64,000 nt of DNA, from positions 1 through 64,000 of the forward strand of contig NZ_SPPC01000003.1 of NCBI RefSeq assembly GCF_004570975.1, read 5' to 3'. How positions within the stretch are numbered: the stretch's first letter is position 1; the number at the start of each line of letters is the position of its first letter. The position numbers and the translations under genes were made by a program. This DNA is from Barnesiella sp. WM24 (GTDB lineage Bacteria > Bacteroidota > Bacteroidia > Bacteroidales > Muribaculaceae). This document shows, piece by piece, positions 1 to 64,000 of the stretch. Below the pieces are notes generated by a model. That model had not been told where the DNA came from. It was given only the letters and a program-made list of their open reading frames with translations, and did no database searches.

Positions 1-593
1 ATCACATTCTTTACACAGCGCACATAGCGGACAGCGGCATTGTTGGCACATCCTTTTCTCATGCGCAGAAAATGCTCGAAGTCGTCAATTATGCCGGAGG
101 TCACATCCTTTATCGGAATATCATCCATTTTATGCGTCAGTTTGAAAAACTCCGCAAGGTAATCAACACAGCGCACCCAACGCTGATAAGTGGCTTTCAC
201 AATGTCGCCACGTTCCAGTTCCTCCTTGCGTTTCTCGTTGGTTTCATGGAACACATCGCAGAGCATTTTGGGCTTCTCGACAGTGCCGAGGAAATGGTCT
301 CGCAGTATTTTCGGATTTACCATCTTCCCATCGCGCACAAGCATATTGTGGATTTCGAGGAAACGGGCTTTCACAACCTCGATATACTTGTTAAGTTCGA
401 GGTCTCGGCGCGAGCGACCTTTGGACATGGCGCGCTTCTGATCCCAGTTCTCAGGGGCGACACTGCGTCCGAGGTTCATTTCCGAAATCTGACCGCTCAC
501 GGTGATGCGGACGAAGATTGGATATTCGCCGTTGCGGAGGGCGCGGGCTTTCCTTGCTATAAAAGACAAGGTGAAATAAGAATCATGTAACAT
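1..593 (-). CDS. Tyrosine recombinase/integrase, N-terminal part (runs off left edge)
   Basis: The minus strand is open from an ATG at 593-591 to the window edge (197 codons). It begins MLHDSYFTLSFIARKARAL and continues with NGEYPIFVRITVSGQ, the typical start of the Arm DNA-binding domain of Bacteroidetes phage/conjugative-transposon integrases. From about residue 105 it looks like the SAM-like core-binding domain (YQRWVRCVDYLAEFFKLTHK). The catalytic domain with the R-H-R-Y residues would lie left of the window and is not seen. Such enzymes cut and join attachment sites of integrative elements. The gene is transcribed away from the chromosomal genes on the right, so the element body is probably to the left. 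Family is clear; element type is unknown. Confidence 0.85.
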   Translation of the reverse strand, partial: MLHDSYFTLSFIARKARALRNGEYPIFVRITVSGQISEMNLGRSVAPENWDQKRAMSKGRSRRDLELNKYIEVVKARFLEIHNMLVRDGKMVNPKILRDHFLGTVEKPKMLCDVFHETNEKRKEELERGDIVKATYQRWVRCVDYLAEFFKLTHKMDDIPIKDVTSGIIDDFEHFLRMRKGCANNAAVRYVRCVKNV

Positions 594-703
594 AGTTTGA
601 AATTGTGGTTTAATGGTTACATAAATATAATCATTTTTGCCCAATTTCACAACAGGCAAGAGCAAGGAAATCAACGCCGTATCGCAAATCCGGTGAACAT
701 TTC

Positions 704-1095
704 CGTGAACAGGAAGAAACTTCCGGACATTGTTCACGAATTAATGTTCGACAATTTCATGATAATTCACCGTTCTGCCACCTTGTTCACGATTGAACAC
801 AATCCCAAACTCGGCTGAACAGACAGAAAAGAGTTAAAAACAAGGCTATATTAACTGTCGCGTAGTTAAAAACTTCAATTGATGTTAAATTTTGCCCGAA
901 ATCAACTCATAATTCCCGAAAAGTGGGGTTTTGAACCCGGCGGAGAGTATGCGAACCCCACTTTCAAGTTGACAAATCGCAGAAAAGCGCAGAAGATTAG
1001 GATGTTATGTTCATCGGCGTTGTCATCGTGAACAAACTGTTCACGATTTTAGCTGTTCACGAATTGTACACCGCCATACCTCACAATGTTCACGA
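704..1095. repeat. Cluster of seven TGTTCACG repeats, both orientations
   Basis: The 8-mer TGTTCACG occurs forward at 731-738, 784-791, 1038-1045, 1054-1061 and 1087-1094. It is inverted (CGTGAACA) at 704-711 and 1027-1034. Two copies form palindromes: TGTTCA-cgat-TGAACA at 784-799, and ATCGTGAACA-aac-TGTTCACGAT at 1025-1047. Their density next to a recombinase gene suggests arm-type integrase or excisionase binding sites, or repressor operators. The repeats are seen directly; the role is inference. Confidence 0.7.
1025..1047. repeat. Perfect 10-bp palindrome with 3-nt centre
   Basis: ATCGTGAACA at 1025-1034 and TGTTCACGAT at 1038-1047 are perfect inverted repeats around AAC. It contains two of the TGTTCACG copies and is the most symmetric member of the cluster, so it is a good candidate for a dimer-binding site. 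Confidence 0.7.
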
Positions 1096-1119
1096 TTCTG
1101 CCGGATAGGGGTATTACAA

Positions 1120-1152
1120 AAATCGCTGAAACTGTCTTAGTTTCAGCGATTT
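1120..1152. repeat. 13-bp perfect inverted repeat near the element boundary
   Basis: AAATCGCTGAAAC (1120-1132) and GTTTCAGCGATTT (1140-1152) are perfectly complementary with a 7-nt spacer. No T-run follows directly, so it is not a classic terminator on the plus strand. It lies exactly where the reading frame of the following gene fragment ends upstream (in-frame stop at 1127-1129). That would fit a recombination or attachment junction (inference). A second short stem, TGACCTC-gga-GAGGTCA, follows at 1177-1193. Confidence 0.6.
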
Positions 1153-1546
1153 GCAGCGTTTTACCGCTTTGTCTTGTGACCTCGGAGAGGTCAGAATTTT
1201 GGAATGTTACCGTCTGCCGAATGTGCAGGTTGGTATTGGGGGGAATGAAGTCGTTATCCCACACATCACCGTTAATACCGAATTAAACCCTCTTGCAAGT
1301 GATTACGAGTGTAATCTTGGGCTAAAATCACTGATGCAATTCGGAAAAATCCGCTTTAACATGATTGATTTTACCCTTACAACATATCCTGTGGAATTGT
1401 CGGCTATCGTTTCATCAAGGCGTAGTGTTCCAACATTTAAGTTTACCCAAGTGAAACCATTATTTTTAGATTATACCGGAATTGTGGCAATGTCAATAGC
1501 TAACGGTTTGCTCAATGTGAATGCTCCAAATGCTCCTGACCTATAA
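1151..1546 (+). pseudogene. C-terminal gene fragment, possibly retropepsin-like aspartyl protease
   Basis: The frame encodes about 131 residues and is open only back to 1130, inside the inverted repeat. The part after residue 20 reads like a protein C-terminus, with CNLGLKSLMQFGKIRF followed by N-M-I-D-F-T-L. This resembles the LG-x-x-x-L-x-x-F-x-K block near the end of retropepsin-like aspartyl proteases. No catalytic D-T/S-G triplet is present, so if the assignment is right this is a non-functional remnant cut by the element boundary. A short unknown protein is the alternative. The identification is tentative. Confidence 0.35.
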
Positions 1547-1576
1547 CACGTCTTTTCGCTAACCTCATAAGGTCCA

Positions 1577-1609
1577 TAACTTTGCCGAAAAATCAGCATT
1601 GTTATGGAC
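1577..1609 (+). promoter_or_regulatory. -7 box inside a 9-bp inverted repeat spanning a start codon
   Basis: TAACTTTGC at 1577-1585 fits the Bacteroidetes -7 consensus. GTCCATAAC at 1572-1580 and GTTATGGAC at 1601-1609 are perfect inverted repeats. One arm overlaps the -7 box and the other contains the ATG (1604) of the following fragment. It could be a repressor operator or a leader hairpin hiding the start. Confidence 0.45.
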
Positions 1610-1840
1610 TTTCTTAATTATAACTCCGTTGAGACGCTGCCGGGCTATGAAGCCCGCGCCGCGTTCACCGTCAACTCGGCTTCCGTGTTCAAGGAGGACG
1701 TGGATATTATGCCGACCATCGTAGATGATACGCTCTCTTATGTGCCAGGGGGCGGCGACAATCAGATGCCTTTCGACTTGCTCGCGCTCGTCGAGAAAGA
1801 CGAAACGGCGGGATTAACCCGCCGTTTTTATTATAGGTAA
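1604..1840 (+). pseudogene. 5' fragment of a possibly phage-derived gene, truncated into the gpmA terminator
   Basis: The frame starts MDFLNYNSVETLPGYEARAA and runs for 78 codons. The last residues (AGLTRRFYYR) are simply the translation of the gpmA terminator hairpin, so native sequence ends near 1800. The block DDTLSYVPGGGDNQMPFDLL, followed by A-L-V-E-K-D-E, resembles from memory the N-terminus of portal-like proteins of Bacteroides phages (Y-x-P-x-G-x-D-N-x-M/L-P). That family call is tentative. It has its own promoter-like box, yet lacks the bulk of any protein. Confidence 0.4.
1803..1829. terminator. Rho-independent terminator downstream of gpmA
   Basis: A 10-bp stem AAACGGCGGG (1803-1812) pairs with CCCGCCGTTT (1818-1827) around ATTAA. 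The T-run (TTTTT) is on the plus-strand side. On the minus strand, where gpmA ends, the run is only UUU. The A-rich left flank seems to have been replaced by the phage-like fragment, which suggests the recombination junction cut into this terminator. Confidence 0.75.
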
Positions 1841-2517
1841 TAGTTCTTCAGGACGCTGAACCTGTCATCAAGTTCAAATACCCAGGGCGACCCGGTAGGT
1901 ATCTCCACCTCCATTATCTCTTCAGGAGAGAGATGCAGCAGCATCATGGCGAGTGCCCGCAGGCTGTTGCCGTGGGCGGCAACAAGTACAGTCCCGTATA
2001 GATGAATCTTTGGCGAGATAATCTCTTCCCAGCATGCCCTCACGCGTTCAATCGTGTCTTTCAATGACTCAGTGAGCGGAATGTCTTCATATGCGAGATT
2101 CATGTAGCGGTCGTCATTGCCGGGATATCTCGGGTCGTCAAGTGACAGCGCCGGTGGCTGTACGTCGTAGCTGCGGCGCCATATGTGTACTTGCTCGTCG
2201 CCATACTCCTTTGCTGTCTCCGCTTTATTTAATCCCTGCAAAGCCCCGTAGTGGCGCTCATTAAGGTGCCAGTCCTTTTCGACAGGTACCCAGTCGCGGT
2301 CAAGAGCCTCTGCTGCTATCTGCAGAGTGTGGATTGCCCTTTTCAGATAAGAAGTGAAGTAATATTCAGGTAAAATGCCTGCATTAAGCATTTTTTCTCC
2401 GGCATTGCGTGCCTCCTCCTTTCCCTTGTCGGTAAGATCCACATCAGTCCATCCGGTAAATCTGTTTTCCAGATTCCACTGGCTCTCTCCATGTCTTAGA
2501 AGAACAACTTTTTTCAT
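1831..2517 (-). CDS. gpmA: 2,3-bisphosphoglycerate-dependent phosphoglycerate mutase
   Basis: This cytosolic glycolytic enzyme interconverts 3- and 2-phosphoglycerate through a phosphohistidine. The N-terminus MKKVVLLRHGESQWN carries the RHGE catalytic motif, followed by N-R-F-T-G-W-x-D-V-D-L. A second histidine lies in AAHGNSLRAL, and ERHYGALQGLNK is the family signature. Length (228 aa) is near the usual 230-250. The preferred start is 2517, which gives the usual family N-terminus; an ATG at 2526 overlaps the transporter stop as ATGA and would add three residues. Being the last gene behind the urease operon is unusual. The translational coupling implies co-transcription with urea uptake, though a separate internal promoter is possible. 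Confidence 0.96.
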   Translation of the reverse strand: MKKVVLLRHGESQWNLENRFTGWTDVDLTDKGKEEARNAGEKMLNAGILPEYYFTSYLKRAIHTLQIAAEALDRDWVPVEKDWHLNERHYGALQGLNKAETAKEYGDEQVHIWRRSYDVQPPALSLDDPRYPGNDDRYMNLAYEDIPLTESLKDTIERVRACWEEIISPKIHLYGTVLVAAHGNSLRALAMMLLHLSPEEIMEVEIPTGSPWVFELDDRFSVLKNYYL

Positions 2518-2522
2518 AATGG

Positions 2523-3500
2523 TCATGATTTGGAATTGAGTTTATACATCGGAAGCATGAAAATCCATGTCGCTATACAGAAGGGCGCTGTCAGTGTAGC
2601 TATTCCTACAGGTGACAGGAACACGTCCAGTCCGGCCTGTACAAATACGGTAAAGACAACTGCGGCAAGCGCGTAGAAGAAAGATTTTACACTCGGTTTA
2701 TAGAATGTGCATCCTATGGCTATACCTGTCAGTACAGGTGAAAATCCGAATAGTCCGTTTACGATGTCGGCGTGGTCGGCATTGAATATGATGGCGACAG
2801 CGAGTGACACGGCTGATGCAATCATCGCCCAAGCTGCCGCCCAGCGGCTGCATAGGGCAAGAGCAACTATGAAGAATATTCCGGTAACCCATGAATTTAC
2901 CAGAAACACCTGTGAGATGCCTTTAAGCCAGTATATGATAAGGTCGCCGAAAGTGTAGGTGAAATGTTCGGGTGACACTGATGTCGGCAGAGAGGCTATG
3001 GACTCTGACACAGGAGGGAGCTGTCCCATCATACGCGCCGACAGCAGTATGAACCACGAGATTACGATGAACGGGAATGTGTAGGATGTGGTATTGAACG
3101 GGGCAAACACATTGTTTAACCCTCTTCGGGCTATTACCGTTAGTGCCGAGCCGAGAATCATTGCCACCCATGCCCACACGGTGTTGCCGAGAAACGTGAA
3201 AACGGCGCATCCTACAAGGATGCCGTTAAAGCCCCATAATCCCTGGTCGCCGTCGCTCTTTGACTCAAAGATGTAGCCTGTTGCCGTCGACACGATTAGA
3301 CCGGTGAGTGCGCCCCATGCCACAAGAGGCATGCTTTCCCCGTCAGGACCGTAACAACCCCAGAATATTCCGGCAAGTATCAGCAGACCTGTCCAGGCAC
3401 TTCCCTGAAACATCACCTGTCCTGCTCCCTTGAGAGTCCCCGAGATATAAGTCATCAGGGTGCGCTGTTGAGTGCTTCCTGATCTAACATTAGTTGCCAT
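2523..3500 (-). CDS. UT-family urea transporter
   Basis: This 325-residue integral membrane protein is mostly hydrophobic, with about ten transmembrane segments. The early block GTLKGAGQVMFQGSAWTGLL matches the UT (SLC14-like) family start, and TSYTFPF and TLTAPF stand where the two L-P-x-x-T-x-P-F signatures lie. DGDQGLWGFNGILVG is also typical. It should form a passive urea channel in the inner membrane. It lies 28 bp downstream of ureD on the same strand and overlaps gpmA by 4 nt if gpmA starts at its first ATG. Its place at the end of a complete urease operon strongly supports urea rather than another amide as substrate. Confidence 0.92.
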   Translation of the reverse strand: MATNVRSGSTQQRTLMTYISGTLKGAGQVMFQGSAWTGLLILAGIFWGCYGPDGESMPLVAWGALTGLIVSTATGYIFESKSDGDQGLWGFNGILVGCAVFTFLGNTVWAWVAMILGSALTVIARRGLNNVFAPFNTTSYTFPFIVISWFILLSARMMGQLPPVSESIASLPTSVSPEHFTYTFGDLIIYWLKGISQVFLVNSWVTGIFFIVALALCSRWAAAWAMIASAVSLAVAIIFNADHADIVNGLFGFSPVLTGIAIGCTFYKPSVKSFFYALAAVVFTVFVQAGLDVFLSPVGIATLTAPFCIATWIFMLPMYKLNSKS

Positions 3501-3528
3501 ATCATTATTTTTTATTATTAGTTAAACA

Positions 3529-4470
3529 TTATCGCCATGGGAAATCAGGAAGCACCGGTTTGCCCTTTACAGCCTGCCTTACGGCGGAGCAAAATTCTCT
3601 TACCCGTGTCTTGACCGGTTGAGTCTCCATTCCGAGAACCTTATATAATAGTCCGGAATTATTGGGCAGCCGTGTTAGTCCTGTAGCAACTTTCCCGTTT
3701 TCAAAAAATCCCACCTCCGTGGCTTCATATATCTTTTCGGCTTTATCAGGCGGTGTAAGCACTATCACGTTGGCATACATGTCATACTTGCCCATAAGAC
3801 CAAGATTGCGCAGCGGGTAGTCGTGGGGCTCGATTATGAATTTTTCTCTAAACAGGCGTTGCCCGTCGGGGCGTCGTGCATCACACGTGACCGAGAGGAT
3901 GTCGTATTTAAATATCTCGTTGTCGCGGTGTTTCCTGCCACACATGAACAGCTCGCTGTAAAACATCGTTGCCGTAGGATGACAGATTATGTCAGTATAT
4001 GTGATATAGCGCGAATTCAGACACGGGATGGTTGCCTCCGGCATAAATTCAAGATAACTGTCCTCTTCCAGCGTAATTTTCTGATACAGTGCGGAAAAAT
4101 TATCTTTCATTTCCGCAATCTTTGTCGCGGCGCCTGTAGTGACATGTCCGATTGAGCCGCGTCGCATTTCGATTTCCTGCTCGTAGCGGTCACCGTCGAC
4201 ATTCGGTCCTCCTGATGAAAGGATATAGACGACCGGCATCTCCGGCATTGCCTCGTCGCAGTAAAGTTCCTGCTGTACAATCAACGGCGCGATACGTTCA
4301 TGATCTCTAAGTATGCTCTTTCCGTCGGAGTCTAATTCAAAGCCAAGACGCAGGTATCCTACCTTTCCCGGCGCGCCAAGATACATGGCGCGCGTAGGAT
4401 TGTTATATGGCTGCATCTCGCGCATTGCAACGATGCGTTGCATTTCCGGTGCGTTATATACATCTTTCAT
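3529..4470 (-). CDS. ureD: Urease accessory protein UreD (UreH)
   Basis: UreD is the scaffold that binds apo-urease and, with UreF and UreG, delivers nickel through an internal tunnel. The protein has 313 residues, slightly longer than the usual 270-300. The diagnostic block VYILSSGGPNVDGDRYEQE is followed by VTTGAATKIAEM, equivalent to the GG-x-x-x-G-D and T-T-x-A-A-T-K motifs of the family. It follows ureG by 26 bp. Order A-B-C-E-F-G-D with ureD last is common outside Proteobacteria. Family is confident from motifs and context. Confidence 0.93.
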   Translation of the reverse strand: MKDVYNAPEMQRIVAMREMQPYNNPTRAMYLGAPGKVGYLRLGFELDSDGKSILRDHERIAPLIVQQELYCDEAMPEMPVVYILSSGGPNVDGDRYEQEIEMRRGSIGHVTTGAATKIAEMKDNFSALYQKITLEEDSYLEFMPEATIPCLNSRYITYTDIICHPTATMFYSELFMCGRKHRDNEIFKYDILSVTCDARRPDGQRLFREKFIIEPHDYPLRNLGLMGKYDMYANVIVLTPPDKAEKIYEATEVGFFENGKVATGLTRLPNNSGLLYKVLGMETQPVKTRVREFCSAVRQAVKGKPVLPDFPWR

Positions 4471-4496
4471 CAGGGATTCCGTTTAGTCAGTTATGT

Positions 4497-5126
4497 TCAG
4501 TCCTGTGCCTTCTCGTGGTCGAAGAGCGCCATAGCCTTGATTAAGGCGACAAGTTCTTCGATGCCTTCTCCGGTCATGCAGTTGGTAAATACAAACGGTT
4601 TGCCGGGACGCATCAGTTTTGAATCGTGATCCATTACTTCCAGTGAGGCATGGACATATGGCGCAAGGTCGGTCTTGTTGATTACAAGTATATCGCTTTG
4701 CGAGATACCGGGCCCGTCTTTACGTGGAATCTTGTCGCCAGCCGCGACATCAATTACATAAATGAAGAAGTCCACAAGGGCGGGGGAGAATGTCAGTGTC
4801 AGATTATCGCCGCCCGATTCTATCAGTACAATGTCAGTGTCAGGGAATTTCGCTTCCATCTCTTCCACCGCCGCTATGTTCATGGACGGGTCCTCTCTGA
4901 CCGCTGTGTGAGGGCATGCCCCTGTCTCGACACCGATTATGCGGTCTTCAAGCAGCACTCCTTTCAACATTCGGCGCACATGTTTGGCGTCTTCAGTGGT
5001 TACAATATCATTGGTTATGATAAGGACTTTGAATCCTTCTTTAAGCAAGTGGGGGGTTATCGCCTCGATTAAGGCGGTTTTTCCCGACCCTACGGGTCCT
5101 CCTATTCCAATTCTGCAGGTGCTCAT
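4497..5126 (-). CDS. ureG: Urease accessory GTPase UreG
   Basis: This SIMIBI-class GTPase hydrolyses GTP to drive nickel transfer into urease. The P-loop is GPVGSGKT at residues 10-17. The nickel-binding Cys-Pro-His motif is C71-P72-H73 in [17 protein letters not shown], and [14 protein letters not shown] and [10 protein letters not shown] (guanine recognition, NKTD) are typical. At 209 aa it has the normal length and lacks the histidine-rich N-terminal extension of some UreG proteins; the histidine store is on UreE instead. It sits between ureF and ureD on one strand. Confidence 0.97.
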
Positions 5127-5162
5127 ATAATAAAGAGTTTTTTTGTTGAAATTTTTTTGTTG

Positions 5163-5858
5163 TCAATTCATGAACATACGCATATTTCCTTTCTCATGAA
5201 GCGACGCCATTATGTCCATTCCGGGAACAAAGGCTCTCATGTCCTCGTAGCCCATTTCTTTTACGTGCATGTAGTCGTCGGCGATGCGCGGGGCAAGGTC
5301 ATATGCTATTTTCTGGGTGTCATAGTGTGACACGCGCACACATCGCAAAGCGGCTCCGAGTATCATGTTCACCACTCCGAATTGCTGTGATGTAAACATC
5401 TCCTCCTCCGATATGCCGGCGTGTTGCATCGCTATCGCCTGTGCTATAGGATATGTACCGGCCGTGACCCCCTGGTTGATGTCTTTTAAGAAGCGTGTCA
5501 TCATAGGGCAATCCGTTATGTGGACCATGAGTTCAGCCATTTTCTTACCCATGCGTAATACCATCTGGCGTGCCTCGTCGTTCATTTTGCAAAGTATGAC
5601 TTCCTCGTCGGCATGAAGCACTTCTTCGTAGTTGCCGGCTGCCGCCGCGCGGTAGGCAAGTATTGACGCGATTCCGTCGCTGAACGCTGATTGTATTGAA
5701 GCCGCTTCTACATATTGCCGCAAGGTGTCGGCGTTGTGAACGATTTTTTCATAAGACGCAGTCTCCAGTCCGTTGGAAAATGAGAAGTTTCCGACAGGAA
5801 ATTGCGAGTCACTCATCTCAAGAAGCCGCATGGTTGATATAATGGATGTCAAACTCAT
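5163..5858 (-). CDS. ureF: Urease accessory protein UreF
   Basis: UreF is an all-helical protein that bridges UreD and UreG and checks the coupling of GTP hydrolysis to nickel delivery. The sequence has 231 residues with the family start LLEMSDSQFPVGNFSFSNGL followed by ETASYEKIV, and later GITAGTYP-like (GVTAGTYPIAQAIA) and NMILGAALRCVRVSH segments. It lies between ureE and ureG with short gaps (41 and 36 bp), so it is part of the same transcription unit. Confidence 0.94.
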   Translation of the reverse strand: MSLTSIISTMRLLEMSDSQFPVGNFSFSNGLETASYEKIVHNADTLRQYVEAASIQSAFSDGIASILAYRAAAAGNYEEVLHADEEVILCKMNDEARQMVLRMGKKMAELMVHITDCPMMTRFLKDINQGVTAGTYPIAQAIAMQHAGISEEEMFTSQQFGVVNMILGAALRCVRVSHYDTQKIAYDLAPRIADDYMHVKEMGYEDMRAFVPGMDIMASLHEKGNMRMFMN

Positions 5859-5899
5859 ACTGATGACGTAGAAATATGGTGTTTATGTATGGTGATATA

Positions 5900-6526
5900 T
5901 CAGTGGCAGTGGGTAGTGCCGTCAGGATGGGTGTGCATGTGCCCGTGTTCGTGGTGATGCATCGGGTCGGCATGTACATGAGAGTGGCTTTCCTGAGCGG
6001 TGCCACCAAACAGGTTGCGTATCTCATGAGGCGCGAGATAGGGTATCACCTCTTTGCCGGCTTGAAATTCATAGGTCACCCCGGGAATGGAGTGGGTGTA
6101 CATGACGCTTTCCATCACCTTTTTGTCAACGGTGAGCGGTATGTATACCTTGGTGCCTTTTATGACTGCAGGCCAGTGCTGATTGCCGATTGCATGCCCG
6201 AGTTCTATACAAGTCTCTATGATTTTCAGCTTGTCTTCTTTTTCTACGGCGGCAAGGTCAATCACAAATACTGGGCTGAGTTCGATGCGTGCCACGATGG
6301 CTCTTTTTGTCTCCGGGTCATATTCAAGCACGTCGCCTTCGATAAGCTGATGATTGCGCTTGAGGGCGACTGCACATTGTGTGCCTTTGTCGCCGGTCAC
6401 GATAAATCGGCTTTTCTGGGCAGTCCATTGGTCAAGATCCAGATACTCTATATCGGCATCCGATAGTTTTTTTGCAAGTTCGGCGTTGCCGTGAATGTTA
6501 CCGATTACCTCACTGAATATTTTCAT
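5900..6526 (-). CDS. ureE: Urease nickel metallochaperone UreE with histidine-rich tail
   Basis: UreE binds nickel and passes it to UreG. The N-terminal peptide-binding domain and C-terminal metal domain are present. The conserved metal site is GHAIGNQHWP at residues 110-119 (H111, H117). From residue 181 to the end (208) there are twelve histidines, for example HHHEHGHMHTH, forming a nickel-storage tail as in Klebsiella UreE. The tail makes the protein longer than tail-less homologues (about 150 aa). It lies 71 bp after ureC. No nickel importer is encoded in the window, so the tail may help buffer scarce nickel (inference). Confidence 0.95.
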   Translation of the reverse strand: MKIFSEVIGNIHGNAELAKKLSDADIEYLDLDQWTAQKSRFIVTGDKGTQCAVALKRNHQLIEGDVLEYDPETKRAIVARIELSPVFVIDLAAVEKEDKLKIIETCIELGHAIGNQHWPAVIKGTKVYIPLTVDKKVMESVMYTHSIPGVTYEFQAGKEVIPYLAPHEIRNLFGGTAQESHSHVHADPMHHHEHGHMHTHPDGTTHCH

Positions 6527-6597
6527 AAATAAGAGTTGTTTGTATGGGTTAAATATTCACTGCACGCCTATAAAGAGCGTGCAGTGAGTATAATAAT

Positions 6598-8316
6598 TTA
6601 GCTGAACCAATATAATTGGGCGAGTGAGAAGCTTGGTGCCGGTGGAACGTAGGCGAGCTCTCCGTCGACATAGACATAGAATGTTTCAGGATTTATCTCT
6701 ATGTGCGGCATGGCTGTGTTACGTACCATGTCATACTTGGAAATCTGACGGGTTCCGTGGACAGCATAACATTGACGCTGAAGCCCGAGCTTATCAGGCA
6801 CACCTGCCTCGATGGAACAACGTGACATAAGATTTACGCAAGTTGCACCGATTGCTTTTCCGAAAGCGCCATACATAGGTCTCATGTAAATAGGCTGCGG
6901 GGTTGGCAGTGACGCGTTCGGGTCGCCCATCTGTGCCCAGTTGATAAAGCCTCCCTTTATGACCATCTTGGGCTTTGTTCCGAAGAATGCCGGTTCCCAG
7001 AGCACGAGGTCGGCAATTTTGCCTTTTTCAATAGAACCGAGTATGTCGGAACATCCGTAGGTGATAGCCGGGTTTATGGTCACCTTGGCGAGATATCGCA
7101 ATACACGGAAGTTATCGTTGCTGTCGCTGTCTTCGCGGAGCTTACCGCGTACATCCTTCATGTAGCTTGCCATCTGGAATGAGCGCATAAACGATTCGCC
7201 GACACGACCCATTGCCTGAGAGTCACTTGACACCATTGAAAGCACACCGAGGTCGTGAAGAATATTTTCGGCTGATTGTGTCTCCGGGCGCACACGGCTC
7301 TCGGCAAATGCGACATCACTTGGAATATTGGGATTCAAGTTGTGGCACACCATAATCATGTCAAACAACTCTGCCTTTGAATTAATACCGAATGGCAGGG
7401 TGGGGTTGGTTGATGAAGGCAGTACATTTGCCATTGACGCCACTTTCAGAAGGTCGGGTGCGTGACCTCCGCCGGCACCTTCAGTGTGGTAGGTGTGGAT
7501 TGTACGTCCGTCCATAGCCGCGATGGTGTCTTCCACATATCCGGCTTCGTTCAGTGTATCAGTGTGGATTGCCACCTGTACGTCAAGACGGTCGGCTGAA
7601 TCAAGGCAGGCTCTGATGGCTGCAGGGGTTGAGCCCCAGTCTTCGTGAATCTTATATCCGCAGCTTCCTGCATAAATCTGCTCGTCAAGTGTCTCTTTTA
7701 CCGAACTGTTACCCTTTGCGAGACATCCGTAGTTGATAGGTATTCCCTCAAATGATTCCAGCATCTTATACATGTTCCATACACCGGAAGTGATGGTGGT
7801 GCCGTTGGTTCCGTCGGTCGGACCGATACCACCGCCGATAAGTGTGGTTATACCATTGGACAGGCAGTCATATGCCTGCTGCGGGGAGATATGGTGAACG
7901 TGACCGTCAATAGCGGCTGCTGTAAGGATTAGATGCTCGCCTGAAATGGCATCGGTCGACGGACCTGTCACCAGGTCGGGAGATACACCGTCCATCACAT
8001 CAGGGTTACCTGCCTTGCCTATGCCTGCGATTTTGCCGTCCTTGATGCCGACATCGGCTTTGACGACTCCTAAGATAGGGTCAAGGATGGTGACATTGGT
8101 TATCACGAGGTCAAGAGATCCACCCTTGACCGAGTAGCGGTTGGCAAGTCCCATGCCGTCGCGAAGGGTTTTACCGCCACCATAAACAGCCTCGTCACCG
8201 TAGACGCGAAGATCCTTTTCAATCTCGACATACAAGTGAGTGTTGCCAAGACGTATTTTATCACCTACAGTAGGTCCGAAGAGGTTGTTATTTTCTTGTC
8301 TGGAAATAGTTGCCAT
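6598..8316 (-). CDS. ureC: Urease alpha (catalytic) subunit UreC
   Basis: This subunit hydrolyses urea to ammonia and carbamate at a dinuclear nickel site in the cytoplasm. All expected residues can be placed with a constant +5 offset from Klebsiella numbering: H139 and H141 (GHVHHISP), carbamylated K222 (GYKIHEDWG), H251, H277, D365 (MVSSDSQ), and flap residues C324 and H325 in MVCHNLN. The residue after the flap His is Asn instead of the common His; it is not catalytic. Length (572) is normal, so the enzyme should be active. The gene lies 20 bp downstream of ureB. Confidence 0.98.
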   Translation of the reverse strand: MATISRQENNNLFGPTVGDKIRLGNTHLYVEIEKDLRVYGDEAVYGGGKTLRDGMGLANRYSVKGGSLDLVITNVTILDPILGVVKADVGIKDGKIAGIGKAGNPDVMDGVSPDLVTGPSTDAISGEHLILTAAAIDGHVHHISPQQAYDCLSNGITTLIGGGIGPTDGTNGTTITSGVWNMYKMLESFEGIPINYGCLAKGNSSVKETLDEQIYAGSCGYKIHEDWGSTPAAIRACLDSADRLDVQVAIHTDTLNEAGYVEDTIAAMDGRTIHTYHTEGAGGGHAPDLLKVASMANVLPSSTNPTLPFGINSKAELFDMIMVCHNLNPNIPSDVAFAESRVRPETQSAENILHDLGVLSMVSSDSQAMGRVGESFMRSFQMASYMKDVRGKLREDSDSNDNFRVLRYLAKVTINPAITYGCSDILGSIEKGKIADLVLWEPAFFGTKPKMVIKGGFINWAQMGDPNASLPTPQPIYMRPMYGAFGKAIGATCVNLMSRCSIEAGVPDKLGLQRQCYAVHGTRQISKYDMVRNTAMPHIEINPETFYVYVDGELAYVPPAPSFSLAQLYWFS

Positions 8317-8336
8317 AATTTAAAAATTTGAGAGAT

Positions 8337-8939
8337 TTACTTGGATGTTTCAGCCTCAGCCTCATCTTCGCTTACGTTTTTGAATCCATACTCCTGCATA
8401 CGGCGTATCGCACGTATTCTTTCAGGGAAGTAGGTCGGGGTGTCTTCACCGCCTGTGTATCCGTCAACAAGTCCATTGAAGCCAAACACCTTTCTCTTGC
8501 CGCCGTAGCTTACTACTTCGACCACCTTTTCATCACCGGGTTCAAATCGGATGGCGGTTGTCGCAGGGATATTCAGGTGGCATCCGAAAGTCTTCTCTCT
8601 GTCAAATTCCAGATAACGGTTTACTTCAAAGAAGTGGAAGTGAGAGCCTACCTGTATAGGTCGGTCGCCTGTATTGTGTACTGTCACTGTCGCTGTGTAC
8701 CGGTCGGTGTTATATTCAATCGGGTCGGCGGCAAGGATAACGCCGCCTACCGGAGGTTCTGTAGCCGGGGTGAATCCCGGAGTGACAGGGTCATAGATAG
8801 GGGGCACTCCATTGTACACTGCCATAGGGGTGTCACTTGACTTTGGGGGATTGGATTTGCTGAATCCCTCATTATTCATAGGCGGGTTGCCCGGTGCCTG
8901 TGCATCGGTAGCTTGAATTTTGGTTTTGTCTGTAGCCAT
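8337..8939 (-). CDS. ureB: Urease beta subunit UreB with long N-terminal extension
   Basis: UreB is a structural subunit that packs on UreC. The core starts at about residue 64 with [15 protein letters not shown], and continues through [19 protein letters not shown] and GFNGLVDG, all diagnostic. Canonical UreB is about 100-110 residues; this one has 200. It adds about 63 low-complexity Pro/Asn-rich residues at the N-terminus and about 20 acidic residues at the C-terminus ([12 protein letters not shown]). The ATG at 8939 sits 27 bp after ureA and no internal start is needed, so the extension is probably real. Confidence 0.95.
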
Positions 8940-8966
8940 GATTTTCTACTTTTATGAGGGGGTGGG

Positions 8967-9269
8967 TTACTTGATAGGATGATGGATGCTGACCAATCGT
9001 GAGCCGTCGGTAAATACCGCTTCTACCTGAAGAAGGTGAATCATGTCGGCAACGCCTTCCATGACATCCTCTTTCTTCAGCACATTGGCTGCCTCTACCA
9101 TCACTTCTTCTACTGTCTTACCGGCACGGGCTTCTTCAAGGGCTGCCGATGTGATGTAAGCCACAGCTTCCGGATAATTAAGCTTCAGCCCTTTGTTTTT
9201 GCGGCGTTCGGCTATGATACCCAAGTTGAGCAACATCAGTTTGTCGATTTCTTTAGGAGTAAGATGCAT
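8967..9269 (-). CDS. ureA: Urease gamma subunit UreA
   Basis: This is the small structural subunit of the urease heterotrimer. The 100-residue sequence begins [20 protein letters not shown], the standard UreA start, and contains [19 protein letters not shown] and [13 protein letters not shown]. It is the first gene of the operon. The 93 bp to the divergent NlpC/P60 gene must carry both promoters, but I could not identify a clear -7 box for ureA there. Confidence 0.97.
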
Positions 9270-9362
9270 AACTAAATATGTTTATGTTATAATTTTAACA
9301 TCTTCTATATTCAAAAGTTCATCTTTAATCAGTAAATATTTATAAATTTACAGGACAAAAAT

Positions 9363-10262
9363 ATGCTTATGGAAAAGGTCTGGTTATCAATATTGTTTTT
9401 TCTTTTCTGTTGTCCGGTTTACGGGCAATGGGCGTTACCCCACATCTCGGTTGCTCACGTAAGGACCGAGCCTCGCCACGGTGCGGAAATGTCGACTCAG
9501 GCGTTGATGGGCAATCCTCTCAGGGTTGATTCGCTGACCGTAAATGGCTGGGCTGCGGTGACAATGCCCGACGGATATACGGGATATATCATCGAAAATT
9601 CTCTTACTTTGCTTGATGATAGATCGCTGGATGATTGGCGTAAGTCAGACAGAGGGATTATAGCCTCTCTACATGAGGTATGTGGCTACGCTGACTCTTT
9701 AAAGTGTAGTCCGGTCACTGACTTTGTCGCCGGCGACATTGTCGTGTTTACCGGTGCTGTCGCACACGGATGCTCCAAAGTGCTCCTTCCCGACAGTAGA
9801 GAGTGCTGGGTGGACGACGGTTATATAATGAGTCTTGATGAGCTTGCATTTACCGGAATGGATGCCGTGCTTGAAATGGCATATGCTCAGATGGGAGTGC
9901 CTTATCTTTGGGGCGGACTCTCGACAAAGGGCATGGACTGCTCGGGGCTTACCAAGCTTGCGTTCTTCTCTTCGGGAATTATTTTGCCGAGGGACGCTTC
10001 GCAGCAGGTATCTGTCGGCTTGCCGGTCAGGATTGCTGAACTTATTCCGGGCGACCTTGTGTTTTATGGAAATCAGTCGACCGGGCGCGTGAACCATGTC
10101 GCGCTATATGAAGGCGAAGGCATGGTAATCGAGGCGGCGGGAAGAGTGCGCCGGAATAAAGTTGAGGCTGCCGGTGCTGTTATCACTGCCCGCAGGCTTG
10201 ATGTGGGGTCATTGCCTTCCGTTGCCTCTCATCCGTGGTATTATTCTAAAAATGTAGAGTAG
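9363..10262 (+). CDS. Secreted SH3/NlpC-P60 peptidase (YkfC/dipeptidyl-peptidase VI-like)
   Basis: A signal peptide (residues 1 to about 21, ending CCPVYG) precedes two SH3-like segments and a C-terminal NlpC/P60 domain. The expected role is cleavage of gamma-D-Glu-diaminoacid bonds in peptidoglycan peptides, in the periplasm or outside. The nucleophile is C193 (GMDCSGLT) and the base H245 (VNHVALY). The third catalytic position, His in most relatives (F-I-H-A-S), is E257 here (VIEAAG), which may alter or lower activity. A second ATG (9369, MEKVW) is an equally good start. Its 3' end overlaps the convergent NlpC/P60 lipoprotein by 22 bp. Confidence 0.88.
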   Translation: MLMEKVWLSILFFLFCCPVYGQWALPHISVAHVRTEPRHGAEMSTQALMGNPLRVDSLTVNGWAAVTMPDGYTGYIIENSLTLLDDRSLDDWRKSDRGIIASLHEVCGYADSLKCSPVTDFVAGDIVVFTGAVAHGCSKVLLPDSRECWVDDGYIMSLDELAFTGMDAVLEMAYAQMGVPYLWGGLSTKGMDCSGLTKLAFFSSGIILPRDASQQVSVGLPVRIAELIPGDLVFYGNQSTGRVNHVALYEGEGMVIEAAGRVRRNKVEAAGAVITARRLDVGSLPSVASHPWYYSKNVE

Positions 10263-10960
10263 ATTGAGTCTATTTTTGATTCGATAGCTTCATCAAGCTC
10301 AATGCTGATGGGCTCGGTTTCGAGACGTTTTGGAGCCTCTTGTCTTACCGGTGATGGGCTTGGCGATGATTTCTTTGTCTCTTCCGGTGCTTGCCGGCTC
10401 TTGCTTTTATTGCGGTTTTTATCGCTTTTCCTTGACACATGCCCCGACGAGTGATAATTGGATGTGTAATATCGCTCGTTTACGTTGCTTATAATTACTC
10501 CCCGGCTTGCCGAAGCATGGATAAATTGCCCGTCACCGAGATATAGCCCGACATGTGACACCTTTTTCTTGTCTTTACCCGTCGCAAAGAAAAGTAGGTC
10601 ACCTGTAGTCAGCGCCCCCTTCTTTATCGCCTTACAGAATTTCTGCTGTTGGGCTGAGTTGCGCGGAATGGAGAGTCCGAGGGCTTTAAAATATACTTTC
10701 ATAGTAAGTCCGGAGCAGTCAGTGCCTGAATAGTCGGAGCCACCATATCGGTAAGGTGTGCCAAGCCAGGTCAAGGCTTCTTCAACAATGCGCTTGTCCT
10801 CTCCTTTAAGATGCTCGGGGTTGAATGTCAGTCCACCGAGATATTCCGACTTGTCTTTACGTTTTGTTGCAGACTTTGATGACTTACAGCCGCTTAACAT
10901 GGATGTAGCAGCTATAAGCATAATCATTATGATGTTTAGATACCGGACGCTTTTTCTCAT
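10241..10960 (-). CDS. NlpC/P60 family lipoprotein (Spr/MepS-like endopeptidase)
   Basis: The N-terminus ends in a lipobox, MLSGC, with C25 as lipidated residue. The NlpC/P60 domain follows: C82 in GTDCSGLT, H136 in VSHVGLYLGDG, H148 in FIHAS, so the full catalytic triad is present. From about residue 185 the tail is rich in Lys, Ser and Pro (natively disordered). The likely role is cutting peptidoglycan stem peptides or cross-links. It converges with the other NlpC/P60 gene with overlapping ends; domain architecture differs, so they are not a recent duplication. Confidence 0.9.
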   Translation of the reverse strand: MRKSVRYLNIIMIMLIAATSMLSGCKSSKSATKRKDKSEYLGGLTFNPEHLKGEDKRIVEEALTWLGTPYRYGGSDYSGTDCSGLTMKVYFKALGLSIPRNSAQQQKFCKAIKKGALTTGDLLFFATGKDKKKVSHVGLYLGDGQFIHASASRGVIISNVNERYYTSNYHSSGHVSRKSDKNRNKSKSRQAPEETKKSSPSPSPVRQEAPKRLETEPISIELDEAIESKIDSIYSTFLE

Positions 10961-11014
10961 GTCTGCAAATTTAATAATTAAATCATCGTCCTATCCCTAT
11001 TTTAACATCATATA

Positions 11015-11040
11015 ATAAAAAAGCCGGATGTCAATCCGGC
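11015..11040 (-). terminator. Terminator of the DUF4923 gene
   Basis: GCCGGAT (11023-11029) pairs with ATCCGGC (11034-11040) around GTCA. On the minus strand it is followed by six T residues, so it ends transcription coming from 11067-11750. Confidence 0.85.
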
Positions 11041-11066
11041 TTTAGATATTGAAACGTGATTAACGG

Positions 11067-11750
11067 CTACTTGCCCTCCTTTTTCAATCTGAATCCTGCT
11101 TGAAGTCCGTCGTAACTCTGTAAGAGAGAGTTTACGCCTTTCAGGGTTGAATTTCCGGAAATGGACGAGATTGTATTTACGAGAGTCATAAGCTTTGACA
11201 CATCGAAGGTTATCGACAGCTGATTGCCGGCTTTGCTCACTGCCGCGTTAAGACTGCCCATATTCATCTTGCCCATGGCCTTGAACTGGAATTTCATGAA
11301 TCCTGCCTCTTCCCCCTGGGAAAGGGTGCCTGAGAGGGAGCCACGGTTAAACTTCATTGTAAAGGTGCTGTCGGCATTTACCGTGAGCACGAGTTTGTCA
11401 AGACCCGCGCGCTGATAATATGGCGCAATCTTGTTTTCGATAGTTGCTGATGCAGCTGCACCGCCCGCTTTTTTTAGCAGGTCGTCGCTTTTGAAGGTTA
11501 CCGCAGGAGCTGTGTAATTCCACGTTCCGGTCAAGTCGGCAGGCGTGAGCTTGCTTGTGCCCAATACGTTGCCTAAAACCGAGCCTAACACGTCACCGAG
11601 TCCCGAACCGCTGTTGCCTGATTCTGTTGATTCGGTTGTTTCGCCTGACTTACCACCGATGCCTTTAAGTATATCTTTCAAGTCAAAAGATTGAGCCGAT
11701 ACCGTGCAAGTGCAAAGAAAGGCTAAAATTAAAGAATAGATTGTCTTCAT
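11067..11750 (-). CDS. Secreted DUF4923 (lipocalin-like) protein
   Basis: The protein has 227 residues with a signal peptide ending TVSAQ. A Gly/Ser-rich linker (residues about 35-65, with the repeat LGSVLGNVLG) precedes a beta-rich domain that begins LTGTWNYTAPAVTFKSDDLL, as in DUF4923 proteins of Bacteroidales. The G-T-W motif at the start of the barrel is lipocalin-like, suggesting binding of a hydrophobic ligand outside the cytoplasm. No function is established. It is followed by its own terminator and preceded by a CBM9-like gene 22 bp upstream on the same strand, so the two may share a transcript. Confidence 0.8.
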   Translation of the reverse strand: MKTIYSLILAFLCTCTVSAQSFDLKDILKGIGGKSGETTESTESGNSGSGLGDVLGSVLGNVLGTSKLTPADLTGTWNYTAPAVTFKSDDLLKKAGGAAASATIENKIAPYYQRAGLDKLVLTVNADSTFTMKFNRGSLSGTLSQGEEAGFMKFQFKAMGKMNMGSLNAAVSKAGNQLSITFDVSKLMTLVNTISSISGNSTLKGVNSLLQSYDGLQAGFRLKKEGK

Positions 11751-11772
11751 TTATACATTGTATTGGTTATTG

Positions 11773-12435
11773 TTATTCAAGTATAATGTCGCCGAAGCAG
11801 TCGGGACGTTCAAAGTCAGGTGATGGAGAGTCAATCGGCATCCATGACAGGAAGTGGGGCTGAGACGTTCCCGATGCACACTTGAAGAAGTTTCCTTTCA
11901 TGCTGAGAGGAAATGCGGGTGTCGCGATGCCGAGAACGTCAAGCGGTATCTCGGCAAGTATATTCCAGGTGAAAAGTCCCTCAAGCTCACGGAAAGGGCG
12001 GTTGCCGCATGATGCAAAGCATGCGATTCTGTTAAGCTTGTCCTCGGGAATCATTGTCACTGAACCGTCGGCGGCATGTATCTTGCCACACAATGTGCCG
12101 ATGCAATTAATCATCAGTGATATGTAGGTCGGACTGTCGGTGGACGGCCGGATGCACATGCCTACACATGAATCTTCGTACACAGGGCTGTTGGGCTTGT
12201 CGTTGATGGCGCGGAGATAGTTGCAACGCACGAAGAAGTCGACAAAGAGTGTATCGGCGGAATGTGCGACAGAAAACGTGGTGAGCGGATGGTAAGGGTA
12301 TCTGTCTTTCCATCCGAGAGAGTCAATGGTGCGTCTCACGCCGTTTTCCTCAAGCGAGTTGATTAGTGAGTCGGCATCCGAGATGTCGGAATTTCCGAGC
12401 GCGGGCACATGTAGAATCTGTGTATTACTGTCCAT
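11773..12435 (-). CDS. Carbohydrate-binding family 9-like protein
   Basis: The 220-residue protein has no visible signal peptide. WKDRYPYHPLTTFSVAHSA, LFVDFFVRCNYLRA and FTWNILAEIPLDVLG fit the CBM9-like beta-sandwich fold found in many Bacteroidetes proteins. In those, a segment like this sits in stand-alone proteins of unknown substrate. The context (LysE exporter upstream, DUF4923 downstream) does not point to a polysaccharide locus, so sugar binding is not certain. Confidence 0.7.
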   Translation of the reverse strand: MDSNTQILHVPALGNSDISDADSLINSLEENGVRRTIDSLGWKDRYPYHPLTTFSVAHSADTLFVDFFVRCNYLRAINDKPNSPVYEDSCVGMCIRPSTDSPTYISLMINCIGTLCGKIHAADGSVTMIPEDKLNRIACFASCGNRPFRELEGLFTWNILAEIPLDVLGIATPAFPLSMKGNFFKCASGTSQPHFLSWMPIDSPSPDFERPDCFGDIILE

Positions 12436-12447
12436 TTTTTGAAGTCG

Positions 12448-13101
12448 TTATAAAGAAATATAATCTTTTATGCCCATTATTAACCCTACTGCCGACATGA
12501 TTAACAGCACGCTTCCGATTATGCGGTTTATGAGCCATAATGACCTTACGTTGAAGTGGGAACGCACCTTGTTGACAAAGTAGGTGATGGTAAACCACCA
12601 TAGTAGCGCTCCACAGAATATAGCCGTATAGCCGGAAATGTAGTGATAGTAACGGAATTCAGGCAACAGGAAATTAAATCGGGCAAAGAGTCCGATGATA
12701 AAAAAGAGTATGAGAGGGTTGGAAAATGTCAGTATGAATCCTGTGACAAAGTCTTTCCAATAGGTGTTTGGAGAGTCATTGGGGGTGGTGAGCCTGCGAG
12801 TCGGATTCTTGCGGAAAAGATAGAAGGCAAATCCTGCAAGCACTACCGAACCTATAATCTGCAGCAAGAGCTGGTTTGCTTCGATGAAATCGGTGATAAA
12901 TGATAGTCCCAGACCGGTCAGAAGGCAATATATGAGGTCGCTTAGCGCAGCTCCCATTCCGGTGAAAAATGCCGGCCACCGACCCTTGTTCAGGGTGCGT
13001 TGGATACATAACATTCCTATCGGCCCCATCGGTGCCGATATGAGTATGCCTATGGCGATACCGCGGATGACTATGTATAACAGAGATTCCATGGTCAGCA
13101 A
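12448..13101 (-). CDS. LysE-family amino acid exporter
   Basis: This membrane protein of 217 residues has about six hydrophobic segments. The start is ESLLYIVIRGIAIGILISAP followed by MGPIGMLCIQRTLNKGR, matching the LysE/RhtB signature (P-x-G-P-x-x-x). It is expected to export an amino acid or related small metabolite by proton exchange; the substrate cannot be told. Either the ATG at 13101 or the one at 13092 (MESLLYI) can be the start; the latter looks more natural. It lies 12 bp upstream of the CBM9-like gene on the same strand. Confidence 0.85.
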   Translation of the reverse strand: MLTMESLLYIVIRGIAIGILISAPMGPIGMLCIQRTLNKGRWPAFFTGMGAALSDLIYCLLTGLGLSFITDFIEANQLLLQIIGSVVLAGFAFYLFRKNPTRRLTTPNDSPNTYWKDFVTGFILTFSNPLILFFIIGLFARFNFLLPEFRYYHYISGYTAIFCGALLWWFTITYFVNKVRSHFNVRSLWLINRIIGSVLLIMSAVGLIMGIKDYISL

Positions 13102-13169
13102 TTACATTCAAAGTTACAGCAATTGTCGGTAAATAAAAAGTTTTAACAAAAAATTAAGACTTTGGCGGG

Positions 13170-14639
13170 TCAATAACTGTGATGCTCACGTCGTGCCGCA
13201 TCAATACGCAACATTATAAATACCAGAAATGTAAATCCCCAGAGTGATGATCCGCCATAGCTTAGGAACGGTAACGGAATACCGATTACCGGACATAGCC
13301 CTATGACCATTCCTACATTGATTGCAAGGTGGAAAATGAAAAAGGAGGCGACACAGTAGGCATATACTCTTCCGAAAATGGTAGGTTGGCGCTCGGCTAT
13401 TGTGAGTACGCGCAATATTAGTCCGAGAAACAGTAAAAGGACTACCGTGGTGCCTATGAATCCTTCTTCTTCGCCGATTGTGCAGAAGATGAAGTCGGTG
13501 TGCTGTTCCGGCACGTATTTTAGTTTGGTCTGAGTGCCGTTGAGAAATCCTTTTCCGGCAAAGCCTCCTGAGCCTATCGCAATCTTTGACTGGTTGACGT
13601 TGTAGCCGGCGCCGCGCAAATCCTCTACTATGCCGAGGGACACCTTAATACGCTGTTGCTGGTGGGGCTGAAGCACATCGTTGAATACTTTGTTGACGGA
13701 AAAAAGAAACACGATAGCAGCTATTGCGCCACCCACAGTGACGAGCAACGGTTTTGCCGGACTCTTGAATGAAAGGAGAAGGGTATAGATTAATGCCACT
13801 CCGATAACCGGCAAAAAGAATGCAAGTCCCGGTATATTCACACTGCATAAACCGAGTATCCAGGCTATAATGCCGGTGCCGAGAAACCATAGCAGCACAT
13901 TGCGCGCGCCGATCAGCTGTTTGCAGTAAGTGGCAAGCATCGCCACAATCAGCATCTCTATCATAATAAACACGGATACCTCTCCTGATGGAATGCCCAT
14001 AATCATTGTCTCCGTGTATTTTACAGTCGTCACAAAGAACACTACTGCGCATAATGCCGCCGCCAGTACAAGTCCGCTCATTCCCTCGCGGTACAACACA
14101 AAAAACAGTGCCATATAGGCAAGTGCGGAGCCTGTCTCTTTCTGGGCGAGAATAAGCCCGATAGGCAGCATTATTATGATAAGCGCCTTCAGGTAGCTTG
14201 ACGCTGAGGAGTTAAGCGAGAAGTTATAGGACGAGAAAAGCTTGGCAAGTGCAAGCGCCGTCGCGAATTTGGCAAATTCGGCCGGTTGCAGGCTCATGGG
14301 TCCCAATACGAGCCACGAGCGTGAACCCTTTATATCAGGCGCCACAAAGATTGTGACGATAAGCAGCAGTATGAGTATTCCGTAGATAGGATAGGCATAT
14401 GCTTCATATATGCGGAAATCTATAAGTATTATTACAAGTCCGGCGAGCAGGGCAAGACCTACCCATCGCAATTGTTTGCCCGAAAACTCGTCAAAAGAAA
14501 AAATGGACGCGTTGTCGAAGTCATAGCTTGCGGCATATACTGAGATTATACCGCCTATGACAAGCAATAGATATATTATTACAGTAATCCAGTCAAGATT
14601 ACGGAATACGGATGTAGTATTAGTGCTTTTTAACTCCAC
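13170..14639 (-). CDS. rodA: Rod-shape SEDS glycosyltransferase RodA
   Basis: RodA polymerises lipid II into glycan strands for cell-wall elongation, together with PBP2. The protein (489 aa) is polytopic and ends with IPLPFLSYGGSSLWGFTF, the SEDS family signature; MSLQPAEFAKFATALALAK and EEEGFIGT are also typical. It is longer than the about 370-aa E. coli protein because of an insert of extra hydrophobic segments around residues 190-290, as in other Bacteroidetes. Its start overlaps the end of mrdA by 20 bp, so the two are translationally coupled. Confidence 0.95.
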   Translation of the reverse strand: MELKSTNTTSVFRNLDWITVIIYLLLVIGGIISVYAASYDFDNASIFSFDEFSGKQLRWVGLALLAGLVIILIDFRIYEAYAYPIYGILILLLIVTIFVAPDIKGSRSWLVLGPMSLQPAEFAKFATALALAKLFSSYNFSLNSSASSYLKALIIIMLPIGLILAQKETGSALAYMALFFVLYREGMSGLVLAAALCAVVFFVTTVKYTETMIMGIPSGEVSVFIMIEMLIVAMLATYCKQLIGARNVLLWFLGTGIIAWILGLCSVNIPGLAFFLPVIGVALIYTLLLSFKSPAKPLLVTVGGAIAAIVFLFSVNKVFNDVLQPHQQQRIKVSLGIVEDLRGAGYNVNQSKIAIGSGGFAGKGFLNGTQTKLKYVPEQHTDFIFCTIGEEEGFIGTTVVLLLFLGLILRVLTIAERQPTIFGRVYAYCVASFFIFHLAINVGMVIGLCPVIGIPLPFLSYGGSSLWGFTFLVFIMLRIDAARREHHSY

Positions 14640-16485
14640 TGCTTATAATTGTATTTGATTCAAACATCCTGGTCTCCAGGTATTGACGCTCAGGAGCGAT
14701 AGTGTCGGTAAGATACTTCTCAATCATCAGTGAGCCGATGGGTACTCCATATGTGGCACCGAATCCGGCATTCTCTACATATACGCATATCGCTATCTTG
14801 GGGTCGTTGTAAGGTGCAAATCCGATAAATGCCGAATGGTCCTTTCCGTGGGGGTTCTGTGCGGTTCCTGTTTTTCCACACACCTCGATGTCTCTGAGAT
14901 TGGCAAGACGGCATGTACCACCGGTGACAGCCATTCTCATGCCTTCGGCGACATCTTCAAAATGCTGCCGGTCTATTGTCGGGTAGCGGCGCTCTGTAAG
15001 TTCGACAGGCAGGATGGTATCCTGAATCTCCTTTACCACATGAGGCGTTATAAACCACCCGCGGTTAGCGATTGTCGCGCATAGATTGGCGATTTGCAAT
15101 GGTGTGGCGAGAATCTCGCCTTGTCCTATGGCGATTGAAATTATCGTGTTGGCGCTCCAGTGACCTTCGCCATATATCTTGTTGTAAAATTGTGCGTTAG
15201 GTATAAATCCTCGACTTTCACCCGGCAGGTCGACACCGAGCTTATAGCCATAACCGAGCGATACAAGATGACGCTTCCACACCTCGAATGCTTCTGCTAC
15301 CGACCCGTATTTTGCTCGTTTACCGTCAAGCATCGCTTTTAATCCCCAGCAAAAAAATGCGTTACATGATGTCTGAAGCGCAGGTTTAAGGGCGATAGGG
15401 GAGCCGTGTCCGTGGCAGCCTACACGCAATCCTCCGTTGATGAAGCCGTGATAGCAGGGGTAGGCTGTGGTGAGCGAAATTATGTCTTCCTGGCGAAGTA
15501 TCAATCCCTGACTCGGCTTGAATGTCGAGCCGGGGGGGTAGGCTCCCATCAGCGAGCGGTCATAAAGGGGCTTGTAAAAGTTGTTTACAAGTTCTTTGTA
15601 ATTTTTGCCGCGTTCTCTGCCGACGAGCAGTTTGGGGTCATAGGTGGGACTGCTCACCATGGCAAGTATCTCCCCGGTCGATGGCTCGATTGCCACTATC
15701 GCACCGATTTTATTCTGCATCAGTTTCTCCCCATACATCTGCAGGTCTATGTCGATGCTGAGCTTTATGTCACGACCTGACACTGGCGCCACATCATGAG
15801 CCCCGTCATCATATTTGCCCTTGATTCTGCCGTAAGCGTCTCTTATCAGTATCTCGACTCCTTTTTCTCCGCGAAGGTATTCCTCATAACTTTTCTCCAC
15901 GCCAAGGTCGCCGCAATAGTCGCCTGCGGCATAATAATTGTCGCGCTCGATATCGCGCTGTGATACTTCCCTGATGTTGCCAAGCACATTTGCCGCGGCT
16001 GAATGCATGTATTGGCGAAGTATTCGCTGCTGGATGAAGAAGCCTGGAAAGCGGTAAAGTTTCTCTTGAAGTCTGCCGTAGTCCTGGGCCGATATGTGGG
16101 TTATGAATTTTTGAGGTGTATAGGACGAGTAGCCGGGATTAAGACGCTTGTCTTTCATGTCGGCTATACGTTTTAGAAACTGGTCTTTTGTGATATTCAG
16201 GGTGCTGCAGAAGTCGAGGGTGTCAAATTCCTGTACATTTTTAGGAATCATCATCACATCATAGGCAGGTTGATTGTACACCACCAGTTTGTCATTCCTG
16301 TCGCGCATCATTCCGCGTGATGGGTAGAGCGTTTTGCGCATGAACGCGTTGGAGTCGGCAAATATCTTATAATTGCTATCCATGACCTGCAGGTTGAAAA
16401 GCCTGACGAGGTAAATGGCGACAATCAGGATAATGAAGCCGCCTATTATGTATTTACGTTTTTCAAGATTGTAGTCTTTTCTCAT
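14620..16485 (-). CDS. mrdA: Penicillin-binding protein 2 (elongasome transpeptidase)
   Basis: This is the class B PBP that cross-links new peptidoglycan during elongation, anchored by one N-terminal helix (residues about 11-30). The transpeptidase motifs are S320-T-F-K323 (YPPGSTFKP), S373-C-N375 and K538-T-G-T541 (VCGKTGTAQN). Pedestal-domain sequence RGMMRDRNDKLVVYNQPAYD precedes it. Length (621 aa) is normal. It lies between mreD (15 bp) and rodA (overlap) within the mre/rod operon. Confidence 0.96.
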   Translation of the reverse strand: MRKDYNLEKRKYIIGGFIILIVAIYLVRLFNLQVMDSNYKIFADSNAFMRKTLYPSRGMMRDRNDKLVVYNQPAYDVMMIPKNVQEFDTLDFCSTLNITKDQFLKRIADMKDKRLNPGYSSYTPQKFITHISAQDYGRLQEKLYRFPGFFIQQRILRQYMHSAAANVLGNIREVSQRDIERDNYYAAGDYCGDLGVEKSYEEYLRGEKGVEILIRDAYGRIKGKYDDGAHDVAPVSGRDIKLSIDIDLQMYGEKLMQNKIGAIVAIEPSTGEILAMVSSPTYDPKLLVGRERGKNYKELVNNFYKPLYDRSLMGAYPPGSTFKPSQGLILRQEDIISLTTAYPCYHGFINGGLRVGCHGHGSPIALKPALQTSCNAFFCWGLKAMLDGKRAKYGSVAEAFEVWKRHLVSLGYGYKLGVDLPGESRGFIPNAQFYNKIYGEGHWSANTIISIAIGQGEILATPLQIANLCATIANRGWFITPHVVKEIQDTILPVELTERRYPTIDRQHFEDVAEGMRMAVTGGTCRLANLRDIEVCGKTGTAQNPHGKDHSAFIGFAPYNDPKIAICVYVENAGFGATYGVPIGSLMIEKYLTDTIAPERQYLETRMFESNTIISSGVKKH

Positions 16486-16500
16486 AGTAAAGGATTATTG

Positions 16501-17025
16501 TCAATCATGACGTGAAACCACACTGTCAAGACCGAGCAGCAAAAGGAATGTGAGCAGTGTGCTGCAGAATATCCGTAACAGCATGCGCCAGATGTCAAAA
16601 AACGAAAATGCCTCGATTATGAATATCGTGGTGCAGTAAAGCAGCACTACGGTAAAGAGGTATTTCATATAGATTTCCTGTCCTAATGAACGTATCGACG
16701 GTTCCGGAATGGAAAGCTCGTCTTCACGAGGAAAGAAAAAGTGCAATAATGAGTGGCGTGACATCGCTATGATCGTACATGCAAGTGAGTTCATGCCTTG
16801 GGTGTTGGCAAAAATATCTACGCTCAGTCCTGCAATGAAGGATAGGGTAAGCACCCAGTTGGCTGAAAGAGTGAGCGGCAGATAAACGATAAAATAAATG
16901 AATACAAACGGCACCGCTACGTTAAAAAGGCATATGTTGTTAAACACCATTGCCTGTAGCAGCACAAGCACGATGAACAGTATGGAGAATTGTATTATTG
17001 TCTTAGTCATAGAGGTCTGTATCAA
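16501..17025 (-). CDS. mreD: Rod-shape-determining protein MreD
   Basis: A small integral membrane protein (174 aa, about five hydrophobic segments) of the elongasome. The sequence is poorly conserved in general; the call rests on size, hydrophobicity and position between mreC (4-bp overlap) and mrdA. The segment LSFIAGLSVDIFANTQGMNS, with D-x-F and G-x-x, is the most typical part of MreD proteins. Confidence 0.9.
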   Translation of the reverse strand: MIQTSMTKTIIQFSILFIVLVLLQAMVFNNICLFNVAVPFVFIYFIVYLPLTLSANWVLTLSFIAGLSVDIFANTQGMNSLACTIIAMSRHSLLHFFFPREDELSIPEPSIRSLGQEIYMKYLFTVVLLYCTTIFIIEAFSFFDIWRMLLRIFCSTLLTFLLLLGLDSVVSRHD

Positions 17026-17867
17026 TCATTTTCTTCTCCCTCCTGGAGCTGCATCAGTTCATCCTTCATGTTATTGCGGATAACCCTGACTGTGCTAAGG
17101 GTGGTAAAGTCAGTGAATAGTTTTATTCGCAGCGCATAGAAATTGTCGTCATGCTCCTTTTCGTGGCTTATGATGGTGCCCACCGGGATCCCTTCCGGAA
17201 ATACGGCAGAGTATCCGCTGGTCACTATTGTGTCGCCTTTCTTGAACTTTTCGTGGCGCGGCATCTCTTCAAGAATTGCCTCATGGGGACTCTTGCCGTC
17301 CCACACGAGGGAGCCGAAATATTCTCTGCCTTTGACCTTGCAGGAAAGGCGCATCTTCGGATTCAGCAACGAGATTATGCGCGCCGAGTGGTCGCCTACA
17401 ACATTTATTATGCCTACGACTCCATTCTGGTCCACCACGCCCATTTCAGGCTTAATCGAGTCAAGACGCCCTTTCTCTATGGTTATGTAGTTGTTGGCTC
17501 TCGATACGCTGTTGCTTATTACGTGGGCTATGATGAAGTCAAACTGTACGAGCGACGAGTCGCGGGAGAGCGAGTCGGCTATTGCCTCTTCCCGGTAACG
17601 TGCAAGCTCCTTGTTCAGACAGATTACTTCTGATTCAAGACTTGCGTTACGTCGCTGGAGGTCCTCGTTGATGTCGTGCAGGTGAAAATATGAAGTCACC
17701 ATGCTTGAGGTCTTGAATACAAGCGAGCTTACCTTATTTGCCGACGTAAGGTAGATATAGTGCTGATAAGGATTGCCGTTAAAGAGCAGCATGCAACTTA
17801 TAATCACGTATATGATGAATATAAACCACTTGCTGTACTTTAGAAAAAAATCAAGCAGATTGCGCAT
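17022..17867 (-). CDS. mreC: Rod-shape-determining protein MreC
   Basis: MreC is a periplasmic scaffold that activates PBP2. It has one N-terminal transmembrane helix (residues about 12-30), a coiled-coil (about 65-95, NEDLQRRNASLESEVICLNK), then the beta-barrel domain with VISNSVSRANNYITIEKG, MGVVDQNGVVGIINVVGDHSARI and GDTIVTSGYSAVFPEGIPVG, all family signatures. Length 281 is typical. It overlaps mreD by 4 bp. The 121 bp between it and mreB holds a palindromic repeat. Confidence 0.95.
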   Translation of the reverse strand: MRNLLDFFLKYSKWFIFIIYVIISCMLLFNGNPYQHYIYLTSANKVSSLVFKTSSMVTSYFHLHDINEDLQRRNASLESEVICLNKELARYREEAIADSLSRDSSLVQFDFIIAHVISNSVSRANNYITIEKGRLDSIKPEMGVVDQNGVVGIINVVGDHSARIISLLNPKMRLSCKVKGREYFGSLVWDGKSPHEAILEEMPRHEKFKKGDTIVTSGYSAVFPEGIPVGTIISHEKEHDDNFYALRIKLFTDFTTLSTVRVIRNNMKDELMQLQEGEEND

Positions 17868-17900
17868 CGATTACCGTTTATGGGTGGTGACTATGTGAAC

Positions 17901-17953
17901 GTAAGGACACACCCTATGGTGTGTCCCTACATCAGGGCGCTAATCACGCCCTG
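17901..17953. repeat. Tandem palindromes between mreB and mreC
   Basis: GGACACACC (17905-17913) and GGTGTGTCC (17918-17926) form a perfect 9-bp stem around CTAT, extended by GTA/TAC after one mismatch. Immediately after, CAGGGCG (17933-17939) pairs with CGCCCTG (17947-17953). Both hairpins lack a T-run. The structure looks like a REP/MITE-like dispersed intergenic element rather than a terminator. Confidence 0.6.
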
Positions 17954-17988
17954 TAGAAATCTCGGTAAATGACATAAGTCAGGATTGT

Positions 17989-19008
17989 TTACCGTATGAG
18001 GAATTTGAACTTGTTTATATTCTTCAGGGCGACTCCCGTACCGCGTGCCACTGCAAGAAGGGGATCTTCGGCGATATGGAACGGAATGCCGATTTTGTCA
18101 ACGAGACGCTTGTCAAGACCGCGCAGCAACGCGCCGCCTCCGGCAAGCCAGATGCCGTTGCGTACAATGTCGGCATACAATTCGGGCGGTGTCTGCTCGA
18201 GGGCGCTTAACACAGCCGCCTCGATTTTTGATATCGATTTTTCGATACAATGAGAAATCTCCTGATAGCTTACCGGAACTTCCATAGGCAGTGCGGTCAT
18301 GTGGTTGGGACCGTGTACGATATAGTCTTCCGGCGGGTTTTCAAGTTCGGTAAGGGCTGAGCCTACATTCATTTTGATCAGTTCGGCAGTGCGTTCGCCT
18401 ACTTTGATATTGTGGGCGCGGCGCATGTGTTGCTGGATGTCATCGGTAAGGTCATCGCCTGCAATCTGGATGCTTTTGTTACTTACGATGCCTCCCAGCG
18501 AGATTACCGCGATTTCAGAGCTACCGCCGCCTATGTCGACAATCATGTTTCCTTCCGGAGCCTGGACGTCAAGACCTATTCCAAGCGCTGCAGCCATAGG
18601 CTCGTAAATCATGTATACGTCACGTCCGCCGGCGTGTTCCGACGAGTCTCTTACGGCACGTATCTCTACTTCTGTCGAGCCTGACGGGATGCCGACCACC
18701 ATGCGTAGCGAGGGTGAAAACCAGTTGCTCTTGGTGCTTACTTTCTTGATTAGTCCGCGTATCATGAGTTCCGCCGCGTTAAAGTCGGCGATCACTCCCT
18801 TGCGGAGCGGGCGTACGGTACGGATGCCTTCCGGCTCTTTTCCCTGCATCTGCTGTGCCTCGGTGCCGACAGCGATAAGCTTGCCGGTTTTTGTGTCAAG
18901 TGCCACTATTGACGGTTCGTCAATCACAATCTTATCATTGTGGATGATGATGGTGTTTGCCGTTCCGAGGTCAATGGCTATTTCTTTGGTAAACGAGAAA
19001 AGTCCCAT
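17989..19008 (-). CDS. mreB: Rod-shape-determining actin homologue MreB
   Basis: MreB forms membrane-bound filaments that organise the elongasome. The actin-fold phosphate loops are visible: AIDLGTANTII near the N-terminus, MIVDIGGGSSEIAVISLGGI in the middle and GIWLAGGGALLRGLDK near the C-terminus. The protein has 339 residues, the usual length. It is the first of the shape genes and lies 27 bp after purH on the same strand, an arrangement seen in other Bacteroidales. Confidence 0.97.
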   Translation of the reverse strand: MGLFSFTKEIAIDLGTANTIIIHNDKIVIDEPSIVALDTKTGKLIAVGTEAQQMQGKEPEGIRTVRPLRKGVIADFNAAELMIRGLIKKVSTKSNWFSPSLRMVVGIPSGSTEVEIRAVRDSSEHAGGRDVYMIYEPMAAALGIGLDVQAPEGNMIVDIGGGSSEIAVISLGGIVSNKSIQIAGDDLTDDIQQHMRRAHNIKVGERTAELIKMNVGSALTELENPPEDYIVHGPNHMTALPMEVPVSYQEISHCIEKSISKIEAAVLSALEQTPPELYADIVRNGIWLAGGGALLRGLDKRLVDKIGIPFHIAEDPLLAVARGTGVALKNINKFKFLIR

Positions 19009-19035
19009 TTTTTAATTTCTGAATATTGATGTTAA

Positions 19036-20562
19036 TTAGTGCTTGAAGTGGCGTATGCCGGTCATTACCATAGCTATGCCGTTCTTGTTGCAGTATTCGA
19101 CAGTCTCGTTGTCGCGGATTGAGCCGCCGGGCTGGATTACTGCGTTTATTCCTTCGTTGTGGGCGATTTCAACGCAGTCGGCAAAGGGGAAGAACGCGTC
19201 TGATGCCATAACTGCGCCGTTAAGGTCAAATCCGAATGACTTCGCCTTTTCGATTGCATGTTTCAGAGCGTCTACTCGTGAAGTCTGTCCTACGCCGCTT
19301 GCATATAACTGTTCGCCTTTTGCAAGCACGATTGCGTTGCTCTTTGAATTTTTCACAATCTTGTTGGCAAAGAGCAGGTCCTTTACCTGTTCGGGGGTTA
19401 CCGCAAGGTCGGTAGCCTGTTTAAGGTCGTCGGCAACTTCAATCTTGAGGTCGCGTTCCTGTCCAAGCGCACCGTTAAGGCAAGAGCGGAACTGCATCTT
19501 CTCTGTAATCGGGGCTTTCTGAACGAGGATTATGCGGTTTTTCTTTTGCTTGAGGATTTCAAGTGCATCGTCGTCATAGGCGGGGGCTATGATTACCTCA
19601 AAGAAAATCTTGTTGATTTCTTCAGCTGCTTTCGCGTCAACTGTACCGTTGGTGATAAGCACTCCGCCAAATGCCGATACCGGGTCGCCGGCGAGAGCGT
19701 CGGCCCACGCCTCGGCGATAGTGGGGCGGGTGGCAAGACCACACGCGTTGTTGTGTTTCAGCACAGCGAAAGTGGGGTCGCTGAACTCTGAAATCAGAGT
19801 GACTGCAGCATCGATGTCAAGCAGGTTGTTGTAAGAGATTTCTTTGCCGTGAAGCTGAGTGAAGATTTTGTCGAAGTCGCCGAAGAAATAACCCTTCTGG
19901 TGGGGATTTTCTCCATAACGCATCGTCTTTGCTCCGTCGATAGCGACGCGGAGAGCCGACGGACCTTCCTCCTGATCAAAGTAATTGAAGATAGAGCTGT
20001 CGTAGCCGGAGCTTACAGCGAAAGCCTCTTTTGCAAACCAGCGGCGCTCGCTCAATGACGATTGTGCGCCATTGTTGCGCAGAAGCTCTGCGAGGGGTGA
20101 ATACTGGTCTTTTGAAGCGACGATGATAACGTCGTTATAGTTTTTGGCTGCAGCGCGTATAAGCGAGATGCCGCCTATGTCAATCTTTTCTATGATGTCT
20201 TCATGAGAAGCACCTGAAGCAACTGTGTCGACAAACGGATACAGGTCGACAATCACGAGGTCGATTTCAGGTATTTCGTATTGTTTTATCTGTGACTGGT
20301 CTCCTTCGTGGTCGCGACGGTTGAGTATGCCGCCAAACACTTTGGGGTGGAGTGTCTTTACGCGGCCGCCAAGTATTGAGGGGTATCCGGTGAGGTCTTC
20401 TACGAGGGCACACGGATAGCCAAGGCTCTCGATAAATGATTGTGTACCACCTGTTGACAGGAACTGTACGCCTTCTTTATTTAATAACGCGAGTATTTCA
20501 TCTAAGCCGTCTTTGTGATAAACGGAGACCAGTGCGGTCTTGATCTTTTTAATGTCAGACAT
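19036..20562 (-). CDS. purH: Bifunctional AICAR formyltransferase/IMP cyclohydrolase
   Basis: PurH catalyses the last two steps of IMP synthesis. The N-terminal cyclohydrolase (MGS-like) domain starts KTALVSVYHKDGLDEILALL and contains GGTQSFIE and ALVEDLTGYPSILGGRVKTL. The C-terminal transformylase domain has MRYGENPHQKGYF, LKHNNACGLA, and ends SDAFFPFADCVEIAHNEGIN with PGGSIRD. The length (508 aa) is complete. Confidence 0.97.
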   Translation of the reverse strand: MSDIKKIKTALVSVYHKDGLDEILALLNKEGVQFLSTGGTQSFIESLGYPCALVEDLTGYPSILGGRVKTLHPKVFGGILNRRDHEGDQSQIKQYEIPEIDLVIVDLYPFVDTVASGASHEDIIEKIDIGGISLIRAAAKNYNDVIIVASKDQYSPLAELLRNNGAQSSLSERRWFAKEAFAVSSGYDSSIFNYFDQEEGPSALRVAIDGAKTMRYGENPHQKGYFFGDFDKIFTQLHGKEISYNNLLDIDAAVTLISEFSDPTFAVLKHNNACGLATRPTIAEAWADALAGDPVSAFGGVLITNGTVDAKAAEEINKIFFEVIIAPAYDDDALEILKQKKNRIILVQKAPITEKMQFRSCLNGALGQERDLKIEVADDLKQATDLAVTPEQVKDLLFANKIVKNSKSNAIVLAKGEQLYASGVGQTSRVDALKHAIEKAKSFGFDLNGAVMASDAFFPFADCVEIAHNEGINAVIQPGGSIRDNETVEYCNKNGIAMVMTGIRHFKH

Positions 20563-20592
20563 TCTCTTATTCTTTATTTTGCGGTTCAGGAT

Positions 20593-20601
20593 GCAAAATT
20601 A
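20593..20601 (-). promoter_or_regulatory. Putative purH -7 box
   Basis: On the minus strand TAATTTTGC fits TAnnTTTGC and lies about 30 nt upstream of the purH ATG. No clear -33 TTTG was seen. Confidence 0.5.
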
Positions 20602-20666
20602 TTAAAAATCCGCGTAATCACCTATCTTATTACATTTTTATTTACAAAATATTCACAATAATTCCT

Positions 20667-22235
20667 CTATTGTATTTTTTGCAGCTGCGAGGCGAGTGCT
20701 TCTGCACACCTTTCTCCGTCTATTGCTGCTGACACTATTCCCCCTGCGTAGCCTGCTCCTTCTCCACATGGATATATGCCGCTGACGCATGTGTGTGACA
20801 ATGTTTCGGGATTACGGGTTATTCTTACCGGAGATGAAGTGCGTGTCTCACATCCTATAAGTACAGCCTCGTTGGTAAGAAACCCTTTGGCTTTCTTGCC
20901 AAACTCAATGAACCCTTTTTGTAGACGCGACGCAATCTCTCTCGGCAACAGCATGTCGATTCTTGCAGGATGTATGCCTGGTGCATAGGATGTGGTGGGG
21001 AGGTCTTTTGACCTTCGGCTTTCGGTGAAGTCAATCATGCGCTGGGCGGGGGCATTGTGGGTATGGTCGGCGTCGTCATAAAACCGTGCCTCGATCTCTT
21101 CCTGATATTTCATCATTTTAAGCGGGTCATCGGGGGTTTCAGTTTTGACATCATCAGGGAGCACCTCCACGACCATGCCGGAGTTGGCCCATCTTGTACC
21201 GCGTGACGACGGTGACATGCCGTTGACTACAAGCTGTCCCGGTCCGCTCGCCGCCGGAATTATAAATCCTCCCGGACACATGCAGAACGAGTAGACTCCA
21301 CGGTCATTTACGCGGGTCAGCATCGAGTATTCAGCCGCCGGCAGATACCTGCCTCTGCCTTCCGGTGAGTGATACTGGATTCTGTCGATAAGCGACTGAG
21401 GGTGTTCGAGCCTTACTCCTACCGCGATGCCTTTTGGCTCAAGGCTTATGCCGTGGTTTAGCAGCATTTCGTAGGTGTCACGCGCCGAGTGACCTGTAGC
21501 GAGTATCACAGGTCCGGTAAACTCTTTTCCGTCAGCTGTCACAGCGCCGGTCACTGTGTCGGCATTGACAATCAGTCCGGTCACCCTGCGGTTGAAATGC
21601 ACCTCACCTCCATATCGGATAATCGTCAGTCGCATAGCCTTGATTACTTCCGGCAACCGGTCAGTGCCTATGTGGGGATGGGCATCAATCAAAATGTCTT
21701 CAGAGGCGCCATGACGGTAGAGTGTGTTAAGGATGCGGTCAATCGAACCTCTTTTTTTACTGCGTGTATATAGCTTTCCGTCGGAGTAGGCACCCGCGCC
21801 GCCTTCTCCGAAGCAATAGTTGGAATCCGGGTCGACACGGTTTTCCCTGGCGATAGCCGCCATGTCTTTGCGCCGGCTGTCGACATCTTTTCCGCGCTCA
21901 AGTATTATCGGTTTTATGCCAAGCTCAATCAGCCTTAGCGCTGCAAATAGTCCGGCGGGACCCGCTCCTATTATAATAGCCTGCGGGGCATTGCTCACAT
22001 CTTTATATTCGGGAGTTATGTCGGCTCCCGGCTCCGGCAGGCGCTCCCCTGTCGCAATCCTCAGGGTGATGTTGACCATCACCCGGCGCTGTCGAGCGTC
22101 GATTGAGCGCTTTATGATGCGTGATTCTGTAATCTGCTTGCTGTCACATCCCGTCTGTTTTGCGGCGATTTTGTTTAGTGAGGCTAAATCCGATGCCTCT
22201 TTGGGTGTCACCCTCAGTTGAATATCTGTTATCAT
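20667..22235 (-). CDS. FAD-dependent dehydrogenase (COG2509-like)
   Basis: The 522-residue protein has a short N-terminal domain (about 1-80) with RRVMVNITLRI, then a Rossmann FAD-binding motif IIIGAGPAGLFAALRLIELG near residue 88. Further blocks FGEGGAGAYSDGKLYTR, PHIGTDRLPEVI, FCMCPGG and GEGAGYAGGIVSAAIDG are those of the uncharacterised NAD(FAD)-utilising dehydrogenase family common in Bacteroidetes and Clostridia. It is soluble and its substrate is not known. It follows the MATE transporter gene by 7 bp and may share its promoter. Confidence 0.85.
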   Translation of the reverse strand: MITDIQLRVTPKEASDLASLNKIAAKQTGCDSKQITESRIIKRSIDARQRRVMVNITLRIATGERLPEPGADITPEYKDVSNAPQAIIIGAGPAGLFAALRLIELGIKPIILERGKDVDSRRKDMAAIARENRVDPDSNYCFGEGGAGAYSDGKLYTRSKKRGSIDRILNTLYRHGASEDILIDAHPHIGTDRLPEVIKAMRLTIIRYGGEVHFNRRVTGLIVNADTVTGAVTADGKEFTGPVILATGHSARDTYEMLLNHGISLEPKGIAVGVRLEHPQSLIDRIQYHSPEGRGRYLPAAEYSMLTRVNDRGVYSFCMCPGGFIIPAASGPGQLVVNGMSPSSRGTRWANSGMVVEVLPDDVKTETPDDPLKMMKYQEEIEARFYDDADHTHNAPAQRMIDFTESRRSKDLPTTSYAPGIHPARIDMLLPREIASRLQKGFIEFGKKAKGFLTNEAVLIGCETRTSSPVRITRNPETLSHTCVSGIYPCGEGAGYAGGIVSAAIDGERCAEALASQLQKIQ

Positions 22236-22242
22236 TATAATT

Positions 22243-23631
22243 TCAGGGGGTTTGGTTGATTGGTCTTATGTCGGCAAATCTCTTGTTCAGCCGACGTATC
22301 ATTATTATTAATGTGACTACCGCTACAATGAAGGCGATAAGGTCGGAACCTGTCATGCTTGCCCACACTCCGTCGGTGCCGAAGTATCGCGGCAGAATGA
22401 TGAGAAACGGTATTAAAAATAATAATTGTCGGGTAAGCGACAGGAATATTGAGATCTGGGGCTTGCCGATTGACTGGAAGAAATTCTGGATTACAATCTG
22501 ACAACCTACTACCGGATAGCATATGAAATAGATGCGGAATCCGTTGCGGGCGATGTCAATGAGAGTCTCGTCGGTGGTAAACAGAGAGCTGATTGTGTCG
22601 GGAAAAGATTCGGTCAATATGAATCCGAGCGTGGTGATTGACACTCCGGCTACAATTCCTATTTTCAGTGTGCGCTTCACGCGGTCCCATTTGTTGGCTC
22701 CGTAATTGAATCCAAGTATCGGTTGCATGCCTTGCGTGACTCCAAACACGACCATCACAAAAAACATTGTCGTGCGGTTGACGATTCCATATGCGCCGAC
22801 AGCGAGATTGCCGTCGCCCTGCGCGTAATCAAGCAAAGCCTTGTTGATGAAGACGACCACGACACACGCACACACATTCATCAGGAATGGTGACAGTCCG
22901 ATAGAATATATGCGCATGATTATCGAGGGTGTAAACCATCGGTTGTCACGCTTGAAGTGGATGAAGCTGCTTTTTGAAAAGAAGTGGATGAGTACCCAGA
23001 CAAAGGCTGCAAACTGTCCGCATATGGTCGCAAGCGCCGCTCCGGCTATTCCCCATTTAAAGGTGAATATAAACAACGGTGCAAGCACGACATTGACGGC
23101 AACAGAAAGCAGAGCTGAAATCATCGCTTTTTTGGGGTAGCCGGTGGCTCGCATCAGGTTGTTCAGCCCGATGAATACATAGGATATAGGCGTCCCGTAA
23201 AGGATTATTGTCATAAATTCCCGAGCATACTTTATCGTCTCTTTTGTCGCACCGAAAAAGTAAAGTATGTCATCAAGAAAGAGTAGGGTAAGCCCTCCGA
23301 ACACGACGGAGTGAATGAGACAAAGCACCATCACGTTGTTGACCACGTCGGTGGCGCGTGATTCATTTTTCTGACCGATGAAAATGGAGCTTATCGTGGC
23401 TCCGCCCATTGCAATTAGCGTACAAAACGCTACGACAAGATTCATCAGCGGAAAGGTGATTGCAAGTCCTGAAATTGCCATCGGTCCCACGCCTCTGCCT
23501 ATGAATATGCTGTCGACTATATTGTATAGCGAAGTGGCGACACTTGCTATGATAGCGGGCACGGAATATTGGACCAGTAGTTTGCTTACCGATTCCGTGC
23601 CGAGGGTGAGTGGACTGTCTGTTTTTGCCAT
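22243..23631 (-). CDS. MATE-family multidrug/Na+ efflux transporter
   Basis: This integral membrane protein (462 aa) has about twelve hydrophobic segments. The N-terminal half has SVPAIIASVATSLYNIVDSI followed by FIGRGVGPMAISGLAI, a strong MATE (NorM/DinF) signature. The middle contains QGMQPILGFNYGANKWDRVK, the signature of the second half. It should export cationic compounds using Na+ or H+ gradients; the substrate is unknown. Confidence 0.94.
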   Translation of the reverse strand: MAKTDSPLTLGTESVSKLLVQYSVPAIIASVATSLYNIVDSIFIGRGVGPMAISGLAITFPLMNLVVAFCTLIAMGGATISSIFIGQKNESRATDVVNNVMVLCLIHSVVFGGLTLLFLDDILYFFGATKETIKYAREFMTIILYGTPISYVFIGLNNLMRATGYPKKAMISALLSVAVNVVLAPLFIFTFKWGIAGAALATICGQFAAFVWVLIHFFSKSSFIHFKRDNRWFTPSIIMRIYSIGLSPFLMNVCACVVVVFINKALLDYAQGDGNLAVGAYGIVNRTTMFFVMVVFGVTQGMQPILGFNYGANKWDRVKRTLKIGIVAGVSITTLGFILTESFPDTISSLFTTDETLIDIARNGFRIYFICYPVVGCQIVIQNFFQSIGKPQISIFLSLTRQLLFLIPFLIILPRYFGTDGVWASMTGSDLIAFIVAVVTLIIMIRRLNKRFADIRPINQTP

Positions 23632-23648
23632 ATTACAATTCTATTTTA

Positions 23649-23656
23649 CAAAATTA
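23649..23656 (-). promoter_or_regulatory. -7 box for the MATE gene
   Basis: TAATTTTG on the minus strand, 17 nt before the MATE start codon. Confidence 0.5.
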
Positions 23657-23800
23657 ACAGCTAATTATGCAATATTGAGACTGAAACAATGTAAATTTGC
23701 TGAAATTTTAATTTTTTTAATACGCGGCTTGCGGATGTCAGCGGTTATGTGACGATGTGATATTTGCAGGCAATTTTTAACCTATTGATGAAAATTACTT

Positions 23801-24454
23801 ATGGCAAAGACCGGAGTTTTATTTGACCTTGACGGTGTACTCATAGACAGTGAGCGCATTTATAGCGGTTTTTATGATAACCTTGGCGAATTGTATAATA
23901 TTGAGGAAGAGAATTTCTCTATGGCGATAAAAGGGTCTACGATTGAGCAGATCCTGAGTAAATATTTCCCGTCGCCCGAGGCAAGCGCCGATGTGTTGCG
24001 ACGCATTAATGAGTTTGAGTCAGACATGGAGTACCCGATATGTGATGGCGTCCTTGATTTTCTTGCCGAGCTGAAGTCGAGAGGCATACCGATGGCTATC
24101 GTTACAAGTTCAAGCGACAATAAGATGGTTAAGCTTTGGAGCCAGCATGGCGACTTGAAAAAGTATTTTGACACCATAGTCACCGGCAGTGATATATCCA
24201 GGTCAAAGCCTGATCCCGAGGGCTATCTTCTTGCTGCGGAGAGAATCGGTTGTAAGCCGGAAGACTGCTATGTGTTTGAAGACTCGATTTCAGGCCTTGC
24301 CGCCGGCATGGCTGCCGGAAGTGTGGTGATAGGGCTTGCAACGACTCTGCCCGCCGAGAGATTACAAGGAAAAGCCCACAAACTGATTGACGGGTTTGCA
24401 GGCTTTTCGGTTGATGAGATGTTGTCGGTAAGTCGCGTCACTGACAAGCTTTAA
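23801..24454 (+). CDS. HAD-superfamily phosphatase/phosphoglucomutase-like
   Basis: The protein (217 aa) carries the HAD motifs FDLDGVLIDSE (nucleophile D9, acid/base D11), VTSSSDNKM (motif II Ser/Thr), K in RSKPDPEGY and VFEDSISGLAAGMAAG (motif IV). The alpha-helical cap between residues 15 and 85 is of the beta-phosphoglucomutase type. It probably dephosphorylates a sugar phosphate or related metabolite in the cytoplasm; specificity cannot be read. Its 3' end overlaps that of convergent nadC by 17 bp. Confidence 0.88.
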   Translation: MAKTGVLFDLDGVLIDSERIYSGFYDNLGELYNIEEENFSMAIKGSTIEQILSKYFPSPEASADVLRRINEFESDMEYPICDGVLDFLAELKSRGIPMAIVTSSSDNKMVKLWSQHGDLKKYFDTIVTGSDISRSKPDPEGYLLAAERIGCKPEDCYVFEDSISGLAAGMAAGSVVIGLATTLPAERLQGKAHKLIDGFAGFSVDEMLSVSRVTDKL

Positions 24455-25286
24455 AACTCATGTCAAGTCCCTTGACGGAGTGGGTCAGTGCGCCGACTGA
24501 TATGAAGTCGACACCACACTCGGCGTAGTCGCGCAGAGTGTCGTAGGTGATGCCGCCTGATGATTCGATTTCGGTCCGTCCATTTATAAGCTCGACGGCT
24601 TCTTTCGTGCGTTCCGGCGAGAAGTTGTCGAGCATTATGCGGTCAACGCCGGCCTCAAGCGCGCGATTTATCTCGTCGGTGTTTCTTACTTCCACCTCGA
24701 TTTTAAGGTCGCGACCGGTCTCTTTCAGATACTTTTTGGCGGCTGCGACAGCTTCTTTTATGCCTCCGGCAAAGTCGACATGGTTGTCCTTTATGAGAAT
24801 CATGTCAAAAAGTCCTATACGGTGATTGTGTCCTCCTCCGATTTTGACAGCCTCTTTCTCAAGCATTCTCATGCCGGGAGTTGTCTTTCTCGTGTCAAGC
24901 ACCTTTGTTTTAAGACCTTTCAGCCTGTCTTGATAACGGGCTGTGGTGGTGGCGATTCCGCTCATGCGCTGCATGATGTTGAGCATCACGCGTTCAGTCT
25001 GAAGCAGAGAGCGCACAGGCCCTTCAACGACAAAGGCTATGTCGCCCGGCTTTACATGAGAGCCGTCGTTGATAAACACTGTCATTTTCAATGACGGGTC
25101 AAACTTTTCAAAGACTTTGCAGGCGATTTCCACCCCGGCAAGTGTGCCTTCCTCCTTTACGATGAGTTGTTGTTTACCCATCTCGTCGGCGGGTATGGTG
25201 CTTAAAGTGGTGTGGTCGCCGTCACCGACATCCTCGGCAAAAGCAAGATCGAGCAGCTTGTCGATCAGTTCATCTCTTGTGTCCAT
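24438..25286 (-). CDS. nadC: Nicotinate-nucleotide pyrophosphorylase (carboxylating)
   Basis: NadC turns quinolinate and PRPP into nicotinate mononucleotide in NAD synthesis. The start MDTRDELIDKLLDLAFAEDV and then GDGDHTT is typical. AGVEIACKVF, TRKTTPGMRMLEKEAVKIGG, GLFDMILIKDNH and EVEVRN carry the quinolinate and PRPP-binding residues. I chose the ATG at 25286: it gives a normal 282-aa protein and lies 20 nt after a TAAATTTGC box. A longer frame upstream would run into the divergent rlmH. Confidence 0.96.
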   Translation of the reverse strand: MDTRDELIDKLLDLAFAEDVGDGDHTTLSTIPADEMGKQQLIVKEEGTLAGVEIACKVFEKFDPSLKMTVFINDGSHVKPGDIAFVVEGPVRSLLQTERVMLNIMQRMSGIATTTARYQDRLKGLKTKVLDTRKTTPGMRMLEKEAVKIGGGHNHRIGLFDMILIKDNHVDFAGGIKEAVAAAKKYLKETGRDLKIEVEVRNTDEINRALEAGVDRIMLDNFSPERTKEAVELINGRTEIESSGGITYDTLRDYAECGVDFISVGALTHSVKGLDMSFKACQ

Positions 25287-25305
25287 AATTAAATAGCTTT
25301 GTGGT

Positions 25306-25345
25306 GCAAATTTACTATTTTTAGATATTAAATCAGTAATTTTGC
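25306..25345. promoter_or_regulatory. Divergent -7 boxes for nadC and rlmH
   Basis: Minus-strand TAAATTTGC at 25314-25306 serves nadC. Plus-strand TAATTTTGC at 25337-25345 serves rlmH, 30 nt before its ATG. Both match the Bacteroidetes -7 consensus TAnnTTTGC exactly. Confidence 0.6.
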
Positions 25346-25375
25346 CGTTTAAAAAGTAAGTAACCCTCTTATAAG

Positions 25376-25849
25376 ATGAAGATAGAATTAATGGCAATCG
25401 GGCGCACATCTACCCGGTATCTGCAGGATGGCATTGATGTATATTTGAAGCGACTCTCTCATTATGTGCCGTTTGAGATTAAATGCCTTCCCGACGTAAA
25501 GACCTCCAGGTCGCTCACTGAAGAGCGGCAGAAAGAGATGGAAGGGGAGCAGTTTCTCGCCCAGTTGCAGCCGGGCGATTTCCTCGTCTTGCTTGATGAG
25601 CGCGGCAAGGAGATGACTTCGCGCGATTTTTCCGTCTATATCGACCGCAAGATGTCGAGTGTCCCCAAGAGGATGCTTTTTGTCATCGGAGGTCCTTACG
25701 GATTTTCCAAGGCTATGTATGAGCGTGCCGATGACAAGATTTCACTTTCAAAGATGACTTTTTCCCATGAGATGGTGAGGTTGTTTTTCACAGAGCAGCT
25801 TTATCGCGCTATGACGATACTCCGTGGCGAGCCTTACCATCATGACTGA
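25376..25849 (+). CDS. rlmH: 23S rRNA (pseudouridine-1915-N3)-methyltransferase RlmH
   Basis: This SPOUT-class enzyme methylates pseudouridine 1915 in helix 69 of 23S rRNA. The 157-residue protein has the trefoil-knot region VLLDERGKEMTSRDF and LFVIGGPYGFSKAMYERADD, and ends FFTEQLYRAMTILRGEPYHH then D, the conserved C-terminal tail. The stop overlaps the start of the NhaC gene by 8 bp. Confidence 0.97.
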   Translation: MKIELMAIGRTSTRYLQDGIDVYLKRLSHYVPFEIKCLPDVKTSRSLTEERQKEMEGEQFLAQLQPGDFLVLLDERGKEMTSRDFSVYIDRKMSSVPKRMLFVIGGPYGFSKAMYERADDKISLSKMTFSHEMVRLFFTEQLYRAMTILRGEPYHHD

Positions 25850-27149
25850 ATTACCTATGGCTTCAATATCTTCCCGCAAGGGATTGCTTGCGATTTCTCC
25901 TATTCTTGTGTTTCTGGTGTTTTATGTAGTCGTGTCAGTTATTGTCAACGATTTTTATAAGATGCCTCTTGCAGTCGCGCTCCTTATGGCTTCGGCTTGG
26001 GGAGTGGTCATATTACGCGGTAAGCCGCTTGCCCGGCGTGTCGATATATTCAGCCGTGAGGCAGGTTCGTCGGGGGTGATGTATATGATATGGATTTTCC
26101 TGCTTGCCGGCGCTTTTGCGGCTCTTGCCAAGGAGATAGGGTCGGTTGAGGCTACGGTTAACCTGGCATTGAAATGGTTGCCGGGGGAGATGCTTATCCC
26201 GGGACTGTTTCTTGCGTCATGTTTCATCTCGCTCGCGATAGGCACCTCTGTGGGCACTGTCGTCGCGCTGACGCCTCTTGCCGTGGAGCTTGCCCAGACT
26301 GAAGCCGGTTCCGTGCCGTTTTTTGTCGCCGTTGTGCTTGGCGGTGCTTTCTTCGGTGATAATCTCTCATTTATTTCCGACACGACCATAGCGGCTACCC
26401 GCACCCAGGGATGTAAGATGAATGACAAGTTCAAGGCTAATCTATGGATTGTGCTTCCTGCCGCACTTGCGTCACTTGTGTTTTATATCATTCTCGGTGC
26501 GAAAGTTCCGGAGACTGAGATTTCAGAGGTCGGCAATCCCTGGCTTGTGCTTCCTTATCTTATTATCATTGCCACAGCCATAGCCGGTATAAATGTAACG
26601 GTGGTGCTTTCCATCGGCATAGTCGCCACCCTTTTAATCGCCGTGTCTTCAGGCTATGACCTGTTGCAGTTGTTTGGGTTCATGGGCGCGGGAATCGATT
26701 CGGTCGGAAATCTGGTGATTGTGACATTGCTTGCGGCCGGGATGCTCGGGCTGATAAAGGCTGCCGGTGGAATCGACTATATTCTGCAGGTCCTTACACG
26801 ACGCATCAACGGAGCGAGGGGAGCTATGGCAAGCATAGCGTTTCTTGTCAGCATCGTTAATCTGTGTACGGCAAACAATACTGTCGCCATTCTTACCGTA
26901 GGGTCGCTGGCGAAGGAGATATCCGATCGTTTTGGCATTGACCCCCGTAAGGCGGCATCGGTTCTTGACACATGTTCATGTATAGTGCAGAGTCTTATCC
27001 CTTACGGAGCGCAGACTCTTCTTGCTACCGGGCTTGCCGGAATATCTCCGGCGGCTCCGTGGGGTTACATGTATTACTCATGGTCGCTTATTGTCGCTGT
27101 GGCGTTGTCAATTATCTTCCGTTATCCTCGTCGTCTAAACCGCCGGTAG
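25842..27149 (+). CDS. NhaC-family Na+/H+ antiporter
   Basis: The polytopic membrane protein (435 aa from the chosen start) has about eleven hydrophobic segments. SLAIGTSVGTVVALTPLAVE, FFGDNLSFISDTTIAATRTQ and NNTVAILTVG match the NhaC family core, which exchanges Na+ or organic acids with protons. I chose ATG 25842 because the ATGACTGA overlap with rlmH suggests coupling; an upstream in-frame ATG at 25824 is possible. The exact ion or substrate is not determined by sequence. Confidence 0.9.
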   Translation: MTELPMASISSRKGLLAISPILVFLVFYVVVSVIVNDFYKMPLAVALLMASAWGVVILRGKPLARRVDIFSREAGSSGVMYMIWIFLLAGAFAALAKEIGSVEATVNLALKWLPGEMLIPGLFLASCFISLAIGTSVGTVVALTPLAVELAQTEAGSVPFFVAVVLGGAFFGDNLSFISDTTIAATRTQGCKMNDKFKANLWIVLPAALASLVFYIILGAKVPETEISEVGNPWLVLPYLIIIATAIAGINVTVVLSIGIVATLLIAVSSGYDLLQLFGFMGAGIDSVGNLVIVTLLAAGMLGLIKAAGGIDYILQVLTRRINGARGAMASIAFLVSIVNLCTANNTVAILTVGSLAKEISDRFGIDPRKAASVLDTCSCIVQSLIPYGAQTLLATGLAGISPAAPWGYMYYSWSLIVAVALSIIFRYPRRLNRR

Positions 27150-27175
27150 GGAGTGAGTTTACAGCTTAAAAACAG

Positions 27176-27207
27176 AAGTGGCAGCACCAAAACCGGGGCT
27201 GCCACTT
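27176..27207. terminator. Bidirectional terminator between the NhaC gene and gdhA
   Basis: AAGTGGCAGC (27176-27185) pairs with GCTGCCACTT (27198-27207) with a 12-nt loop. It lies between two convergent genes and probably serves both. Confidence 0.75.
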
Positions 27208-27230
27208 ATATTATTATATGGTGCCTATGA

Positions 27231-28562
27231 TTAGAGCACGCCTTGTGCCATCATCGCGCGAGCGACTTTCATAAAGCCGGCGACATTGGCTCCCTTCACA
27301 TAGTTGATAAAGTCACCTTCTTTACCATATTTCTCACACTGTCCGTGGATGTTTGCCATGATGTCCTTGAGCTTCTGGTCAACCTCTTCAGCGCTCCAAG
27401 AGAGCTTCTGTGAGTTCTGAGCCATCTCAAGTCCTGATACTGACACACCGCCTGCATTTGCAGCTTTTCCGGGTGCATAGAGAATCTTGGCGTTAAGGAA
27501 TTCCTTGATTGCTTCCGGGGTAGAAGGCATGTTTGCTCCTTCGCTGACTGCGATACATCCGTTGGCAAGGAGTGTGCGGGCGTCGTCACCGTCAAGCTCA
27601 TTCTGGGTAGCCGACGGCATTGCGATGTCACACTTGTAAACCCAGGGACGTCCGCCCTCTACATATTCGCAGCCATACTCTTCAGCAAACTCACGGATGC
27701 GTCCGCGATACTCGTTCTTGAGCTTGAAGATATAGTCAAGCTGCTCCGAGGTGATGCCTTCCGGCACGTAGATGCAGCCATCGGAGTCGCTCATGGTGAT
27801 TACCTTTGCTCCGAGTTCAAGAAGCTTCTTTGCAGTATAGGTCGCCACGTTACCTGAGCCGGAGATTGCCACTACCTTGTCCTTGATGTCGATGCCCTTG
27901 GTCTTCAGCATATTGAGCAGGAAGTAAACATTGCCGTAGCCGGTTGCCTCGGGGCGGATGAGTGAACCGCCGAATTCAAGACCCTTTCCGGTGAAAGTTC
28001 CGGTAAATTCGCGTGCCATCTTCTTATACATTCCATACATGTAGCCTACTTCGCGTCCGCCTACACCTATGTCACCTGCGGGAACGTCGGTGTCAGGACC
28101 GATGTGACGCCACAACTCGGCTATGAACGCCTGGCAGAAGCGCATTACCTCCATGTCGCTCTTTCCGCGCGGAGAGAAGTCGCTACCGCCCTTTCCTCCA
28201 CCCATCGGAAGGGTGGTGAGGGAGTTTTTGAATGTCTGCTCGAATGCGAGGAATTTTAATATAGACTGGTTTACCGAAGAGTGGAAACGGATACCTCCCT
28301 TGTACGGACCGATGGCATTGTTGTGCTGGATGCGGTAGCCCATGTTGTTCTGTACCTTACCCTTGTCATCGACCCAGGATACGCGGAATGAGAATATACG
28401 GTCGGGCAGACAAAGACGTTCGATGAGGTTGTAGCGTTCAAACTCGGGGTGCTTGTTATATTCATCCTCGATGGTGGTGATTACCTCTTCTACTGCCTGA
28501 AGATACTCGGGTTCGTTGGGGAAGCGACGTTTCAAGTCGTCCAATACTTCGGTTGCTTTCAT
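27231..28562 (-). CDS. gdhA: Glutamate dehydrogenase
   Basis: This enzyme reversibly aminates 2-oxoglutarate with ammonia. The hexameric 443-residue type is seen, with K88 (GPYKGGIRF), K112 and catalytic K124 (LPMGGGKGGSDFSPRGKSD) and a Rossmann domain with VAISGSGNVATYTAKKLLEL. Length and GGGKGGSDF resemble the NADP-type enzymes. It is monocistronic with its own promoter and terminator. In the same genome as urease it is a plausible sink for urea-derived ammonia (inference). Confidence 0.96.
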   Translation of the reverse strand: MKATEVLDDLKRRFPNEPEYLQAVEEVITTIEDEYNKHPEFERYNLIERLCLPDRIFSFRVSWVDDKGKVQNNMGYRIQHNNAIGPYKGGIRFHSSVNQSILKFLAFEQTFKNSLTTLPMGGGKGGSDFSPRGKSDMEVMRFCQAFIAELWRHIGPDTDVPAGDIGVGGREVGYMYGMYKKMAREFTGTFTGKGLEFGGSLIRPEATGYGNVYFLLNMLKTKGIDIKDKVVAISGSGNVATYTAKKLLELGAKVITMSDSDGCIYVPEGITSEQLDYIFKLKNEYRGRIREFAEEYGCEYVEGGRPWVYKCDIAMPSATQNELDGDDARTLLANGCIAVSEGANMPSTPEAIKEFLNAKILYAPGKAANAGGVSVSGLEMAQNSQKLSWSAEEVDQKLKDIMANIHGQCEKYGKEGDFINYVKGANVAGFMKVARAMMAQGVL

Positions 28563-28594
28563 TTTTTATTGATTGAAATTAATATGATTTTATG

Positions 28595-28629
28595 ATTTTG
28601 CGACAAAGTTACAATGTTTTTCGCAAAAT
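28595..28629 (-). promoter_or_regulatory. gdhA promoter with flanking inverted repeat
   Basis: The minus-strand -7 box TAACTTTG is at 28611-28604. ATTTTGCG (28595-28602) and CGCAAAAT (28622-28629) are perfect inverted repeats bracketing it. The repeats could be an operator controlling gdhA, for example in nitrogen control (inference). Confidence 0.45.
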
Positions 28630-28673
28630 ACATAACATTTTTCAATCTTTTTGCGCTTTTTGGTCGCATTTAG

Positions 28674-31643
28674 CTATTTTATCGCGTCATAGACAGCATC
28701 CATGATAGTCGGTCGTATATTAAGGCGGGTGAACGCGCTGTTATCGCGTGTAGGGTGTACGCGATTGCTTAAAAATATATATATCAGTTCATTTTTAGGG
28801 TCAACCCATATGCATGTGCCGGTAAATCCTATATGACCGAATGTCGACGGGTCGGCTGATTTTGATGTCGGCGTCTTGTCGGGATTTTCTGTGTCGGGAC
28901 CGTCAAAACCGAGTTTTCTGCGCGACTTGGAGCTTTTGGTGCCGATAAACGTGTTGACTGTTGCCGGCGAGATGATTTGCCGTCCGGCGTAGCTGCCTCC
29001 GTTAAGCCACATCTGACAGAGGCGCGCAAGGTCACCGGCTGTGGAGAAGAGTCCGGCATTGCCCTGTACACCTCCTGAAAAGGCGGCAAGTTCGTCGTGG
29101 ACATAACCTTTTATAGACTGTTTTCTCATGAATTTGTCATTTTCGGTGGAGGCTATGTTTGCGGCCTTGAATCGTGACAGCGGGCGGTAGAGCGTATGTG
29201 TCGCGCCAAGAGGGCGGAATATGCCTTCTTCAACAAATGTGTCATGGGGTTGTCCGCTGACGTTCTGTTCCATATCCATGAGCAACGCGAAATTGAGATC
29301 GGAATACAGATAGTTTTTGTTTGCTCGGGGGTTAACGGCGTAAATCTGCTCCATGATGGAGTCGACTGTGGCGTCACTTACATAGATTCCTTCGGCGACC
29401 GGCTTGTCAAATCCGGCTGAAGCGGTCTTGGACACGATGTCGGTGCGTAGCCTGGCATTGCGGTTGGCATACACGCCTTTGCCTATTTTCAGCGTGTTGT
29501 CGCCTTTCGGACGATAGGCAATGAGCTTGCCTGTGTAAGATGCGGTGTCCATCATGAACTTAGACAGGTTGATAGCCGCCGGCAATCCGCTTTCGTGCAG
29601 CAGCAATTGCTTCACGGTGATGTTGTCTTTGCCCCGGTTTTTGAGCTCCGGGATGTATTTGCTTACCGGGTCGTCAAGGCGGTATAGGCTCTCGTCATAT
29701 GCAAGCATCAGGCCGGAAAGTGTGCCGGCAATCTTGCTTACAGAGGCGAGGTCGTAGAGGGTGGAGTCATTTACCTTATGAGTCTTTGTCTGGTCGGTGT
29801 ATCCGTAATTCTTGTCGATTATTATGTCGCCTGACTTTGCAACGAGCACCTGACATCCCGGGAAGGCTCCCGTACGGAGTCCGGTGTTTACGAGAGAGTC
29901 TATTACCCTGTCTACGTCAGGGTCAAGACCTGAGGCTGCCGGACTGCTGTATCCGAGGCGCGTTTTCATTAGGCCGACACACTTTCCGAGAGGTGCCACT
30001 CCCTTCACGTTGACCGGCAGCGAGCCGTTTACGCGTATGCCTCCAAACACGGCTTGCGCTCCATACTCCTGGATGAGCGGGGTGTTGTCGCCGGCAAGTA
30101 TTACCGATGATGATTTCAGCGGTGCAAACGCCGACAGCTTATAAGGATTCATGAAAAATACGGTCACAAGGCTGCCGCAATCTTCCAGTTGTCGCAGTGT
30201 TTCCACCGATGCCGCCTTATTGTTGTAAACCCCGGCAATCACAATGTCGCTTGATTTAATCGCCTTTAGTTGGGCGGGGGTAAGTGATGCCGATGAGCTG
30301 TAACATTTTGCATCGGCATATTTCAGGCAGTATCTTGAAAAGTTATTGTCGCTTCCTTCTCCTATGTTGACTATCGAGATTTTTTTATTATATGTGTCGC
30401 CTATCGGCAGGAGTCCGTCCTTGTTTTCAAGGCAGGTAATCATTGCGGCAGCGAGGCGGCGGTTGACTGCGTCGGCTTCAGGTGAGTTCAACTGTTTTTT
30501 CAAAGAGGCGCTGCTTACAGGGCGGTAGCCGGTAGACAGGCCGAGCGCATATTTGTAGGCAAGCATCTTCTTGCATCGGGTTTCAATGACCGACTTCGGG
30601 ATTGTACCGTTTTCTACCGCCGCGATTACCGCCACGATGTCGCCGCGCGGTGCAGCCGATTCGAGCAGAACGTCGGCGCCCGCCTTTAGAGCCGATACAC
30701 AGTTGTTTTCTGTGCCTGACGACGCTCCCTTCATCGCGAGTCCGTCGGTCCACACAAGACCGTCAAATCCGATTTCCTCTTTTAGCAGTCCGGTGGTGGC
30801 TTTGTAAGAGAGGGATGTCGGAGTCCCTGACGGGTCGATTGCGGGTACGTTAAGATGAGCGACCATTATTCCTGACAATCCGGCATTCACAAAGCTGCGA
30901 AACGGAAGCAGGTCTATCTCGTCAAGCTGTTGGCGGGAGTGGTCGACTGTCGGCAGCTCTTTGTGGGAATCTTTGCTTGTGTCTCCATGACCCGGAAAGT
31001 GCTTGCCTACAGCCATGACGCCGCCATCCTCAAGCCCCCGGGAATAGGCGGTGCCGAGTCTCGCCACACGCTGCGGGTCTTCTCCGAATGACCTGTAGCC
31101 GATGACCGGATTGGACGGATTGGAGTTGACATCAAGCACCGGCGCGAAATTGACATTTATGCCAAGCAGGCGACATTCGCGCGCTACCTCCCTGCCATAC
31201 CGGTAAAGAAGCTCTTCGTCTTCGATGGCGCCGAGCCCCATGTTGTAGGGGAAGCGCGTTGTTCCGGTGACGCGCATTGCCGGTCCCCACTCGCCGTCAA
31301 GGGTCATTATGAGTGGCACGGCGGCGATTGACTGAGCGTAGTCGGTGAGTTGGGCATACTGCTCTATTGTGCCTTTGCTGAACAACAGTCCGCCTACACC
31401 GAGATTTTTTACATATGCGGCAATAGTCTGTTTCGCGGAGGTCACATTGGCGGGGTTTACCTTGGGGACAAACAACTGGGCTACGCGCTGGCGCATGGTC
31501 AGCGTTTCATACACCGAATCGACCCATTGCCGGCAACGGTCGGTCTTCGTCAGGTCATTTATCGATGTGGCGGCATTTGCCGAAATCAGCATGGCTCCGA
31601 TGTACAGAGCCATGAATATAAGTGAGAATGTCTTTTTCATCAT
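28674..31643 (-). CDS. GH3 beta-N-acetylhexosaminidase fused to a serine beta-lactamase-like domain
   Basis: The 989-residue protein has a signal peptide (ending ISANA). The GH3 domain (about 35-375) carries the NagZ signature KHFPGHGDTSKDSH (214-227, with the H acid/base) and nucleophile D300 (VWTDGLAMKG). A GH3 C-terminal domain follows (about 390-560). The last about 420 residues form a serine hydrolase of the class C beta-lactamase/esterase type with S634-V-S-K637 and Y780-S-D. It probably releases GlcNAc from muropeptides or chitobiose-like glycans, and the second domain may act on a peptide or ester. The architecture is known in Bacteroidetes. It lies 25 bp behind the 5'-nucleotidase gene. 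Confidence 0.92.
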   Translation of the reverse strand: MMKKTFSLIFMALYIGAMLISANAATSINDLTKTDRCRQWVDSVYETLTMRQRVAQLFVPKVNPANVTSAKQTIAAYVKNLGVGGLLFSKGTIEQYAQLTDYAQSIAAVPLIMTLDGEWGPAMRVTGTTRFPYNMGLGAIEDEELLYRYGREVARECRLLGINVNFAPVLDVNSNPSNPVIGYRSFGEDPQRVARLGTAYSRGLEDGGVMAVGKHFPGHGDTSKDSHKELPTVDHSRQQLDEIDLLPFRSFVNAGLSGIMVAHLNVPAIDPSGTPTSLSYKATTGLLKEEIGFDGLVWTDGLAMKGASSGTENNCVSALKAGADVLLESAAPRGDIVAVIAAVENGTIPKSVIETRCKKMLAYKYALGLSTGYRPVSSASLKKQLNSPEADAVNRRLAAAMITCLENKDGLLPIGDTYNKKISIVNIGEGSDNNFSRYCLKYADAKCYSSSASLTPAQLKAIKSSDIVIAGVYNNKAASVETLRQLEDCGSLVTVFFMNPYKLSAFAPLKSSSVILAGDNTPLIQEYGAQAVFGGIRVNGSLPVNVKGVAPLGKCVGLMKTRLGYSSPAASGLDPDVDRVIDSLVNTGLRTGAFPGCQVLVAKSGDIIIDKNYGYTDQTKTHKVNDSTLYDLASVSKIAGTLSGLMLAYDESLYRLDDPVSKYIPELKNRGKDNITVKQLLLHESGLPAAINLSKFMMDTASYTGKLIAYRPKGDNTLKIGKGVYANRNARLRTDIVSKTASAGFDKPVAEGIYVSDATVDSIMEQIYAVNPRANKNYLYSDLNFALLMDMEQNVSGQPHDTFVEEGIFRPLGATHTLYRPLSRFKAANIASTENDKFMRKQSIKGYVHDELAAFSGGVQGNAGLFSTAGDLARLCQMWLNGGSYAGRQIISPATVNTFIGTKSSKSRRKLGFDGPDTENPDKTPTSKSADPSTFGHIGFTGTCIWVDPKNELIYIFLSNRVHPTRDNSAFTRLNIRPTIMDAVYDAIK

Positions 31644-31668
31644 GTAAATGTTTTATCAGGCTTGTTAA

Positions 31669-33123
31669 TCACATGCGCCGTGAGTTGTCGTCATATTTTA
31701 TCGGTTTGCCCCGGAGACGCTCGATATATTCAATCATAGTCTCGTCAAGACGCGCTTTGCTGCGCGTGATAATCTTGCCTCTTGTGAGGGGGTCCATATA
31801 ATCGCCGCCATTGGCGAGATAATCGATGGTTATTATGGTATAGGTGCTGTCGGGATTGATTGACTTCGGATCAAATCCGGAGCTTAGTCCGTCGCCTCCG
31901 CGTCGTGCCATGACGTCAAACGCTTCTTTCAGGTCATTGCCTTTGATTTCCATCACCACCAGCTTGTTGTCAAAGGGCAGCATTGTCATGATTGTCTCCT
32001 TCGTTATGTGACCGGCGGGCAGACTGCGGCGTATGCCGCCCTTGTTGACAATCGCCACGTCGACAGGTGAGGCACACAGTTCCTGCCCCATGTCACGCAT
32101 GACATCGGCAACCCAGTTGACAAGTATCTGGCTGCCTGCGGGAAATTCCTGCGCCGACTTTCCGATCTTGCGGCTTTTTAACGAGTCTACGCTTGTGCGG
32201 TATCTTGACAGCAGCGCGGCTGCTTCCGGGTCGATGCGATTGTCAAGACGCTTGTTGACCGGGATAAGGCTGTAGGTTGACGCGAGGGTGGGGAGGTCGA
32301 CGGTTATTTTCCCGAGATTCACTCCGCGGCTTCCGGTCTGTGCGACAATTACTGTGTCGCCTTTGGCATTTGCAACTTTCCACGCGAGAGCATCGGGGGC
32401 GTCAGGGTCGACTGTCGTGTGGGAGTGTCCGCCTATGATTATGTCTATGTCCTTAGAGTTGCAGGCTATGTCCAGGTCGCTTGGTGTGGGCGGATTTGCC
32501 GAGTCATATCCTACATGGGTAAGGGCGATGACCATATCGGTGTGTTTGACATTCTTTAGATACCATGCGAGCGAGTTGGCTGCCTCTATTCCGTCAAGAT
32601 ATCTGACACCTTCAGCATTGTCGTCGGCAATCATGCCCTTAGGGTCAAGATTTATGGCTAAAAAGCCTATTTTCCTGTCGCCGAAGCTGCTGATTGTATA
32701 TGGTTCAAATATGCTGTCAAGCGCAGTCCCGCGCAGGTCATAGTTGGATGTAATCTTCTTTGCATTAAGCTGCGACCATTCACGGGCAAGTTCTTCAACC
32801 CCGTTGTCAAACTCGTGGTTGCCGAGTATCTGGATGTCATATCCGAGATTGTTCATCATGACACGTTCTGCCTCGCCGCGAAAAAGCGTATAATATAATG
32901 TGCCTTGCACGGCGTCGCCGCAGTCAATCAGAAGCACGTTTGGCTCCACATCCCGGATGCTGTCGACAAGCACTTTGCGCCGCAATATGCCACCTTCGTT
33001 TTTATCATTGGGGTCAAGCTGGCTGTGGGTGTCGTTGGTGTGCAGGATTACGAGCCTGTCGGCTAATGATGTAGCCGGCAGAAGAGTCGCGGCTGAAATG
33101 ATTATGATGTTTTTTAGATTCAT
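31669..33123 (-). CDS. Periplasmic 5'-nucleotidase/metallophosphatase (UshA-like)
   Basis: The 484-residue protein has a signal peptide ending TSLAD. The N-terminal metallophosphoesterase domain has ILHTNDTHSQ (D31, H33), IDCGDAVQG, LGNHEFDNG and IGGHSHT, the metal ligands of the family. The C-terminal nucleotide-recognition domain includes VAIVNKGGIRRSLPAG and LPFDNKLVVMEIKG. It should remove phosphate from nucleotides to salvage nucleosides and phosphate outside the cytoplasm. The next gene on the strand is the GH3 fusion. Confidence 0.93.
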   Translation of the reverse strand: MNLKNIIIISAATLLPATSLADRLVILHTNDTHSQLDPNDKNEGGILRRKVLVDSIRDVEPNVLLIDCGDAVQGTLYYTLFRGEAERVMMNNLGYDIQILGNHEFDNGVEELAREWSQLNAKKITSNYDLRGTALDSIFEPYTISSFGDRKIGFLAINLDPKGMIADDNAEGVRYLDGIEAANSLAWYLKNVKHTDMVIALTHVGYDSANPPTPSDLDIACNSKDIDIIIGGHSHTTVDPDAPDALAWKVANAKGDTVIVAQTGSRGVNLGKITVDLPTLASTYSLIPVNKRLDNRIDPEAAALLSRYRTSVDSLKSRKIGKSAQEFPAGSQILVNWVADVMRDMGQELCASPVDVAIVNKGGIRRSLPAGHITKETIMTMLPFDNKLVVMEIKGNDLKEAFDVMARRGGDGLSSGFDPKSINPDSTYTIITIDYLANGGDYMDPLTRGKIITRSKARLDETMIEYIERLRGKPIKYDDNSRRM

Positions 33124-33458
33124 TTTTGATGACTTGGATGATTTCTTTCTACGAAAGTACAGATTTTTGATGAATTATACAAGGTAACTTGCTCGTTTCA
33201 TTCTCTCGTAAATTTACCAAAGGGCTGCGCAAAAAAATGCGCGGCCCTTTGTGTGTGTTTACGTAGTGGTTTGCCATGTCTTGGAGGCTGACACTCGAAC
33301 CCGGCATCCGGCATTGACAACGTTGCCCTGAACACAAACCTTGCACCGGCAATCAACCACGTTGTCAACCCTTACAGCTATGCGGCTGATGGATGCAGAC
33401 ATAATAAAAAGGAGCTGTGCATTTGCACAGCTCCTTTTTATTGGTATGGGAAAACTTT
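33124..33458. other. Structured intergenic stretch without a recognised gene
   Basis: These 335 bases separate two minus-strand genes. They hold a hairpin AAAGGGCtGCGCA / TGCGCgGCCCTTT (33219-33250, one mismatch), a long-range 10-bp inverted repeat TTGACAACGT (33314-33323) / ACGTTGTCAA (33359-33368), and a terminator (33406-33439). Short frames on both strands (for example 33394-33251 minus, 47 codons) show nothing recognisable. A small RNA or gene remnant is possible; no family was identified. Confidence 0.45.
33406..33439. terminator. Strong bidirectional terminator after the TPR gene
   Basis: AAAAAGGAGCTGTGC (33406-33420) pairs perfectly with GCACAGCTCCTTTTT (33425-33439), a 15-bp stem with a 4-nt loop and U-runs on either strand. 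It lies 20 bp after the TPR stop codon. Confidence 0.9.
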
Positions 33459-35066
33459 TTACTTCATCTTGTCGATATAGTCGCGGAGAGCCTGGTTGGT
33501 CGGATCAAGCTCATATACCTTCTCATAGTACATCTTTGCGGTAGGTATGTCCTTCTGAGAGATGTAATATGATGCAATCTGGCTGTATGCCTCGTTGTAC
33601 ATGTCAGCACGTTTTGTCTTGTTTTCGGGATCCTTGTCAAGAAGTGCCACTACCTGCTGGTAGGTTGCCTCCATCTCTTCAGAGGGTTTGTTGTCATACT
33701 TCACAAGCATCATGCGCGCTTTGTTTCGCACAGGTATAGGATTGTCGGGCACCTTTGCGATAACCTGTTCGATAGTCTCGATTGCTTTTGCGATCGCTGC
33801 CTGCTTTTCGGGAGAACCTTCTTCCGATGTTGCGGCTACGTTCTGGTAACGGCTTGAAAGGGTCACAAGGTCATTGGTCACATAGTCACCCTTGTCGATG
33901 AAGTTCTGGAATACTTCAAGAGCCTTCTTGTAATTCTTTGCTCCGCTGTAAGCCGAGCTGAGTGCCTTGTAAAGGTCAAGCTTGTCAGGGTTTACCTCAA
34001 TCGCTTTTTCATACTCGAAGATTGCAAGTGAGTCCTTGCCAAGTTCCTGGAGCACTTCTGCGTAAGTAGAGTAGTCATTGGAAGTGAACTTTGCATTCTT
34101 GAGCGCGAAAAGGCTCTTTGCAGCAGCCTCGGCACCTGCATAATCCTTCATCGCAGCCTTGTCAAGAAACGCGATGCGCTGTAGCTGAAGGTTGTTGGGG
34201 TCAGAAGCAAGAAGGCGGTTGGCTATTTCAAGGCTCTGCTCATAGTGCTGTCCGTAGTAGAGTAGCACTGAGTAGCGCACTTCGTCTTCTACAAAGTGGT
34301 TGGGGTTGTTGATATAGTCGCCGTAAGCGGCAGCCGCTTTTGACCACTGGTCGTTTTCATAATATTTCTCGGCGAGTTCGCGCTGTCCAAGAGCTGAGCT
34401 GGGGTTTTCCTGAAGAAGTTCCTGGAGCTTTGCGATAGCATAGTCGGGATTCACGTTGAAATAAGCGTTGGCATATTTTACATACGCTTCAGGCAGACCT
34501 TTAGAGTAAAGAATTGCATTCTCATAGTTGGCTGCTGCGTCGCCCCATTCTTTCACAGCCGCCTTGCGGTCACCGCGAAGTACAAAGATTGACGGATCCT
34601 TTTTGTCAGCCTTGATAGCCTGAGCGTCATACTTCTCAATCTCCTTGGCATACTTTACCGGGTCAGCATTGAAATAAGCGCGACCTATCGCAGAAAACAC
34701 ACCGGCATCCTTTTTGTTAACCTTCTTTGCTTCATCAAAGTAATTTTCAGCTTCCTTGACATTGCCGTTCATAAGAGCGACTTCGCCAAGTCCCACCTTG
34801 TTATAAGCGTTGTCGGGATTAGCAGCAAGACCCTTCTCGAAATTTGCCTTTGCCGCAGCAAGATCCTTTTCGTGAATAGCGATGGCACCGAGATAGTAGT
34901 AAGCTACCGCTTTGTCGGTTGATGCATCGTTAAGATTGCGCTCAAGGAGAGTCTTGGCGTTGGCAAACTGGTCGGCCTTGAAATACTCGACTCCATCCTT
35001 ATATCCCTGAGCTGAAGCTGTCAACGCTCCTGCAAGGCAAAGGGATAATAAAAACTTAAATTTCAT
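33459..35066 (-). CDS. Secreted tetratricopeptide-repeat protein
   Basis: The 535-residue protein has a signal peptide (cleavage near TASAQ) followed by about a dozen TPR units, for example AYYYLGAIAIHEKDLAAAKA and AYNKVGLGEVALMNGNVKEA. The repeats fill nearly the whole length. It is therefore a helical scaffold in the periplasm. It follows the PstS-like lipoprotein and the small membrane protein in one direction, an association also met in other Bacteroidales next to TonB/ExbBD-type genes, which are absent here. Partners are unknown. Confidence 0.88.
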   Translation of the reverse strand: MKFKFLLSLCLAGALTASAQGYKDGVEYFKADQFANAKTLLERNLNDASTDKAVAYYYLGAIAIHEKDLAAAKANFEKGLAANPDNAYNKVGLGEVALMNGNVKEAENYFDEAKKVNKKDAGVFSAIGRAYFNADPVKYAKEIEKYDAQAIKADKKDPSIFVLRGDRKAAVKEWGDAAANYENAILYSKGLPEAYVKYANAYFNVNPDYAIAKLQELLQENPSSALGQRELAEKYYENDQWSKAAAAYGDYINNPNHFVEDEVRYSVLLYYGQHYEQSLEIANRLLASDPNNLQLQRIAFLDKAAMKDYAGAEAAAKSLFALKNAKFTSNDYSTYAEVLQELGKDSLAIFEYEKAIEVNPDKLDLYKALSSAYSGAKNYKKALEVFQNFIDKGDYVTNDLVTLSSRYQNVAATSEEGSPEKQAAIAKAIETIEQVIAKVPDNPIPVRNKARMMLVKYDNKPSEEMEATYQQVVALLDKDPENKTKRADMYNEAYSQIASYYISQKDIPTAKMYYEKVYELDPTNQALRDYIDKMK

Positions 35067-35124
35067 GTTTTTAAACCTGTTTTGTTATTAATATACTTAT
35101 TTGATTGTTTTTGCTTTTTATAGT

Positions 35125-36111
35125 TTAATTCAGATTTACCATTCTCGGCTGTACACGAGCCGGGAGTATGCCGGTGCGCTGAATGATTTTCTGTCCTATC
35201 GTACCTGTGACGAAAGAGTAGAAACCATGGGAAAGGCTGCCGTTGGCAGCGGTGGAAATCATGTACATTGAGCGGTGGAGCGGATAGCTTCCGTCATAGA
35301 TGTAGCCCTGATAAGGCTTGTAAGCCCTGAAATCGTCTTTGCCGCTTACTTTAAGCACTTTTACCGAGGTGTCAAATTCCGAAACGGTGGTGTCTTGCTG
35401 ATTGAGCGACTTTATGCGCTCTTCCCTCGGAAGGTCGCGTGTGCGCATGTCGGCGCTAATCCAGCTTACACCTATTATGCCTATGGCGTTTTTACGGTTC
35501 TGCACCTGGGTGAACACTTCCTGGTTGGTGTTTTGGGCAAACACGTTGTCGGCAAACTTCTCTCCGTTCATCACCGAGTCACGCATGTATTGCACGGTGC
35601 TTGAGCCTTCATTGTCAAACACCACCTGTATGTCGCCTTTCAACATTCCCGGACCAAGCTGTGACCACTCTGTGGTCTTTCCCGTCAGGATGTCGGCAAT
35701 CTCGCTTACCGACAGTTGCTCGATAGGATTGTCGGGGTTTACAATCAAGGCTATGGCGTCCACCGCTATGCGGTTGGATCTTACGTTACGGTTTTTTGCC
35801 TTTATATACTCTTTTTCTTTCTCGTTAAGGTCGCGGGTGATTACAATCAGTTTTGTCTTGAAGTCGAGAAGCGAGTCGATACACGCTTTTTCCGACTCAT
35901 AGTAAGGGATGATGCTTGCTTTCCCCTTTGTGTTGTACTCAAAAACATCAATCTCCTGATCCATGATGTTTTCAAAACTTGCGTCACAAACGATCGTGGC
36001 TATGCCTGACGTGCTTGTGTTGGTCGGTGCTTTACGACAAGAAATCGCGCCGGCGATTAAAAGTGACGTCAGCGCAATTCTTGTATACTTGATTATGCCT
36101 TTCTTTATCAT
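35125..36111 (-). CDS. PstS-like phosphate-binding lipoprotein
   Basis: The 328-residue protein has an N-terminal signal with lipobox AGAISC (C25). The rest is a periplasmic binding protein fold of the PstS type: DASFENIMDQEIDVFEY at the start, AVDAIALIVNPDNPIEQLSV in the middle and VVFDNEGSSTVQYMRDS in the phosphate-loop region, then GIIGVSWIS. No PstA/B/C permease genes are near, so it may act in sensing or energised outer-membrane uptake rather than in a classical ABC system (inference). Confidence 0.85.
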   Translation of the reverse strand: MIKKGIIKYTRIALTSLLIAGAISCRKAPTNTSTSGIATIVCDASFENIMDQEIDVFEYNTKGKASIIPYYESEKACIDSLLDFKTKLIVITRDLNEKEKEYIKAKNRNVRSNRIAVDAIALIVNPDNPIEQLSVSEIADILTGKTTEWSQLGPGMLKGDIQVVFDNEGSSTVQYMRDSVMNGEKFADNVFAQNTNQEVFTQVQNRKNAIGIIGVSWISADMRTRDLPREERIKSLNQQDTTVSEFDTSVKVLKVSGKDDFRAYKPYQGYIYDGSYPLHRSMYMISTAANGSLSHGFYSFVTGTIGQKIIQRTGILPARVQPRMVNLN

Positions 36112-36129
36112 GATGATGTCTTTCTTCTG

Positions 36130-36369
36130 TTAGTACTCGTCGCCGATATTGCGGTCGATACCTTTAAACTGACGATAACCGCGCCATATTCCATAAACTA
36201 TAAGAAGGATACCGCCTGCCCAGCGAAGCCATTCCCAGGGTCCGCTTTCCCACTGGAAGAAGTTGATAAGCAGTAATATGCCCATGCCTACATATATAAC
36301 AATCATGAAAATACCGAAAATGGTTCTTGCGGTATTGGCGCCCTTGTTTGCATTACCTTCCTGGCTCAT
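36130..36369 (-). CDS. Small two-helix membrane protein
   Basis: This 79-residue protein has two hydrophobic segments (about 17-38 and 47-63), separated by FQWESGPWEWLRW. No family was recognised beyond similar small proteins before PstS-like genes in Bacteroidales. It starts the three-gene minus-strand set with the PstS-like lipoprotein (18 bp) and TPR protein, so it may be a membrane partner of these. Confidence 0.75.
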   Translation of the reverse strand: MSQEGNANKGANTARTIFGIFMIVIYVGMGILLLINFFQWESGPWEWLRWAGGILLIVYGIWRGYRQFKGIDRNIGDEY

Positions 36370-36482
36370 AATAAAAAGTTTTTAGTGTTGTCAATCAATA
36401 TACGGGACGGTTATGATGTCCTGTTATAAAATTAACACTTTCCTTCATTAATAGTTCGAAAAATACATGGTTAGATGTCTGT

Positions 36483-36506
36483 CTCGGAATCTTTGTTAAT
36501 TCCGAG
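36483..36506. repeat. 8-bp inverted repeat upstream of the small membrane protein gene
   Basis: CTCGGAAT (36483-36490) and ATTCCGAG (36499-36506) lie in the divergent region between the minus-strand operon and rarA. They could be an operator or a weak terminator; no T-run follows. Confidence 0.35.
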
Positions 36507-36604
36507 TTGTAAAGTTAAGTAAAATTTTAGATATGGCATAATGATAATTTCACATATTAAACACAATTAACATCAGACACTCTTTTTTTACTACCGACAT
36601 TTGT

Positions 36605-36612
36605 TAATTTTG
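36605..36612 (+). promoter_or_regulatory. -7 box for rarA
   Basis: TAATTTTG at 36605-36612 lies 32 nt before the rarA ATG and matches the Bacteroidetes -7 consensus. Confidence 0.5.
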
Positions 36613-36644
36613 TATCAATATTAATCAGTAGAAAGATATTTTTT

Positions 36645-37922
36645 ATGCAGGCTCCACTTGCTGAAAGACTAAGACCGCATACAATAGACGAATATATAGG
36701 ACAGACACATCTTGTCGGCCCGGGGTCGGTGTTGCGCCGCATGATTGACTCGGGAAATGTAACCTCTTTTATACTCTGGGGTCCTCCGGGAGTAGGGAAG
36801 ACCACGCTTGCCAAAATCATTGCCAACACTACGGAATCGCCGTTCTATACGCTCAGCGCCGTCCATTCGGGAGTGAAGGAGGTGAGAGAGGTGATGGACA
36901 GGTGTAAATCAGACGCCGCGAGCATGTTCTCCAAGGGACGCCCTATATTGTTTATCGATGAGATACACCGTTTTAACAAGGCTCAGCAAGACAGCCTTCT
37001 CGGTGCCGTGGAGAGTGGTATCGTGACACTGATAGGCGCTACTACCGAAAATCCTTCCTTTGAAGTCATACGCCCGTTGCTTTCGCGCGCCCAGGTCTAT
37101 GTGTTGAAACCGCTTGAAGAAGAGGAACTGATGACTCTGCTTACGCGCGCCATAACTACCGACGTGGTGCTGCAGAAGCGTAAATTCCGTATTGACAGCA
37201 CTAAGGCTCTGTTCCGTTTTGCCGGCGGCGACGGGCGAAAACTGCTTAATATACTTGACCTGATTGAACAGTCGGCGATGCCCGATGAAGAAATTGTCAT
37301 TGACGACATGACAGTCACCGAGCGTCTTCAGGAAAACCCGCTTGCCTACGACAAGACGGGAGAGATGCACTACGATATAATATCGGCATTCATCAAGAGC
37401 ATTCGCGGAAGTGATCCTGATGCTGCTGTCTACTGGCTCGCGAGAATGATTGCAGGAGGCGAGGCTCCCGAATTCATAGCGCGGCGACTCGTGATTCTTG
37501 CCGCCGAGGATATCGGCCTTGCCAATCCTAACGCACTGTTGCTTGCCAACGCGACCTTTGATGTAATCCATAAGATAGGCTGGCCCGAGGGAAGGATTCC
37601 TCTTGCGGAATGTGCGGTATATCTTGCCACATCACCCAAAAGCAACTCTGCGTATCTGTCAATTGACGCGGCGCTTGCGGCAGTCAACGAGACGGGCAAC
37701 CTTCCCGTGCCGCTGCATCTGCGCAATGCACCGACAAAGCTGATGAAAAGCCTCGATTATGGGAAAAATTACCTTTATGCCCATAATTATCCCGGAAATT
37801 TTGTGCGTCAGCAATTTTTACCCGACGCTCTGGAAAATGCAATGTTCTGGAAACCATGTGCCAACGCTTCCGAAGACCGCATGAAAGCGACACAAGAAAG
37901 CCGCTGGGGTAAAAAATATTGA
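36645..37922 (+). CDS. rarA: Replication-associated recombination protein A (MgsA/RarA AAA+ ATPase)
   Basis: This AAA+ clamp-loader-like ATPase acts at stalled replication forks. The N-terminus MQAPLAERLRPHTIDEYIGQ is typical; Walker A is GPPGVGKT (46-53), Walker B is ILFIDEIHRFN, and sensor I is LIGATTENPSF. The C-terminal tetramerisation region contains MHYDIISAFIKSIRGSDPDA and APTKLMKSLDYGKNY. The length (425 aa) is normal. Confidence 0.96.
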   Translation: MQAPLAERLRPHTIDEYIGQTHLVGPGSVLRRMIDSGNVTSFILWGPPGVGKTTLAKIIANTTESPFYTLSAVHSGVKEVREVMDRCKSDAASMFSKGRPILFIDEIHRFNKAQQDSLLGAVESGIVTLIGATTENPSFEVIRPLLSRAQVYVLKPLEEEELMTLLTRAITTDVVLQKRKFRIDSTKALFRFAGGDGRKLLNILDLIEQSAMPDEEIVIDDMTVTERLQENPLAYDKTGEMHYDIISAFIKSIRGSDPDAAVYWLARMIAGGEAPEFIARRLVILAAEDIGLANPNALLLANATFDVIHKIGWPEGRIPLAECAVYLATSPKSNSAYLSIDAALAAVNETGNLPVPLHLRNAPTKLMKSLDYGKNYLYAHNYPGNFVRQQFLPDALENAMFWKPCANASEDRMKATQESRWGKKY

Positions 37923-37973
37923 TTTTTCTTGTCACATTTTTCTCGGGTCTCCGTCTACATAGTGTAGAACAAT

Positions 37974-38468
37974 ATGGCGACTGAAAATTTCAAACATCTC
38001 GTATTGGCTCATTACGGGTCAATGTATCGCGTGGCATATTCAATATTGCGCGATAGCGATGATGCGCAGGATGCTGTTCAGGATGCTGTAGCTGCAATGT
38101 GGGCAAGGCGCTCGATGCTTTCCGGTATCGACAATTATGAGTCGTTTTGTGTCAAGGCTGTCAAAAACCGTTGCATTGACATGCTCCGGACACGCGCTTC
38201 CAGAATGGAGATGACCGACGTGGAGCCCGGCGAGGAGGAGACAGGGTGCCTGTCGGCGGAAATCGAGGCGCGTGACACCCTCTCTGTTGTCAGGACGCTT
38301 GTAGAGAAGCTTCCGCCGTTGCAGCAGGAGGTAATCAGACTGCGTTCGGAAGCCGATTGTGACCTACAGGAAATTGCCGCGATAACGGGCGTGTCACATG
38401 AAAATGCGCGCACACTGCTGTCAAGGGCAAGGCGACGTTTAAAAGAATTATACAATAATATAAAATGA
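37974..38468 (+). CDS. ECF-type RNA polymerase sigma factor
   Basis: The 164-residue protein has sigma-70 region 2 (YRVAYSILRDSDDAQDAVQD then AVAAMW) and region 4 (LPPLQQEVIRLRSEADCDLQ, with the HTH ITGVSHENARTLLSRARRRL). It should direct core polymerase to a small regulon. Its last codons overlap the next gene (ATGA), whose product has a single membrane segment and is a likely anti-sigma or signal partner. Confidence 0.93.
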   Translation: MATENFKHLVLAHYGSMYRVAYSILRDSDDAQDAVQDAVAAMWARRSMLSGIDNYESFCVKAVKNRCIDMLRTRASRMEMTDVEPGEEETGCLSAEIEARDTLSVVRTLVEKLPPLQQEVIRLRSEADCDLQEIAAITGVSHENARTLLSRARRRLKELYNNIK

Positions 38469-39016
38469 AGTCAGAACATTACGAACTTAGGCAATTACTC
38501 AATCTATATTACGGCGGATTGACCACTCCCGACGATGAAAAGAGGCTTGTCAGGATGTTTGAAGAAGCTGAAAATCTTCCTGAGGAGCTGGCTGCCGACC
38601 GCGACATTGTTGCCGCTTTGTCGGAAGGTGTCTCAGTGGATGTTCCGGACGACGCTTTAGGCAACATAAGCCTCATGATTGATAAACTTGACCGCCAGGA
38701 GCGCCGTAATGCGGCAGGACGCCGGTTTGTGGCTTTTGCCGGTGTGGCGGCGAGTCTTGCGATTGTTGTGACGCTTGTATTGTTTATCGTCAAAGGCAGC
38801 ACTCATAATCCAAATGAGATTACCGACCCGCAGACCGCCTACAACGAGACGGAGCGCGCGTTGCTTATGGTTTCGGAAAGCCTTAACAAGACCGGTGAAT
38901 TCATGGACGAGGCGACAAGGGTGTTGTCAAAGATAACATTCCCCGACGACTCTTTATATGAAGACGACTTTTACGGTGATTCAATCAATAATGAACTGGA
39001 CAATGATCGGATATAA
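38465..39016 (+). CDS. Single-pass membrane protein, possible anti-sigma factor
   Basis: The protein (183 aa) has a cytosolic N-terminal part (1-85) with LLNLYYGGLTTPDDEKRLVR, one transmembrane helix (about 89-109) and an acidic outer domain. This layout and the 4-bp overlap with the ECF sigma gene suggest an anti-sigma regulator; no ZAS or FecR signature is seen. The end overlaps the next gene by 14 bp. Confidence 0.7.
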   Translation: MKSEHYELRQLLNLYYGGLTTPDDEKRLVRMFEEAENLPEELAADRDIVAALSEGVSVDVPDDALGNISLMIDKLDRQERRNAAGRRFVAFAGVAASLAIVVTLVLFIVKGSTHNPNEITDPQTAYNETERALLMVSESLNKTGEFMDEATRVLSKITFPDDSLYEDDFYGDSINNELDNDRI

Positions 39017-39464
39017 GAAATTTGCATTAGGGATTTTAATGGCGGCCGCAGCTGTTTCCGGCTCGGCTCAGAATAAGAGCTTTGAAAAGATTTCAAAGCT
39101 TCCCGAGGCTCAGTATGCCTACATCTCCGAGTCGATGCTGTCATCAATGGGCGCTATGGCAGACTCTACAAGATTCAGCCCGTCGACCATTGACAGATTG
39201 AAGAGTGTGGAAATTCTTACATGTGAGACTCCGGAGACATTTGACCGTATAATAGAGATGCTTGACCCGTGTATAAATGAGCTTCAGCTCCTTTCAAGAC
39301 TTCGTGATGACAATGACAACATCACGATTTATGGAAAGCGTAACGGCGACAAGCTGTCGAGCCTGCTGCTTATAGAGATTAAGGAATCGCCAGAAATATT
39401 GTCGGCTATTTTTATGACCGGCGACATAGACCCCGATTCACTCAAATCGATTACAAGACCCTAA
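39003..39464 (+). CDS. Secreted DUF4252 protein
   Basis: From ATG 39003 the 153-residue protein has a signal peptide ending VSGSAQ and a single DUF4252-like domain: FEKISKLPEAQYAYISESML, KSVEILTCETPETFDRIIEM and LLLIEIKESPEILSAIFMTG. I rejected an upstream ATG (38958), since it would place the signal peptide internally. DUF4252 proteins regularly follow ECF sigma/anti-sigma pairs in Bacteroidales; the function is unknown. Confidence 0.85.
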   Translation: MIGYKKFALGILMAAAAVSGSAQNKSFEKISKLPEAQYAYISESMLSSMGAMADSTRFSPSTIDRLKSVEILTCETPETFDRIIEMLDPCINELQLLSRLRDDNDNITIYGKRNGDKLSSLLLIEIKESPEILSAIFMTGDIDPDSLKSITRP

Positions 39465-39525
39465 ATCAACGATTACATGATTTAATAATAAACTATCATA
39501 TACAATTTATAACTTCAAAAACGTG

Positions 39526-39560
39526 ACAGGACAACCCGCGACGGATTGTCCTGTTTTTTT
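39526..39560 (+). terminator. Terminator of the sigma-factor operon
   Basis: ACAGGACAA (39526-39534) pairs with TTGTCCTGT (39546-39554), followed by seven T residues in total to 39560. It lies 62 nt after the DUF4252 stop. Confidence 0.9.
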
Positions 39561-39580
39561 GTTATCTTTCAAGGCTGCTG

Positions 39581-40276
39581 TCATGCGTAGCCGAGAAGCG
39601 ACAGTATCAATGGAGTGAGCAGGGCGGTGAACAGACCGTTCAGCGTCAGTCCGAGTGAAGAGAAGGCTCCGTAGCGGTAGCCTACATCCATCGCTGCCGA
39701 TGTGCCGACGGCATGGGCAGCCGTTCCCATCGAAAGCCCCTGGGCGATAGGACTTTTTACCCTCGAATATTTCATCATTTTGAATCCTGCCATTCCACCG
39801 AAAATACCGGTACACACGACTACTGCCGCTGTGAGGGCTGGAATGCCGCCTACGGTCTGAGCTATCTCCATGGCTATAGGCGTGGTGACTGACTTTGGCG
39901 CAAGCGAAAGTATCACTTCCTTTGACGCTCCGAGTAGTTGCGCTACCACTACTACCGACACGACTCCGGCTATGCAGCCTGCAAGTTCGGCAAGAAGTAT
40001 AGGCAGCAGCTGCTTTTTTATAGCCTCAAGCTGGCGGTAGAGGGGAACCCCGAGTGCCACCACAGCCGGTTTCAGCCAGAAGTCAATATAGTCGCCTCCT
40101 GCGGCATAGGTCTGATAATCGACCCCCGCCGACATAAGTATGCAGATAAGCACTGCGATAGTCACCAATATCGGGTTCAGAAACGACATTCCCGTGCGCT
40201 TCTGAATAATCTGCGCTGTCACATAAACGACAAATGTCAGCGCTATTAAAAAGTATTTATTCTCGAGATAGCTCAT
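39581..40276 (-). CDS. lrgB: LrgB/CidB-family membrane protein
   Basis: The 231-residue protein has about seven hydrophobic segments and the family block SLAPKSVTTPIAMEIAQTVG, then FGGMAGFKMMK and QGLSMGTAAHAVGTSAAM. LrgB works with LrgA in holin/antiholin-like control of murein hydrolases or, in other species, in uptake or export of three-carbon acids. Its start overlaps the end of lrgA by 20 bp. Confidence 0.93.
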   Translation of the reverse strand: MSYLENKYFLIALTFVVYVTAQIIQKRTGMSFLNPILVTIAVLICILMSAGVDYQTYAAGGDYIDFWLKPAVVALGVPLYRQLEAIKKQLLPILLAELAGCIAGVVSVVVVAQLLGASKEVILSLAPKSVTTPIAMEIAQTVGGIPALTAAVVVCTGIFGGMAGFKMMKYSRVKSPIAQGLSMGTAAHAVGTSAAMDVGYRYGAFSSLGLTLNGLFTALLTPLILSLLGYA

Positions 40277-40622
40277 GACGTGAAGATGTAATGCGACGCA
40301 CAGCCTGATGTACCCAGCCTGTCACCGCGAGAATGAAAAATGTACTGATGACAGAGGCTCCGATAATCGGCAGCCACTGTGCTTTTATGAGCCCGAGGCA
40401 GTTCATCAGTCCTACTCCTGCCGGGACAAAGAAAAATCCGAGGTTCTTTACCAGAAAGTCAGAAACTTTGTCGACCCACATCACCCTTACTATCCCGGCT
40501 TTAAGACTGCCGGCAAGCAACAGCATTCCGATAATGCTCGACGGAATGGGTATCCCGGTGAGCCATACGATTAGTTCGCCCAATGCAAGAAATGCAAAGA
40601 GCACTGCACATTGAAAAATCAT
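40257..40622 (-). CDS. lrgA: LrgA/CidA-family holin-like protein
   Basis: A 121-residue membrane protein with four hydrophobic segments: FLALGELIVWLTGIPIPSSI with IGMLLL, then NLGFFFVPAGVGLMNCLGLI. It should form a pore-like oligomer with LrgB. A perfect palindrome GTTACGTAAC lies upstream at 40677-40686 and might be a regulator site. Confidence 0.92.
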   Translation of the reverse strand: MIFQCAVLFAFLALGELIVWLTGIPIPSSIIGMLLLAGSLKAGIVRVMWVDKVSDFLVKNLGFFFVPAGVGLMNCLGLIKAQWLPIIGASVISTFFILAVTGWVHQAVRRITSSRHELSRE

Positions 40623-40712
40623 AATACAAAACTAAAAAACAATCTTTCCTATAACGATTGATGATTAAATAATATTGTTACGTAACTTATGTTTATCTTA
40701 TATTGCCGGCTG

Positions 40713-43028
40713 TTAATGCAGGAATTTAGGTGCAAGGAAGAAAAGTCCGAATGAAAGCCCTACATTCCATTTCGTGCCGGGTGTATTGCAATAATTTATA
40801 TAGGCAGTGAGGTGGGCGAAGGGGAGGGCATAGACAGCCGCCAGCTCACTGAAGAATACAGGGTCGGCAAACCAATCGCCATATTTTGCTTTCACAGAAG
40901 TGGCATCGGTGATGTCGGCGGGAATTTCCGGCAGTACCTTCCGCCAGGGCATGAAGCAGTGAAACTCGCCTCTGAGCTGAAGCATGTTGGTGATTTTCCA
41001 TATGGGCTGGAATCCCAGGGTTACATATTGGGGGGCTCTTAGCGAGGCGTTAAATGAATTGTAGGTCGATGCCGTAGGATGAAACACCGGAAGCATCACC
41101 ATCGTGGCGGCATAATTGTCAAGCAGCCGGCGGGTCGAAATCTCAAGATTGCTCTCCAGCCCGATTGAGAAATGTCGGTTCAGCGACCAGAAGCGTTCAT
41201 AATTCAGTGCTATTTGCAGCCAGTTTACACCTTTCTGTTCCTGCTTGCGCGATTTGTCGTTTTCGGGGAAGAAGCTGTGATTGCCGTAAACTCCAAATGC
41301 CGATGCATGTATCATCATGCCGTTTGTGGCATAATTCAGGTCGTTAAGTGTATTGTATTCATATATGGCGCGGAGCTGTCCGAGAATATAAGTCGAGCGG
41401 TCGCGTTCTTTGCCGTTTAATATGAGCCCGTCAAAGAATCGGCTGCTTAATCTTCCGGTACCTCCGTCAATTTCAAGTTTGCCGCTTCGACCCACCGCCA
41501 TGCCGTAGCGAAGTCGGCCAAACAGCTCTGTATCTGTGACAAGCGTGTTGCCGTCATCATAAAATATCCTGTCGCTGTCAAACATTTTTTCTCTCGAAAT
41601 CACTGCCTGGGCTTTTATATAGGAGGGATTGGCTGAGCGCAGATTCATCTTGATGTCAAGCATTCCTGCCATGTAACTTTGTCCCACCCATCCGTTTATC
41701 GAAGTGTTGAGCGAGTTGAAGCTCAAAGTGTTGTATCCTGCCGACATGAACAGCATTGAATTTGTCGACGAGCTTATATATCCGCCAAGACCTACATTGA
41801 AATTGTTTTTTACGTCGGCGCTGAGGTCGAGTTCAAACCGGCGGGTGGTGTCATTCCATATGGCGCGTGGCACAAAGTTACGAAGTTTACCGGGAGTTAT
41901 GGCGCGGTAATATGCGTCTTTTGCCTGGGTGAGCCCGAATGTGTCGCGCTTTCCTTTGGTAAAGATATATTTCAGGTAGGCGTCCTGGGCGGGTGTCCCT
42001 CCATGTACATTAACGGAGTCAAATACTACGTAGGGAGTCTCTGACTTGAACACGGCTCGACGCAGGCGGCGTGTCTCTGCCGGGATGCGCGATGATACAC
42101 GGCTCTTGATGGAGTCCATCATCTCTATCGCGCAGTCATAACCTATCTGGTATATCTGTCGGCACGCAGGAAAGTCAAGAAGGCCGAACTGTTGCACAGG
42201 TATCTTCAACTTGATTCCTTCATCGTCGGGCAGCGAATAGTCATTATTCTGAATCACCATGTCTTCTATTTGCTGCATGATATTGTTGGGGTCGGGCTTT
42301 TTATCGGGCGATGACACGTCGACACCTATCATTATGTCGGGTGCGAAATCCTCTCTCATCACGTCGACAGGAAAGTTGTCGTAAATGCCGCCGTCGTAGA
42401 CCAGCACCCCGTCCATCTCAATCGGGCGGAACACTATGGGAAATGACATTGACGCGCGTATGGCATCGCCGAGCGACCCGTCGCGACACACTATCTTGTG
42501 CTTGTGGTAAATGTCTGACGTTACGCATCGGAAAGGCACAAACAAGTTGTTGAAATTGCCATTGCACTGAGCCGTATAGCGGGCAAACAGCTCCATGAAC
42601 GCAAAGTTCATGGGGAGGGGGTTTATGAGGCTCGTGGGCAGTATATTATTGTTTTTGGTGCTGTCGTTGAGACTCAGGTTGATGTTGGCAAGCTTAGGCG
42701 TCGGTTCTTCCCTCGCGTAATAATACACCCATGAAGGGTCGATTGTGCCGGTCGACCAATAGCTGAAGCCTTTTGACTCAATCAGCGCCATCATCTCTTC
42801 AGGAGTATAGCCGGAGGCATACAGTCCACCTACTATGGCACCCATAGATGTCCCGGCGATGTAATCAATCGGGATGTTGTTTTCCTCAAGAGCCTTGATT
42901 ACACCGATATGGGCTATGCCTTTTGCACCGCCGCCGCTTAACACCAGTCCTACGGATTGCTGGGCGTTGACAGTGATTGTCCCTAACATCGCCGCAATAG
43001 TGATGATTATGTGCGGCAGCTTTTTCAT
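40713..43028 (-). CDS. Patatin-like phospholipase with C-terminal outer-membrane barrel
   Basis: From ATG 43028 the protein has 771 residues, a signal peptide (ending TVNAQ) and a patatin domain: oxyanion loop SGGGAKGIAH, nucleophile elbow GTSMG (S61), and DGGIYDNFP with the catalytic Asp. A POTRA-like segment (about 310-370) and a long beta-rich C-terminus with many aromatic repeats (YISSSTNSMLFMSAGYNTLS) resemble the PlpD/type Vd layout, where the barrel moves or anchors a lipase. An ATG at 43058 would overlap serB and bury the signal peptide, so it was rejected. Confidence 0.9.
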   Translation of the reverse strand: MKKLPHIIITIAAMLGTITVNAQQSVGLVLSGGGAKGIAHIGVIKALEENNIPIDYIAGTSMGAIVGGLYASGYTPEEMMALIESKGFSYWSTGTIDPSWVYYYAREEPTPKLANINLSLNDSTKNNNILPTSLINPLPMNFAFMELFARYTAQCNGNFNNLFVPFRCVTSDIYHKHKIVCRDGSLGDAIRASMSFPIVFRPIEMDGVLVYDGGIYDNFPVDVMREDFAPDIMIGVDVSSPDKKPDPNNIMQQIEDMVIQNNDYSLPDDEGIKLKIPVQQFGLLDFPACRQIYQIGYDCAIEMMDSIKSRVSSRIPAETRRLRRAVFKSETPYVVFDSVNVHGGTPAQDAYLKYIFTKGKRDTFGLTQAKDAYYRAITPGKLRNFVPRAIWNDTTRRFELDLSADVKNNFNVGLGGYISSSTNSMLFMSAGYNTLSFNSLNTSINGWVGQSYMAGMLDIKMNLRSANPSYIKAQAVISREKMFDSDRIFYDDGNTLVTDTELFGRLRYGMAVGRSGKLEIDGGTGRLSSRFFDGLILNGKERDRSTYILGQLRAIYEYNTLNDLNYATNGMMIHASAFGVYGNHSFFPENDKSRKQEQKGVNWLQIALNYERFWSLNRHFSIGLESNLEISTRRLLDNYAATMVMLPVFHPTASTYNSFNASLRAPQYVTLGFQPIWKITNMLQLRGEFHCFMPWRKVLPEIPADITDATSVKAKYGDWFADPVFFSELAAVYALPFAHLTAYINYCNTPGTKWNVGLSFGLFFLAPKFLH

Positions 43029-43032
43029 CTTC

Positions 43033-44286
43033 TCAATAGTTGACAGGTTTCGAGCCATCTGAAATGAATGAGTCTTTAAATCCTATAAAGTACAACACTC
43101 CATCAAGCCCGATTGTTGAGATGCTCTGTCCGGCGGTGGCCTTTACTTTCGGTTTGGCATGGAAAGCAATGCCAAGTCCGGCGGTAGTCAGCATCGGAAG
43201 GTCGTTGGCTCCGTCGCCTACGGCAATTGTCTGAGCGATGTCGATATTCTCGACCTGAGCGAGCAGACGCAGCAGCTCGGCTTTGCGTTTACCGTTTACG
43301 ATGTCGCCTACATATCGGCCGGTAAGCTTTCCGTCGACGATTTCAAGTTCGTTGGCATACACATAGTCGATTCCAAACTTCTGTTTGAGATAATTTCCGA
43401 AGTAAGTGAATCCGCCCGAAAGTATGGCGGTCTTGAATCCGGCGCGTTTGAGCACCTCCATCATCCTGCTCACTCCTTCAGTGACGGGCAGTTTCTCGGC
43501 GATTTCCTTCATCACGCTCTCGTCAAGTCCTTTCAGTAGAGCCACACGCTCGCGGAAACTCTCGTCAAAATCGATTTCGCCTCTCATCGCGCGCTCTGTT
43601 ATCGCCTTGACTTTGGCTCCTACACCGGCGCGCTCCGCAAGCTCGTCGATTACCTCGGTCTCGATAAGCGTTGAGTCCATGTCGAAACATACCAGGCGGC
43701 GACAGCGGCGATACATGGTGTCCTGCTGCAGCGAGATGTCAAATTCCTCTTCAGCCGAAAGCTTCATGAACAGCGATTGCATCTCATTGGCATCGTTGGG
43801 GTTACCTCTCACTGAAAATTCAACACATGCCTTTGTCTTTGCCTCTTCACCTTCCGAGAGCGGCACTCGGCCTGTCAGACGCTGGATGCTGTCTATGTTC
43901 AGGTTCTGGTCAGAGATGATGCGCGTTACCGAGGCTATCTGACGCGCGGTGAGGCGGCGTCCGAGTATAGTGACAATCCATCGGTTTTTGCCTTGTCGTC
44001 CTACCCATGCCTCATATTCTTTCACAGTCACAGGCGTGAAACGTATCTGTACATTCAGCTCCGATGCCTTAAACAGCAGGTCTTTCATTATATTGCCTGA
44101 AAGATTGCTGGTGGTCTTTATCAGGATGCCTAAAGAGAGTGTATGATGTATGTCAGCCTGACCTATGTCAAGGATTGTTGCGTCATATTCGGCAAGAATT
44201 TCAGTAAGTGCCGATGTCACGCCGGGGCGGTCATGTCCTGAGATGTTTACCAGGATAAGCTCCAGTTTCGGTATTTTATTGTTCAT
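43033..44286 (-). CDS. serB: Phosphoserine phosphatase with ACT domains
   Basis: SerB removes phosphate from phosphoserine, the last step of serine synthesis. The N-terminal about 185 residues hold ACT-type regulatory sequence (LELILVNISGHDRPGVTSAL and WIVTILGRRLTARQIASVTR). The HAD domain has FDMDSTLIETE (D202, D204), ILSGGFTYF, and VGDGANDLPML. The length (417 aa) fits the two-domain SerB of Bacteroidetes and actinobacteria. It is 7 bp from the kinase gene upstream. Confidence 0.95.
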   Translation of the reverse strand: MNNKIPKLELILVNISGHDRPGVTSALTEILAEYDATILDIGQADIHHTLSLGILIKTTSNLSGNIMKDLLFKASELNVQIRFTPVTVKEYEAWVGRQGKNRWIVTILGRRLTARQIASVTRIISDQNLNIDSIQRLTGRVPLSEGEEAKTKACVEFSVRGNPNDANEMQSLFMKLSAEEEFDISLQQDTMYRRCRRLVCFDMDSTLIETEVIDELAERAGVGAKVKAITERAMRGEIDFDESFRERVALLKGLDESVMKEIAEKLPVTEGVSRMMEVLKRAGFKTAILSGGFTYFGNYLKQKFGIDYVYANELEIVDGKLTGRYVGDIVNGKRKAELLRLLAQVENIDIAQTIAVGDGANDLPMLTTAGLGIAFHAKPKVKATAGQSISTIGLDGVLYFIGFKDSFISDGSKPVNY

Positions 44287-44293
44287 GAGTCGT

Positions 44294-45142
44294 TTAAAGT
44301 GATGAATGGTAGCGTACTAATCCCTCCATCGGGGTTTTGATCACTGTGTCGATTTTTGCATCGAGCGCTGCCGCCGCTTCATCAAGCACGGCACGGTAGT
44401 GGTAGGCTATGGAGCCTACAAAGCTTACTGGAAGCGAGCGATAGCGGTCATATTGGGCTACATTGCGCACAAAAAAAGATTTGAACTCGTTTAGCACAAG
44501 ACGGTGTATCGCCGGTTCCTCGATGTTTTTAAGCAGGAATGGCGTGACTGACGCCAGGAATCGGTTGGGCGACTGCTCCTTATAAACGCGGCGTATGATT
44601 GCTGCGCGTTCAAGGTTATACTCGTCAAGAAAACGGTCACACAGCTCTCTTGGCAACTGATGTTTTAACACGTCGCCTATAAGATGGCGTCCAAGCACCG
44701 CCCCGCTGCCCTCGTCGCCTAGAATGAAGCCGAGCGGACTTACATGGTCCTTTATCTCGTGACCGTTGTAGTAGCATGAATTTGAGCCTGTGCCGAGTAT
44801 ACATGCGATGCCCTCGTTATGACCGAACAGTGCCCTTGCCGCACCCAGAAGGTCGGAATGAGCCTCGATAGTGGCTACATTGAGATTCTGACGGATGGCA
44901 CGGCGTACATTGCGGCAAACATCCTCGTCGATACATCCTGCTCCGTAGAAATATACTTCTGTCACCTTTTCGGCAAGGTCGCCGAGCTGAAACATCAGCT
45001 CATCGTCAAGATACTGCGCGATTTCCTCTTCAGTGAGCATCAGTGCGTTGAATCCGGAGGTGAATATCTGCTTCACCGGCTTATCATAATCAAGAAGACA
45101 CCATTCAACCTTGGTGCTTCCGCTGTCAGCAATCAGTTTCAT
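44294..45142 (-). CDS. N-acetylglucosamine kinase (BadF/BadG-type ATPase)
   Basis: This sugar kinase has the phosphate-1 loop MKLIADSGSTKVEWCL at the start, ACILGTGSNSCYYNG in the middle and GFILGDEGSGAVLG, all features of the Bacteroidetes GlcNAc kinase-like family. It is likely to phosphorylate GlcNAc or related amino sugars from peptidoglycan or host glycans. I chose ATG 45142 (282 aa): the upstream extension (to 45202) does not resemble the family. Confidence 0.88.
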   Translation of the reverse strand: MKLIADSGSTKVEWCLLDYDKPVKQIFTSGFNALMLTEEEIAQYLDDELMFQLGDLAEKVTEVYFYGAGCIDEDVCRNVRRAIRQNLNVATIEAHSDLLGAARALFGHNEGIACILGTGSNSCYYNGHEIKDHVSPLGFILGDEGSGAVLGRHLIGDVLKHQLPRELCDRFLDEYNLERAAIIRRVYKEQSPNRFLASVTPFLLKNIEEPAIHRLVLNEFKSFFVRNVAQYDRYRSLPVSFVGSIAYHYRAVLDEAAAALDAKIDTVIKTPMEGLVRYHSSL

Positions 45143-45399
45143 TACTTTTAGTCTCTTTTTCTTAATGGACTGCAAATTTAATAAATATTTATAGCGTGTC
45201 ATCCATAACTCCCGATTTTTTCGTTGCCACGCCGGTATCTGTCCGGTATGTATTATGTCCGGTACATGTCCTGACTTTACATAATAATATGTTATAAATG
45301 ATAGTTCTTACGGAGATTATCTGTATGCCTGAAACATGTTGTCGGGGTCGGTGGTTTTGAAATAAATTGAATAATTGTTAACTTTGTTGCGTGTTACGG
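45143..45399. other. Intergenic region between the kinase and the receptor operon
   Basis: A divergent 257-bp spacer. It contains the promoter at 45356-45386 for the plus-strand operon. I see no gene of useful length in it. Confidence 0.5.
45356..45386 (+). promoter_or_regulatory. Promoter with -33 TTTG and -7 TAACTTTG
   Basis: TTTG at 45356-45359 and TAACTTTG at 45379-45386 are separated by 19 bp, as in the housekeeping consensus of Bacteroides. It drives the small ORF and the TonB-dependent receptor. Confidence 0.7.
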
Positions 45400-45543
45400 A
45401 TGGAAACACATGATTTTGTGATGGAATATTTTAATAAAGAGATTAAAATGGATAATAAAGGTAGGAAAGTTGATTTCACATTATGCTTTGCGTTATTGTT
45501 GATAGCAATTTCCGTAGGACTGATGTGGTTTGTAATATTTTAA
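45400..45543 (+). CDS. Tiny single-pass membrane protein (up to 47 aa)
   Basis: The frame from 45400 encodes METHDFVMEYFNKEIKMDNK and then a hydrophobic tail (CFALLLIAISVGLMWFVIF). Alternative in-frame starts are 45421 and 45448; the promoter predicts a transcript start near 45393, so a later start may be used. It ends 4 bp before the first in-frame ATG of the receptor frame. I do not recognise a family. Given its size it may be unexpressed, but the promoter and hydrophobic pattern support a small membrane protein. Confidence 0.5.
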   Translation: METHDFVMEYFNKEIKMDNKGRKVDFTLCFALLLIAISVGLMWFVIF

Positions 45544-45610
45544 ACTAATGGACCGGCTTATTGCCGAGTGCATTTTATTTTTTGTGAACGACAAGAAACA
45601 GCTCTTGATA

Positions 45611-47674
45611 ATGTTAAAGAAGATATATTTGCTGGGACTTCAGTTGACAGGCTCGGCTTGCTGTTTGACGGCTGATGTATTGCCCGACAGCATTGCTGAC
45701 CAACAGCTGATGGAAGTTGTGGTCAATGGCACTTCCGTCAGTCGTCGGGTCGGAAATCCGCGTCTTGGCGCTGAGAGGCTCGAACTGTCAAAACTCTCCC
45801 AAGTGCCGTCGTTTGGGGGCGAAAACGACATAATAAAGTCAATAGCGCTTCTCCCCGGAGTTCATGGTGAGGGTGATGGCGGTGGCGGATTTGAAGTGCG
45901 TGGCGGCAATGCCTCGCAGAATCTTGTCATGCTTGACGGCATCACTCTTTATAACCCATCTCATGTGATGGGCATATTTTCTACATTCAATGATGATGCA
46001 TTGGGGAGCGCGACTTTATACAAGGGACCTATTCCTGCGATGTATGGCGGTGCAACGTCATCGGTGCTTGAGACGTCACTTGCGGCAGGTGATATGGAAC
46101 AGTGGCACGGGAAGGCTTCGATAGGTATTCTTGCCGCCAAAATTATGGCTGGCGGCCCGATTGAGAAGGACAAGCTCTCACTTGCCGTTACCGCACGCCG
46201 TTCTTATGTCGACGCGTTTCTTAAACTTGTGCCGCAGTATAGAAGCACGATTATGAATTTTTATGACGTTACGGCGAAACTGCGTTATCGCCCTGCTCAT
46301 GCCCATCTTGTCGACTGTTCATTTTTTATAAGCCATGACAATATGGCGATAAGCGGCCTTATGGGTATGTATTGGGGAAATCTCGGGGCTTCTGTCAACT
46401 GGACTGCCCATGCCGCCGACCGACTTACATTCATTTCCACTTTGTCGTTGACCCATTTTGACCCGAAGATGGAGGCGTCGGTAATGGATATCGACCAGGC
46501 CATGAAAAGTTATGTTCACGATTATTCTTTTAATGAGAGAGTGCGCTTTAGTGTGACCGACAGTCATGGCGTCGAGGTGGGTTTGCGGTCAGAACTGTTC
46601 AGGGTTAATTCGGCAGAATGGCTTCTGAACGCTGCGAAGGAGCGGGAAGTGAGGTCGCTTTGGGAAAACTCGGTGTGGATTGACTATTCCGGGTCATTCC
46701 GGGAGAAGATTGAAGTTTCGGCAGGTATGCGCATTGATGTCTCGTCAGTAATGTCAGGCAGCAGGTTTCATGAATTTATATCATCGTCAGGTGAGGGCAA
46801 TCAGTTTGATGGAAAGACTTACGTTGATTTGCAGCCACGCATAAGCTTGAAATATAACATTTCCGGCTGTCACAACATAAAAGCCGGATTTGCCGTGGCA
46901 ACGCAGAATCTCCATTCGATACGTTCAAGCGCCACTTCTTTCCCTTTTGACCGTTATGCGTTGACATCGGCGGTAGTAAAGCCGGAGCGTGTGTTGCAAT
47001 ATGGATTGGGTTATGCCGGCATGACAGTGACCGGTGACTATGACTGGTCGGCAGAGGGCTATTTTAAGTCTATCGATAATGTCTACGATTATAAAGATGG
47101 CAGAAGCTCCTTTTCCAATATTGTGCTTGAAGATATAATTCTTGGAGGAAAAGGACGCAGTTATGGCGCTGAGTTTATGTTTAGAAAGAATACGGGGAGA
47201 CTTACGGGATGGCTCTCATACACGATTTCACATACGGAAACCCGTATTCCGGGCATAAATGACGGAGAGTGGTATGACGCCGGCAATGACCGCCGTCATG
47301 ACTTTTCTGTAACTGCCATATATCACCTGTCGCGGAAATGGGATTTTTCCGGCTCATGGATATACTCGTCGGGTCAGCCGCTCACAGCGCCTGATGCGAA
47401 ATATGAAGTTGCCGGCGAGACCTGCTATTACTATTCTCGCCGTAATGCTTACATGACTCCTGCCACCCATCGTCTTGACCTGTCGGCGACTTACACACAT
47501 GCCGGTCCGCGGTTCACTTATCAGTGGGCTTTCGGTGTTTATAACGCATATTGCCGTTATAATCCCTATGTGATATATTTTGAGGATGACCCGTCAAAGC
47601 CTTCCGGCACAAGGGCTGTCCAGCAGTCCATGTATGGTCTTGTGCCGTCGGTTTCCTATATTCTGAAATTCTGA
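45611..47674 (+). CDS. TonB-dependent outer-membrane receptor
   Basis: From ATG 45611 the protein (687 aa) has a signal peptide (MLKKIYLLGLQLTGSACCLT), then a plug domain beginning EVVVNGTSVSRR with DIIKSIALLPGVHGEGDGGG, FEVRGGNASQNLVMLDGITL and YNPSHVMGIFSTF. A 22-strand barrel rich in aromatic residues follows. It lacks the N-terminal carboxypeptidase-like domain common in this subfamily. The neighbour is a DUF4249 lipoprotein, a usual partner. The ligand is unknown. An upstream ATG (45548) would add 21 residues before the signal peptide and was rejected. Confidence 0.93.
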   Translation: MLKKIYLLGLQLTGSACCLTADVLPDSIADQQLMEVVVNGTSVSRRVGNPRLGAERLELSKLSQVPSFGGENDIIKSIALLPGVHGEGDGGGGFEVRGGNASQNLVMLDGITLYNPSHVMGIFSTFNDDALGSATLYKGPIPAMYGGATSSVLETSLAAGDMEQWHGKASIGILAAKIMAGGPIEKDKLSLAVTARRSYVDAFLKLVPQYRSTIMNFYDVTAKLRYRPAHAHLVDCSFFISHDNMAISGLMGMYWGNLGASVNWTAHAADRLTFISTLSLTHFDPKMEASVMDIDQAMKSYVHDYSFNERVRFSVTDSHGVEVGLRSELFRVNSAEWLLNAAKEREVRSLWENSVWIDYSGSFREKIEVSAGMRIDVSSVMSGSRFHEFISSSGEGNQFDGKTYVDLQPRISLKYNISGCHNIKAGFAVATQNLHSIRSSATSFPFDRYALTSAVVKPERVLQYGLGYAGMTVTGDYDWSAEGYFKSIDNVYDYKDGRSSFSNIVLEDIILGGKGRSYGAEFMFRKNTGRLTGWLSYTISHTETRIPGINDGEWYDAGNDRRHDFSVTAIYHLSRKWDFSGSWIYSSGQPLTAPDAKYEVAGETCYYYSRRNAYMTPATHRLDLSATYTHAGPRFTYQWAFGVYNAYCRYNPYVIYFEDDPSKPSGTRAVQQSMYGLVPSVSYILKF

Positions 47675-47722
47675 ATCCTAAGATTCCCGGAGTTGCGTTA
47701 TATAAAATAGACATAGCCTGTC

Positions 47723-48547
47723 ATGAAAATTTACTTAATAATGAATAGATTATTGCATATTCTTGTCGTGACGATTGTCTCTGTTCTGGCGACGTCATGT
47801 GAGAAGGAGCTTGACTTCAAATATCATTATATCGAGCCTCTGACTGTCATAGAGGGCGAACTTACGCCTCTCGGCGTGAAAGTAGGGATAACCCTTACTA
47901 CTCCCATGGATGAGCCGATGAACCGCACGCGGCTTACTGACGCCGTTGTGACATTGGAAGACATCACATCAGGCGAGACGACTGTCCTCACGCCCGATGA
48001 TGAAGGCTTTTTCTATGACCCGTCGCCTGGTGTTGCGGGGCATGATTATCGCCTTGTTGTAGAGCGTGACGGATGCCATTATGAGGCAGAGACCACAATG
48101 TTTCCTCCTGTCAGCATTGTCGGTCTTGAATTTAACTGGATAAAGATGCCTTACGACCATGTGGCTGTGTTGCAAGGTCAGTTCATTGACAACAGTGATG
48201 GAAATGATTATTATTGGGTCAAGCTTTATCGCAATGGAGAGATATATCAATGGGGAGAGATGGATGACCGTGGCGCGGTCGACGGGATTCTGACTTACTT
48301 CACGATGACGACGCGCATGGACACCGATGAGGAAGAAGACGACTCTGTGCTTTTTGACGGCGATGTCATGACTGCCGTCGTCAGTCAGATTACACGTCCT
48401 ATGCATGACTATCTTGAAGCGCTGCAAAATGACAGCAATGGCCCGGCAATGTTTTCGGGCGATAGATGTCTGGGCTATTTTATTGCGTCTTCGCCTGTGT
48501 CTGACTCAATCGTCTTTCACCCCGACGAGATTCCCTATTACAATTGA
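47723..48547 (+). CDS. DUF4249 lipoprotein, partner of the receptor
   Basis: The protein (274 aa) has a signal with lipobox VLATSC and then EKELDFKYHYIEPLTVIEGE, the start of DUF4249. The segments TRLTDAVVTLEDITSGETTV, GVAGHDYRLVVERDG and YYWVKLYRNGE are typical of this family. DUF4249 proteins accompany TonB-dependent receptors and may be surface-exposed binding partners (inference). A second ATG (47741) is an alternative start. Confidence 0.9.
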   Translation: MKIYLIMNRLLHILVVTIVSVLATSCEKELDFKYHYIEPLTVIEGELTPLGVKVGITLTTPMDEPMNRTRLTDAVVTLEDITSGETTVLTPDDEGFFYDPSPGVAGHDYRLVVERDGCHYEAETTMFPPVSIVGLEFNWIKMPYDHVAVLQGQFIDNSDGNDYYWVKLYRNGEIYQWGEMDDRGAVDGILTYFTMTTRMDTDEEEDDSVLFDGDVMTAVVSQITRPMHDYLEALQNDSNGPAMFSGDRCLGYFIASSPVSDSIVFHPDEIPYYN

Positions 48548-48565
48548 CCGTAGTTCAGATTAGAC

Positions 48566-49471
48566 TTACATGTTTTTGTTCAGTGACGCGAGGTATTGCT
48601 TAGGCGTATGTCCTGTTTCTTTTTTGAACAGGCGGCTAAGATGCTGCGGGTATTCAAGTCCTAACCTATAGGCTACTTCCGAGACCGACAATCCGGAGGC
48701 AAGCCCGTTTTTTGCTTGCCTGACTATAAATCTCCTGATTGTGGAACTGGCATTCTCTCCTGTGGTTTTCTTTATGAGGTCGCTGAAATAACTCGGTGAC
48801 ATACATAGCTGTTCGGCGCAGTAATTGACCGTAGGGATACCGAGGTTGCCCTGGCGGTTTTCAGCATAATATTCATGCAATAGTGTCTCGAATTTAGAGA
48901 GGATACCTGCATTTGCCAGTTTACGGGTGAGAAACTGGCGGTTGTAAAACCTGTTACAAAATTTTAAAAGCAATGATATATAGCTTACAAGAATTTCATC
49001 CTGAAAACTATCTCTCGGCAAGTTAATCTCCTCTTCCATCTTTTGGAAGATGGATGCAATGGTTTTATGCTCATCGTCATTCATGTGCAGAGCCTCATTT
49101 ATTCGGTAGTCAAAGAATGAGTACCCTTTAATCTCGTTTTGGAGGCTTGTGCCATGTAATAGATCCGGGTGAAACAGCATTGCCCATCCTCCTATTGAAG
49201 TAAGTTCGCCGTTATCTTCTTTGCCTCCTATCTGTCCCGGTGCAACACATATCAACGACCCATTTCTGTAATCATATTTTCCACATCCATACGTAAGGTC
49301 ATTGTCATTATTATCCTGAAGAAATATGCCATATACGCCATAACTGTTCAGACTATGACGTATCGGAGATATGCGGGAATAGTCGATAATACTGACAAGC
49401 GGATGCCGGTCTATGATGCCATGGTATCTACTATAATCTGATGGAGTGTTGACTTTCAGGATTTTGGGCAT
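48566..49471 (-). CDS. AraC-family transcriptional regulator (island regulator 1)
   Basis: The 301-residue protein has an N-terminal sensory domain (about 1-190) and a C-terminal AraC double HTH with VNYCAEQLCMSPSYFSDLIK and VSEVAYRLGLEYPQHLSRLF, then KKETGHTPKQYL. It is a paralogue of the regulator at 54725-55621: both have RHPLV near residue 25, a cupin-like FAPGQ/VAPGQ segment and the LLFHPD/MLFHPD block. It diverges from the plus-strand pair at 49617, in front of which diverged operator-like repeats lie. It presumably controls that pair (inference). Confidence 0.92.
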   Translation of the reverse strand: MPKILKVNTPSDYSRYHGIIDRHPLVSIIDYSRISPIRHSLNSYGVYGIFLQDNNDNDLTYGCGKYDYRNGSLICVAPGQIGGKEDNGELTSIGGWAMLFHPDLLHGTSLQNEIKGYSFFDYRINEALHMNDDEHKTIASIFQKMEEEINLPRDSFQDEILVSYISLLLKFCNRFYNRQFLTRKLANAGILSKFETLLHEYYAENRQGNLGIPTVNYCAEQLCMSPSYFSDLIKKTTGENASSTIRRFIVRQAKNGLASGLSVSEVAYRLGLEYPQHLSRLFKKETGHTPKQYLASLNKNM

Positions 49472-49530
49472 AATACACTGATTGGTTGTACAAAATTAAC
49501 GATAAAACCGGCATATATAGTATTCTTTCT

Positions 49531-49566
49531 AAAATATTGATACAACTTCAAAAGAATTCGGCACTT
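49531..49566 (+). promoter_or_regulatory. Diverged AraC-type direct-repeat pair (putative)
   Basis: AAAATATTGATACAA (49531-49545) and AAGAATTCGGCACTT (49552-49566) start 21 bp apart, as do the better pairs at 53004 and 55689. They resemble GTAAGATTGGTACAT but weakly. The -7 box at 49586 lies 26 bp from the core of the second repeat, against 27 at the strong sites. Low certainty. Confidence 0.35.
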
Positions 49567-49585
49567 TTATAAAGATGACTGTCAG

Positions 49586-49594
49586 TAATTTTGC
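49586..49594 (+). promoter_or_regulatory. -7 box for the 49617 pair
   Basis: TAATTTTGC at 49586-49594 matches the consensus. It lies inside the upstream part of a longer frame (from 49575), which shows that translation should start at ATG 49617. Confidence 0.6.
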
Positions 49595-49616
49595 ATCAGG
49601 AACAAGTATTAACAAC

Positions 49617-49847
49617 ATGGAAAGTAAAGTAATTCTTCCACTGACGGTCTGCGAAGATGATGTCATAGGCTATATCGCAAGCCGGTATTCTTCATCACCG
49701 GTTGAAATAATTACCCGATATATGGAGCAAGAAGGGATAATCCCTGGCAATGATATAAGGAGTTGCCGTCTTGAAGATAATGAAATGGCAATATTGAGAG
49801 ACTTGGGTTTGCGCCCATCTTCAGTAGAGTTTGTAACAAATCAATAA
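49617..49847 (+). CDS. Small hypothetical protein
   Basis: Starting at ATG 49617, 23 nt after a -7 box, the protein has 76 residues: MESKVILPLTVCEDDVIGYI followed by ASRYSSSPVEIITRYMEQEG. It is soluble and acidic; no family was recognised. It ends 4 bp before the monooxygenase-like lipoprotein, so the two are co-expressed. A role in redox stress is suggested only by context. Confidence 0.7.
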   Translation: MESKVILPLTVCEDDVIGYIASRYSSSPVEIITRYMEQEGIIPGNDIRSCRLEDNEMAILRDLGLRPSSVEFVTNQ

Positions 49848-49851
49848 TGAA

Positions 49852-50295
49852 ATGATGACACGTTTTATAAATTATATTTACATTATTATGCTAATAACCG
49901 CAGTCGCATGCAATAGTGATAACGACACTTTCGATAAGGAGTCGGGAATGTGTGCCAAAGAAGAGATGACCACAGATGGTATCGTGCGCCTCTCAAAAAT
50001 AGAGGTTTATCCGCAGTATCTTGATGAGTATATGGAATGTGCCATAGAGGTTGGAGAAATCTCGATACGAACAGAACCCGGCGTACTTACAATGTATGCT
50101 GTAAGCGAAAAGAACAATCCTTGCAGGGTGACAATCCTTGAAATCTATGCAAGTAAAGAAGCCTATGAGAAGCATATTGCCTCTGCTCATTTTCAAAAGT
50201 ATAAGCAGGGTACTCTCAGAATGGTGAAATCGCTTGAACTTGTCGATCAGAATCCTCTGAATCCTGCCAATAAGGTAGTTAATTTTATTGAGTGA
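49852..50295 (+). CDS. ABM-type monooxygenase-like lipoprotein
   Basis: The 147-residue protein has a signal with lipobox ITAVAC, then a ferredoxin-fold domain: GIVRLSKIEVYPQYLDEYME, EPGVLTMYAVSEKNNPCRVT and FQKYKQGTLRMVKSLELVD. The pattern (I-E-V-x-P-x-x-x-x-x-Y, E-P-G, E-x-Y-x-x-x-x-A-Y) is that of antibiotic biosynthesis monooxygenase/YgiN-like quinol monooxygenase proteins. Most family members are cytosolic; lipidation places this one outside the cytoplasm. The substrate could be a quinone-like compound (inference). Confidence 0.8.
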   Translation: MMTRFINYIYIIMLITAVACNSDNDTFDKESGMCAKEEMTTDGIVRLSKIEVYPQYLDEYMECAIEVGEISIRTEPGVLTMYAVSEKNNPCRVTILEIYASKEAYEKHIASAHFQKYKQGTLRMVKSLELVDQNPLNPANKVVNFIE

Positions 50296-50342
50296 AGTCA
50301 AAAAATGAGCCCCACAACAAAGTGTATGAAGATTTTTGGAGC

Positions 50343-50351
50343 TATCTTTGC
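50343..50351 (+). promoter_or_regulatory. -7 box for island regulator 2
   Basis: TATCTTTGC at 50343-50351 lies 19 nt before the ATG at 50371. Confidence 0.5.
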
Positions 50352-50370
50352 TGTCTAAACTCAGACTGAT

Positions 50371-51186
50371 ATGGAAAAACTGGAAGTGTTGGATTGCTCA
50401 AACACCTTTATAGCGAGTTATTTCACTGATGACCGTGGCTGTGCTCACTGCAATCGTGAACATACTCTCATATTCATTCATTCGGGCGAACTGGAAATTA
50501 CCGACAATGGGCGTAAGACCATACTTCATCCCGGCGACTGCGCTTTCATGAGGCGTGACAACAGGATGTGGCTTCAGAAGCGAGTCAAAGACGGCAAGTC
50601 CTATCGCTCGGTTGTGATGAAGTTCTCCCGAGATTATCTGAAAGAGTTTTTCCACACTCTTAACCGCAGGGACATTCCGGCTGATGCGCGGCGTGAGAAA
50701 GCGAGTCTTGTGAAATTTCCGGCAAATCGTCCGGATGTGCGAAGTCTCTTTGATTCGCTGATTCCTTACTTCGATGCAGGAGTATCTCCTGATGAGGAGA
50801 TATTAAAAATGAAAATGGCAGAAGGGATGTTTGCCATTCTTAAAACCGATGAAAACCTGTATGCCTTGCTGTTTGATTTTGTCGAGCCGTGGAAAATCGA
50901 CATCGCGGATTTCATGGAGAAAAACTACATGAACGACCTTACGATGGAAGAAATGGCATATTATACGGGCAGAAGTCTTGCCACGTTCAAGCGCGATTTT
51001 AAAAAGATAAGCACTCTGACTCCGCAGAAGTGGCTGATTCGCCGACGGCTTGAAGCGGCACGCGAACTTATACGCAAAGGTGGCAAAAAGGTGTCTGAAA
51101 TATGCTTCGATGTCGGATTCAAAAACCTGTCTCATTTCTCAAAACTATATAAGGAAACCTACGGTATGGCACCGACTTTCACATAA
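50371..51186 (+). CDS. AraC-family transcriptional regulator (island regulator 2, ExsA-like type)
   Basis: This 271-residue protein has a cupin-like N-terminal domain (HTLIFIHSGELEITDNGRKT, HPGDCAFMRRD) and the C-terminal double HTH with MEEMAYYTGRSLATFKRDFK and VSEICFDVGFKNLSHFSKLY. Its N-terminal domain differs from the other two AraC proteins in the island. It is followed by a hairpin (51211-51238) and then the first acyltransferase gene on the same strand. Confidence 0.92.
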   Translation: MEKLEVLDCSNTFIASYFTDDRGCAHCNREHTLIFIHSGELEITDNGRKTILHPGDCAFMRRDNRMWLQKRVKDGKSYRSVVMKFSRDYLKEFFHTLNRRDIPADARREKASLVKFPANRPDVRSLFDSLIPYFDAGVSPDEEILKMKMAEGMFAILKTDENLYALLFDFVEPWKIDIADFMEKNYMNDLTMEEMAYYTGRSLATFKRDFKKISTLTPQKWLIRRRLEAARELIRKGGKKVSEICFDVGFKNLSHFSKLYKETYGMAPTFT

Positions 51187-51210
51187 TGAGCCGCAGGACA
51201 AAATGAATTG

Positions 51211-51240
51211 AGCCACGTAACAAAGCCGTTGCGTGGCTTT
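51211..51240 (+). terminator. Possible terminator after regulator 2
   Basis: AGCCACG (51211-51217) pairs with CGTGGCT (51232-51238), and after one mismatch AAC pairs with GTT; two or three T residues follow. The T-run is short, so an attenuator-like or structural role is also possible. Confidence 0.45.
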
Positions 51241-51245
51241 CGCTG

Positions 51246-51254
51246 TAATTTTGC
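51246..51254 (+). promoter_or_regulatory. -7 box for acyltransferase A operon
   Basis: TAATTTTGC at 51246-51254 is 26 nt before ATG 51281. No GGTAC-type half-sites were found at the positions expected for them, so this promoter may have another regulator. Confidence 0.55.
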
Positions 51255-51280
51255 GATATGAAATCAAAACCATTCCGTAT

Positions 51281-51843
51281 ATGAACGACATATTTGCAAA
51301 AGACCTCAGCGGCAAACTTGTATCGCCCTGCGAACCGGGCTATGAGCTTCTGATAGATGATATATTCTCGACTATGGAGACTGCGCAGGAGCTTGCCTCG
51401 GTCAGTGTTCGCGACCAAATAAGAGTGCATGAACTGATGGAGAAAATCCTCGGCAAACCGCTTGACGACAGTACCACGGTATTGCCTCCGTTTTATATCG
51501 ATTACGGCAAACCGGTGAAAATAGGCAAAGACTGTTTCATCCAGCAGTGTTGCACATTCTTTGGCAGGGGAGGCATAACAATCGGTGACGGAGTGTTTAT
51601 CGGTCCGAAGTGCAATCTCATCACCATCAACCATGACCCGAACCCCGACAATCGCAGTGCTACATATGGACGACCGATTGTCATAGAGGATAAGGTCTGG
51701 ATTGGTATAAATTCCACAATTCTTTCGGGAGTCAGAATCGGCTATGGCTCGATTGTCGGAGCGCAAAGCGTGGTGACTAAGGATGTTCCCCCGATGACAG
51801 TTGTCGCCGGCAATCCGGCAAGAATAATCAAGAAGATAGAATC

Positions 51844-51847
<4 letters not shown>
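51281..51847 (+). CDS. Hexapeptide-repeat O-acetyltransferase A (maltose/galactoside acetyltransferase-like)
   Basis: From ATG 51281 the protein has 188 residues: a helical N-terminus with MNDIFAKDLSGKLVSPCEPG, then left-handed beta-helix turns (VKIGKDCFIQQCCTFFGRGG, ITIGDGVFIGPKCNL, VWIGINSTILSGVRIGYGSI, VVTKDVPPMTVVAGNPAR). The catalytic His is in LITINHDPN. Sugar or small-molecule acetyl transfer from acetyl-CoA in the cytoplasm is expected. The stop overlaps the aldo/keto reductase start (ATGA). A longer frame to 51233 overlaps the -7 box and was rejected. Confidence 0.88.
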
Positions 51848-52998
<1,151 letters not shown>

Positions 52999-53003
52999 TT
53001 ACA

Positions 53004-53039
53004 GCAAATCGGGTATATTTACAGATGATTCGGGTAGGG
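53004..53039 (+). promoter_or_regulatory. AraC-type operator: two half-sites spaced 21 bp
   Basis: GCAAATCGGGTATAT (53004-53018) and ATGATTCGGGTAGGG (53025-53039) share the GGTA core exactly 21 bp apart. The second core (GGT at 53033) is 27 bp upstream of the TA of the -7 box, the same distance as at 55791/55818. They fit the four half-sites at 55689-55797. Which regulator binds is inference. Confidence 0.6.
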
Positions 53040-53059
53040 ACAATTATAATGTTGATTAT

Positions 53060-53068
53060 TAATTTTGC
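53060..53068 (+). promoter_or_regulatory. -7 box for the flavodoxin/CMD-cupin pair
   Basis: TAATTTTGC at 53060-53068 is 17 nt before ATG 53086. This supports 53086 over the upstream ATG at 53065, which lies inside the promoter. Confidence 0.6.
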
Positions 53069-53085
53069 ATTATACATTAAATAAA

Positions 53086-53808
53086 ATGAGAATAGTTTTT
53101 ATCGCAATTTTTACACTGCTTGCAATTGTAGGCGTGCAGGCAAAAACACTCGTAGTCTACTATAGCTATACCAATAATGTAGAGCGGATAGTGGATGAAC
53201 TCAGTAAGAAAATAGATGCTGATGTGCTGGAGGTCGAACCGGCGCAAAAAGGTCTTGATTATGCTGCCGACAACTATGCCATCGGCAGCGCGCAGATAGC
53301 TTCCATTCGCAATAATCCCGCTGACGCGGCTTCATATCCTGCGATTGATCCTGTAAATGTGAATCTGTCGGAATATGACTGCATTATCATCGGTGCTCCG
53401 CTTTGGTGGAGTAATATGGCAGCCCCTTTGCAGACATTTCTGTTTCAATATGGCAGGGAGATGGCAGGGAAGAAAATCGGACTCATCGGTTCAAGTGCAA
53501 GCAGTGGCATAAGCGGTGTTGAAGCCGATGCAAAGCGACTGATACCCGGCGGTGATTTCCTCTCCCCGTCACTTTGGATAAGGTCTACCCAGACTTCAAA
53601 TGCCGGCGCTATGCTTGATGACTGGCTGAAGGATATAAATTACGACAACCTGACAGCAGGTGTCGGACATATTTCGACTGACTCTGACGAAAGATATACA
53701 GTATATGTACTCTCCGGCGCAAGGCTTCTTTCTGAAGCCGGCTCTGTTGCAGGATTATCAGCGGGGATATATATCATAAACGGAAAGAAAACAATTATAT
53801 CGAAATGA
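53086..53808 (+). CDS. Exported flavodoxin with T9SS-like C-terminal tail
   Basis: From ATG 53086 the protein has 240 residues. A Sec signal (MRIVFIAIFTLLAIVGVQA) is followed directly by the flavodoxin start KTLVVYYSYTNNVERIVDEL (FMN phosphate loop S-Y-T-N-N). IIIGAPLWWSNMAAPLQTFL is the family's second FMN loop. Flavodoxins are normally cytosolic, so export is unusual. The last residues AGIYIINGKKTIISK resemble the end of type IX secretion tails and match the tail of the protein at 57883. The stop overlaps the next start by 4 bp. Confidence 0.88.
   Translation: MRIVFIAIFTLLAIVGVQAKTLVVYYSYTNNVERIVDELSKKIDADVLEVEPAQKGLDYAADNYAIGSAQIASIRNNPADAASYPAIDPVNVNLSEYDCIIIGAPLWWSNMAAPLQTFLFQYGREMAGKKIGLIGSSASSGISGVEADAKRLIPGGDFLSPSLWIRSTQTSNAGAMLDDWLKDINYDNLTAGVGHISTDSDERYTVYVLSGARLLSEAGSVAGLSAGIYIINGKKTIISK
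53767..53790 (+). repeat. 24-bp DNA repeat encoding the shared C-terminal tail
   Basis: This 24-bp stretch, which encodes the Y-I-I-N-G-K-K tail, is identical to 58432-58455. The identity at DNA level points to recent copying or strong conservation of the tail region. Confidence 0.8.
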
Positions 53809-54704
53809 AAAGAATAACAATAATATTGCTGGCAATATCGGCAATGACATCAAATCTTATTATGGCACAGCAGAAAATAGCTCAACATTCAGCTCGCGAG
53901 ACGAAAGTCGTGCAAACCGCAGGGCGCGACCAGCTTGGCGATTTCGCTCCGGAGTTCGCCCGTCTTAACGACGACATCCTTTTCGGAGAAGTATGGAGCC
54001 GCAATGACCTTCTTTCATTGCGCGACCGCAGTCTTGTGACAATCACATCTCTTATCTCGCAGGGAATTACCGACAGTTCGCTGACCTATCATCTTCAGGA
54101 GGCGAAGAAAAATGGGATAACCCGCACAGAGATTGCCGAGATACTGACTCACGTAGCTTTTTACGCCGGATGGCCGAAGGCATGGGCGGCTTTCCGCCTT
54201 GCAAAATATGTATGGAATGACGGTATCAAGGGTGATGATGCAATGGCAGCCAACGACTCTGTCGCTTCGCAGCGCGAAGAATTCGCGCGTTCGATGATAT
54301 TCCCGATAGGCGAGCCTAACGCGGCTTACGCGAAGTATTTCACAGGCAACAGCTATCTTGCACCGATTTCCGACGCGCAGATTCCGTTTGCCAATGTCAC
54401 GTTTGAGCCTGGCTGTCGCAATAACTGGCATATCCACAAGGCTGACAAGGGCGGGGGACAGATGCTCGTCGGTGTCGCAGGACGAGGATGGTATCAGGAA
54501 GAAGGAAAGCCTGCTGTCGAGATACTCCCGGGCACAGTAATACACATCCCAGCCAACGTCAAGCACTGGCACGGGGCGGCAAAAGACTCATGGTTTGCGC
54601 ATCTCGCATTCAGTGTGCCAGGTGAAAACTCAGAAAATATCTGGCTTGAACCGGTGACCGATGAAGAATATGATGCTCTAAGCAATACTAAGACCCGGCG
54701 TTAA
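53805..54704 (+). CDS. Exported carboxymuconolactone decarboxylase/cupin fusion
   Basis: The 299-residue protein has a signal peptide (ending MAQQ). The first domain (about 45-150) is of the carboxymuconolactone decarboxylase/AhpD type: LRDRSLVTITSLISQGITDS and TEIAEILTHVAFYAGWPKAW with the conserved His. It lacks the C-x-x-C of peroxidase-type AhpD. The C-terminal cupin (about 185-280) has metal-site histidines in NNWHIHKADKGGG and HIPANVKHWHG. Fusions like this are found beside flavodoxin/AKR genes in other bacteria. The exact reaction is unknown. Confidence 0.88.
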   Translation: MKRITIILLAISAMTSNLIMAQQKIAQHSARETKVVQTAGRDQLGDFAPEFARLNDDILFGEVWSRNDLLSLRDRSLVTITSLISQGITDSSLTYHLQEAKKNGITRTEIAEILTHVAFYAGWPKAWAAFRLAKYVWNDGIKGDDAMAANDSVASQREEFARSMIFPIGEPNAAYAKYFTGNSYLAPISDAQIPFANVTFEPGCRNNWHIHKADKGGGQMLVGVAGRGWYQEEGKPAVEILPGTVIHIPANVKHWHGAAKDSWFAHLAFSVPGENSENIWLEPVTDEEYDALSNTKTRR

Positions 54705-54724
54705 CTAATATTGTGGAACGGGGT

Positions 54725-55621
54725 CTAATTAAGCTGCAGCCGGTATTCTCTTGGAGTGCTTCCGGTTTGTTTTTTAAAGAAGCGGATGAAGTGCTGCGGG
54801 TGCTGGAAGCCAAGCAGCTCGGCAATCTGTTTGGTACTTAGTGCGGGATTCAATAACGAGTTTTTAGCGTAGTTTATCATTTTCAGCTGTATATATTCCT
54901 GTGCGGTCTTGCCCGTTTCCTGCTTTACAAGATCGCCGAAATAGTTGGATGAAAGGCATATCTTGTCGGCGAAATACTTTACTGTGGGTATCCCGTCGGT
55001 CACTCCGCGTCCACTGTCAAGATATTCGTCAATAAGCTGCTCGAATTTGCCGAGGGCGTTATGATTAAGTTCTTCACGAGTGACAAACTGACGCTCATAG
55101 AAGCGCATGCAGTAATTGAGCATTACCTCTATGTTGGATATTATAAGAGACTTGGAAAACTTGTCGATGGGATGTTGCAGCTCACGGGCTATCTTGTCCA
55201 TATAGTCCTGCAAGATCAGGCGTTCTTCTGTAGACAGGTGCAACGCTTCGTTTGAGGCGTAGGAAAAAAATGTGTATTGCTTGATTTTCTGAGCTAAAGG
55301 AGTCCGCAGAAGAAAATCGGGATGAAACAGCAGCCCGATCGCTTCCGGTGCCGGCCCGTCCTCAAAACGATGCACTCCTACCGTCTGACCGGGAGCGAAA
55401 CTGACTACCGTTTCGTCATCAAAGTCATACGATGTCTTTCCATAGTTTATCTTGCACCCGGTGGTCTTTTTAATGAAAAGCGAATAGAACCCGAAGTGCA
55501 TGCAATGGGTCGGCTGCTCCACGGTATCGTCAAAATGAACTATACCGACAAGCGGATGTCGCGTCTCAAAACCGAAATAGCGGTTGTATTTTTCAATAGT
55601 GTCTGCCTCGTATATTTCCAT
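54725..55621 (-). CDS. AraC-family transcriptional regulator (island regulator 3)
   Basis: From ATG 55621 (a further in-frame ATG at 55657 lies before it) the protein has 298 residues. The start MEIYEADTIEKYNRYFGFET with RHPLVGIVHFDD is the counterpart of the regulator at 48566. The DNA-binding part has VKYFADKICLSSNYFGDLVK and TKQIAELLGFQHPQHFIRFF. Operator repeats lie 68 bp upstream, between it and the divergent acyltransferase operon, so it is the best candidate to bind them and to control itself and that operon (inference). Confidence 0.93.
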   Translation of the reverse strand: MEIYEADTIEKYNRYFGFETRHPLVGIVHFDDTVEQPTHCMHFGFYSLFIKKTTGCKINYGKTSYDFDDETVVSFAPGQTVGVHRFEDGPAPEAIGLLFHPDFLLRTPLAQKIKQYTFFSYASNEALHLSTEERLILQDYMDKIARELQHPIDKFSKSLIISNIEVMLNYCMRFYERQFVTREELNHNALGKFEQLIDEYLDSGRGVTDGIPTVKYFADKICLSSNYFGDLVKQETGKTAQEYIQLKMINYAKNSLLNPALSTKQIAELLGFQHPQHFIRFFKKQTGSTPREYRLQLN

Positions 55622-55688
55622 ATAAGATTTCTTTTTTGCAAAGATAGCTATAATCAACTGTCGCGCAATGCGGAAAACTTACCTATAT

Positions 55689-55797
55689 GTAATCGGGGTA
55701 CATAATTCCGTAAGATTGGTACATTTTGCGAATCAGTGATTTAAGGCAGATGTGTAATTCCGTAATCGAGGTACATTCATGCGTAATATTGGTTATT
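55689..55797 (+). promoter_or_regulatory. AraC-type operator: four half-sites as two 21-bp-spaced pairs
   Basis: GTAATCGGGGTACAT (55689-55703), GTAAGATTGGTACAT (55710-55724), GTAATCGAGGTACAT (55762-55776) and GTAATATTGGTTATT (55783-55797) are direct repeats. Within each pair the start-to-start distance is 21 bp (two helical turns), and the pairs are 73 bp apart (seven turns). The last half-site ends 20 bp before the -7 box, covering the -33 region, as for an activator. This is strong direct sequence evidence for AraC dimer binding. Confidence 0.8.
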
Positions 55798-55817
55798 CCT
55801 GCCATTTGTTTTGAAGC

Positions 55818-55826
55818 TAATTTTGC
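55818..55826 (+). promoter_or_regulatory. -7 box for acyltransferase B operon
   Basis: TAATTTTGC at 55818-55826 is 26 nt before ATG 55853 and follows the four half-sites in activator geometry. Confidence 0.65.
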
Positions 55827-55852
55827 ACTGTGAAAACAAATAAATAAACGAT

Positions 55853-56413
55853 ATGGTAAATGATATTATTGAACGTATGAGAAACGGCGAGCGCATATCC
55901 GAGACTGCTCCCGAACTTCTCTGTGACGAGATTGAGAATACCCGTCGGCTTATCGCCGAGTTGAACACCGGCTACCATACACCCGATGAGATACACGCCA
56001 TTCTGGAACGCATCTGGGGGCAGCGGCTTGACAGCACAGTGAGGATGTTCCCGCCGTTTTATACCGCTCTCGGCAAAATGACAACGGTAGGCAAAGAGGT
56101 TTTTATAAACTTCGGCTGCACCTTTCTTGATCAGGGCGGCATAACGCTGGAGGACGGAGTGTTTGTCGGCCCCGGTGTGAAAATCGCGACCGAAGGACAT
56201 CCAGAAGAACCTGAAAGACGACATTCACTGATTACATCCCCGGTTGTGATTCGCCGTAACGCATGGATCGGAGCAGGAGCGATAATACTGCCCGGTGTCA
56301 CGGTCGGTGAAAATGCCATAGTGGCCGCAGGGGCTATTGTAAAAAATGATGTCGCCGATAATACAATTGTCGCTGGAATACCCGCCAAGTATATACGACA
56401 TATAAATACATGA
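55853..56413 (+). CDS. Hexapeptide-repeat O-acetyltransferase B
   Basis: This 186-residue protein is like maltose/galactoside O-acetyltransferases: N-terminal helical part, then beta-helix turns INFGCTFLDQGGITLEDGVF, VGPGVKIATEGHP (catalytic His in EGHPEE), AWIGAGAIILPGVTVGENAI, VAAGAIVKNDVADNTIVAGI. It parallels acyltransferase A at 51281. It is the first gene in the 55853-60339 operon, 4 bp before the fusion reductase. The acceptor substrate is unknown. Confidence 0.9.
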   Translation: MVNDIIERMRNGERISETAPELLCDEIENTRRLIAELNTGYHTPDEIHAILERIWGQRLDSTVRMFPPFYTALGKMTTVGKEVFINFGCTFLDQGGITLEDGVFVGPGVKIATEGHPEEPERRHSLITSPVVIRRNAWIGAGAIILPGVTVGENAIVAAGAIVKNDVADNTIVAGIPAKYIRHINT

Positions 56414-56417
56414 ATAT

Positions 56418-57896
56418 ATGAAAATCAAAATTCTTTCAATGATAATGTCTATGCTTTCTCTGACAGCGTGTGCATCATGCACCACAACGGATGATGACCC
56501 GATAACTGAAAATCCGGTTCCTGATTCGACACCCGGCACTGAACCCGGCAAAAATGGCAGCGTACTGGTAGCATACTTCTCATGTACGGGCACCACGGAA
56601 GGTATTGCCGAGGGTATAGCGGACATAACCGGGGCATCCACATTCAGAATCGAAGCGGAAGAGCCTTACACTGCCGCCGACCTCGACTATAACAGCGACT
56701 GCCGCGCCAACAGGGAGCAGAACAATCCTAAGGCTCGTCCGGCAATAAAAAGTATGCCTGACGGTCTTGACCGATACGATGTGGTTTTCCTCGGTTATCC
56801 GATATGGTGGGGAGAAGCTCCGCGTATAATCAGCACCTTCCTTGAGAGCGGAGATTTCAAAGGGAAAACGATAGTACCGTTCTGCACCTCACACTCCAGC
56901 GGTCTTGGGAGCAGCGACCGCAATCTGCATTCTCTCGTCCCGGATGCTGTCTGGATTCCCGGACGACGCTTTGTGGGAAACACTGCCAAAACAGGGCTTG
57001 AAAAGTGGATTTCAGGACTTGATATAAAATTTGACACAGATTCTGACTCAGATATGGATTACTCTAAATTTCCTCTTTCAGAGGGTAAAAACGGTCAGGC
57101 ACCCACAATCCGCCTCAGCAGCGGATATGATATGCCGATAGTTGGTCTCGGCACATACAGCCTTACAGGCGACGTGTGCGTGAACTCCGTGAAGTCGGCT
57201 ATCTCTCTCGGCTTCCGAAAGATTGACACCGCGCACATGTACGGCAACGAGGTAGAGGTGGGTCGTGGAGTACGTGAATCGGGTGTGCCGCGTGAAGAAA
57301 TCTTCGTGGCGACCAAACTCTACCCCAACCAGTATGGCAACCCCGAAGCCGCAATAGATGAGTGTCTTCGCAAACTCGACCTCGGCTACGTTGACCTGAT
57401 GCTTCTTCATCATCCCGGCACTAATGACGTGAAAGCCTACAAGGCGATGGAACGATATGTCAGGGAGGGAAAGATCCGCTCCATAGGCGTGTCATGCTAC
57501 TATATCAGGGAAATCGACGAGTTCATCCGTCAGGTCGATATAAAGCCTGTGCTTGTACAGAACGAGGTTCATCCCTATTATCAGGACACTGATGTCGTTC
57601 CCCATATCCAGAATCTCGGAATAGCGGTCGAGGCGTGGTATCCGTTAGGGGGCAGAGGGCATCAGAAGGAATTGCTTAACGACCCGGTACTGACCGAAAT
57701 CGCCGGGCGGCACGGCAAATCAGTCGCACAGGTCATTATGCGCTGGGACTTGCAGCGTGGTGTTATAGTGATTCCCGGATCAAGCAACCCCGACCACATG
57801 AAAGAAAACATCTCAATATTTGACTTCGAATTGACCGAAGATGAGATGACCGCGATTGCCGCACTTAACCGCAACGAGAAACATGACTGGTATTGA
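56418..57896 (+). CDS. Lipoprotein fusion: flavodoxin domain plus aldo/keto reductase
   Basis: The 492-residue protein has a lipobox SLTAC (C18) and a linker. A flavodoxin domain (about 48-205) follows with GSVLVAYFSCTGTTEGIAEG, NNPKARPAIKSMPDG and VVFLGYPIWWGEAPRIISTF. The AKR domain (about 228-492) has DMPIVGLGTYSLTG, D270 and Y275 (FRKIDTAHMYGNE), K300 (VATKLYP) and H331 (LLHHPG), a complete tetrad, and the cofactor end VIPGSSNPDHMKENI. It joins an FMN protein and an NADPH-type reductase in one anchored polypeptide. How reducing power reaches it outside the cytoplasm is not clear. Confidence 0.9.
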   Translation: MKIKILSMIMSMLSLTACASCTTTDDDPITENPVPDSTPGTEPGKNGSVLVAYFSCTGTTEGIAEGIADITGASTFRIEAEEPYTAADLDYNSDCRANREQNNPKARPAIKSMPDGLDRYDVVFLGYPIWWGEAPRIISTFLESGDFKGKTIVPFCTSHSSGLGSSDRNLHSLVPDAVWIPGRRFVGNTAKTGLEKWISGLDIKFDTDSDSDMDYSKFPLSEGKNGQAPTIRLSSGYDMPIVGLGTYSLTGDVCVNSVKSAISLGFRKIDTAHMYGNEVEVGRGVRESGVPREEIFVATKLYPNQYGNPEAAIDECLRKLDLGYVDLMLLHHPGTNDVKAYKAMERYVREGKIRSIGVSCYYIREIDEFIRQVDIKPVLVQNEVHPYYQDTDVVPHIQNLGIAVEAWYPLGGRGHQKELLNDPVLTEIAGRHGKSVAQVIMRWDLQRGVIVIPGSSNPDHMKENISIFDFELTEDEMTAIAALNRNEKHDWY

Positions 57897-58470
57897 CGTG
57901 AAAATTCTTAATCATTTTGTTATTATAATTGTGACATTAATCGCACTCATGGCAAACGCGCAAAACAAAATAGAAATCATGGCAAACGGCCGAACCATGA
58001 CCGCCACACTTGCCGACACCGAAGCAGCCAGGCAACTGCTTACGCGGCTTGACAACGGTCCTGTTACAATCAGAATGAACGATTACGGCGGCTTTGAAAA
58101 AGTAGGTGACCTCCCTTGGTCGCTCCCTACATCCAACCGTCAGATTACGACCTCAGCCGGAGACATAATGCTCTATCAGGGTGATAACATCGTGATATTT
58201 TACGGCTCCAACTCATGGTCCTATACTCCTCTTGGACGTATTGACGGAGCCGGTGTCTCTGAAATCCGCGATTTCCTGTCGGGAAGTTCAATCAATGTGA
58301 TTTTTGCAAAACAGGGGCAATCAGGAATCGACGACATCACTGCCGATACATACAAAGAGCCTGAGATATACACTTTGCAAGGTCGTAGAATCACTCTTGC
58401 AGGACGGAAAATATCAGACCTGCCCAAAGGTATATATATCATAAACGGAAAGAAACAACTCATAAAATAA
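57883..58470 (+). CDS. Exported cyclophilin-like protein with T9SS-like tail
   Basis: From ATG 57883 (a GTG at 57898 is also possible) the protein has a signal peptide (ending LMANAQ) and a cyclophilin-like domain: IEIMANGRTMTATLADTEAA, DNGPVTIRMNDYGGFEKVGD, LPWSLP and GDIMLYQGDNIVIFYGSNSW. The C-terminal about 45 residues are a separate tail, IYTLQGRRITLAGRKIS then DLPKGIYIINGKKQLIK, resembling type IX secretion sorting tails. It overlaps the fusion gene by 14 bp. Cyclophilin-like members of this group often sit with flavodoxin/AKR genes; the function is unknown. Confidence 0.85.
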   Translation: MTGIDVKILNHFVIIIVTLIALMANAQNKIEIMANGRTMTATLADTEAARQLLTRLDNGPVTIRMNDYGGFEKVGDLPWSLPTSNRQITTSAGDIMLYQGDNIVIFYGSNSWSYTPLGRIDGAGVSEIRDFLSGSSINVIFAKQGQSGIDDITADTYKEPEIYTLQGRRITLAGRKISDLPKGIYIINGKKQLIK

Positions 58471-58477
58471 CCAAACT

Positions 58478-59650
58478 ATGTTAGGAAATTTCATATATGC
58501 CAACCCCACTAAGCTATTCTTTGGTGACGAGGCGCAGAAAAATCTCGCAAAAGCTCTCATACCTTTCGGGAAAAAGGTATTACTCACTTATGGCGGAGGA
58601 TCTATCAAGCGCAATGGAGTCTATGATGATGTCATCTCCGCGCTCAAATCCGTTGGTAAAGAAGTGGTGGAACTACCCGGCGTAATGCCTAATCCTACGG
58701 TAGAAAAATTGAATGAGGGCATTAAGGTTGCGCGTGAGAACAACGTGGATTTCATTCTTGCCGTAGGCGGAGGATCGACAATCGACTATGCCAAAGCGGT
58801 CAGCGTTTCGGCGTGGTATGACGGCGACGCATGGCAGCGATTCTGGGTAAGACAGGAAGACCCAACACCCGGTGAAAGAATAATCCCGGTAGGTGCTGTT
58901 CTGACAATGGCAGGTACAGGCTCGGAAATGAACGGAGGCTCGGTGATCACCAACCACGCCGCCAAGATGAAAATCGGCAAGGTGTTTGGTGAAGATGTGA
59001 TGCCGAAGTTTGCGATACTCAATCCTAAATATACTTTCAGTCTGCCACAACGCCAGTTGGTAGCCGGAATATTTGACACCATGAGCCACATTATGGAACA
59101 GTACTTCTCCGGCAATGACGACAGTACATCCGATTATCTCGCCGAAGGACTTATGCGCTCTGTAATCGCATCGAGCCGCGTGGCTGTTAAAAATCCGGAG
59201 GATTATGAAGCCCGCTCCAACCTCATGTGGTCGGCCACATGGGCACTCAACACCCTCATCGGCGAGGGCAAACCACAGGACTGGATGGTACACATGATAG
59301 GTCAGGCTATAGGTGCATATACTGATGCCACTCACGGTATGACTCTTTCCGGTGTATCAGTGGCATACTACCGCCACATCATGAGATACGGACTGGACCG
59401 CTTCGTGCGTTTTGCAGAAGTCGTATGGGGCGTTCTTCCTGAAGGAAAGACTGATGAGCAGATTGCTTCCGAGGGTATTGAGGCTCTTGAATCATGGATA
59501 AAGGAAATAGGCGCAGCTTCCGATATATCATCGCTCGGTGTCACACCTGACATGCTCGACGGAATTGCTGATTCCACCATCATTCTCACAGGCGGCTATA
59601 AGACACTTGACCATGCTGAGATTGTTGACATACTTCGCAATAGCCTCTGA
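58478..59650 (+). CDS. Iron-dependent alcohol/aldehyde dehydrogenase (YqhD/BDH-like)
   Basis: This 390-residue enzyme has the nucleotide-binding motif AVGGGSTIDYAKA (GGGS 97-100) and metal ligands D200, H204 (FDTMSHIMEQYFS), H272 (MVHMIGQ) and H286 (YTDATHGMTL), with the spacing of E. coli YqhD. YqhD-type enzymes reduce short aldehydes with NADPH. No signal peptide is seen, so this is the cytosolic member of the operon. Its presence beside an AraC regulator and AKRs recalls yqhC-yqhD-dkgA of E. coli. Confidence 0.94.
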   Translation: MLGNFIYANPTKLFFGDEAQKNLAKALIPFGKKVLLTYGGGSIKRNGVYDDVISALKSVGKEVVELPGVMPNPTVEKLNEGIKVARENNVDFILAVGGGSTIDYAKAVSVSAWYDGDAWQRFWVRQEDPTPGERIIPVGAVLTMAGTGSEMNGGSVITNHAAKMKIGKVFGEDVMPKFAILNPKYTFSLPQRQLVAGIFDTMSHIMEQYFSGNDDSTSDYLAEGLMRSVIASSRVAVKNPEDYEARSNLMWSATWALNTLIGEGKPQDWMVHMIGQAIGAYTDATHGMTLSGVSVAYYRHIMRYGLDRFVRFAEVVWGVLPEGKTDEQIASEGIEALESWIKEIGAASDISSLGVTPDMLDGIADSTIILTGGYKTLDHAEIVDILRNSL

Positions 59651-59661
59651 TCATAAACCGC

Positions 59662-60339
59662 ATGAACAGACGCGATGCGATTAAACGGATGGGGGTACTG
59701 ACGGCTGGTGCTGTTATTAGTTCAACAGGACTGGCGGGTGCCTCCGGTCTAATTAGTGAGGATAATAGCTCGATGAAGATACTTGCGATAAATGGCAGCT
59801 CCAGAAAACAGGGAAACACCGGTGACATGATTGATATTGTCCTATCGGAATTGTCAGGTCAGGGACACCAAGTAGACAAAATAGATCTCGCCGGACACAC
59901 TATAAATCCGTGTAAAGCATGTTTTGCCTGTGCCGGAAAGCGAAACTGCGTGTTTTCCGACGACATATTCCGAGATGTTTATGAACGGATGACCGATGCG
60001 GACGTAATAATAATGGGATCTCCGACTTATTCGGCAGATGTCTCGTCGACATTGAAGGCGGTAATTGAGCGAGCAAGTGTTGTCAGCGACACCAATCCCG
60101 GAATGTTCAGCCACAAAATTGGTGCAGGAATAGCGGTAGGACGCCGTGCCGGAGCGATGAACGTGCTCGACACCATCAACCGTTTCTTCCTGAACAAAGA
60201 AATGTTTATTGTCGGCTCTACCTATTGGAATATCGCATACGGCAGATTACCCGGCGAGGCACTGAAAGATGCCGAAGGCGTGGAAACTATGCGCAACCTC
60301 GGCAAAAACATTTCGTGGCTCCTTTCCAGAATATCATAG
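59662..60339 (+). CDS. Tat-signal NADPH-dependent FMN reductase/flavodoxin-like protein
   Basis: The 225-residue protein begins MNRRDAIKRMGVLTAGAV, a twin-arginine signal, and from residue 38 has MKILAINGSSRKQGNTGDMI, the FMN loop of the NADPH-dependent FMN reductase family. The Cys-rich segment NPCKACFACAGKRNC (about 83-97) is that of the iron-sulfur/flavoprotein subgroup, and MGSPTYSADVSSTLKAVIER is the second FMN loop. Tat export fits its cofactor load. It is the last gene of the operon. Confidence 0.9.
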   Translation: MNRRDAIKRMGVLTAGAVISSTGLAGASGLISEDNSSMKILAINGSSRKQGNTGDMIDIVLSELSGQGHQVDKIDLAGHTINPCKACFACAGKRNCVFSDDIFRDVYERMTDADVIIMGSPTYSADVSSTLKAVIERASVVSDTNPGMFSHKIGAGIAVGRRAGAMNVLDTINRFFLNKEMFIVGSTYWNIAYGRLPGEALKDAEGVETMRNLGKNISWLLSRIS

Positions 60340-60498
60340 CCTTGTTATTTATAATAAAAAGAGACTGACTGATCTCAAAAAGTAAATACAGGTCTTGCAT
60401 TTCCTTTGGGGCGTTTATCATGAATTCATGAATTTATTTTGCCGGATATGAATTAATGCTTTTTATTCTGCCGGTGTAGAAATCTCAGGATTTATATG

Positions 60499-60507
60499 TA
60501 ACTTTGC
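60499..60507 (+). promoter_or_regulatory. -7 box for rlmD
   Basis: TAACTTTGC at 60499-60507 is 25 nt before the TTG start at 60533. Confidence 0.55.
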
Positions 60508-60532
60508 AATATTAACTAAACCGATTATTGCT

Positions 60533-61942
60533 TTGTCACGTAAACGTAGAGAGCTCCCGCTGTTGGAGCGGATTGAGATAACCGATGTCGCTGCTGAAGG
60601 CAATGCCCTTACGCGGGTTAATGACATGGTGGTGTTTGTACCGTTCGGTGCCCCCGGCGACATTGTGGATATACAGCTTACCAAAAAGAAAAAGAATTAT
60701 GCCGAGGGCAGGATTACTGCTATTCATCAGCCTGGCGATGTGAGGGTAGAGCCTAAGTGCAGTCACTTCACGGTTTGCGGCGGTTGCCGTTGGCAGCATC
60801 TTCCCTATGAGTTCCAGCTTGCATGTAAGGAGCGGCAGGTAAAGGATGCTATCGAGCGCATTGCCAAAGTTGATGCCCCGGAAGTGTCGCCTATTCTCGG
60901 TTCGGAAGAGATATGGTGTTACCGCAATAAGATGGAGTATACTTTCTCCAATAAAAAGTGGCTCACCTATGAGCAACTTTCATCGGGCGAGGAGTTCAGT
61001 GACCGTGATGGAGCCGGATTTCATATTCCAGGAGCGTTTGACAAAGTGCTTGACATAGACTGTTGCTACCTGCAGGATGATTTTGGCAACAGATTGCGCT
61101 GCTTTGTGCGTGATTTCGGAAAGGAGCATGGCTATACATTTTATGACCTGCGTCAGCAGCAGGGACTGCTGCGCACACTGATGATACGCATTGCCTCGAC
61201 AGGAGAGATTATGGCGGTCATGGTGTTTGGAGAGGATGATGCCGACAGGATAAATACACTGCTTTCAGCTGTGAAAGAGCGTTTCCCCGAGATAACGTCG
61301 TTGCTTTATGTGATAAACACAAAAGTCAATGATACAATCGGAGACCAGGAGATTCTTACGTTCTCAGGCAGGGATTATATAGAGGAGAGCATGGAGTCGC
61401 TGCGATTCAGGATTGGCTCGAAATCATTTTATCAGACCAACTCACGTCAGGCTTACAGACTATACAGTGTAGTGAGAGATTTTGCCGGTCTTACAGGAAA
61501 CGAGCTGGTATATGACCTCTATACCGGAACCGGTACTATCGCTAATTTTGTTGCCGGAAAAGCCTCTAAGGTAATCGGTATTGAATATGTGCCCGAGGCT
61601 ATTGCCGACGCAAAGATAAATTCGGAGGTCAACGGTATTGAGAACACTCTCTTTTATGCCGGAGACATGAAAGATGTGCTCACTGATAGTTTTGTCGCTG
61701 AGCATGGTCGTCCCGACGTGATGATTGTAGATCCTCCGCGTGCCGGCATGCATGAGGATGTTGTCAATGTGATTCTTAATGCTGCGCCGCGCCGTATTGT
61801 CTATGTCAGCTGCAACCCTGCCACTCAGGCACGCGATCTTGCACTGCTTGATGCCAAGTATAAGGTGGAGGCTATTCAGCCGGTGGATATGTTTCCCCAC
61901 ACGGCACATGTTGAGAATGTCGTGAATCTTACCTTGAAATAA
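60533..61942 (+). CDS. rlmD: 23S rRNA (uracil-1939-C5)-methyltransferase RlmD/RumA family
   Basis: The 469-residue protein has an N-terminal TRAM domain (IEITDVAAEGNALTRVNDMV), a [4Fe-4S] cysteine set (EPKCSHFTVCGGCRWQH), and a C-terminal methyltransferase domain with LVYDLYTGTGTIANFVAGKA, DVMIVDPPRAGMH and the catalytic Cys in YVSCNPATQARDL. The start is TTG at 60533; no in-frame ATG gives the TRAM domain. The size is slightly larger than E. coli RlmD. Confidence 0.93.
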   Translation: MSRKRRELPLLERIEITDVAAEGNALTRVNDMVVFVPFGAPGDIVDIQLTKKKKNYAEGRITAIHQPGDVRVEPKCSHFTVCGGCRWQHLPYEFQLACKERQVKDAIERIAKVDAPEVSPILGSEEIWCYRNKMEYTFSNKKWLTYEQLSSGEEFSDRDGAGFHIPGAFDKVLDIDCCYLQDDFGNRLRCFVRDFGKEHGYTFYDLRQQQGLLRTLMIRIASTGEIMAVMVFGEDDADRINTLLSAVKERFPEITSLLYVINTKVNDTIGDQEILTFSGRDYIEESMESLRFRIGSKSFYQTNSRQAYRLYSVVRDFAGLTGNELVYDLYTGTGTIANFVAGKASKVIGIEYVPEAIADAKINSEVNGIENTLFYAGDMKDVLTDSFVAEHGRPDVMIVDPPRAGMHEDVVNVILNAAPRRIVYVSCNPATQARDLALLDAKYKVEAIQPVDMFPHTAHVENVVNLTLK

Positions 61943-61958
61943 CAAGAACCCGCGGTCT

Positions 61959-62324
61959 ATGTATTTTGTAACAAAACGACTTGAAATATCGGCGGCTCAC
62001 AGTCTTTCGCTGAGCTATGAGAGTAAATGTAGTCGGCTGCACGGTCACAATTGGGTGATTACCGTGTGCTGTATGTCTCGTGAATTGAATGTTGACGGAA
62101 TGGTATGCGACTTTACCGCTATAAAAGAGATGATTCACGGCTATCTCGATCATGGCAATCTTAACGAGCTGCTGCCGTTTAACCCTACGGCAGAAAATAT
62201 TGCGAGATGGATTGTCGACCGTGTCCCTCAGTGCTACAAGGCATGTGTAAGGGAGTCGGAAGGCAACGAGGCTGTCTACATTGATGAAGAGAAGGCTGGA
62301 GTATGGCTGAGACTTACCGAATAA
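61959..62324 (+). CDS. queD: 6-carboxytetrahydropterin synthase QueD
   Basis: QueD forms 6-carboxy-5,6,7,8-tetrahydropterin, an early step to queuosine. The 121-residue protein has zinc ligands H14 (AAHSLSLS), H28 and H30 (RLHGHNW) and catalytic Cys24. HGYLDHGNLN and the C-terminal PTAENIARW are typical. The stop overlaps the queE start by 22 bp, showing coupled expression. The rest of the queuosine pathway is not in the window. Confidence 0.95.
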   Translation: MYFVTKRLEISAAHSLSLSYESKCSRLHGHNWVITVCCMSRELNVDGMVCDFTAIKEMIHGYLDHGNLNELLPFNPTAENIARWIVDRVPQCYKACVRESEGNEAVYIDEEKAGVWLRLTE

Positions 62325-62893
62325 ACGAGATATTCTATAGCATCCAGGGTGAGGGCATCCATGCGGGCGTGCCCGCCGTGTTTGTCAGGTTCAGCGGCTG
62401 TAATCTGAAGTGTCCTTTCTGTGACACCGACCACTCTTCTTTTCTTGAAATGTCGCGTGACGAGATTGTCTCGGAAGTGAAGCGCCATAAAGGCGTGATT
62501 GTCGTGCTGACAGGTGGTGAACCCGGGTTGTTTATTGATGCCAGACTTGTCAGTGAGTTGAAAGATACAGGTAAAAAGGTGTGTATCGAGACCAATGGCA
62601 CCTGTGCCTTGCCTGACAATATCGATTTTGTAACGATGTCGCCTAAAGACGCTTTCTGTAGCAATGCTATGCCGGTCTTGCGTAGATGTGATGAACTCAA
62701 GATAGTATATAGCGGTGACAATAACCCTGCTGATTACGATTATATAGAGGCTACCTTCCGTGTTCTTCAACCGTGTGATACGGGTGACAGCCTGAAAAAT
62801 GAGAAGTTGACTGCTGCCGCGTTTGAATATTGCCTTGACCATCCGCAGTGGCGTCTTGGTCTACAGATGCACAAGCTGCTGAATGTGAGATGA
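62303..62893 (+). CDS. queE: 7-carboxy-7-deazaguanine synthase QueE
   Basis: This radical-SAM enzyme makes 7-carboxy-7-deazaguanine. The 196-residue protein has NEIFYSIQGEGIHAGVPAVF and the cluster motif C33-x3-C37-x2-C40 (CNLKCPFC), then VVLTGGEPGLFID. The overlapping queD gene directly upstream supports the pathway role. Confidence 0.95.
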   Translation: MAETYRINEIFYSIQGEGIHAGVPAVFVRFSGCNLKCPFCDTDHSSFLEMSRDEIVSEVKRHKGVIVVLTGGEPGLFIDARLVSELKDTGKKVCIETNGTCALPDNIDFVTMSPKDAFCSNAMPVLRRCDELKIVYSGDNNPADYDYIEATFRVLQPCDTGDSLKNEKLTAAAFEYCLDHPQWRLGLQMHKLLNVR

Positions 62894-62900
62894 CTCTATG

Positions 62901-63362
62901 TCATTGCCCGGCACGTCCGGCGATGGCTGAGTTGTAATATGCCGGGTCGCCCGTAACTTCTTTCCCGATGAAGGGGGGAATGGCAAACCGCTCGTCGGGT
63001 GACGTGAGCTCGATTTCCGCGACCACAAGACCGGCGACCGGCGACTTGAACGAGTCGATTTCCCAGCGTTTGCCCTCATAGTCTACGATGTATCTGGTCT
63101 TCTCGATAACCGTGCCGGTGGTAAGCCTGTCGAGCATCTCTGTCGCGTCTTTGACCGGAATTGGATATTCCCACTCATCGCGTACAGCGCCGTCGTTTTT
63201 CCCTTTGACTGTCAAAAAGGCGTTGTCATCCACGATGCGCACACGTATTGTCGCCTTGATCTCAGTCGACAGATAACCCTGTATTATATGCTTTTTGCCT
63301 GATGCGACATCTTTGTAGGAATCGTCCTTAACAAGAAACTTACGCTCGATTTCTTTTGCCAT
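62901..63362 (-). CDS. CYTH-domain (inorganic triphosphatase-like) protein
   Basis: The 153-residue protein starts MAKEIERKFLVKDDSYK with the E-x-E-x-K motif (E4, E6, K8) of the triphosphate tunnel metalloenzyme fold. Further signature residues lie in QGYLSTEIKATIRVRIVDD, AFLTVKG, EKTRYIVDYEGKRWEID and VVAEIEL. Bacterial members hydrolyse inorganic triphosphate or similar substrates. It converges with queE (7 bp). Confidence 0.92.
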   Translation of the reverse strand: MAKEIERKFLVKDDSYKDVASGKKHIIQGYLSTEIKATIRVRIVDDNAFLTVKGKNDGAVRDEWEYPIPVKDATEMLDRLTTGTVIEKTRYIVDYEGKRWEIDSFKSPVAGLVVAEIELTSPDERFAIPPFIGKEVTGDPAYYNSAIAGRAGQ

Positions 63363-63427
63363 AGGTCATAATTATAGTAAATTTGCAAGCGGTAACGGCT
63401 TGTGCCTGTTACCGAACATTGCAAAGA

Positions 63428-63435
63428 TATATTTG
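63428..63435 (+). promoter_or_regulatory. -7 box for the last gene
   Basis: TATATTTG at 63428-63435 matches TAnnTTTG, 36 nt before the proposed TTG start at 63472. Confidence 0.45.
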
Positions 63436-63471
63436 TTTTTTGAGAAAGATACAATTTTTAGAGTAAAAGTT

Positions 63472-64000
63472 TTGAAAAGTTCCCTGCTGAGGTATATTTT
63501 ATGCTGCCTGCTTGTTATGGTGCAATTTCTGCCTGTGAGGGCGGCAGTAGGCGCTACCGCTTTGTCCGGGTCGGTGATTGATTCGCTCACTCATGAAGGC
63601 GTGCCTTACGTGGCGGTATATGTAGAGGGGACCAACACCGGCACCATGACCGATGATTCCGGGCATTTCAGAATTTCAGCAAAGATTCCCGGCGACTCAC
63701 TGCGCTTTTCGATAATGGGATACTCTTCCAAGACAGTGGCGGCTGTGCCTGGTCTTGTCGTGGAACTTGTGCCTACCGGGGTCACGCTTAACGAGATAGT
63801 GGTGAAGCCCAAGAAGGAGAAGTACAGTAAAAAGAATAATCCCGCCGTTGATTTCCTTAACCGTATAAGGGCTGCTGCTCCTCTTACCGACCCTAGGCGT
63901 CATGATTATTATAATTATGACAAGTATGAGCGCATCAACATGGCAATCAATGATTTTGACCCTGATAAGAATTACAGTTGGATAGGCAATAAGTTTAACT
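63472..64000 (+). CDS. Outer-membrane protein with carboxypeptidase-like domain (DUF5686-type), 5' part
   Basis: The frame is open from about 63472 (TTG) to the window edge. It encodes a signal peptide (LLRYILCCLLVMVQFLPVRA), then a carboxypeptidase-like regulatory domain: ALSGSVIDSLTHEGVPYVAV and TDDSGHFRISAKIPGDSLRF. After this comes LNEIVVKPKKEKYSKKNNPA with VDFLNRIR, the typical start of DUF5686 outer-membrane proteins. No earlier ATG fits in frame. The rest lies beyond the window. Confidence 0.8.
   Translation, partial: MKSSLLRYILCCLLVMVQFLPVRAAVGATALSGSVIDSLTHEGVPYVAVYVEGTNTGTMTDDSGHFRISAKIPGDSLRFSIMGYSSKTVAAVPGLVVELVPTGVTLNEIVVKPKKEKYSKKNNPAVDFLNRIRAAAPLTDPRRHDYYNYDKYERINMAINDFDPDKNYSWIGNKFN

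Follow-up and report, generated by a model that had tools for sequence, protein, structure and literature searches.

At araBAD/araC, the AraC protein of Escherichia coli is served by half-sites 21 bp apart, the proximal one of which lies over the -35 element. Bacteroides also has AraC-type regulators with direct repeats of the same 21-bp period, as described for RhaR (PMC3870299) and hybrid two-component systems (PMC3878776). For MarA, SoxS and RamA, class II sites lie in forward orientation over the -35 element and class I sites in reverse orientation upstream, and class II promoters have a poor -35 (PMC10268841). For SusR-like regulators, two boxes on the same face of the DNA are spaced by 67 or 77 bp (PMC3878776), and E. 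coli yqhC, which encodes an AraC-family activator, appears to influence its own expression (PMC8262776). The promoters concerned in Bacteroides have published -7 and -33 elements, TAnnTTTG and TTTG, respectively (PMC7366714).

The locus described here lies in a stretch of 64,000 nucleotides that was analysed as a whole (the window), where two pairs of direct repeats stand between an AraC-type regulator gene and a divergent operon. The two pairs are quite probably operators for dimers of the adjacent regulator, one in a class II position at the operon promoter and the other, in reversed orientation, in a class I-type position at the promoter of the regulator itself. The half-sites, read directly from the sequence, the putative operator pairs and the regulator are as follows.

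55689-55703, + strand: half-site 1, GTAATCGGGGTACAT
55710-55724, + strand: half-site 2, GTAAGATTGGTACAT
55762-55776, + strand: half-site 3, GTAATCGAGGTACAT
55783-55797, + strand: half-site 4, GTAATATTGGTTATT
55686-55724, + strand: distal operator pair, half-sites 55689-55703 and 55710-55724 with a 3-bp flank
55759-55797, + strand: proximal operator pair, half-sites 55762-55776 and 55783-55797, in a class II position for the operon promoter
54725-55621, - strand: AraC/XylS-family regulator with a cupin-like N-terminal domain and two helix-turn-helix motifs (Pfam HTH_18 8.4e-21, HTH_AraC 3e-14)

The earlier note on this DNA had placed four direct repeats at 55689, 55710, 55762 and 55783, all on one face of the DNA, and these positions agree with the sequence, as do the spacings it gave (21, 52 and 21 bp between successive starts, 73 bp between pair starts) and the shared face. 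The conserved unit, however, begins 3 bases before the reported start and reads TC[C/A]GTAAT-N3-GGTA, the last half-site (55783) being the weakest of the four at 13.1 bits. Going by AraC-family biology, each 15- to 18-bp half-site would bind one monomer, and two half-sites, two helical turns apart, would hold a dimer.

A lone half-site with up to two mismatches is found five times against 4.36 expected, which is not significant by itself and could be taken to favour chance or non-regulatory repeats; the signal is therefore carried by the pairing. The paired pattern matches twice in the window, where 100 shuffles gave 0.00, and these two are the sole matches in the 3,494,878 bp of the genome at up to three mismatches, so that the occurrence of the same repeats at random in unrelated places, which the earlier note had named as grounds for dropping the idea, was looked for genome-wide and did not occur. 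Position, spacing and sequence of the pairs are moreover kept across Bacteroidales and Flavobacteriaceae. A chance origin has a negligible probability and was rejected on the empty shuffles, the uniqueness of the pairs in the genome and the outstanding 21-bp spacing among regulator homologues.

This spacing was established in homologues of the regulator taken from relatives and from named Bacteroidota genomes, which gave 106 upstream regions, read away from the regulator. When GTAAT-N3-GGTA pairs were scored in these regions at each spacing from 8 to 44 bp, a spacing of 21 bp gave 38 loci with at least 15 of 18 matches and any other spacing nine loci at most. A weight matrix was built from 51 loci, leaving out the window and its closest relative (G001, in which the fetched region aligns with the window from 54725 onward and does not show the gene cluster to the left, where the pair at 53004 lies), and its consensus for each half is again TC[C/A]GTAAT-N3-GGTA. 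It scores the distal pair at 31.3 bits and the proximal pair at 29.5 bits, the best of 30 shuffled windows reaching 13.0. A forward pair of at least 12 bits is present in 63 of the 106 regions, with 0.1 expected after shuffling, and absent at that threshold from the other 43. As the first consensus was drawn from the window and the matrix loci were picked at 21-bp spacing, the matrix counts are biased towards the motif; the spacing comparison, the distances to -7 boxes and the helical steps played no part in choosing sites. The control region is of an ordinary kind, and its exact layout is found again in many Bacteroidota of gut and marine origin.

Two side observations concern these genomes. 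The locus L057, from a record titled 'Bacillota bacterium', has a Bacteroidota-type regulator at 50% identity, and the assembly is probably mislabelled or mis-binned. The full operator-plus-promoter pattern has four or five matches, with none for a reversed control, in each of two relatives, G057 (L122, L141, L148, L150) and G035 (L125, L142, L149, L151), which may have larger regulons.

On the operon side, the proximal pair faces the promoter and genes listed below, transcription starts having been deduced from -7 boxes.

55818-55825, + strand: -7 box of the operon promoter, TAATTTTG, which fits the consensus TAnnTTTG (PMC7366714)
55853-56413, + strand: first operon gene, maltose/galactoside O-acetyltransferase-like hexapeptide acyltransferase (Pfam Hexapep; NCBIfam matches below cut-off)
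56418-57896, + strand: flavodoxin fused to a DkgA-like aldo/keto reductase (Pfam Flavodoxin_4 6.4e-48, Aldo_ket_red 1.2e-46)
58478-59650, + strand: YqhD-like iron-containing alcohol/aldehyde dehydrogenase, probably of the same operon (Pfam Fe-ADH 2.1e-44; NCBIfam PRK15138 3.1e-84, below cut-off)
59662-60339, + strand: NADPH-dependent FMN reductase-like protein, probably the last operon gene (NCBIfam SsuE 5.4e-6, below cut-off)

The proximal half of the proximal pair begins 35 bp before the operon -7 box and overlaps the -33 region, as the earlier note had proposed. A start 34 or 35 bp before TAnnTTTG is found in 39 loci, against approximately 0.2 expected, and this rule, together with the overlap of the -33/-35 element, bears out the comparison with AraC-class activator sites for the proximal pair. 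TTG is absent from -33 in all 39 operon promoters, which is what class II sites would predict, and the putative activator is thus taken to stand in for the -33 contact at the operon promoter. While the class II geometry is observed, activation is predicted from it: the 55762/55783 dimer, in forward orientation with its proximal half on the -33 region, would recruit RNA polymerase (class II activation). The proximal pair most likely switches on the acyltransferase-flavodoxin-aldo/keto reductase operon, which is of a detoxification type. The content of this operon suggests reactive aldehydes, quinones or other electrophiles as the inducer, but this is a weak guess because homologues of the regulator adjoin varied genes; a literature search for the regulator-flavodoxin-reductase neighbourhood in Bacteroides found nothing.

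Among candidates for the binding protein, the regulator encoded at 54725-55621 ranks first, since its homologues have the same motif in the same place, and it is predicted to bind all the pairs. Its C-terminal domain holds two helix-turn-helix motifs, as evidenced by Pfam and by structural matches of the DNA-binding domain, and the predicted model also resembles the DNA-binding domain of AraC. The N-terminal domain has no Pfam match, and its predicted fold is cupin-like, matching the regulatory domains of RhaR and AraC with TMt values of about 0.6-0.75. The first recognition helix starts with residue N226, which covaries with the second position of GTAAT: N goes with T, and G with C or another base. 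Of 16,279 tests this one ranked first (p=1e-8), but the tree gives only 4 independent changes, of which 3-4 agree in direction and 0 run the other way; this is not significant (p 0.25), and the covariation is suggestive. It is very improbable that the pairs are bound by either of the window's other AraC proteins, encoded at 48566-49471 and 50371-51186. The protein at 48566-49471 is 38% identical to the neighbouring regulator, which would lend itself to such a reading; the motif, however, tracks homologues of the 54725-55621 protein and no pair was found at L027-L032, the six most distant homologues fetched (34-39% identical), and the repeats that lie between the gene at 50371-51186 and acyltransferase A are of an unlike kind (TGAGCC..., at 51187 and 51209).

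These unlike repeats form a direct repeat of their own (TGAGCCGCAGGACAAA and TGAGCCACGTAACAAA, 51187-51224, 22-bp spacing), which is separated by 37 bp from a -7 box, TAATTTTG, at 51246 and lies upstream of acyltransferase A (51269-51847). It probably serves as operator for the AraC protein encoded at 50371-51186. Elsewhere in the same genome, a paralogous regulator, 47% identical (L153, G000:C35:38000-40500, position 1001, minus strand), has its own pair of the GCAAT/TTAAT type, scoring 28 bits and with a -7 box at 34 bp. Cross-talk between this paralogue and the regulator of the window is possible.

A weaker third pair within the window was also detected.

53001-53039, + strand: third putative operator pair, half-sites 53004 and 53025; at 13.4 bits the third best in the window (null maximum 13.0)
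53060-53067, + strand: -7 box of the third pair, TAATTTTG, exactly 35 bp from the pair

This pair is one of two matches in its own genome to the operator-plus-promoter pattern, and it precedes a flavodoxin gene (ATG at 53086) and a cupin-CMD gene (53805-54704). Given the pair and its -7 box at 35 bp, these two genes probably make up a second operon targeted by the regulator. The listed TTG start of the flavodoxin open reading frame, at 53065, falls inside the -7 box; a more plausible start is the in-frame ATG at 53086.

The distal pair is related to a different promoter, that of the regulator.

55639-55646, - strand: -7 box of the regulator promoter, TATCTTTG (CAAAGATA on the + strand), at a distance to the nearest operator pair that is conserved in homologues

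This box lies 42 bp from the distal pair, which is in reverse orientation with respect to the regulator promoter, and the distance is common to homologues: 38 loci have the nearest pair 41 or 42 bp from the regulator -7 box, and the separation is 31 or 32 bp in eight loci, 20 bp in three and 52 bp in one. Successive values are one helical turn apart (phase concentration R=0.95 at 10.5 bp). From 31 bp upwards, the pair stands upstream of the regulator's -33 region, while in the three loci at 20 bp it would overlap it. The regulator promoter thus has the features of a class I-type arrangement, i.e., reverse orientation, a position upstream of -33 and helical register. Among reverse-oriented pairs, eight of nine lie 34 or 35 bp before a regulator-side -7 box, so that in those loci the class II site belongs to the regulator-side promoter.

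The distal pair is most likely the control site of the regulator gene itself, where the 55689/55710 dimer, reversed, upstream of the -33 region and in helical register, would bring about class I-type autoregulation. This autoregulation is the most likely mode, and activation rather than repression is the sign that the geometry points to. Negative autoregulation is common among divergent AraC-type pairs, and repression of its own promoter by the regulator, as by AraC at araC, would fit the same conserved distances, with the sites at 20 bp (three loci) overlapping the -33 region. Repression is nevertheless unlikely, if not remotely so, as a pair at 41 or 42 bp is upstream of -33, which makes simple occlusion unlikely, as the conservation of helical steps suggests contact with polymerase, and as loci with reversed pairs show class II activation geometry on the regulator side.

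On this reading each pair has a promoter of its own, and the question of why there are two pairs can be approached from the relatives. Most of these have a single pair for both promoters, and the roles are split over two pairs in the window and nine other loci. In two-pair loci, the distance between pairs is 73 bp in five (L003, L004, L006, L034 and L110), 61 or 62 bp in two, 98 bp in two and 141 bp in one. The earlier note had suggested that the second pair could allow looping; this was not upheld, since it is the distance from each pair to its own promoter that is fixed, and that from pair to pair ranges from 61 to 141 bp across species. A fixed phase between sites, as for a looping operator of the araO2 type, was not found among the distances of 61, 62, 73, 98 and 141 bp.

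A DNA loop between the pairs, or one higher-order complex of two dimers 73 bp apart, would accord with the 73-bp spacing being seven helical turns and recurring in five loci, even at L110, where the regulator is just 49% identical, and with 61 and 62 bp being six turns. The distances of 98 and 141 bp (L068, L075, L053), on the other hand, are out of phase at 9.3 and 13.4 turns, a single pair is present in most relatives, and the place of each pair is already accounted for by its own promoter. A loop of 73 bp is also well under the persistence length of DNA. With the pair-to-pair distance varying and two of its values out of phase, neither a loop nor a fixed two-dimer complex is required, and we regard this explanation as improbable, preferring separate operators, one for each promoter. 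The locus L110, from an uncultured Phocaeicola, combines this 49% regulator with the same 73-bp two-pair layout and a divergent acyltransferase 63% identical to that of the window, from which it appears that operon and control region may travel together.

More broadly, these loci may represent a large Bacteroidota AraC subfamily with one positional rule, a proposition that we find evenly balanced: a single dimer site would act as a class II activator for the divergent operon and as a reversed class I activator of the regulator's own gene, with helical-step spacing and TAnnTTTG promoters, and would be split into two pairs, one per promoter, in several lineages. Few one-component regulators of gut Bacteroidota have known sites, and for one widespread AraC subfamily the analysis offers a specific rule on operators and promoters that can be tested. 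With this rule (two copies of TC[C/A]GTAAT-N3-GGTA spaced by 21 bp and lying 34 or 35 bp ahead of TAnnTTTG), the targets of many unstudied regulators become predictable from sequence, and AraC activation with the Bacteroidota polymerase becomes testable. A literature search on class I/II AraC activation in Bacteroidetes returned only unrelated papers, and within the literature searched the double rule, by which the operon has a forward class II site and the regulator a reverse class I site, seems undescribed.

Compared with known systems, SusR-like regulators come close in spacing, 67 or 77 bp against 73 bp, but they have single boxes and a large non-AraC protein; they were rejected as a model because in the window every box consists of a 21-bp pair and the longer spacing is variable. 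The E. coli YqhC/yqhD-dkgA system shares an AraC-family activator and targets of the YqhD-type dehydrogenase and DkgA-type reductase kinds. This resemblance is one of neighbourhood, however, as both enzymes of the window are under NCBIfam cut-offs and homologues of the regulator adjoin many gene types. E. coli AraC is likewise a divergent regulator with half-sites 21 bp apart, the proximal one over -35, and its N-terminal and DNA-binding domains match the regulator model; the window, however, gave no evidence of a looping site like araO2, and the pair-to-pair distance is not conserved.

The operators of Bacteroides hybrid two-component systems and RhaR are similar in having two half-sites on one face, an AraC-type DNA-binding domain and Bacteroidota promoters, but they serve sugar and polysaccharide genes and have other sequences, whereas the regulator of the window is a one-component AraC protein beside redox and detoxification genes; its consensus is TC[C/A]GTAAT-N3-GGTA, and a second pair is associated with the promoter of the regulator gene. 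The positional logic is that of MarA, SoxS and RamA, with sites forward over -35 at one promoter class and reverse upstream at the other, and a poor class II -35. Those regulators, however, are monomers that use one site with sigma-70, while here it is a pair of half-sites that faces Bacteroidota promoters of the TAnnTTTG type, and a single such pair can be enough for the two divergent ones.
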